Source of the DNA: Leucobacter soli
Lineage (GTDB): Bacteria > Actinomycetota > Actinomycetes > Actinomycetales > Microbacteriaceae
DNA length: 40,743 nt
Assembly: GCF_910593785.1 (NCBI RefSeq)
Contig: NZ_CAJVAP010000026.1
Location: 1 to 40,743 of the forward strand
Direction of reading: 5' to 3'
The position numbers and the translations under genes were made by a program. The notes below the pieces were generated by a model. It was given only the letters and a program-made list of their open reading frames with translations, was not told where the DNA came from and ran no database searches. Below are positions 1-40,743 of this stretch, piece by piece. Each line of letters begins with the position of its first letter. The first letter of the stretch is position 1.

Positions 1-48
1 CGCGATGAGTGCCCATTGATCATCGGAGAGGAGCTGGAATCGCGACAT
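1..48 (-). CDS. IS5-like transposase, N-terminal fragment cut by the window edge
   Basis: Only the first 16 codons are in the window. They read MSRFQLLSDDQWALIA, the kind of N-terminus found in IS5-family (DUF4096-type) transposases of actinobacteria, which open with a 'SDDQW' or 'TDEQW' helix. The ATG lies at 46-48 on the minus strand. Family assignment rests on this short match and on the terminus-like sequence just upstream (see the mobile element). The rest of the gene, including the DDE residues, lies outside the window, so whether it is intact cannot be judged. Confidence 0.7.
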   Translation of the reverse strand, partial: MSRFQLLSDDQWALIA

Positions 49-95
49 GGTTCCACGATCCCACCCCCATCACAAATCAATTAACAGACACGCCC
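1..95 (-). mobile_element. End of an IS5-family insertion sequence (partial)
   Basis: The transposase start at 48 is followed, reading outwards, by about 45 bp of unusually AT-rich DNA. It ends in a sequence reading GGGCGTGTCTGTTAATT inwards from about position 95, which looks like an IS terminal repeat. CTAG sits at 95-98, and IS5-group elements commonly target YTAR or CTAG sites. The other end is outside the window, so neither the inverted repeat nor the target duplication can be confirmed. The exact boundary is uncertain by a few bases. Confidence 0.55.
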
Positions 96-1945
96 TAGTC
101 CTCCCGCATCCTGCGCTGCCGCTCCTGATAGGCGGCATCCGCAGCCCGGTACGACGGCAGGTGCCGAGCGTCGGTGAGGAGGGGGAGCCGCGCCGCGACG
201 CGTTCGACCACCCGGCGGGAGTTCTCGGTGTCTCGTATGGCGAACGTCCGAGCGGCGAGATGCTCGGCCTCCTCGGCGCGCACGGCCGGGTCCTGCTCGA
301 GCATTCGCGCGAGCCGATCCCTCAGCTCGGCAGGGGTGGTCGCAGTGCCGAATCGACGGCGGATCCTCCGCAGCTGCGGGTTGCGGTAACCGCCGATCTC
401 GGCGTCGTACCGGGCGGCGTCGAAGGGGAAGAGCAGGATCGGCTTCTGCAGCTGGACGACGTCCCACAGCACGCTCGAGTAGTCGGTGATGAACGCGTCC
501 GCACCCCGCAGCACCTCCCCGAATTCGACGCGATCCTGATCGACGAGCTCGATCCGCCCCGGACGCTGGTCGAGCGCCCGAAGCACCCGGAGCACCGGCA
601 GGACCTTCGGGTGCGGCATGAACTGGAGGACGCAACCGTGCGCCTCGAACAGGGCGTGGAGCCCGGGATCGGTGAGGAGCTCCGCGATCGACCGGACGTA
701 CTCGGTGCGCGAGAGCTCCACCGCGTCCCTGCCCGCCAGCCAGGCGCGCCAGGTCGGCAGGTACAGGATCCGTTCGATCCCGGTGCGCCGCTCGACACCG
801 GCGAGCAGACGGTCCCATCTGGGCAGGCCGGTGATGTCGATGCGCTCCGGATCGAAGCCGCACCCGATCAGGATGTCCCGTTCCCAGGCGGATGCCGCGA
901 CGATCACGTCCGGGGAGGAGGCGTTGCCCGGGTTCAGCAGCGGCACCCGCTTGAGGGCTGTCACACCGTGCCCGAGGAAGTAGCTGCGCCGGACGTAGAC
1001 GAGCCGGGACAGCAGGCCCGGCTGCGCGTACACGGTCCCGACGTGCGACCTCGATTCGGAGGAGAGGAGGAAGCTCGAGGGAGACGCGAGCAGCCGCCAG
1101 TACTTGAGGGAGTACTTGGAGACGACACGGGGAAGGCCCGCGACCCGAGCGCGTTGCGCGCTGTCTCGGTTCATCACGTAGAAGAAATCGAATCGCGGCT
1201 CGTCGCCTCGACCGCGCCGGTGCCCGCCGAGTCGATGGACACGCCCTTGTCGATGATCACCGAGTCGGTGCGCACCGGGTCGATGCGCACCGTTCCGATC
1301 TGCACCGAGCAGATGCGCGAACAGCGCGAAGGCGTTGTCCTGGGCTGTGGCGGCCTCCTTCTCGTAGAGCAGGGCCGTGGGTCGCCGTTCGAGATGCAGC
1401 GTCCGTCTGAGGCCGGCCTCCATCAGCGCGATCGTGCTCCACACGCGCTGCCGGGCCGAGCCGCGATCGGCCTCGGACGCGGGGAGCACGATGAGTCTCA
1501 GCGTCGTCGATGCCGCGCTCGCGTTGAGCGTGAGGATCCTCCCGTCGCCCAGAGTCAGTCGCGGTGCCCGGTACCTGCGGCTCATCCTCGCGAAGAGATC
1601 CTCCGACATGCGGGTCAGCCTGACCTCGACGCTCCGCCCGTCAGCGAGGTCCCGGAGATCGGCGCACACGGAATAGCGGAGCGGCGTCAACGTCATCGCC
1701 TCCGGGAAGTCGAAGCGGGCCTCGCCCGACAGCCCCGGCCTCCGCTCGAACGCCGCGGCGTCGATCTCGACGCACTCCTCCGTGGACTCGAGCCTCAGAT
1801 AGCATCGGTCCAGGACGAACTCGCCGGCCTCCCATGCGGTGATCCGGAACGCCCACCTCAGACTCCGCCGGCGCACGGCCACCGCATCGACGGTGTGGTC
1901 GTGCCGGAACGGGCGATGCGACCGACCGACTGCAGCGGCACCCAT
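95..1945 (-). CDS. CDP-glycerol glycerophosphotransferase family protein
   Basis: The 616-residue protein belongs to the TagB/TagF family, which moves glycerol-phosphate or related polyol-phosphate units from CDP-polyols onto a teichoic acid chain at the inner face of the membrane. The catalytic half carries His326-Gly, the 'LPTWR' strand (396-400), His445-Pro and TDYSS (487-491), matching the family's conserved His, His and Asp/Ser blocks. Residues 30-155 look like a beta-rich accessory domain. Residues about 219-247 are an Arg/His/Gly-rich run of degenerate five-residue repeats that the two paralogues at 7264 and 10776 lack. The ATG at 1945 has GGTGGAG just upstream. The TAG stop (95-97) falls on the predicted IS boundary, so the last residues may not be ancestral. 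The acceptor and polyol are unknown. Confidence 0.85.
   Translation of the reverse strand: MGAAAVGRSHRPFRHDHTVDAVAVRRRSLRWAFRITAWEAGEFVLDRCYLRLESTEECVEIDAAAFERRPGLSGEARFDFPEAMTLTPLRYSVCADLRDLADGRSVEVRLTRMSEDLFARMSRRYRAPRLTLGDGRILTLNASAASTTLRLIVLPASEADRGSARQRVWSTIALMEAGLRRTLHLERRPTALLYEKEAATAQDNAFALFAHLLGADRNGAHRPGAHRLGDHRQGRVHRLGGHRRGRGDEPRFDFFYVMNRDSAQRARVAGLPRVVSKYSLKYWRLLASPSSFLLSSESRSHVGTVYAQPGLLSRLVYVRRSYFLGHGVTALKRVPLLNPGNASSPDVIVAASAWERDILIGCGFDPERIDITGLPRWDRLLAGVERRTGIERILYLPTWRAWLAGRDAVELSRTEYVRSIAELLTDPGLHALFEAHGCVLQFMPHPKVLPVLRVLRALDQRPGRIELVDQDRVEFGEVLRGADAFITDYSSVLWDVVQLQKPILLFPFDAARYDAEIGGYRNPQLRRIRRRFGTATTPAELRDRLARMLEQDPAVRAEEAEHLAARTFAIRDTENSRRVVERVAARLPLLTDARHLPSYRAADAAYQERQRRMRED
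1205..1291 (-). repeat. Degenerate 15-bp in-frame repeats coding for GxHRx pentapeptides
   Basis: Inside the glycerophosphotransferase gene, about five imperfect 15-bp units (consensus GGTGCGCACCGACTC on the coding strand) encode Gly-x-His-Arg-x pentapeptides. One unit is 18 bp long. They fall between the conserved 'DNA-AL-HL' helix and the next beta strand, where the paralogues have only a short loop. Confidence 0.7.
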
Positions 1946-2124
1946 GCTCCACCATCCCCTGCGAGGTCGGCGACGGGCCGATCACCGGCGCATCCCGATC
2001 TCGATTCCGGACCCCGATCCTACGCCGAGCAGCGCAGAACCCGCTGATCCGGACGAGCGCAGGATCTCCGCCGATCGGCACCGGTCGTGGGCCGGCGCAC
2101 CCCGCCTTGAAGGAAACACTCGAA

Positions 2125-4419
2125 ATGGCCGGGTACACTCCCTCCGTGCCCCAAGCTTCCACTACGGCCGCGGCCCCCCGCGCGGCATCGCAGGCGAAAC
2201 TCCCGTTCACGGGTTTCCGACCCGACATCCAAGGCCTCCGCGCCGTCGCCGTCGGCGTCGTCCTGCTCTTCCATGCGAACTTCCCGTTCATGCCCGGCGG
2301 CTTCGTCGGCGTCGACGTCTTCTTCGTCATCTCCGGCTACCTCATCACCGGCCTCCTCCTCCGCGAGGCCATCACGACGGGCCGCATCGACCTGCCCGAT
2401 TTCTACGCCCGCCGCGCCCGCCGCATCCTGCCCGCCGCCACCGTGGTCCTCGTCGCCACCCTGGCGCTGACCGCGATCTTCCTCCCCCAGATCCGCTGGC
2501 AGCAGATCGGCATCGAAGCCGCCGGCGCCGCGGTCTACGTGGTCAACTGGATCCTCGCCGGCGGAACCGACTACCTGAACGCCGACACCGCTGCGAGCCC
2601 CCTTCAGCACTTCTGGACGCTCTCGGTCGAGGAGCAGTTCTACATCGTCTGGCCGCTCATCCTCATCGTGATGCTCTGGATCGCCGGCCGCACGCTGAAG
2701 AAGACCCACGCCGCATTCGCAGAGCCCGGGCGCACGCTGCGCTTCGCCGGCGTCGGCGTCCTGCTGATCCTCGTCCCCTCGCTCATCTGGTCCGTCTACT
2801 ACACGACCGCGCACCCCGCGCCCGCCTACTTCGTCACGACGACCCGCCTGTGGGAGCTCGCGATCGGCGCGGCCCTCGCGGTGTTCGCGGTGCAGATCGC
2901 ACGCATCCCCGATTGGCTCGGCTACCTGCTCGGATGGGCCGGACTCGTCGGCATCCTGGTCGCGAGCCTCTTCTACACCTCCAGCGCTCCCGCCTTCCCG
3001 GGATCCGCGGGCCTGCTGCCGACGCTCTCAGCCGCCGCCGTGATCGCCGGCGGCATGAACGGGCGGGCGACGCGCGGCGCCGGTCGGCTGCTCGGCCTGC
3101 GCCCGATGCGCTGGATCGGCGACATCTCCTATTCCCTCTACCTGTGGCACTGGCCGCTGATCGTGGTGGGCACGTACCTGCTCGGCGGCGAGCTCCGCTT
3201 CCGGTGGGGCCTCGTGATCGTGGTGTTCGCGATCCTGCCCGCCTGGCTCAGCTACCGCTTCATCGAGAACCCGTTCCGCGATTGGAAGGCCCTGAAGGCC
3301 TCGGCGAAGCGCTCCCTCGGCGCCGGTGCCGGCCTCGTGGCCGTCACGCTCGCCCTCGCGACCGTCATCGCCTACGTGCCGCGGATGACCGCGCCCGAGG
3401 TCCCGGAGGCCGAGACCGGTACCCCGATCGGTGCGGAGGTGCTCTTCGAGGCCGCCCAGAGCGGATCGCGCACCGTGGATCTCGATGCGCAGAGCTACTC
3501 GTACCGCACGGCCGGAGACCTCCACGTCGGCGAGGAGATGCCGCTGATCCTCGACCAGGATCTGATCGCCTCGTTCGAGGGGATCGGTGCCCCGACCGAC
3601 GAGGTCGAGGGCGGGTTCACTCCCGCCGCGATCGATGCGCGCAAGGACAATCCGGTGCTCTACGAGATGGGCTGCCAGCTCGACGAGGACACCGCGGAGC
3701 CGAAGCCGTGCGTGTTCGGCGACGAGCAGAGCGACACGACGATCATGCTCGTCGGCGACTCGCATGCGGCGAGCTGGATGCCGGCGCTCGACGCGATCGC
3801 CGAGAAGAACGGCTGGCGCCTGGTCACGAACACGAAGTCCGGCTGCTCCTTCGCCGACGTGTCCCAGACACGGTTCGGCGGGGCGTTCCCCGCGTGCGAC
3901 GAGTGGAACGAGGGCGTGCTCGAGCAGATCCTCGACGAGCAGCCCGCTCTGGTCGTCACCATCAACGCCGGCCGACGGGGCGTCTGGGCCGGCGACCACT
4001 CGCTGAAGGGCGACGAGAAGGTGCGCGCCTTCGGCCAGGGACTGCGCAGCCACTGGTCGACGCTGAACGACGCCGGCATCCCGGTCCGCGTCCTGATGGA
4101 CACGGCCGAGATGCACACCGACGTTCCCGAGTGCGTCTCGGCGAACCCGACGCAGCTCACCGAGTGCGCGACCCCGCGCGAGGATGCGCTCGATACGCGC
4201 CCGCATCCGGAGATCGCGGCAGTGCAGGATCTGCCGGCCACCGAACTCATCAACATGAACGATTGGATCTGCCCCGACGCCGAGTACTGCCCGGCCATCG
4301 TCGGCAACGTTCTGGTGTGGCGCGATACGGATCACCTCACGGCGACGTTCTCCCGCACCCTGGCGCTGCCGCTCGAGGATGCGCTTCTCGCCACGCAGAA
4401 GGCCGACGGCAGCTGGTGA
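2125..4419 (+). CDS. Acyltransferase-3 / SGNH fusion (OafA/OatA type)
   Basis: The protein has an N-terminal acyltransferase-3 domain with about ten or eleven membrane segments and a C-terminal extracytoplasmic SGNH hydrolase-like domain. Such fusions move acetyl groups across the membrane onto surface polysaccharide, teichoic acid or peptidoglycan sugars. Supporting motifs are 'GLRAVAVGVVLLFH' near the N-terminus (conserved Arg and His), 'GVDVFFVISGYLIT', 'LWHWPL', then 'VGDSHAASW' (catalytic Ser block) and 'DTDHLT' near the C-terminus (Asp-x-x-His). I chose ATG 2125 because AAGGAA lies about 9 nt upstream. GTG 2146 is a real alternative, since TACACT ends exactly 6 nt before it, as in the leaderless genes here. 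It is divergent from the glycerophosphotransferase, and wall polymer O-acetylation is the likely role. Confidence 0.88.
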   Translation: MAGYTPSVPQASTTAAAPRAASQAKLPFTGFRPDIQGLRAVAVGVVLLFHANFPFMPGGFVGVDVFFVISGYLITGLLLREAITTGRIDLPDFYARRARRILPAATVVLVATLALTAIFLPQIRWQQIGIEAAGAAVYVVNWILAGGTDYLNADTAASPLQHFWTLSVEEQFYIVWPLILIVMLWIAGRTLKKTHAAFAEPGRTLRFAGVGVLLILVPSLIWSVYYTTAHPAPAYFVTTTRLWELAIGAALAVFAVQIARIPDWLGYLLGWAGLVGILVASLFYTSSAPAFPGSAGLLPTLSAAAVIAGGMNGRATRGAGRLLGLRPMRWIGDISYSLYLWHWPLIVVGTYLLGGELRFRWGLVIVVFAILPAWLSYRFIENPFRDWKALKASAKRSLGAGAGLVAVTLALATVIAYVPRMTAPEVPEAETGTPIGAEVLFEAAQSGSRTVDLDAQSYSYRTAGDLHVGEEMPLILDQDLIASFEGIGAPTDEVEGGFTPAAIDARKDNPVLYEMGCQLDEDTAEPKPCVFGDEQSDTTIMLVGDSHAASWMPALDAIAEKNGWRLVTNTKSGCSFADVSQTRFGGAFPACDEWNEGVLEQILDEQPALVVTINAGRRGVWAGDHSLKGDEKVRAFGQGLRSHWSTLNDAGIPVRVLMDTAEMHTDVPECVSANPTQLTECATPREDALDTRPHPEIAAVQDLPATELINMNDWICPDAEYCPAIVGNVLVWRDTDHLTATFSRTLALPLEDALLATQKADGSW
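2134..2139 (+). promoter_or_regulatory. Candidate -10 box for a leaderless start at GTG 2146
   Basis: TACACT is followed by 6 nt and then GTG in frame with the acyltransferase. If this promoter is used, the protein starts 7 residues later than the ATG at 2125. No good -35 is seen at 17 bp. Confidence 0.4.
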
Positions 4420-4549
4420 GGCGCGGCGCGGCGGCCGCGCTCGCGGTGATACATTCGGAGCTGGAACAAACCGGGCGCGGCAGCCTACCCGCTCGGTCGT
4501 GCGATGAACCGAACGCTCGGTGAATGAACGGCGAAGGTCGAGTATTTCA

Positions 4550-4586
4550 ATGATTGCACTGATTCAATGATCGCCCTGATGATTCA
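4550..4586 (+). repeat. Imperfect duplication of the start region with a 6-codon mini-ORF
   Basis: ATGATTGCACTGATTCA (4550-4566) is followed directly by a near copy with one 3-nt insertion (4567-4586). The first copy forms a six-codon reading frame whose TGA stop (4568-4570) overlaps the ATG of the next gene at 4567. A GAAGG motif lies about 12 nt before 4550, but no ribosome site precedes 4567 directly, so coupled initiation is possible. Confidence 0.5.
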
Positions 4587-7203
4587 CGGCGCGGAGCATC
4601 GCGAGGCCGTGCTGGCCACGCTCCGCTCGATCGCCGGCCTCTCGAGCTACACTCCCGAGCGCTTCACCGTCGTCGTCCTCGGCGACGCCCCCGCGGACCC
4701 GGCCGCGCTGCCGCTCGAGGTCGCCTACGCCGCCTCCGTCGACGGGTTCGACCTCGGGACGGCGGCGGACGGAGCCTACGTCGAGCTGATCCCCGCAGGC
4801 CTCGAGTACAGCCCCGACGCCTTCGACGTGTTCTTCGCCGACGCGGCGGCAGGATCCCTCGCGCGCTGCTACATCCACCGCGAGGGCGCCTACGCCTACC
4901 GCCTGAACCGCACGGTGGGCCGTGAGGATCGCGGGCCGGTGACGCTCGACGACGCGGATCGCCTCTGGGCGGGCTCGACCCCCGCGCTCGTGCCGCTCGA
5001 CGTCTTCCGCGCGTGCTCCTCGGACGCCCGCACGGGCGGCGACCCGAACCTGCTCTTCGCGGAGGCGATCCTCGCCACCGGCGGCTTCTCGGTGCTGGGC
5101 GGCAAGGTGACGAGCCCGCAGCAGCACGAGGACGCGCTCTACGGCGAGCAGCGGCTCTTCACCCCCGACTGGTACCTCGGCTTCCTCACGCGCTGGGTCG
5201 CTCTCCTCGAGCGCGTCGCCGCTCAGCCCGCCGGCGCACCACCCTACCTGCAGCGCGTCTTCCTCTACCTCGCGCAGCTCCGGCTCCAGTACAACGTCGA
5301 CCGGCACAACAAGAACGCGCTCGACGAGGCGCAGCTGGCCGAGTTCGCCGAGCTCCTCGCCCGCGGCCTCGCCGCGGTGAGCGACGAGGAGATCATCGGC
5401 GCCGTGCGGAAGCCCCTCGGCTACCGACGCAGCATGGTCGCCTACCTGCTGAAGGCGAAGCACCGGGCGGCCTTCTCGCCCCGCGCCGAGATCGACGCGG
5501 ACGGGCGCGACGTCGTCGTCACCGTCAACGGGCACGAGGTCGAACGGCTCTCGGAGGTGCGCCTCGCGATCGACGTCATGGACAGCACCCGCGACGAGCT
5601 GATCGTCTCGGGGCTGGTGCAGTCGCTCTACCTCACCGACCGGCTCGCGCTCACCGCGCGCGTCGGCGGCACAGACCTGCCGCTCCCCGACTCCGGCGTC
5701 TACTCCGAGTTCTCCGTCTTCGGCGAGCTCCAGCGCCGTCAGCCGACCTTCACCGCGCGAATCCCGCGCTCCCTGCTCGCCGCCGCCGACCGGATCGAGT
5801 TCGTCGCGACGTTTACGGAGAAGACCGCGGCCCACGCCTCGACCGGCGTCCCGCTGCGCCTCAACTTCCGCCGCCCCTCGGCCAAGCTCAGCGATGTGCC
5901 CGGCAGCTACTGGATCGCCTGCGGCCGCCTCCTGCGCGCGCAGCCGTCGGGCATCGCGGTCGGTCCCGCGGGCGCACTCCAACGCCTCAAGGCCGAGCTG
6001 CGGCTGCAGCGGCGGCTGCTCGGCGGCGAGCGCGTCGAACGCTCCGCCGCGCTCCTGCGCCTCGTCTACTTCGCCACGCGTCCCTGGTACCGGTTCAAGC
6101 GGGACTGGATCTACTACGACCGGATCATCCTCGCCGGCGACAACGCGGAGTACGCGTACGACTACGCCGCGGCGCAGCGGGACGGGATCCGCAAGAACTA
6201 CGTGCTCGCCGCGGATTCCGCGCCCGCGACGCGCTTCCGCGAGCAGGGCAAGCCCTTCCTCCCGCACAAGACGCTCACGCACCGCCTTCGGTTCCTGAAC
6301 GCCGAGCTCGTCTTCGCCACCCACCTCAAGCCGGCGACCCGCAACGCCTTCTCCTGGAACGAGCAGTTCTTCCGGGACCTGTTCGGCTACCGCGTGGTCT
6401 ACATCAACCACGGTCTCGTGCTCGACGACCTCTCCTACTCGCTGAACAAGCACGCCGAGAACCAGAGCCGCATGTGCGTCGTCTCCCACTTCGAGACCGA
6501 GACCCTCTCCGATCCCTCGTACGGCTTCGCCCGCGACGAGATCATCGAAACCGGCTTCGCCCGCTACGACGGGCTCGAGTCCCGCCCGACGCGAGACCTG
6601 CTCCTGGCCCCGACCTGGCGCTACTACCTGAACCGCCCGCAGGACGCGGATCGCCTGCAGGGTCACAACGAGGAGTTCACCGAATCCGACTACTTCAAGG
6701 TCTACAACGGCGTCATCAACAACCCTCGGCTCCACCGCGGCCTCGAAGAGCACGGGTACACGCTGACCTATCTGCTGCATCCGAACACCAGCTCGCACGT
6801 CGACGACTACCGTTCGAGCAGCGACCGCGTGCGGATCCTCGCGCCGCAGAACAGCCCCGGCTACGAGCGGATGCTCAGCGAATCCGACCTCATGATCACC
6901 GACTATTCGGGTGTGCAGTTCGACTTCGCCTACATGACGAAGCCGGTGCTCTACTACCACCACCCGAGCATCCCGCCGCACTACCGTCGCGGAGCCTTCT
7001 CGTACGAGGAGCACGGCTTCGGCGAGGTCGCCACCGACGAGGAGACCCTCGTCGACACGCTTCTCGACTACCTGGCGCAGGAGTGCCGGATGCCCGAGGC
7101 GTATCGTGCTCGGGTCGACGCCTTCTTCACCCATCGCGACCGGGACAACTCGAAGCGGATCTACGAGGCCGGCCACGCCCTGCTCCGCGAGCGCAGCGGC
7201 TGA
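4567..7203 (+). CDS. Large CDP-glycerol glycerophosphotransferase with N-terminal glycosyltransferase-like region
   Basis: The 878-residue protein has three parts. Residues 1-270 resemble a GT-A nucleotide-sugar fold ('TLRSIAGLSSYTPERFTVVVLGD', then a 'YVELIPAGLEYSPDAF' stretch). Residues about 300-430 are a beta-rich domain. The C-terminal TagF-type catalytic region has His615-Gly, 'LLAPTWRYYL', His738-Pro and TDYSG (778-782). It probably extends a polyol-phosphate polymer, perhaps also adding a sugar through its N-terminal part. The last Ser of the usual TDYSS is Gly here, although TDYSG also occurs in TagF-like proteins. The start is ATG 4567, which overlaps a six-codon mini-ORF. The 7264 gene follows in the same direction after 60 bp, so the two are likely co-transcribed. 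Confidence 0.85.
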   Translation: MIALMIHGAEHREAVLATLRSIAGLSSYTPERFTVVVLGDAPADPAALPLEVAYAASVDGFDLGTAADGAYVELIPAGLEYSPDAFDVFFADAAAGSLARCYIHREGAYAYRLNRTVGREDRGPVTLDDADRLWAGSTPALVPLDVFRACSSDARTGGDPNLLFAEAILATGGFSVLGGKVTSPQQHEDALYGEQRLFTPDWYLGFLTRWVALLERVAAQPAGAPPYLQRVFLYLAQLRLQYNVDRHNKNALDEAQLAEFAELLARGLAAVSDEEIIGAVRKPLGYRRSMVAYLLKAKHRAAFSPRAEIDADGRDVVVTVNGHEVERLSEVRLAIDVMDSTRDELIVSGLVQSLYLTDRLALTARVGGTDLPLPDSGVYSEFSVFGELQRRQPTFTARIPRSLLAAADRIEFVATFTEKTAAHASTGVPLRLNFRRPSAKLSDVPGSYWIACGRLLRAQPSGIAVGPAGALQRLKAELRLQRRLLGGERVERSAALLRLVYFATRPWYRFKRDWIYYDRIILAGDNAEYAYDYAAAQRDGIRKNYVLAADSAPATRFREQGKPFLPHKTLTHRLRFLNAELVFATHLKPATRNAFSWNEQFFRDLFGYRVVYINHGLVLDDLSYSLNKHAENQSRMCVVSHFETETLSDPSYGFARDEIIETGFARYDGLESRPTRDLLLAPTWRYYLNRPQDADRLQGHNEEFTESDYFKVYNGVINNPRLHRGLEEHGYTLTYLLHPNTSSHVDDYRSSSDRVRILAPQNSPGYERMLSESDLMITDYSGVQFDFAYMTKPVLYYHHPSIPPHYRRGAFSYEEHGFGEVATDEETLVDTLLDYLAQECRMPEAYRARVDAFFTHRDRDNSKRIYEAGHALLRERSG

Positions 7204-7263
7204 CGCGCGGCTTCCACCCCCGCACCCCTCCCCTTTCACCCCCTTGACCGACGAAGCGATGAG

Positions 7264-9120
7264 ATGAGCGAAAACGCAGTAGTACGCAACGAGCACGGCC
7301 CCGTCACCGCCAGCATGGCGCGCTTGCGGGACGAGCTCGTGCCGGCCCTTCGCGCCGGCGCCCCCTCTCCCGATCCCGAGACCGTCTTCGCGGCGCTCAG
7401 CGAGATCCTCGTCATCTTCAACGACAACCGCAAGCTCCACTCCGAGGTCTACTCGCTGAGCGACGCCCAGCTCGGAGAACTGCGCGAACTCGTCGGCGAG
7501 ACGCTGCGCATCGTCGGCGCGGAGGGGATCCGCGACTTCGCCTCCCCCGGCGTGCGCGCCGAGACCAGGATCGCCTGGCTGGCCATGATCGACGCGGCCG
7601 AGGTCTCGCCGATCAGCGAACTCGACCAGAACAACCTGCGCCGTGTCACCCGGCTCGCCTTCTACTCCCCGCTGCAGAGCATCGACTTCGAGATCCGCAG
7701 TCTGAACAACCGGGCTCGCCTCGTCTCGCGAAAGACCCGCTCCGTCGAGTACCTCATGCAGCATGCGCTCTACGAGCACGTACTGCTGGTCCGCGACTAC
7801 CGGGACTCCGAGCCGGAGTTCATCTCGACGACGCCGGGGTTCTCGTTCGTGGAGCGCATCGGCCCGATCCTGCCTCCGCGGCCGGCGATTCGGTCGAACC
7901 CGCTGCGCAAGTTCGCCCGGAAGCTCATCGGGAAGATCGCCAAGATGCGGTACGCCATCGCGCTGCGCGTCCTGAACGCGACCGGGTACTCGAGGCGCTT
8001 CCGCGACGCCTGGCTGCTGAGCGACCGCCGCGAGCAGGCGAGCGACAACGCCGAGGCACTGGTCCGCTACCTGACCGAGCATCGCCCGGACATCAACGCG
8101 TGGTTCGTCCTCGACCCGAAGGTCCCGGCCTACCAGCGCTTGCAGGCCGACGGCGTCAAGATCCTGCCCTACCGCTCCATGCGGCACTTCGTCCTCGCGA
8201 AGCATGCGCGGCAGATCGTCTCCTCGCAGGTCGACAAGATCTCGATGCAGCCGTTCGCGCCCCGCGTGCTCGGCCGGGAGTTCTCGTTCACCTATCTCAA
8301 GCACGGCGTCGTGCACACCGACCACTTCCGCCGTTTCAACCCGAAGCTGATCGACCTGATCATCGCGTCGACCCAGGACGAGTACCGGCGATTCACCGAG
8401 GAGGGCGGCGGATACCGATTCGTCCGCGACGGCGTGCAGCTCACCGGCATGCCGCGGCACGATCTGCTGATGCGCGCCCTCGAGCGGCTCAAGGCCGAGG
8501 GGCGTGCCGGCTCCCGCCTGCTGATCATGCCGACCTGGCGCATCTACCTGGGCGCGATGAACGAGGATCGCAGCTGGGAGGTGGTCGACGGCTTCGCCGA
8601 GACCGACTTCGTGCGCCAGTGGTCGGCGTTCCTGAACCACCCGGGCCTCCGTGCCGCATGCGAGGAGGCCGGCCTCGAAGCCGTGTTCCTCATGCATCCG
8701 CGCTTCGCCCCGCACTGGCGCTACTTCGACGTGCCCGACTGGGTGCAGCGCGCGAGCTACCAGGACGACGTACCCGAACTGCTTGCCTCGGTTCGGCTGG
8801 CCGTCACGGACTACTCCTCGCAGGCCTTCGAGGCCGCGTTCGTGGGCGCGCCGACCGTGTACTTCCAGTTCGACCACGACGAGTTCTACGCGGGCGGTCA
8901 CAGCAGCCAGATCGGCGAGTACGATCACAGCCGCGACGGCTTCGGCCCCGTGACGCGCAACGCCGACGACGCGGTGGAATCGATCGTGCGCATGCTGCAG
9001 GGCGACCACCCGCGATACGCCGAGTGGACGGAACGGATCGCCGGCCTGTACGAGTACCGCGACGACCGGAACAGCGAGCGGGTCACCCGGGCGATCGAAC
9101 AGCTCGACGCCGACCGGTAG
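7264..9120 (+). CDS. CDP-glycerol glycerophosphotransferase family protein (paralogue A)
   Basis: The 618-residue teichoic acid transferase has His347-Gly ('YLKHGVVHTDHFRRFNP'), 'MPTWRIYLG', His478-Pro and TDYSS (515-519), followed by 'YFQFDHDEFYAGGHSSQ'. By eye it aligns along most of its length with the protein at 10776, sharing for example 'PDINAWF-LD' and 'RQWSA'. The two are therefore paralogues and may act on successive units or on different acceptors. No membrane segment is evident, so it is expected to bind the inner membrane face peripherally, as known family members do. The ribosome site before ATG 7264 is weak, and a three-codon frame ATG-AGA-TGA overlaps the start, so coupling to upstream translation is possible. 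Confidence 0.87.
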   Translation: MSENAVVRNEHGPVTASMARLRDELVPALRAGAPSPDPETVFAALSEILVIFNDNRKLHSEVYSLSDAQLGELRELVGETLRIVGAEGIRDFASPGVRAETRIAWLAMIDAAEVSPISELDQNNLRRVTRLAFYSPLQSIDFEIRSLNNRARLVSRKTRSVEYLMQHALYEHVLLVRDYRDSEPEFISTTPGFSFVERIGPILPPRPAIRSNPLRKFARKLIGKIAKMRYAIALRVLNATGYSRRFRDAWLLSDRREQASDNAEALVRYLTEHRPDINAWFVLDPKVPAYQRLQADGVKILPYRSMRHFVLAKHARQIVSSQVDKISMQPFAPRVLGREFSFTYLKHGVVHTDHFRRFNPKLIDLIIASTQDEYRRFTEEGGGYRFVRDGVQLTGMPRHDLLMRALERLKAEGRAGSRLLIMPTWRIYLGAMNEDRSWEVVDGFAETDFVRQWSAFLNHPGLRAACEEAGLEAVFLMHPRFAPHWRYFDVPDWVQRASYQDDVPELLASVRLAVTDYSSQAFEAAFVGAPTVYFQFDHDEFYAGGHSSQIGEYDHSRDGFGPVTRNADDAVESIVRMLQGDHPRYAEWTERIAGLYEYRDDRNSERVTRAIEQLDADR

Positions 9121-9125
9121 CGCGT

Positions 9126-9170
9126 CGGCGCCCCGGCGCCCCCGGCGGGCGGGGCGAGGCTGGGGCGCCG
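9126..9170. terminator. Possible hairpin between convergent genes
   Basis: CGGCGCCCC (9126-9134) and GGGGCGCCG (9162-9170) are exact complements across a 27-nt GC-rich loop that can also fold locally. It lies between the convergent ends of the glycerophosphotransferase and ugd. There is no T-run on either strand, so it is only a tentative terminator. Confidence 0.35.
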
Positions 9171-9192
9171 GCCCCGGCGGGCCCTCAGCCCG

Positions 9193-10503
9193 CTACGGGC
9201 GACCCATCCCCGTATACGTCCATCCGGCCGCCCGCCAGCGAGCGGGGTCGAGGCAGTTGCGCCCGTCGATGACCGTGCGCCCCTGCACCAGTCCGCCGGC
9301 CCGCTCGGGGTCGAGCTCGCGACGGTACTCGTCCCACTCGGTGACCACGATCACGAGCGAGGCGTCCGCGAGCGTCTCGTCGAGGCTCTCCGAGTAGCTC
9401 AGTTCCGGGCGCACGCGCCGCGCGTTCTCGATGGCCTGCGGATCGGTGACGACCACGTCGGCACCGGCCTCGTGCAGCTTCGCGGCGATGTCGAGCGCCG
9501 GCGAGTCTCGCACATCGTCCGAGTGAGGCTTGAACGAGGCGCCGAGCACGGCGATCCGCTTCCCGGCCGGGTCGCCGCCGAGCGCCTCGGCCGCGAGCTC
9601 CACCACGCGATCCCGGCGGCGCAGGTTGATCGCGTCGACCTCTCGCAGGAACGCGACGGACTCGCCCCGGCCGAGTTCCTCGGCGCGGGCGGAGAAGGCC
9701 CGGATGTCCTTCGGCAGGCAGCCGCCGCCGAATCCGATGCCGGCGCCGAGGAAGCGGCGGCCGATGCGCGCATCGTGCCCGATCGCGTCGGCGAGCTGCA
9801 CCACGTCGGCACCGGTCACCTCGGCGATCTCGGCCATCGCGTTGATGAAGCTGATCTTGGTGGCGAGGAAGGCGTTCGCGGCCACCTTCACGAGCTCCGC
9901 CGTCGCGTAGTCGGTGACGATGAAGGGGGTGTCGTTCTCGACGGCGGGGCGGAACACCTCGCGCAGCACGTCGGCGGCGGCCTCGCCCGCCTCACCCGCG
10001 GGCACGCCCACGACCAGGCGGTCCGGATGGATCGTATCCTCCACGGCCCAGCCCTCGCGCAGGAACTCGGGGTTCCAGACGAGCACGGCGCCCGACGGCG
10101 CGACGATCTCCGCCAACCCGGCCGCGGTGCCCACCGGGACGGTCGACTTGCCCGCCACGATGTCGCCCTCGGCGAGGTGCGGCAGCAGCGCCTCGATCGC
10201 GGCGTTCACGTACCGCAGGTCGGCCGCGCCGCCGTCGGCGCTCTGCGGCGTCCCCACGGCGATAAAGTGCACGCGGCTGCCTGCCGCGGCCGCGAAGTCC
10301 GTCGAGAAGCTCAGGCGCCCCGACTCGAGGCCGGCGGTGAGGATCTCCTGCAGTCCCGGCTCGAAGAACGGTGCGCGCCCCTGGCGGAGCTCCTCGATCT
10401 TCCGTTCGTCGACGTCGATGCCGACCACCTCGTGGCCGATAGACGCCATGGCGGCAGCGTGCACCGCACCCAGGTAGCCGCAGCCCACAACGGTCATCCG
10501 CAT
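9193..10503 (-). CDS. ugd: UDP-glucose 6-dehydrogenase
   Basis: This 436-residue enzyme oxidises UDP-glucose to UDP-glucuronate with two NAD+. It has the N-terminal Rossmann motif 'GCGYLGAVHAAAMASIGH', the Asp after beta-2 ('GIDVD'), 'VGTPQ', 'KSTVPVGT', and the catalytic Cys262 in 'GFGGGCLPKD'. The C-terminal NAD/UDP-binding domain includes 'LGASFKPHSDDVRDSPA'. The family is usually 390-460 residues, so it looks complete. ATG 10503 has GGAGG 6 nt upstream. It runs opposite to the two glycerophosphotransferase paralogues on either side. UDP-glucuronate would supply a teichuronic-type or other uronic acid component of the wall polymer. Its upstream region holds the 167-bp palindromic element. 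Confidence 0.95.
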   Translation of the reverse strand: MRMTVVGCGYLGAVHAAAMASIGHEVVGIDVDERKIEELRQGRAPFFEPGLQEILTAGLESGRLSFSTDFAAAAGSRVHFIAVGTPQSADGGAADLRYVNAAIEALLPHLAEGDIVAGKSTVPVGTAAGLAEIVAPSGAVLVWNPEFLREGWAVEDTIHPDRLVVGVPAGEAGEAAADVLREVFRPAVENDTPFIVTDYATAELVKVAANAFLATKISFINAMAEIAEVTGADVVQLADAIGHDARIGRRFLGAGIGFGGGCLPKDIRAFSARAEELGRGESVAFLREVDAINLRRRDRVVELAAEALGGDPAGKRIAVLGASFKPHSDDVRDSPALDIAAKLHEAGADVVVTDPQAIENARRVRPELSYSESLDETLADASLVIVVTEWDEYRRELDPERAGGLVQGRTVIDGRNCLDPARWRAAGWTYTGMGRP

Positions 10504-10532
10504 ACTGCATCCTCCGAATCAGTCAGGTTCCG

Positions 10533-10538
10533 ATCCTA
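10533..10538 (-). promoter_or_regulatory. Candidate -10 box for ugd
   Basis: TAGGAT on the minus strand lies directly next to the end of the 167-bp palindrome. It would give a leader of roughly 23 nt containing GGAGG. Any -35 for this box would fall inside the palindrome. Confidence 0.45.
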
Positions 10539-10705
10539 CTAGTGCCCTGCGCCGGAAATTCGCTTCACAGATCCGAGCACTCCCGCGGCGCCTCGCTTCG
10601 TTGTCGTCGATCGACGATGCTTCGGCATCGCCTCACTCCTCCGCCTCGCGACGCATCCACGGGAGCACTCGTCTCTGCAAAGCAACTCCCGGCGCAGGAC
10701 ACTAG
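10539..10705 (-). repeat. 167-bp imperfect palindrome, MITE-like or structured RNA element
   Basis: The arms 10539-10596 and 10648-10705 are complementary with few defects. Both ends read CTAGTG inwards, followed after one variable base by CCTGCGCCGG. Over the outer 50 positions about 39 match exactly. The mismatches include eight transitions, plus a ninth in the inner part, and every one gives a G-U wobble if the minus strand is transcribed. Two adjacent transversions would form a tandem G-A mismatch, and there are single bulges. The apical region contains CGATGC-TTCG-GCATCG (10615-10630). CTAG at both ends could be a target duplication like that of IS5-group elements. No reading frame is evident inside. 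Confidence 0.7.
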
Positions 10706-10763
10706 CCGCACGCCGCACGAACGCTGGCACCGGGGTGCGGCGCTCCAGACCGGAGCAGCGCCC

Positions 10764-10769
10764 TAGACT
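10764..10769 (+). promoter_or_regulatory. -10 box for a leaderless start at GTG 10776
   Basis: TAGACT is followed by exactly 6 nt and then the GTG start of the glycerophosphotransferase. There is no Shine-Dalgarno sequence before the GTG, so transcription probably begins at the start codon. Confidence 0.6.
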
Positions 10770-10775
10770 GAACCC

Positions 10776-12548
10776 GTGCCCGCCTCCGACCAGCTCGCCG
10801 AGTTCGCCGCGCGCTTCGACGACAACCTGCAGATGCACGGCTCGACGCTCGCGCTCCCCCCGGCCGAGCAGGCGGAGATCGCCGCCGCATGCCGCGACAC
10901 CCTCGGCGCCGCGCTCCGAGAGCTCGGTCCCGAGCAACTGCGCGCCCGCCTCGCCGCCGTGAGATCCCCGGAGGTCGCCCACGCCTGGCTCGCCGATCTC
11001 GGGCTCCTCGACCGGACGCGCGCCGTGCAAGCGTACCCGGACCCGGTCGGCCGTCGCCGCCGCTTCCTGCTGTACGCGTCCGACGCCGAGCCCCGCTTCG
11101 CGGTCGCGGCCGGAGGCGCACTCGTCGAGACCAAGGTGCGCTCGGTCGAGATCCTCGGCGAGCACTGGGTGTACGAGCACAACCTGATCGTCGAGACCGA
11201 TGCTCCCGCCGAGGTGCGCTTCGCGGATCTCCGCGGCGGGATCCGCGTCGAGGAGCCCACCCCCGCACTGCCGCCGCCCGTCGACCCGGCGGTCGCGGAG
11301 CACCGGAGCCGCAAGCCCTGGCGCAAGCTCCACCGCCTCGTCGATGCGGACTGGTGGAACAACCGGAAATTCCGGCTCTCCGGCATCATCTCGCGGAGGA
11401 TCGGACCGCTGCGCCGCTACGAACGCGCCTGGGTGCTGGCCGACCGCCGGCATCAGGCCGACGACAACGCGGAGGCGCTGTTCCTCCATCTGCACGCCGA
11501 ACGGCCCGATATCAACGCCTGGTTCGCGCTGGACCGGCGCGTGCCGGCCTACCGGCGCCTTCGCCGCATCGGCGCCAAGCTCGTGCCCTACGGATCGATC
11601 CGCCACTACCTGCTGCTCGCCCGCGCCGAGGTGTTCGTCTCTTCGCAATCCGACCCCGGGTCGCGCAACCCCTTCGGATCCTTCCTCGCCACGAGCTGGC
11701 TCTTCGTCTACCTCAAGCACGGGATCATCCACACCGACCACCATCGGCGCTTCAACCCGATGCAGATCCATCTCGTCACCGCCGCGACCGAGGACGAGCG
11801 GCAGGGCCTGGTGCGCGAGCGCGGGCCGTACCGCTTCGCCGCGGGCGAGGTGCCGCTCACCGGCATGGCCCGCCTCGATCGCCTCGAGGCCGAGCTGGCG
11901 GCGCGGCGCGAGCGGGGCGACTCGCCCGACGTGCTGCTGATCACCCCGACCTGGCGGATCTACCTGGCTTCGCCGAACGCGGATCACCGCTGGTCGTTGC
12001 GCGAGGGAGCCCAGGCCAGCGACTACGTGCGCCAGTGGTCGGCGCTGCTGCACGACGAGCGCCTGCGCGCAGCCTGCGAGCGGCACGGCCTCCGCCCGGT
12101 CCTCCTCATGCACCCGCGCTTCCAGCACCACCGCGAACTCCTGCCGACTCCCGCATGGATGTCGGTCGCCTCCTACCACGACGGCGTCGCGGAGCTCTTC
12201 GCCCGCACCCGGCTCTCCCTCACCGATTACTCCTCCGTCGCCTTCGAGGCCGCCTACGGCGGGGCGCCGACCGTCTACTTCCAGTTCGACCGCGAGGCGT
12301 TCTTCTCCGGCGGCCACAGCAGCCAGCCCGGCGACTACGACTTCCGCGCCCAGGGCTTCGGCCCGGTCGTCGAGTCCGCCGGCGACGCCGTGACCGCCGT
12401 GGCCGCCCTGCTCGACGGGACGGACGGGAATGCCGACGAGGCGGCCGGCTACGCTGCGCGGATCGCCGCGCTCTACCCCTGGCGCGACGGTCGCAACTGC
12501 GAGCGATCGACCGCGGCGATCGAGCGGCTGATCGCCGAGCAGCGCTGA
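10776..12548 (+). CDS. CDP-glycerol glycerophosphotransferase family protein (paralogue B)
   Basis: The 590-residue protein is closely similar to the protein at 7264. The shared blocks include 'ADRRHQADDNAEALF', 'PDINAWFALDRRVPAYRRL', His315-Gly in 'YLKHGIIHTDHHRRFNP', 'TPTWRIYL', His446-Pro, TDYSS (483-487) and 'YFQFDREAFFSGGHSSQ'. It should transfer a polyol-phosphate unit in teichoic acid synthesis; substrate and acceptor cannot be read from the sequence. The start is GTG 10776, six bases after TAGACT and without a ribosome site, which fits a leaderless mRNA. It converges on the exporter genes. The inverted ugd and the palindromic element separate it from its paralogue. Confidence 0.87.
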   Translation: MPASDQLAEFAARFDDNLQMHGSTLALPPAEQAEIAAACRDTLGAALRELGPEQLRARLAAVRSPEVAHAWLADLGLLDRTRAVQAYPDPVGRRRRFLLYASDAEPRFAVAAGGALVETKVRSVEILGEHWVYEHNLIVETDAPAEVRFADLRGGIRVEEPTPALPPPVDPAVAEHRSRKPWRKLHRLVDADWWNNRKFRLSGIISRRIGPLRRYERAWVLADRRHQADDNAEALFLHLHAERPDINAWFALDRRVPAYRRLRRIGAKLVPYGSIRHYLLLARAEVFVSSQSDPGSRNPFGSFLATSWLFVYLKHGIIHTDHHRRFNPMQIHLVTAATEDERQGLVRERGPYRFAAGEVPLTGMARLDRLEAELAARRERGDSPDVLLITPTWRIYLASPNADHRWSLREGAQASDYVRQWSALLHDERLRAACERHGLRPVLLMHPRFQHHRELLPTPAWMSVASYHDGVAELFARTRLSLTDYSSVAFEAAYGGAPTVYFQFDREAFFSGGHSSQPGDYDFRAQGFGPVVESAGDAVTAVAALLDGTDGNADEAAGYAARIAALYPWRDGRNCERSTAAIERLIAEQR

Positions 12549-12554
12549 GCTCGC

Positions 12555-12574
12555 CGGGCGGGGGATCCCGCCCG
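12555..12574. terminator. Hairpin between convergent genes
   Basis: CGGGCGGG (12555-12562) and CCCGCCCG (12567-12574) form an 8-bp stem with a GGAT loop. It lies in the 28-bp gap between the ends of the glycerophosphotransferase and the ABC ATPase gene. No T-run follows, as is common in GC-rich actinobacteria. Confidence 0.5.
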
Positions 12575-12576
12575 CG

Positions 12577-13365
12577 CTACTTCTTCGGCTTCGGCTTGGG
12601 CGGGGCGACGATGTCGGCCGCCTCGCCGATGTCGCCGTCGAACACGACCTTGCCGCCCTTCAGCACGATCCCCCGCGTGCACAGCTTCTTCACCGTGCCG
12701 AGGTTGTGGCTGACCACGAACATCGTCTTGCCCTGATCCCGCAGTTCGAGGATCTTGTCGTTGCACTTCGCGCGGAAGGCGGCGTCGCCGACCGAGAGCA
12801 CCTCGTCGACCAGCAGCACATCGACCTCCGTGTGCACGGCCACCGCGAAGCCGAGCCGCGAGCGCATGCCCGAGCTGTAGCGCTTCACCTCGGTGTCGAG
12901 GAACGACTCGCTGATGCCCGAGAACTCGACGATCGCGTCGAAGCGCGCATCCGTCTCCTCTTTCGACATGCCGAGGATCGCCGCGTTGAGGTAGATGTTG
13001 TCTCGGCCGGTCAGATCCGGATGGAAGCCGGCGCCCACCTCGAGCAGACCGGCGACGCGGCCGCGCGTGCGCACCCATCCCTCGTCGGGCTGCAGCACCC
13101 CCGAGATCAGCTTGAGCGTTGTCGACTTCCCCGAACCGTTGCTGCCGAGCACCGCGATCGACTCGCCCTCGGCGACCTCGAAGCTGATCCCGTCGAGCGC
13201 GCGGAACTCGCGCCGGCGATCCTGCTTCTTGAACAGCGAGACGAACGCCTCCTTGAGCGTCCGCGCGTGCTTGATCCGGAACTCCTTCACCACGTCGTGG
13301 ACGATGATGGCCGGCTTCGACGAAAGCGCCGCCGACGGCGATCCGGCCTCAGAGCTCCTGGGCAA
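12577..13365 (-). CDS. Polymer-exporting ABC transporter, ATP-binding protein (TagH/Wzt type)
   Basis: The 262-residue ATPase powers export of an undecaprenyl-linked teichoic acid or polysaccharide through the permease encoded just upstream. It has Walker A GSNGSGKST (74-82), the signature YSSGM (163-167), Walker B VDVLLVDE (181-188) and the switch His in 'VVSHNL'. 'HARTLKEAFVSLFKK' and 'EVGAGFHPDLTGRDNIYLN' are typical of the TagH/Wzt/RfbE branch. It stops at residue 262 in a Pro/Lys tail, so it lacks the C-terminal polymer-binding domain of long Wzt proteins. The start is a TTG at 13365, supported by GGAGGG 5 nt upstream. It overlaps the permease gene by 17 nt, implying coupled translation. 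Confidence 0.92.
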   Translation of the reverse strand: MPRSSEAGSPSAALSSKPAIIVHDVVKEFRIKHARTLKEAFVSLFKKQDRRREFRALDGISFEVAEGESIAVLGSNGSGKSTTLKLISGVLQPDEGWVRTRGRVAGLLEVGAGFHPDLTGRDNIYLNAAILGMSKEETDARFDAIVEFSGISESFLDTEVKRYSSGMRSRLGFAVAVHTEVDVLLVDEVLSVGDAAFRAKCNDKILELRDQGKTMFVVSHNLGTVKKLCTRGIVLKGGKVVFDGDIGEAADIVAPPKPKPKK

Positions 13366-14233
13366 AGCGACCCTCCATCCGGTGGAAGACGTACTGGCCG
13401 ACCACCAGCGTCAGCAGCGAGATGACGAAGCCGACCAGCGCGAAGTACCACAGCCCGTCGGGACGGGCGGCAGCCGGCGACAGGTGCTCCCAGAAGGCGG
13501 TGTGCGAGAGCTCCACGCCGGCGGTGGCCGGGTTGACCATGTAGAGGTAGTAGATCCACTCCGCGCCGATGTGCTGCGCCTGCTGCTGCACCAGGTTGAA
13601 GGTGTAGAGCACGGGCGAGGTCCAGGTCGCGAACATCAGGATCAGGTCGACGATGTTCTTCGAGTCGCGGTAGGCGACGTTGAAGCCGCCGAAGAAGAGC
13701 CCGAGCCCCAGGCCGAAGGTGACGACGATCACCACGCCCGCGAGGAACGCCGCCACCGACATCCAGGTGATGGCGCCGCCGAGGAGCAGATAGATCACCA
13801 GGAGGAGGACCGCCTGCGGCAGGTAGTGGATGATCGCGCCGACGGCCGCCGCCACCGGGAACAGCTCGCGGGGGAAGTAGATCTTCTGGATCAGCGCCTT
13901 GTTGCTCGTGATCGAGTTCGTCGTCGCGCGCAGCGTCTCGCTGAAGAGGTTGATCATCGTGATGCCCGAGAAGAGGTAGACCGGGAAGGCCTCCATCCCC
14001 CCGCCGCGGGCCACCCCGAGCAGGACGCCGATGACGATCCAGTACATGAAGAACTGCGCCAGCGGGCGGATGTACGACCAGGCCCAGCCCAGCGCCGACC
14101 CGTAGTAGCGGGTGGCCACGCCCTTCTTGATGAGCAGCGAGAGCAGGTATCGATGCTTCGGCAGACTGAGCAGACCGCGGCTGTCGCCGGGGATCGAGTA
14201 CTCAGGGTCCCTGAGCGCACTGTGTTCAGTCAC
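13349..14233 (-). CDS. Polymer-exporting ABC transporter, permease (TagG/Wzm type)
   Basis: The 294-residue ABC-2 permease has six predicted membrane segments, for example 'FFMYWIVIGVLLGVA' and 'VIVVTFGLGLGLFFGGF'. The conserved 'NVAYRDSKNIVDLILMFATWTSPVLYT' region is the hallmark of Wzm/TagG proteins. With the ATPase gene that overlaps its end it forms the exporter for the wall polymer made by this locus. The GTG start at 14233 is 6 nt after TAGGAT (14240-14245), with no ribosome site, suggesting a leaderless transcript that carries both exporter genes. The cytoplasmic N-terminal segment before the first membrane span is about 50 residues, as usual in this family. Confidence 0.92.
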   Translation of the reverse strand: MTEHSALRDPEYSIPGDSRGLLSLPKHRYLLSLLIKKGVATRYYGSALGWAWSYIRPLAQFFMYWIVIGVLLGVARGGGMEAFPVYLFSGITMINLFSETLRATTNSITSNKALIQKIYFPRELFPVAAAVGAIIHYLPQAVLLLVIYLLLGGAITWMSVAAFLAGVVIVVTFGLGLGLFFGGFNVAYRDSKNIVDLILMFATWTSPVLYTFNLVQQQAQHIGAEWIYYLYMVNPATAGVELSHTAFWEHLSPAAARPDGLWYFALVGFVISLLTLVVGQYVFHRMEGRFAQEL

Positions 14234-14239
14234 CCGACG

Positions 14240-14245
14240 ATCCTA
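14240..14245 (-). promoter_or_regulatory. -10 box for a leaderless start of the exporter operon
   Basis: TAGGAT on the minus strand is separated by 6 nt from the GTG start of the permease gene at 14233. No Shine-Dalgarno sequence intervenes. Confidence 0.6.
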
Positions 14246-14298
14246 CCCTGTGCCTGCTCCCCGACCGCTGTACCCGGCATCCCCCGCCCCGCACGTCG

Positions 14299-15312
14299 TC
14301 ACGCGACCCGATCGATCGGCGGGTCGAAGAAGAATCCGGCCCGGAGGGCTCGGTGGATCCGCCGCCGCAGCTTTCGCGGCACGCCGCCGCGCCGCATCCC
14401 CACGACCACCTGCGCCGCGAACACCGCGAAGTGCGCAAGAGACCGGTGATGGCGCCGGTACGAGCCCTCGTTGCGGGCGCCATACGCGAACTTCCAGGCG
14501 TTCGACGCGTCCACCATTCCCCAGTTCACGCCCTGGTTCACACCCATGTCGTGCACGGTGACGCTGTCGAGGACCTGCACGCCGGCCCCCTCGCGCGAGA
14601 TGCGCAGCGTGTACTCGGCATCGTCGAACCAGATGAAGTACTCCTTGAACGGCAGCCCGTACCGTTCGAGCGCCCAGCGCGGGATGAGCACCGAGACGAA
14701 CGAGCAGCGCTCGACGAGCACGATCCGCCGCCCCTTCACGAGCAGCCGGCCCCAGTCCCAGGTGGGCACCGGGTTGTTCATCTCGCAGATCTCGCCGTCG
14801 GTGAAGAGCACGACCGAGCAGGCGAACGGCACCGCGTGGCCGAGCGCTTCGCTCGCCTCCCCGATGCCGTCGACCAGCAGGGCGAGCGCGTCGGGCCGCG
14901 GGTAGCCGTCGTCGTCCATCACCCAGACGAAGTCGGCGCCCAGTTCGTAGCCGCGGCGCATGCCGGCCGAGAAGCCGCCGGCACCGCCCGTGTTCTCGGG
15001 GAGGCTCACGACCTCGAGCGGAAGCGCGGTCTCGAGCGTCGCGAGGTAGTCGCCGGTGCCGTCGGTCGACGCGTTGTCGACGATCACGAGGTGCGCGGGC
15101 GCGGTGGTCTGCGCCTCGATCGCCGAGATCACGTTCTTCAGCTTCTCGAGCCGGTTGAAGGTGACGATCACCGCGGCGACCCGCGGCGCGGCGTGCGTCG
15201 GCGGTGTGCCGGCCCGCGCGGCGTCGGCCTGCACGCCGTCGGTCTGCACGCCGTCGGTCTGCACGCCGTGAGCTGGTGCCGCGTTCGTACGCGCCGTGTT
15301 CATCTGCGCCAT
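14299..15312 (-). CDS. Family 2 glycosyltransferase (GlfT2/rhamnosyltransferase-like)
   Basis: The 337-residue protein starts at ATG 15312, where the GT-A fold begins shortly after a repetitive leader. Motifs are 'VAAVIVTFNRLEKLKNV', 'IVDNASTDGTGDYL', 'LPENTGGAGGF' and the metal-binding Asp run in 'FVWVMDDDGYPRP'. A later 'WFDDAEYTLRISREG' holds the likely catalytic acidic pair. The 'NTGGAGGF' to 'MDDD' layout is shared with the glycosyltransferase at 26866 and with galactofuranosyl- and rhamnosyltransferases of wall polysaccharides. The donor and acceptor are unknown. The first 13 nt overlap the end of the upstream glycosyltransferase gene. An alternative start is ATG 15303. Residues about 15-29 are three copies of a GVQTD-like pentapeptide. 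Confidence 0.88.
   Translation of the reverse strand: MAQMNTARTNAAPAHGVQTDGVQTDGVQADAARAGTPPTHAAPRVAAVIVTFNRLEKLKNVISAIEAQTTAPAHLVIVDNASTDGTGDYLATLETALPLEVVSLPENTGGAGGFSAGMRRGYELGADFVWVMDDDGYPRPDALALLVDGIGEASEALGHAVPFACSVVLFTDGEICEMNNPVPTWDWGRLLVKGRRIVLVERCSFVSVLIPRWALERYGLPFKEYFIWFDDAEYTLRISREGAGVQVLDSVTVHDMGVNQGVNWGMVDASNAWKFAYGARNEGSYRRHHRSLAHFAVFAAQVVVGMRRGGVPRKLRRRIHRALRAGFFFDPPIDRVA
15226..15270 (-). repeat. Three 15-bp tandem repeats near the start of a glycosyltransferase
   Basis: Three adjacent 15-bp units (15226-15240, 15241-15255, 15256-15270), differing at only one or two positions, encode GVQTD, GVQTD and GVQAD. Gain or loss of a unit keeps the frame and would only change the length of the N-terminal linker. 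Confidence 0.8.
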
Positions 15313-17051
15313 GTGGAGAGCAGCCCTTCGAAGTGGTGGTGGGCGTCTGGAAGCGCGGCGAACGCACGCGTCCGATCCCGCTGCGCTCGCCAGGCGCGCT
15401 CGCGCCGGGCCTCCCCGGCCGCGCCTCCGGAGGCGAAGTCGGCGATGAGCGGGATCGCGGCGCGGAGGAAGCCGCGCGCGCGCCACGGGACGAGCATCTC
15501 GCCCTCGACGATCGTACGCTGCGAACCCACATCCGCGGATAGCACGGGAATGCCGGCGGCGATCGCCTCGAAGGTGGTCAGCGTGAGGCCCTCGTTGAGC
15601 GACGGGATCACGAGCAGGTCGCTGTCGGCGTACGTCTGCCCGACCGGCGTCGACTCGTCCCGCAGCTCGACCCGCTTCTCGAGACCGTAGCGCCTGATCA
15701 GCGCGTCGACCAGGGGACGGCTCTCGCCGCCGCCGTGCAGGATCGCGCGGTAATCCGCCCCCCGCCGCTGCAGACGGTGCACGAGCTGGAGGAAGAGGTC
15801 GGGGCGCTTCTGCCGCGAGAGCCGTCCGACGCAGGCGATCGTGAACGGCACGGCGGCGGGATCCGGGCGCGGTGCCTCCGGGGCGGCACCCCGTGCGGCG
15901 AACCCCCGCTCCGCGCCGGCCGTGAGCCGGGCCAGCGGTGCGAGCCCGATCTTCGCGGCGTCGACCCCCTGCACATCGCGCAACCAGTCGACGAGCTGGG
16001 GCGAGATCACGTGGTGGTGGTCGATGCCGTCGTCGTACTCGACCGCGCGGCCGGCGAAGCCCCCGCCGAGGTATTCGATCACATGCAGCGAATCGACGAC
16101 CGGCAGCTCGGGCCGGAGCCGCTTGAGCGCCGGCAGCGCCGCGTAGAGCCAGTCGGAATGGTGGATCACCGCGCCGCGGACGTCGTAACGGCGGAGCAGC
16201 GCCTCGAGGAGGTCGGCGTCTCCCGCCACCGGCCGAACCGGCTCCTGCGTCAGCGCGAGGACGAGGGCATCCGCGAGCTCCGGCCGGGTCAGCCAGGGGT
16301 GGACGGAGTCGTGATCGGTGACGACGATCGGGAGGAAGCCGAGGCGCCGAGCGATGCCGATGGTCTCGACCGCCCAGCGCTCCGCTCCGCTCGGCTGCAG
16401 CCAGTGCAGGCCGAAGAGGATCGCCGGAGGTCCGTCCGCAGCAGGGGCGGCGGGGGCCGGGACCGTGCCGGTCGCGGCGTCGGCGGAACCGAATCGCGCG
16501 CGCGGGAGCGGCCGGGCGATCCGGCGCGCCCGGCGCCGGGTCACCGCCTCCCGCAGTACGTCGATGAGCCACGGCGCCCGCAGTTCGAGCACGTCGTAGA
16601 CGCGCCGCGGGAGCGACTGCTGCACCGCCGGGCGCGTGGTCTCGACCGTGGCGTCGGGGTGGGCGATCCGCGCCTCGCGCACGATCGGGCTCGCACTGTC
16701 CGGGCTCGCGCTGCTCGGCGTCGCGGCGGCTTCGCCCCCGAGGCTCCGCAGGCGGAGCACGAGCGCCGGGTCGCCCGATCCCGGCGCGGCGCCGGTCGGC
16801 TGCGGAGCGTCGCCTCCCGGATACGCGAGCACGGGCGACTGCTCGATCGATCCGACCGAGACCCGCAGTTCGACCTCTGCACCGGGGTGCAGGAGCGAAT
16901 GGTAGGCGGCCGCCGACCGCAGCTGTGCGCGCTGCAACTCGGTGAGCGTCGACGTCGCCGGGCCGAACGGATCGGGATCGGAGAGGACCCGATACGGCTC
17001 GTGCACGTCTCCCGCCCTTCGCCTCACGGGCTCGCGAGCCCCGACCGTCAC
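15300..17051 (-). CDS. GT-B glycosyltransferase (GT4-like) with an unassigned N-terminal region
   Basis: The roughly 583-residue protein ends in a GT4-type GT-B module: 'ILFGLHWLQPSGAERWAVE', 'DHHHVISPQLVDWLRD', 'FTIACVGRLSRQKRPDLFLQLVHRL' and the nucleotide-sugar motif 'IPSLNEGLTLTTFEAIAAGIPVL' (Glu-x7-Glu). The first 200 or so residues match no family I recognise; they contain beta-like segments and Ala/Pro-rich linkers. GTG 17051 is chosen because TAGGAT (17059-17064) lies 7 nt upstream. The ATG at 17060 overlaps that box and so could not be on that transcript. The TGA end overlaps the next glycosyltransferase gene, so the two form an operon. It is divergent from the LicD-fusion gene and probably builds the linkage or side chain of the polymer. 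Confidence 0.82.
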   Translation of the reverse strand: MTVGAREPVRRRAGDVHEPYRVLSDPDPFGPATSTLTELQRAQLRSAAAYHSLLHPGAEVELRVSVGSIEQSPVLAYPGGDAPQPTGAAPGSGDPALVLRLRSLGGEAAATPSSASPDSASPIVREARIAHPDATVETTRPAVQQSLPRRVYDVLELRAPWLIDVLREAVTRRRARRIARPLPRARFGSADAATGTVPAPAAPAADGPPAILFGLHWLQPSGAERWAVETIGIARRLGFLPIVVTDHDSVHPWLTRPELADALVLALTQEPVRPVAGDADLLEALLRRYDVRGAVIHHSDWLYAALPALKRLRPELPVVDSLHVIEYLGGGFAGRAVEYDDGIDHHHVISPQLVDWLRDVQGVDAAKIGLAPLARLTAGAERGFAARGAAPEAPRPDPAAVPFTIACVGRLSRQKRPDLFLQLVHRLQRRGADYRAILHGGGESRPLVDALIRRYGLEKRVELRDESTPVGQTYADSDLLVIPSLNEGLTLTTFEAIAAGIPVLSADVGSQRTIVEGEMLVPWRARGFLRAAIPLIADFASGGAAGEARRERAWRAQRDRTRAFAALPDAHHHFEGLLSTWRR

Positions 17052-17058
17052 TGCCCAC

Positions 17059-17064
17059 ATCCTA
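17059..17064 (-). promoter_or_regulatory. -10 box for a leaderless start at GTG 17051
   Basis: TAGGAT on the minus strand is followed after 7 nt by the in-frame GTG at 17051. It overlaps the ATG at 17060, so the two alternatives exclude each other. Confidence 0.5.
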
Positions 17065-17133
17065 CCGACGCGAGGCGCGTGAGAAGATGGGTCGGACCCG
17101 AACCAGACCCGAGCCGAAGGCCGAAACCCGCCC

Positions 17134-18747
17134 ATGCCCCTCCGCGCCACCCGCCGCGCAGTGACGCTGCCGGAGCTGCCCGCAGACGTGCGCTCCGTGG
17201 ATCTCTGCTTCGGCGAGGATCGGGTCTGGTCGATCGACCTCGACGCGGCGCCTCCGGTCTGGCGCCGGCTCCTCTCGGGGCGGGGCCTCGCCGGCGGTCG
17301 CAACGGTCACCCCTGGCCGGCCGCGCTGACTCCCCACCTCCGCGGCAGCACCGCGCTGATCCTGCGGAACTCCGCCGACGGCCGCGAACTCGCCCGGACC
17401 GAGGTCCGCTTCACCGACGAGGAGCGCCCCGCACGCGTCGTCGACGAGACCGGGGTGCCGCTCGCGGTCAACAAGTGGGGTCGGCTGGGGCGCACACTCG
17501 ACGCGGGCGACGACGGGGTGCAGGATCGCATCCTCGATCGCACCGAGGAGATCATCGGGCACCTGGATCGGATGGGACTCCGCCCCTTCATCGTCGGAGG
17601 CACCCTGCTGGGAGCGGTCCGCGACGGGGCACTGCTTCCGCACGACGACGACGCCGATGTCGCCTACCTCTCGACCTGCACGAACCCGGTCGACGTCGCC
17701 CGCGAGGGCCTCGCCGTCGGGCACCGGCTCGAGGCGTTCGGCTACGAGCTCGTCCGCCACAGCGCCACCCACATGCAGCTCCACTTCCGCGAGCCGGGAG
17801 GCGGGGTCGACCACTACGTCGACGTGTTCGCCGCGTTCTTCACCGACGACGGGCTGATCAATCAGCCGTTCCACGTGCGCGGGCCGATGCGCACGGAGCA
17901 GATGCTGCCCTTCGGCTCGGCGGCCATCGCCGGGCGAAGCTTCCCAGCGCCGGCCGACACCGACCACTGGCTGACCATCAACTACGACGAGAACTGGCGC
18001 ACCCCGATCCCGGGGTACCGGCTCGTCACGCCCCTCGACACCCGCCGCCGCTTCGAGAACTGGTTCGGCCTCTTCAACAGCGACCGCGAGTTCTGGGACG
18101 ATCGGCATCGCCGCGGTGCGGATGAGACCGGCAGCGGCACGGACTGGATCCTGCATCATGCCCCGGAGCTGCGCGCCGGCACGTGCATCGACCTGGGCTG
18201 CGGCACCGGCAGCCTCGGAGCCGCGCTGCGCAACGGACCCGGTGGAGCCCGCGAGGGCGCCTCCGGATCGCATGCCGCCGAGTTCGCCCGGCGGATCGTC
18301 GCGGCGGACTACAGCCGCGCCGCGTTCGAGGCCGTCGCCGCTCGGGGCGACTCGGGCATCCATCCCGCGACCGTGAACCTGCTCCAGCTCGACGCGCTCG
18401 CTCTGCCCCGCGACGCCGGTATCAAGGGCGCGTTCGACCTGGTGGCCGACCACGTGCTCGACCAGGTCGATCCGCAGGCGGTGCCGCAGGCGCTCCGGCT
18501 CATACGCATGGCGCTCCGCTCCGGGGGAACCGTGCTCGCGACGTGCCACGCTCGCCGGGATCCGGATCGACCGGATGCGGATCCGACCAACCGCTTCCTG
18601 CCGCACGAGCGTTTGAGGCGCCTGGCCGCGCCGCTCGGGCTCGACGTCGAGATCACCCCGCTCGCGCCCCGCTCGCGCGAGCGCCGGCGCCGCCCGTACG
18701 GTGCGCGATTCCGCCTCCGCCACTCACCCCTCGAGGAGTCACCATGA
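17134..18747 (+). CDS. LicD-family phosphotransferase fused to a SAM methyltransferase
   Basis: The 537-residue protein is a three-part fusion. Residues 1-120 are unassigned. Residues about 130-310 are a LicD/nucleotidyltransferase-fold domain with 'GGTLLGAVRDG' (from 155) and His170-Asp-Asp-Asp, the motif used by LicD enzymes to add phosphocholine or other phospho-groups to teichoic acids and glycans. Residues about 320-530 are a class I SAM-dependent methyltransferase with the glycine motif DLGCGTGSLGAAL (from 353) and an acidic 'AADYS' strand end. One plausible role is transfer of a phosphorylated substituent that is also methylated, but the substrate cannot be read from sequence. ATG 17134 has a weak GAAGG about 15 nt upstream. 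The gene ends in ATGA, overlapping the next small gene. Confidence 0.85.
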   Translation: MPLRATRRAVTLPELPADVRSVDLCFGEDRVWSIDLDAAPPVWRRLLSGRGLAGGRNGHPWPAALTPHLRGSTALILRNSADGRELARTEVRFTDEERPARVVDETGVPLAVNKWGRLGRTLDAGDDGVQDRILDRTEEIIGHLDRMGLRPFIVGGTLLGAVRDGALLPHDDDADVAYLSTCTNPVDVAREGLAVGHRLEAFGYELVRHSATHMQLHFREPGGGVDHYVDVFAAFFTDDGLINQPFHVRGPMRTEQMLPFGSAAIAGRSFPAPADTDHWLTINYDENWRTPIPGYRLVTPLDTRRRFENWFGLFNSDREFWDDRHRRGADETGSGTDWILHHAPELRAGTCIDLGCGTGSLGAALRNGPGGAREGASGSHAAEFARRIVAADYSRAAFEAVAARGDSGIHPATVNLLQLDALALPRDAGIKGAFDLVADHVLDQVDPQAVPQALRLIRMALRSGGTVLATCHARRDPDRPDADPTNRFLPHERLRRLAAPLGLDVEITPLAPRSRERRRRPYGARFRLRHSPLEESP

Positions 18748-18941
18748 AGCAGCGATTCAAGCGGTTCGCCCGGAGCGTCCGCGATGCCCTGCCGGGCGGC
18801 CCGCGCGGTTCATTGCGGGCGCGGGTCGAACGCCTCGAACGCGAGCTCGACGAGTGCCGGCGCGACAGCCGGCGCGCGGCGGAGCTGCTCGACCTCGTCG
18901 AGGAGCGCCTGACACCGCGGAGCGAGGCCGACCGGGCGTAG
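18744..18941 (+). CDS. Small basic coiled-coil protein coupled to the LicD fusion
   Basis: The protein has 65 residues. The start ATG overlaps the TGA of the LicD-methyltransferase gene (ATGA), and GAGGAG lies 5 nt upstream, so translation is almost certainly coupled. The N-terminus is basic (MKQRFKRFARSVRDAL). Residues about 24-56 form a charged heptad-like helix ('ARVERLERELDECRRDSRRAAELLDLVEERL'-type pattern), suggesting a short coiled coil. It has no signal peptide or membrane segment. I do not recognise a family. It may be a partner or membrane-surface adaptor for the fusion enzyme, which is inference from the overlap alone. Confidence 0.75.
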   Translation: MKQRFKRFARSVRDALPGGPRGSLRARVERLERELDECRRDSRRAAELLDLVEERLTPRSEADRA

Positions 18942-18987
18942 GGAGCGGTCGGCGCACCGCCGCGCCGGCAATCTCTCCGGGCGTATT

Positions 18988-19020
18988 GCGCGCTCCCTCC
19001 GCCGTGCGGAGGGAGCGCGC
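18988..19020. terminator. Strong bidirectional hairpin terminator
   Basis: A perfect 15-bp stem (18988-19002 with 19006-19020) has a 3-nt loop. It sits between the convergent ends of the 65-residue gene and the metalloprotease gene. It lacks a T-run but is the most stable simple hairpin in the window. Confidence 0.8.
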
Positions 19021-19037
19021 AAGTGAGAACTCTCGGC

Positions 19038-21770
19038 CTAGGAGGCGTAGTAGGCGCGGTACAGGAACTTCGCCATCACCGTGCGGTTGACCTTGCTGCT
19101 CGACTTGAAGTAGCGCTTGCCGCCCTTCTTCGCACCGGTGTAGACGCGTTCGTTGTACATCCACGAGACGGCCTTGAAGTTGAAGCTGCTGCTCTTCTTC
19201 AGGTCCGCGTAGGGCGACTTCGAAAGCGCCGGATACGAGGAGTCGTGCCCGGTGAGCACGAAGATCGCGCGCGCGATCTCCCCGCGGGTCGCGGCCTTGG
19301 TCGGGGCGAAATAGCGCTTGCCCTTCTTCTTCGTGCCGGTGATGAAGCCGTTCTCGTAGGCGTAGGCGATCTGCTTGTAGCCCGAGCGGCTCGTCTTCAC
19401 ATCGGCGAAGGGAGACTTGCTGGGCGGGGTGTAGCTCGCCGGCGGGTTCGCGTTCCACATCAGCCGCGCGAGCAGGTCGTGGGTCACGGTGCCCTTCGGG
19501 CTGAAGGTGCTCCCGTTGATGATGCCCTGCTCCTTCATGAACGCGATCTCCGTGTAGCCGTCGGCGCCGTAAAGCACGTCCTTGTAGGGCGGCGACTGCA
19601 CGTTGACCTTGGCGGAGACCGATCCCTTGCCGGTGATGTACCCCTTGGCCGAAGGCCGCACCTTCACGCTGATCTGCTTGCCGATGTCGGAGCGCGTCGT
19701 CTTGTAGCTCGACTTCGTCGCCTTCTTGATCGCCTTGCCGTTGCGGTACCACTGGTACTTCTGCGTGATCTTCTTGGGCGTGCCGCCGAACGTGGTCTTC
19801 CAGCTGCCGCTCGTCTTGACCTTGAGCGTCTTGCCCGCGATCGGATCGCCGCCGCCCGAGACGGACGCCGTGACCGACTTGCCGCCGTTCTTGAAGCCCT
19901 TGCGGAACTCGACCCGTACCTTGGCCTTGGTCGAATTGGTCTCGAGCACGGTGATGCGCACGCCGTTCTGATACGGGTACATCTTCTGGCCGGCGGCCAT
20001 GCCCTGCGCCTGCCCGTTCGTCGGGTTCCCGTAGTACGTGTACGTCGTACGGGGAGCGAGCACCGAGCTGCGGATGTTCCGGTACGTGTGCCACTTGCCG
20101 TTCCACTTGTAGCGGCCCTTCGCGTAGCTCTTCAGCACGCGGACGCCGGTGGTGATCTGGCCTTCGGCCGGAGCCGAACCCTGCCAGGCGCTGATCGCCC
20201 CGCCGATGCCGCTGTCCTGGCCCGTGCCGGTGCGGTACTCGACGAAGATCGTCCCGCTCTTGCCGCCGTTCACCTTGAGGCCGCGGCGGCCCGAGTCGGC
20301 CGAGGCCGCGTAGATCCAGAGATCCTGCACGGCGCCCTTCTTCGAGCTGACCGACTTGATGCTGCTGTTCGCGACGCCGAGCTCGTACTTCTGCGCGATG
20401 TTCAGGGCCGGGGGCTTCGCGGTGAAGGCGTCGCCCATCACGCTCCAGCGATCGTTGTACTCATTGTCGGTGCACGTGCTGAACGGCCGCTTCACCTGGT
20501 AGGGGTAGCCGTCCCACGTCCACTTGTGGCCGGTGTCGATCCTGCCGGAGAGGGAGTTGACGTTGCCGCAGGTACGGGACTGCGCATGGCCGAGTCCGAG
20601 ATTGTGGCCCATCTCGTGCGCGGTGATGTCGAGGCCCATATTCGCACTGGTCACCGGATCGGCGTACGCCAGGTCCGTCCAGATGGTCCCGCCCTGATGG
20701 AAGGTGGCCCCGATGCTGGCGAGTCCCGCCGGACCGCAGTTGCCCTGCTCCACGAAGACGAGGAGGTGGCGGTAGCTCTTCTCGAAGTAGCTGACGGTCT
20801 TGCCGAACTTCTTCGCCGCGTACTTCCAGAGCGCGGGCATGTTGCAGTAGTCGCGGTAGCTGCTGGAGGACTTGTAGCCCTTGATCGAGAGGCCCTTGAA
20901 CTTGCCGCCCGTCTGCTTCTTCCAGTAGGTCCCCGTGTCCGTCGCGATCTTCTTCACCGTCGCCGAAGTGAATCCGGTGCCGATCGGGTTCTTGAAGTTG
21001 AAGATGTAGACCTTGTGCGTCTTCTTGCTCGGAGCCTTCACCGCGGCGAGCGGCGCGCTGACCGTTCCCGAGAGCGTCACGCGCTGCGTCGCCGCACCGG
21101 CTGCTGCGACAGCCTCGGCCGTCGGGATCGGGCCTGCGACGTCGATCCGATCCTGCACCGTCTGCTGGACGGCGTCGCTCAGGACGATCTCGCCGGCGAA
21201 TTCCTGGCCGGTCGCGATCTCACCGTCGAAGGATCCCTCATCGACCGGCAGCATGTCGCCGTCCTCGGTCGTGAGCCACACTCCGCCGGCCGCCGGGTCG
21301 ACGTTGTCGGAGCGCACCGCTTCGTCACCGGAAGCTGCGTCGCCCTCCACCGCGCCGTCATCCGCTGTGCCATCGGCGTGGTCGTGATCCACGTCGCCCT
21401 CATCGCCCGGGGTCTCGTCCGCGATCATCGCCGCGCTCTCCGCGTGGATGACCATCAGCGAACCGTTCACCGGCACCGACACGGGAGCCGCCTCGAGCTC
21501 CTCGGGCACCTCGACCGGCTCGACCTCGTCGACGACCTCGACGGTCGGCGAGGCCACGGCCGCATCCGCCGCCGCCTCGGCCGTGGCGCCATCGTCGACC
21601 GCCGGCTGCGCCGTGTCGAGCGACTGCGCGGGCTGCTCGGCCGGTTCCGTCACCGCTGAAGGTGCCGGCGAGGCCGTAGCGTCCTCCTGGGTGCTGCAAG
21701 CGGTGAGCGTGCTGAGGAGCATTGCCCCAGCGACGACCCCGCCGATCAGTGAGCGCCCTGTCGCGCGCAT
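19038..21770 (-). CDS. Exported metzincin metalloprotease lipoprotein with Ig-like and SLH domains
   Basis: The 910-residue protein starts at ATG 21770 with a perfect AAGGAGG upstream. Residues 1-25 form a lipoprotein signal ending in the lipobox L22-T-A-C25. An acidic, Asp/Glu/Ala-rich region (about 26-230) is followed by a basic catalytic domain with the full metzincin zinc motif HEMGHNLGLGH (His385, Glu386, His389, His395) and a downstream 'WSVMG' Met-turn. The layout resembles M11/gametolysin-type peptidases. Next come an Ig-like repeat ('YQWYRNGKAIKKATKSSYK') and, from about 727, three SLH repeats ('YKDV', 'FADVKTSRSGYKQIAYAYENG', 'YADLKK'). SLH domains bind wall polymers, so the enzyme may be held at both the membrane and the wall. 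The acidic region may act as a prodomain. Confidence 0.87.
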   Translation of the reverse strand: MRATGRSLIGGVVAGAMLLSTLTACSTQEDATASPAPSAVTEPAEQPAQSLDTAQPAVDDGATAEAAADAAVASPTVEVVDEVEPVEVPEELEAAPVSVPVNGSLMVIHAESAAMIADETPGDEGDVDHDHADGTADDGAVEGDAASGDEAVRSDNVDPAAGGVWLTTEDGDMLPVDEGSFDGEIATGQEFAGEIVLSDAVQQTVQDRIDVAGPIPTAEAVAAAGAATQRVTLSGTVSAPLAAVKAPSKKTHKVYIFNFKNPIGTGFTSATVKKIATDTGTYWKKQTGGKFKGLSIKGYKSSSSYRDYCNMPALWKYAAKKFGKTVSYFEKSYRHLLVFVEQGNCGPAGLASIGATFHQGGTIWTDLAYADPVTSANMGLDITAHEMGHNLGLGHAQSRTCGNVNSLSGRIDTGHKWTWDGYPYQVKRPFSTCTDNEYNDRWSVMGDAFTAKPPALNIAQKYELGVANSSIKSVSSKKGAVQDLWIYAASADSGRRGLKVNGGKSGTIFVEYRTGTGQDSGIGGAISAWQGSAPAEGQITTGVRVLKSYAKGRYKWNGKWHTYRNIRSSVLAPRTTYTYYGNPTNGQAQGMAAGQKMYPYQNGVRITVLETNSTKAKVRVEFRKGFKNGGKSVTASVSGGGDPIAGKTLKVKTSGSWKTTFGGTPKKITQKYQWYRNGKAIKKATKSSYKTTRSDIGKQISVKVRPSAKGYITGKGSVSAKVNVQSPPYKDVLYGADGYTEIAFMKEQGIINGSTFSPKGTVTHDLLARLMWNANPPASYTPPSKSPFADVKTSRSGYKQIAYAYENGFITGTKKKGKRYFAPTKAATRGEIARAIFVLTGHDSSYPALSKSPYADLKKSSSFNFKAVSWMYNERVYTGAKKGGKRYFKSSSKVNRTVMAKFLYRAYYAS

Positions 21771-21807
21771 GTGTGCCTCCTTGGCCGTACCGGCATAGTG
21801 TCCGATA

Positions 21808-21827
21808 ATCCTAGGCGAATTCTCGCC
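21808..21827. promoter_or_regulatory. Divergent promoter region with a small palindrome
   Basis: TAGGAT on the minus strand (21808-21813) is a candidate -10 for the metalloprotease gene. It abuts GGCGA-ATTC-TCGCC (21814-21827), a short inverted repeat. On the plus strand TAGGTT (21867-21872) could serve the LGFP-like protein gene. Shared control is possible but not shown. Confidence 0.35.
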
Positions 21828-21897
21828 ATCGCGCGCAGCCTCGGTTAGGGTGGAACGGATTGTCGCTAGGTTCAACATGCACTTGAAGGTAAGAGAT

Positions 21898-24339
21898 ATG
21901 ACGTTCAAGAAGGCCCGCTCCACCGCCCTCGCGGTGATCGCCGGTGCCGCCGTGCTCGCCTCGAGTCTCGTCGCCGTCACCGCCGCACCCACCCCCGCGC
22001 AGGCGTGGTCAACTACGGACTTCAAGGCGGGCAGCATCATCGACGACGCGCTCTTCTACGACGGCACGGCCATGACCGCGAGCCAGATCCAGACCTTCCT
22101 GAACAGCCGCGCGAAGTGCATCATCGGCACCTCCGGCTACGAGGCCGGAACGAAACGGAACGGCAACACCATCGCCGAGAAGTGCCTGCGCAGCTACAAG
22201 GCGAAGACCACGAGCAAGGCCGCCAACAGCAACTGCAAGGCATACAGCGGCAAGAGCAGCGAGACCGCGGCGCAGATCATCGCGAAGGTCGGCAAGGCGT
22301 GCGGGATCAGCCCGAAGGTCCTGCTCGTGACCCTGCAGAAGGAGCAGAGCCTCGTCACCGACACCTGGCCGTACGAGATCCAGTACGATCGCGCCATGGG
22401 CTACGCCTGCCCCGACAGCGGCCCGGGCGGGTCTGCCAACTGCGACAAGAACTTCTACGGCTTCTTCAACCAGGTCTACAGCGCGGCCTGGCAGTTCAAG
22501 AACTACAAGTCCTACCCGATGTCCGGCATCAAGCAGGGCACCACCTCGACCATCAAGTACCACCCGAGCAACAGCTGCGGCACCTCGAAGGTCAAGATCG
22601 CCAACTACGCGACCGCGGCGCTCTACACGTACACGCCGTACCGCCCCAACACGGCGGCGCTGAACGCCGGCTTCGGCAGCGCGAACAACTCCTGCTCGTC
22701 GTACGGCAACCGCAACTTCTTCAACTTCTGGAACAGCTGGTTCGGCTCGGTGCGCGCGAACCTGCAGATCACCGGCGCGATCAAGAAGGTCTACGACGCG
22801 GCCGAAACCGCCGGTGCCTCCTACGGCGCCGCGGTCTCGCCGCGCAAGAAGATCACGGCCAACGGCGGCGGCTATCAGATGGTGTTCGAGAACGGCATCA
22901 TCACGACCTCCACCAAGCTCGGCAAGACCTACGGCATCCAGGACAGCTCGGCCTACGCGAGCGACACCTGGGCGACCGCCTACCTCGCGAAGGGCGGGGC
23001 CTCCGGCTCGTGGGGCTTCATCGCCGGAGAGACGCAGCAGCCCGGCTACCGCACGCTCGCGTTCCAGAACGGCACCGCTATCGCGAACAGCAGCACCATC
23101 AACGGCGTGCGCTACCTGCCCTCGCGGATCTACGCGGCCTGGGTCGCGCCCGGCGCCAAGTCGTCGCAGATCGCCTCGGGCCCCTACGGCTGGCCCACCG
23201 CCGACGCCTACATCCCCGCCTCGACGGCCGCGAGCCAGCACTTCGAGAAGGGCACCCTCATGGCGGCGGGGTCGAAGAGCACGCTCGTCGACGCCACCGA
23301 CCTGAAGCAGTGGAACGCGCTCGGCGGCTACAGCGCCATCGGATTCTTCACCGGCAACACGGCCACCTTCGATGGGAAGCGCTACCGCACCACCCAGAAG
23401 GGCACCGCCTACTTCGCCGACGAGCAGACGCAGGTCTTCCTCCCCAACGGTGCGCTGCGCACGGCCTACATCGCCGCGAAGGGCCCGAAGGGCACGTGGG
23501 GCTGGCCCGCAGCCGCACCGGGCAACATCACCGGCGGCGCACGCATGAAGTTCTCGAACGGGTACAGCGTCCACCGCACGGCCAAGGCGAAGACCTACTT
23601 CATGGCGGGCAAGACCTACAACGACTGGGTGAAGCGCGGCGGCGTCAAGTCGGTGCTCGGCTACCCGACGGCCAACACCAAGGTGCTCGCCGACGGCAGC
23701 TTCCAGCGCTACGCGAAGTACGCGATCTTCTACGGCCCGAAGAAGACGATCCAGCTCAAGCGCGAGACGATCGTGAACGACTACCTCGCGGCCGGCGGCC
23801 CGGCGACCGCCTGGGGTTGGCCGACGGCGAAGAAGACCATCAGCGGCGGCAAGCGGATGACGCTCTCGAACGGCTACGTGCTCTACGAGAAGAGCCGGAA
23901 CCGGACCGTCTTCGTCTCGAAGGAGTCCTACCAGGACTGGTCGAAGCGCGGCGGCACCAAGGCGTCGATCGGCTACCCGAGCGCCAGCACGAAGACCGTC
24001 TCGGACGGCTCCTACCAGCAGTACAGCAAGCACTACGTCTACTTCGGACCGACGAAGAAGATCGCGTTCAAGAAGGGCGCCGTCACCAAGGCCTACATGG
24101 CGGCCGGCGGCCCGAAGAACAGCGGCTGGGGCTGGCCCGTGGCGAAGCAGCAGACCGCAGCGAACGGCACGATCACGGTGGCGTTCTCGGGCGGCACGCT
24201 CAAGATCACGAAGTCGGGCGCGGTCAGCTTCAAGAAGACTCCGTCGACGAGTGTCGCCGACCCGCAGGGCCCGGGGTCGGAGGAGGCGCCGCAAGAGGAC
24301 GCCTCGAAGGACGAGGGATCCGACTCGTCCGCCGAGTGA
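21898..24339 (+). CDS. Exported LGFP-like repeat protein with an N-terminal globular, possibly wall-active domain
   Basis: The 813-residue protein starts at ATG 21898 with GAAGGT 9 nt upstream. A Sec signal peptide ends near 'APTPAQA-W' (residue 36). Residues about 37-300 are a globular domain rich in paired Cys. It contains 'CGISPKVLLVTLQKEQSLVTD', which recalls the catalytic-Glu helix of lysozyme-like enzymes; I cannot confirm this. Residues about 300-775 hold several LGFP-like repeats ('SVLGYPTANTKVLADGSFQRY', 'ASIGYPSASTKTVSDGSYQQY', 'GWGWP'), a module that binds cell-wall material in actinobacteria. The last 35 residues are acidic. ATG 21877 is an alternative start. It is divergent from the metalloprotease and shares its Lys/Tyr/Ser-rich composition. 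Confidence 0.83.
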   Translation: MTFKKARSTALAVIAGAAVLASSLVAVTAAPTPAQAWSTTDFKAGSIIDDALFYDGTAMTASQIQTFLNSRAKCIIGTSGYEAGTKRNGNTIAEKCLRSYKAKTTSKAANSNCKAYSGKSSETAAQIIAKVGKACGISPKVLLVTLQKEQSLVTDTWPYEIQYDRAMGYACPDSGPGGSANCDKNFYGFFNQVYSAAWQFKNYKSYPMSGIKQGTTSTIKYHPSNSCGTSKVKIANYATAALYTYTPYRPNTAALNAGFGSANNSCSSYGNRNFFNFWNSWFGSVRANLQITGAIKKVYDAAETAGASYGAAVSPRKKITANGGGYQMVFENGIITTSTKLGKTYGIQDSSAYASDTWATAYLAKGGASGSWGFIAGETQQPGYRTLAFQNGTAIANSSTINGVRYLPSRIYAAWVAPGAKSSQIASGPYGWPTADAYIPASTAASQHFEKGTLMAAGSKSTLVDATDLKQWNALGGYSAIGFFTGNTATFDGKRYRTTQKGTAYFADEQTQVFLPNGALRTAYIAAKGPKGTWGWPAAAPGNITGGARMKFSNGYSVHRTAKAKTYFMAGKTYNDWVKRGGVKSVLGYPTANTKVLADGSFQRYAKYAIFYGPKKTIQLKRETIVNDYLAAGGPATAWGWPTAKKTISGGKRMTLSNGYVLYEKSRNRTVFVSKESYQDWSKRGGTKASIGYPSASTKTVSDGSYQQYSKHYVYFGPTKKIAFKKGAVTKAYMAAGGPKNSGWGWPVAKQQTAANGTITVAFSGGTLKITKSGAVSFKKTPSTSVADPQGPGSEEAPQEDASKDEGSDSSAE

Positions 24340-24357
24340 GTGCGCCGCTCGGGTCCG

Positions 24358-24377
24358 ATCCTGCGTCCAGGCAGGAT
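24358..24377. terminator. Short hairpin between convergent genes
   Basis: ATCCTGC (24358-24364) and GCAGGAT (24371-24377) pair with a 6-nt loop in the 45-bp gap between convergent stop codons. It is weak but well placed. Confidence 0.4.
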
Positions 24378-24384
24378 TCAGCCG

Positions 24385-25311
24385 TCAGGCCTTATCGGCG
24401 GGGAGCCCCCCGGCCACGAAACGGCGGAAGAGGATCCGCTTCGCCCACGCCGGCATGAGCCGGTAGGCCCCCTTGACCACGACGTTGCGCAGGTACTGCC
24501 CCGTCGTGACGAACCCCATGCGGCGCAACTCCCCCTGCAGACGCCACTCGGTGCGAGCCTCGGTCCAGCCGCCGCGTCGCGCGAAGGCCCCGGCCCCCAC
24601 CCGGTACCGCAGGAGCGGCTCGGCGATGTTCTCGACCCGCGCACCGCCGGCGATCATCCGCACGCCCAGCCAGTAGTCCTCCATCTTGCCGAAGCGCTGA
24701 TACCCGCCGACGCCCTCGACGGCAGCGGCCCGGTACATCATCGTCGGGTGGTTGAACGGGTTGTGCGTCCGGGCGTGGGCGCGGATGCGCTCCGCCCCGA
24801 CCGGGGGGACGCGCACCGCGGCGGGTGTCGCCGGATCCTCCTCGAACTCCGTCATTCCCGTCCCGACGAGATCGTACCCCTGCTGGATCAGCTCCCACTG
24901 CCGCGCGAAGCGCTCGGGCGTCGAGACGTCGTCCGCATCCATGCGCGCCACGACCTCGGTGCGGCACGCCGCGAGGCCGGCGTTCAGCGCTTCCGTCAGG
25001 CCGCGGTTCTCGGGCAGCGCCACGATCTCCACCGGGATCGGCGACGTCTCGACCAGGCGGCGCAGCTCGACCGCGAGCTCCGACGGCACCGGCCCGTCCT
25101 GCACGATCACGGCCGCGGCGGGGCGGAGCGTCTGGCCCTGCACCGAGCTCTCGAAGGCGAGCCGCAGGAACTCCGGGCGATCCTTCGCGTACACCGGGAG
25201 GAGCAGAGAGAATCCGTCACCGCGTCGGGGCGGCCTCCGCGTGCCGCCATCCGTCACTGCGCCGTCCTTCCTCACCGCGTCATCACCCGTCGCCGCACCG
25301 TCGTCCATCAC
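24385..25311 (-). CDS. Family 2 glycosyltransferase
   Basis: The 308-residue GT-A enzyme resembles surface-polysaccharide galactosyl- and rhamnosyltransferases. It has 'FSLLLPVYAKDRPEFLRLAFES', 'LPENRGLTEALNAGL', the metal-binding 'VARMDADDVSTPERF', 'HPTMMYRAAAVEGVGGYQ' and the acidic acceptor-site motif 'MEDYWLGVRM'. No membrane segment is seen, so it probably works at the cytoplasmic membrane face. GTG 25311 is 6 nt after TAGGCT (25318-25323), fitting a leaderless mRNA; ATG 25308 is the next codon. The first 35 residues are a disordered-looking Asp/Gly/Ala/Arg tail. The gene converges on the LGFP-like protein gene and follows the Ig-like gene in the same direction. Confidence 0.88.
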   Translation of the reverse strand: MMDDGAATGDDAVRKDGAVTDGGTRRPPRRGDGFSLLLPVYAKDRPEFLRLAFESSVQGQTLRPAAAVIVQDGPVPSELAVELRRLVETSPIPVEIVALPENRGLTEALNAGLAACRTEVVARMDADDVSTPERFARQWELIQQGYDLVGTGMTEFEEDPATPAAVRVPPVGAERIRAHARTHNPFNHPTMMYRAAAVEGVGGYQRFGKMEDYWLGVRMIAGGARVENIAEPLLRYRVGAGAFARRGGWTEARTEWRLQGELRRMGFVTTGQYLRNVVVKGAYRLMPAWAKRILFRRFVAGGLPADKA

Positions 25312-25317
25312 CGCACC

Positions 25318-25323
25318 AGCCTA
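25318..25323 (-). promoter_or_regulatory. -10 box for a leaderless start at GTG 25311
   Basis: TAGGCT on the minus strand is separated by 6 nt from GTG-ATG, with no ribosome site. The glycosyltransferase therefore probably has its own promoter downstream of the Ig-like gene. Confidence 0.55.
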
Positions 25324-25396
25324 TTCGAGGCGCCCGGGAACGACGACGGGCGCCCACCCCGAGGGATGAGCGCCCGCGCGCCGTGCGGAGAACCTG

Positions 25397-26674
25397 CTAG
25401 CGCAGGTCGACCGGCGCCTCCATGACCGTGAAGGTCGTCGAGCGCGTCACGAACTTGTAGCCGCGCTTCCAATAGCTCACCTGGAGCGTGATCTCCTGGC
25501 CAACGTGCTCGAAGCCGGGCGTGAACGACGCGTCGTAGGACTCGTTCCCGTTCTGATCGCTCCACAGGTAGTCGACCCGCACGCCGCTCTGCGAGAACTT
25601 CGCCTTGGTCACCGTGACCGGCACGTCGACCGTCGCGACACCGTCGACCAGGCCGTTGACCGACTGCGGCGTGACCTGCGTCAGGCTCGCCGCCTTCAGC
25701 TGCTTGCCGTTGCTCCAGTAGGTCTGCGCCTTGTAGCCGGACTTCTTGGCCTTGACCAGCGCGTAGACGTACGCACCGGTCTCGTTCGCGGTCAGCTTGT
25801 AGCTCGTCTTCTTGGCGCCCGAGATCTTGCCGTCCTTACCCACACCGCCGTAGCGGTACCAGGTGTAGGTGAACTTGGTGCCCTTCGGGAAGCCGGAGGG
25901 CTTCACCTTCAGCACCTTGCCGACCTTCGGCGATCCCGTCGCCTTGGCCTTGGCCTTGTACGAGAAGTCCTTGACCGACTTCACCGTCTTCTTGTCGAAG
26001 TTGATGTCGATGGCCTTCTTCGACTTGACCGTGATGGTCTTGCCCTTCGACAGGCTCTTACTGCTCGTGCCGAAGACCTTCGTGGGGACGTAGGTCTGCT
26101 TCTTGCTGTTCCACTTGGCCTTGGCCAGCTTGTAGCTGCCCGGTGCGACCCAGCCGTAGCTGGAGTGCGCCCACTTCTTGGTCTTCGCGTCGAAGAGCAT
26201 CAGGTATTCGTTGCTCTTGAGCGACTTGACGGTGGCGTAGACGTTCCCCTTCGCCTTCGTGGAGAGGTTGTGCTTCGCCTTCTTCTTGGAGCTGCTCACC
26301 TTGACGGTCTTCGCCTTGGCGCAGACGGCCGACGAGAGCCCGTACGGCGTCTTCGCGCTCTGGGCGTACCCGTTGTAGACGATCCGGTACGATCCCGACT
26401 TCGACGTCTTGAGCGTGTAGGTGCTGCCCTTCCACGTGACGCTGTCGTAGCCCACCCAGTTGCACTTCGAGTCGTAGACGTCGAGGTACCCGGACTTCGA
26501 TGCGTTGAGCTTCTTGTTGCCCGAGAACGTCACCTTGCCGGTGATCGTGTACGTCGTGGCCGCGGTTGCCGCGGTCGGCGCGAAGCCGACCAGGCCGCCG
26601 ATCAGTGCGGCGGTGCCGAGCCCCGCCAGCGCGCTGCGCCACCGACTGGCAGCGCTTCTCTCCGTCGTGTTCAC
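25397..26674 (-). CDS. Exported Lys-rich Ig-like surface protein
   Basis: The 425-residue protein starts at GTG 26674 with GGAGAG about 8 nt upstream. A signal peptide ends near 'TAATA-ATTYT' (about residue 38). The mature part is beta-rich and unusually rich in Lys, Ser, Thr and Tyr. It contains a carboxypeptidase-like or Ig-like segment ('YTITGKVTFSGNKKL', 'GSYRIVYNGY') and one repeat of the 'GSPKVGKVLKVKPSGFPKGTKFTYTWYRYG' type, similar to the Ig-like repeat of the nearby metalloprotease. No enzyme motif, SLH domain or sorting signal is seen. It is probably a wall-associated or secreted adhesin-like or structural protein. I cannot name a specific family. Confidence 0.75.
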   Translation of the reverse strand: MNTTERSAASRWRSALAGLGTAALIGGLVGFAPTAATAATTYTITGKVTFSGNKKLNASKSGYLDVYDSKCNWVGYDSVTWKGSTYTLKTSKSGSYRIVYNGYAQSAKTPYGLSSAVCAKAKTVKVSSSKKKAKHNLSTKAKGNVYATVKSLKSNEYLMLFDAKTKKWAHSSYGWVAPGSYKLAKAKWNSKKQTYVPTKVFGTSSKSLSKGKTITVKSKKAIDINFDKKTVKSVKDFSYKAKAKATGSPKVGKVLKVKPSGFPKGTKFTYTWYRYGGVGKDGKISGAKKTSYKLTANETGAYVYALVKAKKSGYKAQTYWSNGKQLKAASLTQVTPQSVNGLVDGVATVDVPVTVTKAKFSQSGVRVDYLWSDQNGNESYDASFTPGFEHVGQEITLQVSYWKRGYKFVTRSTTFTVMEAPVDLR

Positions 26675-26826
26675 AGGTTTGCTCTCCGTTCGTCGTCAAG
26701 GACCCCGACCAACGGCAGGCCGCCCAGCACGGGTCGTACCGCGTTCCCCCCGAGAATCGGCTGTGATCCAACCTCATAGAAAAGTACCACACAGCTGGGA
26801 GTCCGCCCAGAGTCCTTCGACGCTCA

Positions 26827-26854
26827 GGCGGCGGGTAAGCATCACCCCGCCGCC
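26827..26854 (-). terminator. Hairpin after the GT2 gene at 26866
   Basis: GGCGGCGGG (26827-26835) and CCCGCCGCC (26846-26854) form a perfect 9-bp stem with a 10-nt loop, starting 11 nt past the stop codon. It separates the GT2 gene from the Ig-like gene. The remaining spacer to 26674 (about 150 bp) holds only the latter's unassigned promoter region. Confidence 0.55.
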
Positions 26855-26865
26855 GAGGGAGCGCG

Positions 26866-27870
26866 CTACCCGTCGGAGCTGCGGATCCGCGCCATCACGT
26901 CGTCCGGGACTCCGGCCCCCGCGAGCACCTGCTCGTTCGGGAGCGGGGCACGACCCCAGCCCTCGCGCCAGCCGCGTCGCAGGCAGTCGCGCAGCTGCGC
27001 ACGATCCTGCGAGGCCCGCATTGTGCGCACCCAACGCCGCGCCGTCGCGCCGATGTAGAGCAGCTTCTCCCCGAGCTTCAGCGACCGGCTGCACCGGAAC
27101 ACCCACAGCTTGTTGCGCACCTCGAAGAAGAAGCGGGCGCCGGGATCCTGATCGCTCGATCCGCGGATCTTCGTCTTGTGCGTCACCACAGATCCGGGCA
27201 CGTAGAGGCCACGAGCGCCGTTGAGCAGGCGTGCCGAGTACTCGAAGTCGTCGTTCCAGAGGAAGTAGTCGGCGATCGGCAGACCGAGCTCCCTCACCCG
27301 CGGCGCCCGCAGGAACGCGGAGACGAACGAGATCGACCGGATGGCCATCGCATCGACCGACGCCGCGCGATCCCGCTCCGCACGGGTCGCCCCGATCTTC
27401 GCCTTCGGCGTGTTCATCGGATGGTCGTCGCCGTCGGTCCAGACCACGCGAGAGCCCATCACGGCGAGATCGTCCTGTCCCGTCGCCCGGTACCGCTCGT
27501 GCGCGGCGAGCGCACCTGCCAGCGCCTCCGGCCCGGGCACCGTGTCGTCGTCCATCACCCAGATCCAGTCGACCTCGGGATCCGCGAGCGCAGCCGCGAT
27601 CCCGACCGCGAAGCCGCCGGCCCCGCCCGTGTTCTCGGAGAGCCGGATCAGCCGGGCCCGCTCCCCCCACGGCCCATCCGCGGCGAGCGACTCCTCGGCG
27701 AACTCGCCCGAACCGTCGTCACTCGCGTTGTCGACCACGATCAGCCGATCGACCGGACGCGACTGCGCGGCGAGCCCCGCAAGGGCCTCGCCCAGCAGCT
27801 CGCGCCGATTGTAGGCCACCATCACCGCGGTCACGCGCACGCTCATCACCCCTGTCCGCCGTTCCGGCAC
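26866..27870 (-). CDS. Family 2 glycosyltransferase (GlfT2/rhamnosyltransferase-like)
   Basis: The 334-residue protein shares the layout of the protein at 14299: 'VTAVMVAYNRRELLGEAL', 'IVVDNASDDGSGEF', 'LSENTGGAGGF', 'WIWVMDDDTVPGPEAL', and later 'WNDDFEYSARLLNGA' with the acidic catalytic region. The GTG start at 27870 lies 5 nt after TAGACT (27876-27881), so the mRNA may be leaderless. ATG 27846, just before the fold (MSVRVTAV), is an alternative start. The gene follows the acyltransferase at 27891 after 20 nt in the same direction. A galactofuranosyl, rhamnosyl or similar transfer onto the wall polymer is likely; the sugar is unknown. Confidence 0.88.
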   Translation of the reverse strand: MPERRTGVMSVRVTAVMVAYNRRELLGEALAGLAAQSRPVDRLIVVDNASDDGSGEFAEESLAADGPWGERARLIRLSENTGGAGGFAVGIAAALADPEVDWIWVMDDDTVPGPEALAGALAAHERYRATGQDDLAVMGSRVVWTDGDDHPMNTPKAKIGATRAERDRAASVDAMAIRSISFVSAFLRAPRVRELGLPIADYFLWNDDFEYSARLLNGARGLYVPGSVVTHKTKIRGSSDQDPGARFFFEVRNKLWVFRCSRSLKLGEKLLYIGATARRWVRTMRASQDRAQLRDCLRRGWREGWGRAPLPNEQVLAGAGVPDDVMARIRSSDG

Positions 27871-27875
27871 AGTTC

Positions 27876-27881
27876 AGTCTA
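27876..27881 (-). promoter_or_regulatory. -10 box for a leaderless start at GTG 27870
   Basis: TAGACT on the minus strand is followed by 5 nt and GTG. It lies in the 20-bp gap after the acyltransferase stop. Confidence 0.45.
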
Positions 27882-27890
27882 CGGCCGCCG

Positions 27891-29894
27891 CTACCGGCGA
27901 CCCTGCGCGAACCAGCCGGTGATCGCGTCGGCAACGGCGCCGCCGTTTCGCAGCACCCAGGTGTTCGTGAAGTGGTGCTTGTCGCGGTACACCAGAACAT
28001 TCCCCTGCACCGCCTCGCAGGTCGCCTCCGGGCAGGCGTCCCGCGCGATGTCGACGAAGGTGAAATCACCGAAATCCGAGAAGTCGAACTCCGCGTCGTC
28101 CTCGTAGAAGTCCGAGCGCGGCAGCGCGCACGCGTCCGCCCCGTCCCGCTCCACGCAGTCGGGCACGTCGAAATCGAAGCGGGGGTTGTCGCGGATCCCG
28201 ACCATCGGGATCCCGTGCTCCGCCAGCTCCTCGAAGTAGGCCGCGTACCCCTCGGGGACCTCATCCCGTCCGTCGTCCTGCAGCGTCGCGAGCACGACGA
28301 CGAGGTCGGGCCGGTCGTCGATCAGCCGCTGCAGCACCTCGGCGGACCAGGGGATGCAGCTCGGATCCCGCACCTCGGGCATGAGCTCCATGTCGGCGAA
28401 GCCGCAGCGGAGCTTGATGTAGGGCGTGACCTTCGCCCCGACCTCCTGGGCCGTGCGCAGCACGAGATCCATCCACTGCCCCGAGTGCGAACCGCCGACG
28501 ACGGCGATCGTGACGTCTCCGTCCTCGTCGCCGAGCACGCAGCTCTTCACCTCCGGGTCGTCGTACTGCTGATGGCAGCGCATCGAATAGAAGTCGGGGA
28601 CATCGTCGCGCGCCAGGGCCGGCGCCGGCACGATCTCGTCGTCCGGGATCTCGTCGCCGTCGATGGCCGCCTGCTTCAGCACGACCGCCCGCTCCTGCTC
28701 GCGCTCGAGCGCCTGGTCCCAGTAGCTCAACGCCGCGAACGCGGGCGCCATCATCAGCACCGTCGCCACGAGCGTCGCGGCCGCAGAGCCCTGGATCCGC
28801 TTCCAGTCCCGCACCGGCGTCTCGACGAACCGCGTCGTCGCATACGCGAGCACCGCGGAGAGCGCCAGTATCGCGAGGCCGCCCTTCAGCCCCACCTGCT
28901 CGCCGAAGCGATGCCGGTACAGCACCAGGATCGGCCAATGCCAGAGGTAGAACGCGAACGAGGCGTTCCCGAACCAGACCAGCGGCCCGACGCTGAGCAG
29001 GATCGGTGCGCGCCGCGACGCCGCACTGATCATGATCAGGATCGCCGCCGTCACCGGGATCAGCGCCGCCCAACCGGGGAACAGCGCCGAGACGTCCATG
29101 GTCGCGCCCAGCCCGATCAGAGCGATCAGCCCGACCCACCCCATCGCAGCGGCGAGCCCCTTCTGCGCGAGCCCGCGGGTCATCAGGAGGAAGAGGATCG
29201 CGCCGGCCATGAACTCCCAGCCGCGCGCCAGCGAATGGAAATAGGCCGCCGGCTGATCCACCGCCGTGAACCAGATCGCGAACGCGAACGATGCCGCGAA
29301 GGTCAGCGCGAGCACCGCGAGCGTCGTCCCCCTCGCACCCCAGCCGCGGCGCTTCGCGAGCGACACCGCTACGAACAGCAGCAGCGGGAAGAGCAGGTAG
29401 AACTGCGCCTGCAACGACAACGCCCAGAACTGCTGGAACGGCGACGCCGCCATGCCGTCCTGCAGATAGTCGGCGTTCGAGGCGATCAGCAGCCAGTTCT
29501 CGAAGTGGAACAGCGACGCGAAGCCGTGCGGGATCGCGTACTGCCACGCGCTGTGCGGCATGAACAGGAGGGAGGCCACGGCCGTTCCGATGATCACGAC
29601 GACCGCCGAGGGCGTGATCCGGCGCAGCGTGCGCATCCAATAGCGGCTCATCACCTGCACGCGCGCGCGGAACGTCTCCGATTCCGCCATGCGCATCAGC
29701 GACTTCGCCGCGAAGTACCCGGCCACGACGAAGAACACGTCGACCGCGCCCGACACCCGCCCGAACCAGATGTGGTAGACCGCGACCATCAGCGCCGCGA
29801 CGGTGCGCAGCCCCTGCACGCCGTTCAGATACGCCGGCATCCGCGTGTCCGTCGGAGACGTCGCGTCACGCGCAGGAGCTTGCTGTACAGACAT
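27891..29894 (-). CDS. Acyltransferase-3 / SGNH fusion (second copy)
   Basis: The 667-residue protein has the acyltransferase-3 membrane domain ('GLRTVAALMVAVYH' with conserved Arg and His, 'VDVFFVVAGYFAAKSL', 'LWHWPILVLYRHRFG') and a C-terminal SGNH-like domain. Its Ser block reads 'VVGGSHSGQW', so the Asp of the usual GDSH is Gly, while Ser and the distal 'DKHHFT' Asp/His are kept. It should O-acylate a surface glycan outside the membrane. The change may alter the oxyanion geometry or the acceptor. It is only moderately similar to the copy at 2125. ATG 29894 is 9 nt after TAGACT. The gene follows the LCP gene by 63 bp in the same direction. Confidence 0.87.
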   Translation of the reverse strand: MSVQQAPARDATSPTDTRMPAYLNGVQGLRTVAALMVAVYHIWFGRVSGAVDVFFVVAGYFAAKSLMRMAESETFRARVQVMSRYWMRTLRRITPSAVVVIIGTAVASLLFMPHSAWQYAIPHGFASLFHFENWLLIASNADYLQDGMAASPFQQFWALSLQAQFYLLFPLLLFVAVSLAKRRGWGARGTTLAVLALTFAASFAFAIWFTAVDQPAAYFHSLARGWEFMAGAILFLLMTRGLAQKGLAAAMGWVGLIALIGLGATMDVSALFPGWAALIPVTAAILIMISAASRRAPILLSVGPLVWFGNASFAFYLWHWPILVLYRHRFGEQVGLKGGLAILALSAVLAYATTRFVETPVRDWKRIQGSAAATLVATVLMMAPAFAALSYWDQALEREQERAVVLKQAAIDGDEIPDDEIVPAPALARDDVPDFYSMRCHQQYDDPEVKSCVLGDEDGDVTIAVVGGSHSGQWMDLVLRTAQEVGAKVTPYIKLRCGFADMELMPEVRDPSCIPWSAEVLQRLIDDRPDLVVVLATLQDDGRDEVPEGYAAYFEELAEHGIPMVGIRDNPRFDFDVPDCVERDGADACALPRSDFYEDDAEFDFSDFGDFTFVDIARDACPEATCEAVQGNVLVYRDKHHFTNTWVLRNGGAVADAITGWFAQGRR

Positions 29895-29903
29895 ACCCGG
29901 ACA

Positions 29904-29924
29904 AGTCTAAGAGAGTTTCTTAGA
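29904..29924 (-). promoter_or_regulatory. -10 box overlapped by an AT-rich inverted repeat
   Basis: TAGACT (29904-29909, minus) is a candidate -10 for the acyltransferase gene. It overlaps TCTAAGA-GAGTT-TCTTAGA (29906-29924), a 7-bp inverted repeat. The repeat could be an operator or a weak terminator after the LCP gene. Confidence 0.4.
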
Positions 29925-29957
29925 AAGATGCGACCGGCTGCGGCGCGCGAGCGATCC

Positions 29958-31364
29958 TCAGCCCTCTTCCTCCTCGGGCGGAGAGGCCTTCTTCACCGCC
30001 TTGCGCACCAGCTTCCCGATCTCGTCGTAGCGGGGGTACTCGGGGTCGACCTTCGGCGGGATGAGGTTCAGGCTCACCGGGTCGAACTCGCGCGCCTTCG
30101 CCGCGAGATCGACGAATCGGCCGAGCATCGACTCCGGGATGTCGGTCTCGACGATGCTCTTGCCCGCGCTCGCCACCTCCTGGAACCGCAGCAGCACGTT
30201 CGACGGGTTCATCTGGGCCAAGATCGCGGCCTGCAGCTCGCGCTGGCGCTCCATGCGGGCGTAGTCGCCCGTCGCCGAGCCGTAGCGCGAACGGGCGAAC
30301 CAGAGCGCGTGGAAGCCGTCGAGGTGCTGCTCGCCGGGCTCGATGTACCCCTCGACGCCGTTCCCGTCGGCATCGCCGCCGATCGGGAGCCGCTCGTCGA
30401 CCGTCACCGTGACGCCGCCGAGCGCGTCGATGAGCTTCTCGAACCCCTGCATGTCGATGAGCACGTAGAACTGGACGGTCAACCCGGTCGCCCCAGAGAC
30501 GGCATCCTTCGTGGCCTCGATGCCCGGCGACGAGCCGCGCGACACGGCGTCGGCGTAGAAGCCCTCGTACATCGGGTCCTGCAGCGTCTCGACCTCGGCG
30601 AAGAGCGCATTCAGGTAGCAGGTCGTGAGGCAGCCGCCCCAGTCGCCGAACGCGTTCGGCCCCACGCCGAAGCCGTTCGGGTGGATTTCGTGCATGGGCG
30701 ACGTCTCGGGGAACGGCATCTGCTGCAGCTCGCGCGGCAGCCCGACCATCGCCGAACGCCCCGTCTCGGCGTCGACCGTGATGAGCGAGATGCTGTCGGG
30801 GCGCAGCCCCTCGCGGTCGGCCCCGGCGTCGACGCCGAGCAGCAGGATGTTGTAGCGACCGTCGACCGGCTCGACCGCCGGCGCGCCCCCGCCGAAGATG
30901 TCGCCGATCGCGCCGCGCAGGGTGCCGACCGTGCTCACCGTCCAGGCCGCGCCGAGCACCGGTACCACGGTCAGCAGCACCGAGAGCATCGCGACCGGGA
31001 GGCGCCAGCCGGGCGAGACGCGGACGATGCGCGTCAGCCGTAGCGTGTCGAAGCCGAGGATCAGCCAGAGCACGGCGTACAGGACGATCACGCCCTGAAG
31101 CACGAGCAGGACGATCGGGTTCGTGAACACCGAGAGCGTGAAGACGCGGGCCCAGGCGAGTCCGGCCAGGCTGACCGCCGCCGCGACCAGGAGGATGACC
31201 GTCGCGGTCAGGCCGAAGCGGCCGAGGCGCCGGTTGCCGGCGAGCAGCTGTGCGCTGCCGGGCAACACGAAGCCGAGCAGCACGAGCCAGCGCGCCCGCT
31301 TGTTCATCAGCGGAGCGGAGTCCGTGTCGGGGTTCCGCAGCGGGCGTTCGAGTTCGATGCTCAC
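29958..31364 (-). CDS. LytR-CpsA-Psr (LCP) family wall-polymer ligase
   Basis: The 468-residue protein transfers undecaprenyl-linked glycopolymer onto peptidoglycan outside the membrane. About four hydrophobic segments (residues 15-135) precede an extracytoplasmic LCP domain that starts at 'YNILLLGVDAG'. Conserved blocks are 'RPDSISLITVD', 'GLPRE', 'ALGGVTVTVDERL' and 'ARSRYGSATGDYARMERQRELQAAI', the Arg/Asp-rich pyrophosphate-binding signature. Most LCP proteins have one membrane segment, so the multi-span N-terminus is notable. Start GTG 31364 overlaps the galE stop as GTGA, which ties translation of the two genes together. The highly charged C-terminus ends in Glu repeats. It is the probable last enzyme of the pathway encoded in this window. 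Confidence 0.9.
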   Translation of the reverse strand: MSIELERPLRNPDTDSAPLMNKRARWLVLLGFVLPGSAQLLAGNRRLGRFGLTATVILLVAAAVSLAGLAWARVFTLSVFTNPIVLLVLQGVIVLYAVLWLILGFDTLRLTRIVRVSPGWRLPVAMLSVLLTVVPVLGAAWTVSTVGTLRGAIGDIFGGGAPAVEPVDGRYNILLLGVDAGADREGLRPDSISLITVDAETGRSAMVGLPRELQQMPFPETSPMHEIHPNGFGVGPNAFGDWGGCLTTCYLNALFAEVETLQDPMYEGFYADAVSRGSSPGIEATKDAVSGATGLTVQFYVLIDMQGFEKLIDALGGVTVTVDERLPIGGDADGNGVEGYIEPGEQHLDGFHALWFARSRYGSATGDYARMERQRELQAAILAQMNPSNVLLRFQEVASAGKSIVETDIPESMLGRFVDLAAKAREFDPVSLNLIPPKVDPEYPRYDEIGKLVRKAVKKASPPEEEEG

Positions 31365-32392
31365 GCCGCGGCACCGCCAGTGCGATAGCCCTGCGGGTTG
31401 GCCGACTGCCACGCCCAGCTGTCGCGGCAGGCCTCGGCCAGGGAGCGGACCGTGCGCCAGCCGAGTTCGGCGTTCGCCTTCTCCGGGTTCGCGACGACCT
31501 CGGCGACATCACCTGCGCGCGGCTGCACCACTTCGTACGGGACCGGACGCCCCGAGGCCTCCTCGAACGCCCGGACAACCTCGAGCACGCTCGATCCGGT
31601 GCCCGACCCGAGGTTGTACGCCGTGACGCCGGCGCCGATCCGTTCGAGGGCCGCGACGTGCCCCTCGGCGAGATCCATCACATGGATGTAGTCGCGCACC
31701 CCGGTGCCGTCGACGGTCGGATACGAATCGCCGAACACGCTGAGCCGGTCCCGCACGCCCACTGCGACTTGGGAGATGAACGGCATCAGGTTGTTCGGGA
31801 TGCCCGCGGGATCCTCGCCGATGCGCCCGGACGGATGGGCGCCGACCGGGTTGAAGTAGCGCAGCAGCACGGCTGCCAGCTCCGGTCGGGCCGCCTGCGC
31901 GTCGCGGATGATCTGCTCGTTCATCGCCTTCGACCAGCCGTAGGGGTTGGTGAGGCCCTGACCGACCGGATGCTCCTCATCCTGCGGCAGGTACTGCGGG
32001 TCGCCGTAGACCGTCGCGCTCGAGCTGAACACGAGTCTGTCCACCCCGCGGTCGCCCAGCAGCTCGAGGAGGTTCAGCGTCGAGTCGAGATTCGTCCGGT
32101 AGTAGCGGATCGGCTGCTGCACGGACTCGCCCACGGCCTTGAGCCCCGCGAAATGGATCGCGGCGTCGAAGTCCTGCCCGGCGAGCGCCGCCGCCACCGC
32201 CGAGTTCGGCGCTGCGAGTTCGACCTCGACGACCGGTATCTCCGCGCCCGCGAGCTCCTCGACCCGGCGCACGGCCTCGCGGCTGCTGTTCGAGAAATCG
32301 TCGAGCACGAGCACCTCGTGACCGCGCTCGAGCAGCACCAATGCCGTGTGGGTGCCGATGTAACCGGCGCCGCCGGTGAGGAGTACGCGCAT
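31361..32392 (-). CDS. galE: UDP-glucose 4-epimerase
   Basis: The 343-residue extended short-chain dehydrogenase interconverts UDP-glucose and UDP-galactose using tightly bound NAD. It shows 'VLLTGGAGYIGTHTALVLLERGHEV', 'HFAGLKAVGES', the catalytic 'VFSSSATVYGD' and 'YGWSKAMNE' (Tyr-x3-Lys), and 'LRYFNPVGAHPSGRIGEDP', a typical GalE run. The length is normal for the family (330-350). ATG 32392 is 7 nt after TACCCT (32400-32405), so the mRNA may be leaderless. Its stop overlaps the LCP start. The product would feed galactose or galactofuranose transferases in the cluster, such as the GlfT2-like enzymes, although no UDP-galactopyranose mutase is in the window. Confidence 0.95.
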   Translation of the reverse strand: MRVLLTGGAGYIGTHTALVLLERGHEVLVLDDFSNSSREAVRRVEELAGAEIPVVEVELAAPNSAVAAALAGQDFDAAIHFAGLKAVGESVQQPIRYYRTNLDSTLNLLELLGDRGVDRLVFSSSATVYGDPQYLPQDEEHPVGQGLTNPYGWSKAMNEQIIRDAQAARPELAAVLLRYFNPVGAHPSGRIGEDPAGIPNNLMPFISQVAVGVRDRLSVFGDSYPTVDGTGVRDYIHVMDLAEGHVAALERIGAGVTAYNLGSGTGSSVLEVVRAFEEASGRPVPYEVVQPRAGDVAEVVANPEKANAELGWRTVRSLAEACRDSWAWQSANPQGYRTGGAAA

Positions 32393-32399
32393 GGGTTCA

Positions 32400-32405
32400 A
32401 GGGTA
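32400..32405 (-). promoter_or_regulatory. -10 box for a leaderless galE start
   Basis: TACCCT on the minus strand lies 7 nt before the galE ATG, with no ribosome site between. Confidence 0.5.
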
Positions 32406-32499
32406 TGCCGGGTCCTCCGCCGAGACCTCCGAACCCGCCGAAAGCATGCCGAACACGCCATACTCCGGAAACTCTGATATTCGATCCGAAACCATTACA

Positions 32500-32505
32500 T
32501 AGAAT
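32500..32505 (+). promoter_or_regulatory. -10 box in the AT-rich galE / glycosyltransferase gap
   Basis: TAGAAT lies in the most AT-rich intergenic stretch of the window (about 32455-32530). It would give a leader of about 33 nt with GAGGAGGA before GTG 32545. No clear -35 is seen. Confidence 0.5.
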
Positions 32506-32544
32506 CGATTTCGTCCGACCAATTTCAGAACGCCGAGGAGGATC

Positions 32545-33765
32545 GTGGCCACACTCACGCTCATCGGCGAACCGTTCCCGGACTGCGAAGCCGCCGCACA
32601 TGCCGAAGGTGCGAGGGAACTGACCCGCGCCGTCGCCGAGACCGCGCCGCGGGGCTGCAGCGCACGGTTGCTCGTCGCGTCCGATCGGCCCGCGCCGGCC
32701 TTCGAGAATGCCCGTGCCAGCACCGAACGGCTGCCGCTGAACGCCACGATGCTGCCGGTTCTCTGGCGCACGGGCGTCACCGCTCGCCCGCTCGACGGCG
32801 AGATGGTGCATGCCATCACCCCGTTGGTCGCGCTCCGCGCGCGCGGTGAGGACGACGGATCCCAGTCGTCGGTCATGGTGCCGCACGCGCTGGGCTGGTT
32901 GGCCCCCGAGGCGATGGGCGCCGCGACGGCGCGCCAGTACCGCGCCTTCGTGAAGCGCGCCGTGAAGCACGCCGACGTCGTGCTCACCCCCACCCATGCC
33001 ACCGCCTCGGCATTGCAGGAGCGCTTCGGCACGGACATCGTGGTGCAGGTCCTGCCGCTCGCGGCACCCCCGTCCTTCCTCCCGGCCGGAGATTCGGCCG
33101 ATCGGCGCACCGCGCTGGGCCTGCCGGCGCGGTATCTCGTGACGACCGCGGTACCCGGCGAGGCGGGACGCCTGGAGTGGCTGCTCCAGACCCTCGCCTC
33201 CGACCCGTCGCTGCCGCCGCTCGTCGTGCTGGTGGGCTCGATGCCCGCCGAGCACGCGGTGGAGCAGACGCACGAGACCGGCGGTGGCGATTCGGGGCGT
33301 GGAGGCGCGGCACCCGCGCCGGCCGCTGCCGCAGCATCGCAGCCGGCGCCGCAGCCGGATCATGCGGATCAGGCCGCCGATTCGGTCGCCGCGGCCATCC
33401 CCGACGCGCTGCGGGGCCGCGTGCGCATCGTGCGTCCGCGCGAACTCGCAGACATCGGCGCAGTGCTCTCCGGCGCGACCCTGCTGGCGCTCCCGCAGCC
33501 GCTGATCGGTACCGGCTACGACGTGCTCGGCGCGCTCTCCGCGGGGGTCCCCGTGCTGCACGGCGGTTGCGCGGCGGTCGCCGAGCTGGCCCTCGACGCG
33601 GGCGTCGCAGCCGCGGATGCGCAGTCGTTCGCAGCCGAGCTCGTCCGGCTCTGCGCCGACGGGCCGGAACGGGACCGGCTCGGGGTGCTCGCGCAGGATC
33701 GCAGCCGCAGCTTCACCTGGGCCGGCACCGCGATGTCGCTCTGGGAGCTCCACGCGAACATCTGA
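32545..33765 (+). CDS. GT-B glycosyltransferase (GT4-like)
   Basis: The 406-residue protein begins at GTG 32545 with GAGGAGGA 4 nt upstream. The N-terminal half has 'HAITPLVALRA' and 'MVPHALGWLAPE', then 'KHADVVLTPTHATASALQERFG', a common GT4 acceptor-domain pattern. The second half has 'YLVTTAVPGEAGRLEWLLQTL' and 'LPQPLIGTGYDVLGALSAGVPVLHGG', in the place of the Glu-x7-Glu donor motif but with Gly-Tyr-Asp instead of the first Glu. An Ala/Pro/Gly-rich insert of about 40 residues lies between the two. The nucleotide-sugar site is therefore atypical, and catalytic activity is likely but not certain. It is divergent from galE and may act in the same pathway. Confidence 0.72.
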   Translation: MATLTLIGEPFPDCEAAAHAEGARELTRAVAETAPRGCSARLLVASDRPAPAFENARASTERLPLNATMLPVLWRTGVTARPLDGEMVHAITPLVALRARGEDDGSQSSVMVPHALGWLAPEAMGAATARQYRAFVKRAVKHADVVLTPTHATASALQERFGTDIVVQVLPLAAPPSFLPAGDSADRRTALGLPARYLVTTAVPGEAGRLEWLLQTLASDPSLPPLVVLVGSMPAEHAVEQTHETGGGDSGRGGAAPAPAAAAASQPAPQPDHADQAADSVAAAIPDALRGRVRIVRPRELADIGAVLSGATLLALPQPLIGTGYDVLGALSAGVPVLHGGCAAVAELALDAGVAAADAQSFAAELVRLCADGPERDRLGVLAQDRSRSFTWAGTAMSLWELHANI

Positions 33766-33798
33766 CTCCCGCTCTCGCGGGTACGCGCGGGCGGCGCG

Positions 33799-34308
33799 TC
33801 ATCCCTCGATGAGACGCTGCTGCAGCGCGGCGTTCTTCTCCTCGACGAGGGCGGCGAGGCCGTCCGCGTAGGCGGCGAGCGCGGCGGCGAGCGCCGGATC
33901 CGAGGATCCGAGGATCCGCGCCGCAAGCAGGCCGGCGTTCTTCGCGCCGCCGATGCTCACCGTCGCCACCGGAATTCCGCCCGGCATCTGCACGATCGAG
34001 AGCAACGAGTCGATGCCGTCGAGCTTCGCGAGCGGCACGGGTACGCCGATGACGGGCAGCGTGGTCATCGACGCCACCATGCCGGGCAGGTGGGCGGCAC
34101 CGCCCGCGCCCGCGATGATCGCCTTGAGGCCGCGGGCGGCGGCCCCGCGCGCGTACTCCACCATCTTGTCGGGGGTCCGGTGCGCGCTGACCACCTCGAC
34201 CTCGTGCGCGATGTCGAACTCGCGCAGCACCTGCACGGCGTCGCTCATCACGCCGAAGTCGGAGTCGGATCCCATGATGACCCCGACCAGGGGCGCTCGT
34301 TCGCTCAT
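33799..34308 (-). CDS. purE: N5-carboxyaminoimidazole ribonucleotide mutase
   Basis: The 169-residue class I PurE converts N5-CAIR to CAIR in purine synthesis. Motifs are '[13 protein letters not shown]', '[11 protein letters not shown]', '[17 protein letters not shown]' with the key His, and '[27 protein letters not shown]', followed by '[13 protein letters not shown]'. The length is typical. ATG 34308 is exactly 6 nt after TAGGAT (34315-34320), so it appears to have its own leaderless transcript even though purK lies 99 bp upstream in the same direction. It converges on the glycosyltransferase at 32545. Confidence 0.96.
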
Positions 34309-34314
34309 GACACG

Positions 34315-34320
34315 ATCCTA
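34315..34320 (-). promoter_or_regulatory. -10 box for a leaderless purE start
   Basis: TAGGAT on the minus strand, 6 nt, then ATG. It lies in the 98-bp purK-purE gap, which holds nothing else that I can identify. Confidence 0.6.
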
Positions 34321-34406
34321 TCCCGCGTCCGATACCGGACACGGGTGCGGAACGCCTCCTCGCACGGCCCTCGCCGGATCCTCGCCCGGCCCTCGCGGGG
34401 ACGCGC

Positions 34407-35567
34407 TCAGTCGAAGGCGGCGGCTGCGGCCTGGGCTTCGGCGCGCACGGCGGCGAGATCCTGCCCGATCACCGTGACGTGGCCGACCTTGCGCCCGGGG
34501 CGCGGCAGCTTGTCGTAGCTGTGGATCTTGGCTCCGGGGTACTCGGCCAGCACGCGCGCGTAGCGCACGGGCATCGGGCCTTCGACCGGGCCGCCGAGCA
34601 CGTTCACCATCACGGCGGCCGGCGCCGTCATGTCGGTCGACCCGAGCGGCAGGTCCGCGACCGCGCGGAGGTGCTGCTCGAACTGGCTGGTGACCGAGCC
34701 CTCGATCGAGAAGTGGCCGGAGTTGTGCGGGCGCATCGCGAGCTCGTTGACGAGGACGCGGCCGTCGCGGGCCTCGAACATCTCGACCGCGAGCACACCT
34801 GTCACGCCGACGCCCTCGGCGACCGTGCGGCCGATGCCGGCGGCCTCGTCGAGCGTCGCCGGGTCGGCGACCGGGGCCGGTGCGAGCACCTCGGCGCAGA
34901 CGCCGTCGCGCTGGATCGTCTCGACCACGGGCCAGCTGCGCATCTCGCCCGATGGCCGCCGCGCGACCAGCTGGGAGAGTTCGCGCACGAAGTCGACGAG
35001 CTCCTCGACCAGCAGGTGGCCCCCGCGGCCGTCCTCGGCGAGGGCGGTGAACCAGTCGCGCACCTCGTCGGCCTGCGACACGACTCGCACGCCCTTGCCG
35101 TCATAGCCGCCGCGAGCCGTCTTCACGACGGCCCGGCCGCCGTGCTCGTCGATGAAGCTCTGCAGCGCCGCCTCGTCGGCCACGGCCGCCCAGTCGGGCA
35201 CCGGCACGCCGAGAGCAGCGAGCTTCTGACGCATCAGGATCTTGTCCTGCGCGTACTGCAGCGCGTCGGGCCGGGGGTGCACGCTCACACCGCGGGCCTC
35301 GAGCTCGCGCAGGATCTCCTGCGGCACGTGCTCGTGGTCGAAGGTGACCACGTCGACCGTCTCGGCGAATGCGTACACGGTCTCGGGGTCGCGGTAATCG
35401 CCGACGGCGTCGGCCGCACGCGCGGCGCTCATACCCTCGGCCTCGGCGAGCACGCTGATCCCGAGCCCCAGATGGATCGCCGGGGGCACCATCATGCGAG
35501 CGAGCTGCCCGCCGCCGATGACGCCGATCCGGATGCTGCCGCTCTCGCCCACTGCCATGCCGTCCAT
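34407..35567 (-). CDS. purK: N5-carboxyaminoimidazole ribonucleotide synthase
   Basis: The 386-residue ATP-grasp enzyme carboxylates AIR with bicarbonate and ATP to give N5-CAIR, the substrate of the PurE encoded next to it. It has 'IGVIGGGQLARMMVPPAIHLG', 'VVTFDHEHVP', the ATP loop 'KTARGGYDGKGVRVV', 'ELVDFVRELSQLVAR' and 'VLVNELAMRPHNSGHFSIEGS' with the metal-binding Asn/Glu. ATG 35567 has GAGGTGG 4 nt upstream; ATG 35558 also fits. It is divergent from the MFS gene with a 225-bp gap that holds the MFS operators. Confidence 0.96.
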   Translation of the reverse strand: MDGMAVGESGSIRIGVIGGGQLARMMVPPAIHLGLGISVLAEAEGMSAARAADAVGDYRDPETVYAFAETVDVVTFDHEHVPQEILRELEARGVSVHPRPDALQYAQDKILMRQKLAALGVPVPDWAAVADEAALQSFIDEHGGRAVVKTARGGYDGKGVRVVSQADEVRDWFTALAEDGRGGHLLVEELVDFVRELSQLVARRPSGEMRSWPVVETIQRDGVCAEVLAPAPVADPATLDEAAGIGRTVAEGVGVTGVLAVEMFEARDGRVLVNELAMRPHNSGHFSIEGSVTSQFEQHLRAVADLPLGSTDMTAPAAVMVNVLGGPVEGPMPVRYARVLAEYPGAKIHSYDKLPRPGRKVGHVTVIGQDLAAVRAEAQAAAAAFD

Positions 35568-35652
35568 TCTTCCACCTCTTCGCCTCGACTCGGTGACGGC
35601 GCCTGTGCCGGTGCCGGTGCGCCGGAGCCTCCAGGCATCCCGCGATCCGGAT

Positions 35653-35672
35653 CCTGCCTGCCTGCCTGCCTG
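35653..35672. repeat. (CCTG)5 tetranucleotide repeat
   Basis: Five perfect CCTG units lie between the purK start and the MFS promoter, ending 14 bp before the -35 box. Slippage here would not affect a protein but could shift upstream promoter spacing. Confidence 0.85.
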
Positions 35673-35685
35673 CGACCAGTAAATA

Positions 35686-35729
35686 GTTGACTTTCGTCAA
35701 CCGATTCTCTATAGTTGACCTTCGTCAAC
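35686..35729 (+). promoter_or_regulatory. Tandem palindromic operators over a consensus promoter
   Basis: GTTGAC-TTTC-GTCAAC (35686-35701) and GTTGAC-CTTC-GTCAAC (35714-35729) are two copies of one palindrome, 28 bp apart, each inside a nearly identical 19-mer. The promoter TTGACT-N17-TATAGT (-35 at 35687-35692, -10 at 35710-35715) is embedded in them: the -35 is within the first copy and the -10 runs into the second. A dimeric repressor bound at both would block RNA polymerase. The MarR protein encoded after the MFS gene is the natural candidate. Confidence 0.85.
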
Positions 35730-35792
35730 CTTTTGGCGCCGGAGTCACCCGGCCCGCCACCCCACCCCGAACGTCAGGATCGCACCCCGCGC

Positions 35793-37499
35793 ATGCCACA
35801 GTCCAATGACACCCGGCCGCACGCCTCCGCCGCATTCGAGACGCCGATCCTCACCGGTCGCGCGAAGAACCTCGCCCTCGCCGGCCTCTTCCTCGCGAAC
35901 TTCGTCTCGATGCTGGCCATGAACGTCGTCGGCACCTCCATGCCGATCATCATCGCCGATATCGGCGGCACTCAGGCTGCCTTCACCTGGGTCGTCACCG
36001 CGACCATGCTCGCGAGCGCCGTCTCGACCCCGATCTGGGGGAAGCTCGCCGACCTCACCAACAAGAAGCTGCTGCTCCAGCTCTCCCTCATCATCTTCAC
36101 GCTCGGCTCGGCCCTCGCCGGCCTCGCCCACGAGCCGACCTGGCTCATCGCCTTCCGCGTCGTCCAGGGCATCGGCGTGGGCGGACTCGGCGCCCTCGCC
36201 CAGATCGTGCTCGCCGAGATCGTGAGCCCGCTCGAGCGCGGCAAGTACATGGGCATCCTCGGCGCGATCATGGCGGTCGCGACCGTCGGCGGCCCCCTGC
36301 TCGGCGGATTCTTCACCGACACCATCGGCTGGCGCTGGAACTTCTACGTCGCCGCCCCCGTCGCGATCGTCGCGATCGTCATGCTGCAGCGCACCCTGCA
36401 CCTGCCCGTCCGCAAGCAGAAGATCAAGATCGACTACTGGGGCGCCGCGCTCATCACTGCGGGGTTCTCGAGCCTGCTCATCTGGGTCACGCTCGCCGGC
36501 TCGAACTTCGACTGGTGGTCCTGGCAGACCGTGACCATGGTCGGCGGCGGCATCCTCGCCCTCGTCGTCGCCGTCTTCGTCGAACTCCGCGTCGAGGAGC
36601 CGCTGCTGCCGCTGACCCTCTTCGCGAACCGCACCTTCACGCTCTCCTCCATCGCGAGCATCGCCGTCGGCCTCGCGATGATGGGCACCGCCGTGTTCCT
36701 CGGCCAGTACATGCAGCTGGCCCGCGGCCGCTCCGTGATCGAGTCGAGCCTGCTCACGCTCCCCATGATGGGCGGCCTCCTGATCTCCTCCACGATCGTC
36801 GGGCAGATCATCACCCGCACCGGCAAGTGGAAGCGCTACATGGTGATCGGCGCGGTCGCGCTGTTCCTCGGGCTCGTCATGATGGGCCAGCTGCGATACG
36901 ACACCTCGTACTGGTACGTGGGGATCTCGATGTTCATCCTCGGCGCCGGTGTCGGCATGACGATGCAGAACCTGGTGCTCGTGGTGCAGAACACGGTCGC
37001 CCCGCACGAGATGGGCGCCGCGAGCTCGGCGGTCACCTTCTTCCGGACCGTGGGCGGCACCGCCGGGATCTCGGTGATGGGGGCTCTCCTCGCCCATCAG
37101 GTCACGGAGTACCTCGCCGAGGGCTTCGCCAAGCTCGCGAAGACCGATCCCGCCGCGCTCGCCGGCACCGAGAAGCTCGAGGGCGGGACGCTGCCGAAGA
37201 TCGCCGACCTCACGGCGCCCGTCCGCGAGGTCGTCGAGTCGGCCTACGGTCACGCGATCGGCAACATCTTCCTGGCCGCGGTGCCCGTCGCCATCGTCGC
37301 GCTCATCGCGATCGCCTTTCTCCCGAACAAGCCGCTCAGCACGCAGAGCAACGCCGAGAGGATCGCCGAACTGCAGCGCCGCGAAGCAGAGGGCCAAGCG
37401 GATCCCGTCGCCGAACGCGTGCTCGTAGACACCTCGACGACGGGCCCCATCATGCTGCCCGGCAACCGCCCCGGAACCGGCCCGTCGAATCGCGGCTAG
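35793..37499 (+). CDS. MFS drug exporter, DHA2 (14-TMS) family
   Basis: The 568-residue protein from ATG 35793 shows about 14 membrane segments, as in QacA/EmrB/LfrA exporters, which expel drugs in exchange for protons. Motif A-like 'GKLADLTNKK' lies between segments 2 and 3, and 'AVATVGGPLLGGFFTDTIGWRW' carries the antiporter motif C (GGPLLGG). The reading frame stays open upstream to 35715, but that lies in the promoter, so I rejected the longer start. The ribosome site is weak (AGGA about 13 nt upstream). The C-terminal tail (about 60 residues) is hydrophilic. The gene is followed 10 bp later by a MarR regulator and preceded by two palindromic operators, so inducible export is likely. The substrate is unknown. 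Confidence 0.92.
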   Translation: MPQSNDTRPHASAAFETPILTGRAKNLALAGLFLANFVSMLAMNVVGTSMPIIIADIGGTQAAFTWVVTATMLASAVSTPIWGKLADLTNKKLLLQLSLIIFTLGSALAGLAHEPTWLIAFRVVQGIGVGGLGALAQIVLAEIVSPLERGKYMGILGAIMAVATVGGPLLGGFFTDTIGWRWNFYVAAPVAIVAIVMLQRTLHLPVRKQKIKIDYWGAALITAGFSSLLIWVTLAGSNFDWWSWQTVTMVGGGILALVVAVFVELRVEEPLLPLTLFANRTFTLSSIASIAVGLAMMGTAVFLGQYMQLARGRSVIESSLLTLPMMGGLLISSTIVGQIITRTGKWKRYMVIGAVALFLGLVMMGQLRYDTSYWYVGISMFILGAGVGMTMQNLVLVVQNTVAPHEMGAASSAVTFFRTVGGTAGISVMGALLAHQVTEYLAEGFAKLAKTDPAALAGTEKLEGGTLPKIADLTAPVREVVESAYGHAIGNIFLAAVPVAIVALIAIAFLPNKPLSTQSNAERIAELQRREAEGQADPVAERVLVDTSTTGPIMLPGNRPGTGPSNRG

Positions 37500-37502
37500 G
37501 CT
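37497..37502 (+). promoter_or_regulatory. -10 box nested in the MFS stop codon
   Basis: TAGGCT begins with the TAG stop codon of the MFS gene (37497-37499) and ends 7 nt before ATG 37510 of the MarR gene. It could give a leaderless regulator mRNA independent of the operator-controlled promoter. Confidence 0.5.
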
Positions 37503-37509
37503 CGACAGC

Positions 37510-38052
37510 ATGAACCGGCACCGTGCCCCCGAGAGCGGCGACCTGGATCCGCACCCCGGCGATCCCATCTCCGAGATCATCGCCGAGTTCTCGGAAGTCT
37601 TCGCCTTCGCTCGCACCCGCTGGAGCCACTACGCGGAGGAGGTCCACCCGGATCTCCGCGGCGTTGGAGTGATGGTGCTGCAGACCATCCTGCGCAAGGG
37701 CCCCGTCACCGCGACCGGAATCGGCCAGATGCTCGACATGGACAAGTCCGTGGTGAGCCGGCAGGTGGCGCGGCTGCGCGATCTCGAACTCATCGTGGCC
37801 GAACCCGCGGAGGACGATCGCCGCGTGATCCTCCTCACCCCGAGCGACCGCGCGGAGAAGCTGCTGACCGAGATCCGCGAACGCAACACGATCGCCTACC
37901 AGGAGCGCTTCGCCGGCTGGTCGCCGGAGGAGCTCGAGACGCTCCGAGCGGGGCTCCACCGTTTCAACGGCACCGCGCCCGGGTTGCACGCCGACGGCCC
38001 GGCGCGGCGCTGCGCCCGCGAGCACGGGGGCGGCGCGGCGCGCAGCGACTGA
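37510..38052 (+). CDS. MarR-family transcriptional regulator
   Basis: The 180-residue winged-helix protein has the core 'VMVLQTILRKGPVTATGIGQMLDMDKSVVSRQVARLRDLELIVAEPAEDDRRVILLTPS'-type pattern (residues about 55-115): a helix-turn-helix, a recognition helix around 'DKSVVSRQVARL', and the Asp-Arg-Arg wing. Flanking helices would form the dimer. MarR dimers bind palindromes of about 16-20 bp and let go when a ligand binds. The two palindromes at 35686-35729 fit this. ATG 37510 is 7 nt after TAGGCT. The C-terminal tail (about 25 residues, Arg/Gly/Ala) is probably disordered. Confidence 0.93.
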   Translation: MNRHRAPESGDLDPHPGDPISEIIAEFSEVFAFARTRWSHYAEEVHPDLRGVGVMVLQTILRKGPVTATGIGQMLDMDKSVVSRQVARLRDLELIVAEPAEDDRRVILLTPSDRAEKLLTEIRERNTIAYQERFAGWSPEELETLRAGLHRFNGTAPGLHADGPARRCAREHGGGAARSD

Positions 38053-38071
38053 GGGGCGATCCGCCTTCCGG

Positions 38072-39097
38072 TCACAGTCCGGAGTACGCGTGCAGCCCCT
38101 TGAAGAAGACGTTCACGATCGTGAAGTTGAAGATCACGGCCGTGTAGGCGATGATCGACAGCCACGCCGAGCGCACCCCGCGCCAGCCGCGAGTCGCCCG
38201 CGCGTGGATGTAGCCGGCGTAGAGCACCCAGATGACGAAGGTCCAGACCTCCTTGGTGTCCCAGCCCCAGTAGCGGCTCCAGGCGGCCTCGGCCCAGATC
38301 GATCCGGCGATCAGGGTGAAGCTCCAGAAGACGAAGCCGATGATCGCCATGCGGTAGGCCAGGTCCTCGAGCCGCACCGCGCTCGGCAGGCTGCTGAGGA
38401 ACCGCATGCCCACCGGCTCCCCCGCCGCCACCTGATTCTCGCGGCGGGTCTGCATCAGCTGCAGCACCGAGAGGCCGAAGGAGAGCGTGAGGAACCCCAC
38501 CGCCAGCACGGCGACGAGGATGTGGATCACGAGCCAGTACGAATCGAGCGCCGGCGGGATCGGCACGATCGCCACGTAGAAGTTCAGCTTGGCGATACCG
38601 AGGAAGAGCACGAGCAGCCCCGTGACGAGCACCCCGAGGAAGCGGAGGTCGACGACGAACTGCACGAGCAGGAAGATGAGCGCGATCGAGAGCGTCGCAG
38701 TGAGCGCGAACTCGTACATGTTGGCGAACGGCACGCGTTCGGCACCGATGCCGCGCAGGATGGTCGCGGCGAGGTGGAGGGCGAAGCCGAGCACGGTGAG
38801 GGAGAACCCGATGCGCAGGGATCGGCTGCGGATCCCGCCGGCGGCACCGCCGGTAGCACCGCCGCTCCCCGTGCGCGACGCGGCCCGTCGCGTGAGCGTG
38901 GCGACCGATCCGCCGGCTTCCGCCGCCGCGCCCGCGCCGTGCGCGCGCCCGGTATCGCGGGGTTCCGCGGCACGGCCGTCGAGATCGTCGCCGCTGCGAT
39001 TGGCGAGATCGATGGCGTAGAAGGCGAAGGCCATCGAGTACACGATCATCGCCGAGTAGAGCGCGAGCGTCGAGTACTGCTCCAGAGTTTCCAGCAC
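38072..39097 (-). CDS. ccsB: Cytochrome c biogenesis protein CcsB/ResC (CcsA family)
   Basis: The roughly 341-residue membrane protein is the haem-handling half of the system II ResB-ResC synthetase, which attaches haem to apocytochromes c outside the membrane. It has about eight membrane segments and the WWD-type haem motif 'SRYWGWDTKEVWTFVIW', with conserved His in 'YWLVIHILVAV', 'LGFALHLAATIL' and 'YIHARATRGW'. A Gly/Ala-rich cytoplasmic loop of about 55 residues follows segment 1. GTG 39097 is 8 nt after TAGGCT (39106-39111). GTG 39103 in the same frame is only 2 nt from that box and would need another promoter. No resB, ccdA or thioredoxin-like gene is adjacent. Confidence 0.92.
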   Translation of the reverse strand: MLETLEQYSTLALYSAMIVYSMAFAFYAIDLANRSGDDLDGRAAEPRDTGRAHGAGAAAEAGGSVATLTRRAASRTGSGGATGGAAGGIRSRSLRIGFSLTVLGFALHLAATILRGIGAERVPFANMYEFALTATLSIALIFLLVQFVVDLRFLGVLVTGLLVLFLGIAKLNFYVAIVPIPPALDSYWLVIHILVAVLAVGFLTLSFGLSVLQLMQTRRENQVAAGEPVGMRFLSSLPSAVRLEDLAYRMAIIGFVFWSFTLIAGSIWAEAAWSRYWGWDTKEVWTFVIWVLYAGYIHARATRGWRGVRSAWLSIIAYTAVIFNFTIVNVFFKGLHAYSGL

Positions 39098-39105
39098 AGC
39101 CACTC

Positions 39106-39111
39106 AGCCTA
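39106..39111 (-). promoter_or_regulatory. -10 box for ccsB
   Basis: TAGGCT on the minus strand lies 8 nt before GTG 39097. A leader of 0-2 nt would be expected. Confidence 0.45.
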
Positions 39112-39165
39112 GTCTCAGGATGTCCGGAATCGCTGGGAGATCGCGGGACGACGACACCGACACGT

Positions 39166-40071
39166 TCAGCCTTTCTCGTCCATGATCGCGTTGCCGCCGT
39201 CGACGACCAGCACCTGACCGGTCACATACGAGGCACCGGGCGAGGCGAGGAACTCGATCACTGCGGCGACCTCGTCGGGGGTGCCGGATCGGCCGAGCGG
39301 TGTGGCGTCGCCCATGCGGTTCTCGTGCTCGGTCGCCGAGCCCGTGCGGATCCAGCCGGGGGCGACGGCGTTCGCAGTGGTGCCGGAGCCGGCCAGATCG
39401 ACCGCCAGCGAACGGGTGAGGCCTACGAGGCCGGCCTTGCCCGCGTGGTAGCCGACGTCGCCGCGGTAGGCCAGGATCGGGCCCGACACCGACGAGACGG
39501 TGACGATGCGGCCGTGCTCGGCACGCACGAGGTGCGGGATCGCCGCTCGTGTCACGAGGTAGGCCGTCGTCAGGTTGCGGGTGACGGCGTGTTCGAAGCC
39601 GGCGCGGTCGAGGCCCTCGGCGGCGGCCGGCGCCTGCGGGTCCGACACCGAGGTCATGCCGGCGTTGTTCACGAGCACATCGAGGCGTCCGTAGGCGTGG
39701 ATCGCCGCGCCGATCAGCGCGGCCGCTCCCGCCTCCTCGGTGAGATCGGCGACGACCGGCACCGCCCAGGGCGCGGGTTCGATGGTGGATCCGCCCGCTG
39801 CGCCCCGTGCTTCAGCGCTTCCGCTCGGCGGCGCTTCGGCGTTTTCGCGCATCTGTACGTCGGCGGCGATCCCCTCGAGCTCCGCCGCGCGAGCGACGAT
39901 CCGCTCGCTCGTCGCGCCCACCACGACGCGGATTCCGGCGCGCACCAGCCTGGCCGCCGCGGCGAAGCCGATCCCGTCGGCCGATCCCGCGCCGCTGACG
40001 ACCGCGACCCGCTCGTGCACGTGCATGGGGGCGCGCGGTTCGGCCCCTGCCTCTGGTAGTCCCTGTGCCAT
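39166..40071 (-). CDS. Short-chain dehydrogenase/reductase
   Basis: The 301-residue classical SDR is related to 3-oxoacyl-ACP and other NAD(P)-linked alcohol dehydrogenases. The dinucleotide loop reads '[19 protein letters not shown]', and '[12 protein letters not shown]', 'VTVSSVSG' (catalytic Ser), 'YHAGKAGL' (Tyr-x3-Lys) and 'GQVLVVDGG' complete the set. An insert of about 30 residues (Ala/Gly/Ser-rich, residues about 73-103) lies after the cofactor-binding strands. ATG 40071 is exactly 6 nt after TAGGCT (40078-40083). A downstream Met at residue 16 ('[10 protein letters not shown]') is an alternative start. The substrate is not predictable. Confidence 0.9.
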
Positions 40072-40077
40072 GCTCTG

Positions 40078-40083
40078 AGCCTA
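40078..40083 (-). promoter_or_regulatory. -10 box for a leaderless SDR start
   Basis: TAGGCT on the minus strand, 6 nt, then the ATG at 40071. Confidence 0.55.
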
Positions 40084-40171
40084 GCCACCGACTCGGGCCC
40101 GTCTGCGAGATCCTCGCTTACTGCGCGCACCCTCCCGAATCACCTTGCGGCGAAGATCTAGCAGGCACCCC

Positions 40172-40528
40172 CTAGGCCGTGGGCGTCTGCGGCTTCGCTG
40201 CCCGCTTCGGCTTCGGCGCCGGCAGCACGGACGAGGTGAGCTCGATCAGCTCGGCGAGCGAGTCGCGGTCCTCCCAGCGGTCGCCTCCGATGCGCAGGTA
40301 GAGCTTCGACCCGGGGTATGCCGGGGCCTCGTCGAGCGCGCCTGCGGCGTCCAGGTAGGCCTTCCCCTCTGGAGTGGGCTTGACGAAGAGTTCGTCGTCG
40401 CAGATGAAGGCGACGGGTTTGTCGTCGGCGTAGAGGCAGTACTCGCCGAACATCTTGCGCGTGCGCAGGTTCGGGAGCGCGCTCAGCTGATCGAGCAGGA
40501 ACTCGACGGTGTCTTCTCGCGTGCCCAT
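40172..40528 (-). CDS. TfoX N-terminal domain protein
   Basis: The 118-residue protein matches the TfoX/YjhP N-terminal domain: 'LLDQLSALPNLRTRKMFGEYCLYADDKPVAFICDDELFVKPTPEGKAYL', then a 'YPGSKLYLRI' strand. Standalone TfoX-N proteins are common and of unknown function; the family is named after a competence regulator, and this does not show a competence role. ATG 40528 is chosen because TACGCT (40535-40540) ends 6 nt before it. An upstream ATG in the same frame (40555) would lie before the promoter. The C-terminus is a basic Pro/Lys tail. Confidence 0.88.
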   Translation of the reverse strand: MGTREDTVEFLLDQLSALPNLRTRKMFGEYCLYADDKPVAFICDDELFVKPTPEGKAYLDAAGALDEAPAYPGSKLYLRIGGDRWEDRDSLAELIELTSSVLPAPKPKRAAKPQTPTA

Positions 40529-40534
40529 GCGCCC

Positions 40535-40540
40535 AGCGTA
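40535..40540 (-). promoter_or_regulatory. -10 box for a leaderless TfoX-N start
   Basis: TACGCT on the minus strand, 6 nt, then ATG 40528. It decides the start, since the upstream ATG 40555 would not be on this mRNA. Confidence 0.55.
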
Positions 40541-40636
40541 ACGCGGCACCGCCATCCCTCACCGCTCGTGCCCGGCCTCGGCGACGTGCCCCCGGCCCTA
40601 CCCCGGCCCGACCCCGACCTGCTCCGACCGCAACCC

Positions 40637-40695
40637 GCAAGTGCTCAGTTGTGCGGGGTGTGGCCAGCCTGCACCCCGCACAACTGAGCACTTGC
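40637..40695. repeat. Perfect 24-bp inverted repeat with an 11-nt spacer
   Basis: 40637-40660 and 40672-40695 are exact reverse complements. The arm contains AAGTGCTCAGTTGTGCGGGG. It lies in the 215-bp stretch after the TfoX-N start (40529-40743), where I see no gene. From 40697 to the end the plus strand is almost all purine. It may be an intergenic palindromic repeat, a terminator of a gene beyond the edge, or a short element end. There is no T-run. Confidence 0.85.
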
Positions 40696-40743
40696 CGCGA
40701 AGGGATGGGACAAGGGGAGGCGGAAGGAGAGGCGAGGGGGAAG

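Follow-up and report, generated by a model that had tools for sequence, protein, structure and literature searches.

A gene-less CTAG-ended hairpin element of about 166 bp, dispersed in Actinomycetes and Clostridia, with mismatches biased toward folding of one strand

The locus

The window analysed here is a whole stretch of 40,743 nucleotides from Leucobacter soli (contig NZ_CAJVAP010000026.1 of RefSeq assembly GCF_910593785.1), in which a long imperfect palindrome lies between a gene of the UDP-glucose/GDP-mannose dehydrogenase family (ugd) and a divergently transcribed gene of the CDP-glycerol glycerophosphotransferase family (Table 1).

Table 1. The hairpin element and its surroundings, in window positions
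Feature	Position	Strand	Basis or remark
Element, 167-bp IS630-type MITE	10539..10705	- (strand kept foldable)	Sequence, arm alignment, folding, R1 match
Left CTAG; its TA is the probable target duplication	10539..10542	.	Sequence; uninterrupted sites of four other copies
Right CTAG	10702..10705	.	Sequence
Left arm (3' arm of folding strand)	10539..10594	+	Arm alignment; family covariation
Right arm (5' arm of folding strand)	10650..10705	-	Arm alignment; family covariation
Apical core: GGA-rich versus GAC-rich, tandem G-A mismatches, CGATGC/GCATCG closing stem	10595..10649	-	Invariant columns, pair table
Neighbour: UDP-glucose/GDP-mannose dehydrogenase family gene (ugd)	9193..10503	-	35 nt from element, outside it
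Neighbour: divergent CDP-glycerol glycerophosphotransferase family gene	10776..12548	+	70 nt from element, outside it

Arm alignment confirms the palindrome with CTAG ends described in a first-pass annotation of this DNA: when 60 nt of each arm are aligned there are 45 matches, 9 transitions, 5 transversions, and 2 gap columns, and all nine transitions become G-U pairs on the minus strand, with no A-C (two-sided sign test, p=0.004). Folded as RNA, the minus strand reaches -119.9 kcal/mol (z -13.2) and the plus strand -79.3 kcal/mol (z -6.7), 0 of 200 shuffles equalling the value in either case, so that the minus-strand RNA is about 40 kcal/mol more stable. DNA parameters again prefer the minus strand (-55.3 versus -44.4), and because both sets of parameters favour the same strand, folding energy cannot separate RNA from single-stranded DNA.

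The covariance model of the family, R1, matches the window copy over its full model length at 127.6 bits, this copy being one of the 34 sequences from which R1 was built. CTAG is strongly avoided in the window: base composition predicts about 114 sites and 13 are present, the two ends of the element among them. The curated covariance models of Rfam gave no match at gathering score across the window; at E up to 1, eight loci with copies gave a single weak match, outside the element. Elsewhere in the window, a perfect 17-bp inverted repeat with a 3-nt loop (18986-19022) resembles a terminator and is a weak chance match to R1.

A dispersed, gene-less element

A search of the genome and its relatives for further copies, proposed in the first-pass annotation, found them at other loci. 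The window's own genome (G000, a draft, 98.7% complete) contains three further strong matches, one of which (C8) is full length by R1; with an E threshold of 1e-6, 7 of 100 sampled relatives, the own genome counted, have DNA matches; and a complete genome of the same genus (G009) has 14 matches to a core pattern. Scanning GTDB contigs with a core pattern yielded at least 118 stretches; those listed, 80 in number, belong to Nocardioides, Marmoricola, Propionibacteriaceae, Candidatus Leucobacter sulfamidivorax, and other Actinomycetota, and also to Lachnospiraceae and other Clostridia. When 197 genomes of the window's class were sampled, R1 had matches in 53 of them and in 21 of 91 genera, with at most the best 14 candidates scored per genome.

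Among mobile DNAs, the phage collection had no match to the element, and viral contigs had none to the exact core pattern. Plasmids gave partial element matches only (17 Streptomyces records with L155 as query, 4 with the window copy), and R1 found one full-length copy, on a Streptomyces atratus plasmid (L445). Of the 17 Streptomyces plasmid records, 3 are wholly unannotated and the other 14 carry no feature where the element matches, according to a gene table that is known to be incomplete. The element thus looks like a common repeat that is apparently unannotated, and searches of the open-access literature found no description of this family of about 166 bp.

Length is nearly constant: 96 of 99 distinct genomic copies measure 164-170 bp, typically about 166 bp, without a gene, and 79 of the 99 have exact CTAG at both ends. 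(An earlier collection of 61 sequences was reduced to 58 by leaving out a 35-bp artefact and two sequences of 184 and 207 bp.) Elements also occur in chains with a common CTAG; at L248:2766-3093 a chain of two abuts an IS630-type element, with CTAG sites in common. Departures in size include an 80-bp copy lacking the apex (G009:C1:577870-577949) and a 274-bp copy with extra apex sequence (L070:1310-1583). The palindrome of the window is not a ugd-specific leader; it belongs to a gene-less element whose copies are dispersed.

Anatomy of the hairpin

The outer arms are very different between subfamilies and palindromic within each; the apex is common to subfamilies with unrelated ends, in Actinomycetes and Clostridia alike. 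On the folding strand the apex opposes a GGA-rich to a GAC-rich stretch, forming tandem G-A mismatches among which each third position is a G-C pair, and a short stem closes the whole. In the 34-sequence alignment, 21 of 22 invariant columns fall within the apical core, and one core pair, G-C in most sequences (31), is inverted to C-G in the other 3.

Co-variation, which the first-pass annotation had also suggested checking, extends through the entire structure: 91.7% of cells are paired, and double changes occur in 43 of the 52 pairs, a level that 0 of 500 shuffles attained, and pairing falls to 30-47% when partner columns are shifted by 1-3. If it were confined to the outermost 25 nt, covariation would not prove a single-strand structure, since both ends must fit one transposase.

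IS630-type ends, target sites, and mobility

Two Lachnospiraceae genomes contain seven transposase genes lying between inverted ends 1.2-1.4 kb apart, the ends starting with TAG. Four (L119, which is element L247, and L242, L244, and L251) score above the cut-off of the NCBIfam IS630 family; pieces of L132 (= L248) and L250 score below it; and L249 is classed as a transposase by Pfam DDE_3 only. Over 24 nt, six Lachnospiraceae arm clusters match these IS630 ends, at best in 18-23 of 24 positions and with cluster means of 14.6-19.9; actinobacterial arm clusters have no match to the Lachnospiraceae ends in the same comparison. Matching ends being IS630, we set aside a REP element of a Y1 (HUH) transposase, with a GTAG or CGTC tag.

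In the window's own draft genome no IS630 gene and no DDE_3 match were found, and a search of G009 for an IS630 partner with the window's arms found none; the unpaired end matches inspected there (L238 and L239 left out) are the 80-bp internally deleted copy or lone ends, and the IS630 gene of G009 adjoins a different end sequence. Within the window's order there are two IS630-type elements, L463 (frameshifted) and L466, whose ends are only similar to the window's. R1 had no match inside the IS630-type elements scanned, MITE copies being found only beside two of them. In a Nocardioides genome, a CTAG-flanked element of 1120 bp (L113:2163-3282) has an rve/IS481-type transposase.

Tenzen and Ohtsubo reportedly identified, to judge from the title of their 1991 paper, the TA within CTAG as the target of IS630. 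Joined-flank queries for 15 copies returned uninterrupted homologous sites in relatives, among the matches listed from the best 5 candidates per genome; under the same limits no uninterrupted site was seen for the window copy. Ten uninterrupted sites, belonging to 4 copies, were aligned: 4 (for 3 copies) have an exact single CTAG and 6 have altered letters, which is consistent with duplication of the TA in CTAG. A neighbouring gene's stop, as called by our ORF caller, lies within a CTAG end in 26 of the 99 copies, and we take this to be a by-product of CTAG targeting. The IS630 family is described as moving by cut-and-paste with TA duplication, with double-strand excision, in the available extract of one account (PMC2170065).

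Dispersal, CTAG sites that are uninterrupted in relatives, and IS630-like ends together identify the element as an IS630-type MITE, and the mobile, MITE-like origin suspected in the first-pass annotation is upheld on the same grounds.

Comparison with known repeats

Judged by its description, the closest known system appears to be RUP, the 107-bp repeat unit of pneumococcus, found in one species and proposed to be mobilised by IS630-Spn1 (PMC2229807, in extract). Both are small gene-less repeats with IS630-family-like ends and a TA target; RUP is shorter, and the extract reports no further signature of structure or function. The present element differs in its length of about 166 bp, in having one apical core under many ends, in its spread through Actinomycetes and Clostridia, and in its one-strand selection. 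Identity with RUP was rejected on the 167-bp length and the other hosts. YPAL/RU-2 of Yersinia is likewise an intergenic hairpin repeat, of about 168 bp, but according to the same extract lacks TA termini and has duplications of 3-26 bp (PMC2229807), and was rejected on the CTAG ends of our element. The QMITE families of Coxiella are MITEs reported as small RNA sources but, compared by description only, differ in sizes and duplications, and QMITE2 contains a GTAG REP (PMC5896051, in extract). IS630 insertion sequences themselves share the CTAG/TA target and have ends like six arm clusters, but the element is without a transposase. What is unusual about the element, taken as an IS630-type MITE, is the conserved interior under different ends, the spread across Actinomycetes and Clostridia, and the one-strand bias.

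A family-wide one-strand bias

Mismatches were counted over 58-nt arms on the folding strand, with orientation set by the core. The first set was made up of 18 arm clusters; of its 93 distinct sequences the 90 measuring 160-172 bp were used, and the summed cluster means were 97.2 for G-U against 22.1 for A-C, 50.1 for G-A against 7.4 for C-T, 10.5 for G-G against 3.6 for C-C, and 8.6 for A-A against 7.9 for T-T. G-U exceeded A-C in 15 of the 18 clusters and equalled it in 1, falling slightly short in the remaining 2; two large clusters are without bias (L321, G-U 1.24 versus A-C 1.47; L192, 2.6 versus 2.8). The first-pass annotation had held that copies with mismatches in both directions would speak against selection of a hairpin, and in part this is what the family shows: A-C mismatches do occur, but as a minority, and 2 clusters of the first 18 lean slightly the opposite way.

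A second set of 40 further copies from 28 actinomycete genomes was drawn from R1 hits and is hence not fully independent of the model; one of its 18 clusters (16 of the 40 copies) was already represented in the first set and was excluded, and the 17 novel clusters (24 copies) were counted. Here the sums were G-U 88.2 and A-C 15.8, G-A 40.0 and C-T 7.3, and G-G 21.7 and C-C 3.5, with G-U above A-C in 17 of 17 clusters and G-A above C-T in 15, below it in 1, and tied in 1.

Within clusters of at least two members, we compared differences fixed in the cluster consensus with changes present in one copy only, noting that single-copy variants may contain sequencing errors and that copies of one genome are not independent. 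In the first set, fixed differences were 54 G-U and 11 A-C and single-copy changes 36 and 31 (Fisher p=0.0004); the second set alone gave 35 and 5 fixed and 14 and 6 single-copy, which is not significant (p=0.16); and both sets together gave 89 and 16 fixed and 50 and 37 single-copy (Fisher p=3.9e-5). For G-A versus C-T the figures were 42 and 5 fixed and 16 and 9 single-copy (p=0.014). Single-copy G-U variants arose from both G-C (21) and A-T (15) pairs. The strand bias is thus family-wide, the folding strand retaining G-U and G-A and being depleted of A-C and C-T; and because the bias is strong in fixed and weak in single-copy differences, selection is favoured over mutation bias. The selection on a minus-strand hairpin that had been suggested for the window copy therefore gains support from many unrelated arm sequences.

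Orientation to genes and replication

In tandem-gene settings among the 99 copies, with neighbours assigned by a crude ORF caller, the folding strand was sense in 32 and antisense in 24 (p=0.35); among 18 further actinomycete copies (from 19 loci, one without a recognised core) it was sense in 2 and antisense in 4. A 3'-UTR model, based on an early count of 58 elements in which the folding strand followed the gene in 38 of the 54 that had one upstream, was dropped when 99 copies gave 32 versus 24, and an orientation bias of 13 versus 3 in the high-GC subset was opposed by the 2 versus 4 of the further actinomycete copies. An apparent link to replication in four genomes, where 37 of 54 copies share one direction on the assumption of an origin at base 1, failed with that assumption: a search of the first 20 kb found no dnaA motif in any of the four, and the GC skew of G009 contradicts an origin at base 1.

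Nature of the selected hairpin

In the reading that we think probable, a non-autonomous MITE of IS630 type, about 166 bp long and moved in trans, has had one of its strands selected as an RNA hairpin that aids its persistence. An IS630 transposase acting in trans would move the element by cut-and-paste, duplicating the TA of CTAG; a putative RNA hairpin would be made when transcription runs in the direction of the folding strand; and the tandem G-A module may be bound by a host factor, or may shield the transcript, so that the element persists. Two observations speak against transcription of the folding strand: i) there is no significant orientation bias relative to genes; and ii) a search of the window locus found no sigma-70-like promoter.

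It is rather unlikely, though deserving of serious thought, that the same MITE is instead selected to fold as single-stranded DNA during replication, repair, or transposition, RNA being irrelevant. DNA hairpins tolerate G-T and G-A too, DNA parameters favour the same strand, and orientation relative to genes has no significant bias, all of which would suit such a fold; but the link to replication direction rested on the origin assumption that failed, and the available extract describes no such stage for IS630-family transposition (PMC2170065). RNA appears the likelier selected form, since the double-strand excision described there offers no obvious single-stranded stage. Selection on RNA and on single-stranded DNA would predict the same bias.

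Strand-specific mutation is known in transcribed DNA, and the outer arms would be kept alike because both ends must fit one transposase; strand-specific mutation combined with arm homogenisation might therefore generate a G-U bias with no structural selection at all. We consider this quite improbable: i) the single-copy variants are near balance (36 versus 31 in the first set, 50 versus 37 in all) and the fixed differences are not; ii) the G-U variants come from G-C and A-T pairs alike; and iii) the excess of G-A over C-T and the compensated core pair are left unexplained.

The hairpin lies 35 nt upstream of ugd with the folding strand in ugd sense; that it is a cis-regulatory leader or small RNA belonging to ugd, along the lines suggested in the first-pass annotation, is scarcely credible, given that the same bias recurs in homologous copies at unrelated loci, that orientation to neighbouring genes has no significant bias, and that no Rfam match was found in the window or near other copies. 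If a promoter lies upstream of the element, the hairpin would form part of a ugd leader, the folding strand being ugd sense; under our preferred reading of an IS630-type MITE selected as RNA, this would be a by-product of the landing site, and effects on ugd would be possible and incidental.

MITEs are usually seen as internal deletions of one insertion sequence, with an interior that may decay freely. In this element it is the interior that is conserved, across two phyla and despite unrelated ends, and one of its strands is apparently under structural selection. This pattern suggests that the hairpin has a function, and the more than 100 natural copies provide a test case. With more doubt than conviction, we would go further and regard the element as a selfish structured RNA module, a one-strand hairpin of about 166 nt with its tandem G-A core, that has exchanged its terminal repeats and been carried by many IS630 transposases across Actinomycetes and Clostridia. 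Were this true, it would be a mobile non-coding RNA outliving any one carrier transposon, and not a decayed insertion sequence.

Hairpins with other apices

Five hairpins of about the same size have another apex (L132:6335, L145:5814, L200:875, L168:7044, and L120:87). Their transitions are one-sided in one orientation (G-U 5 to 9, A-C 0 to 1), the orientation not having been fixed in advance and three of the five being one family; a 72-bp element (L207:1516) is not one-sided (G-U 1, A-C 3). The one-strand fold may extend beyond elements with this core. The three related hairpins constitute a second family of 166-bp CTAG hairpins (L132:6335-6500, L145:5814-5979, and L200:875-1040), with a different apex, the same one-sided G-U, and ends that read CTAGAGC.TGT.TGAAAATT.
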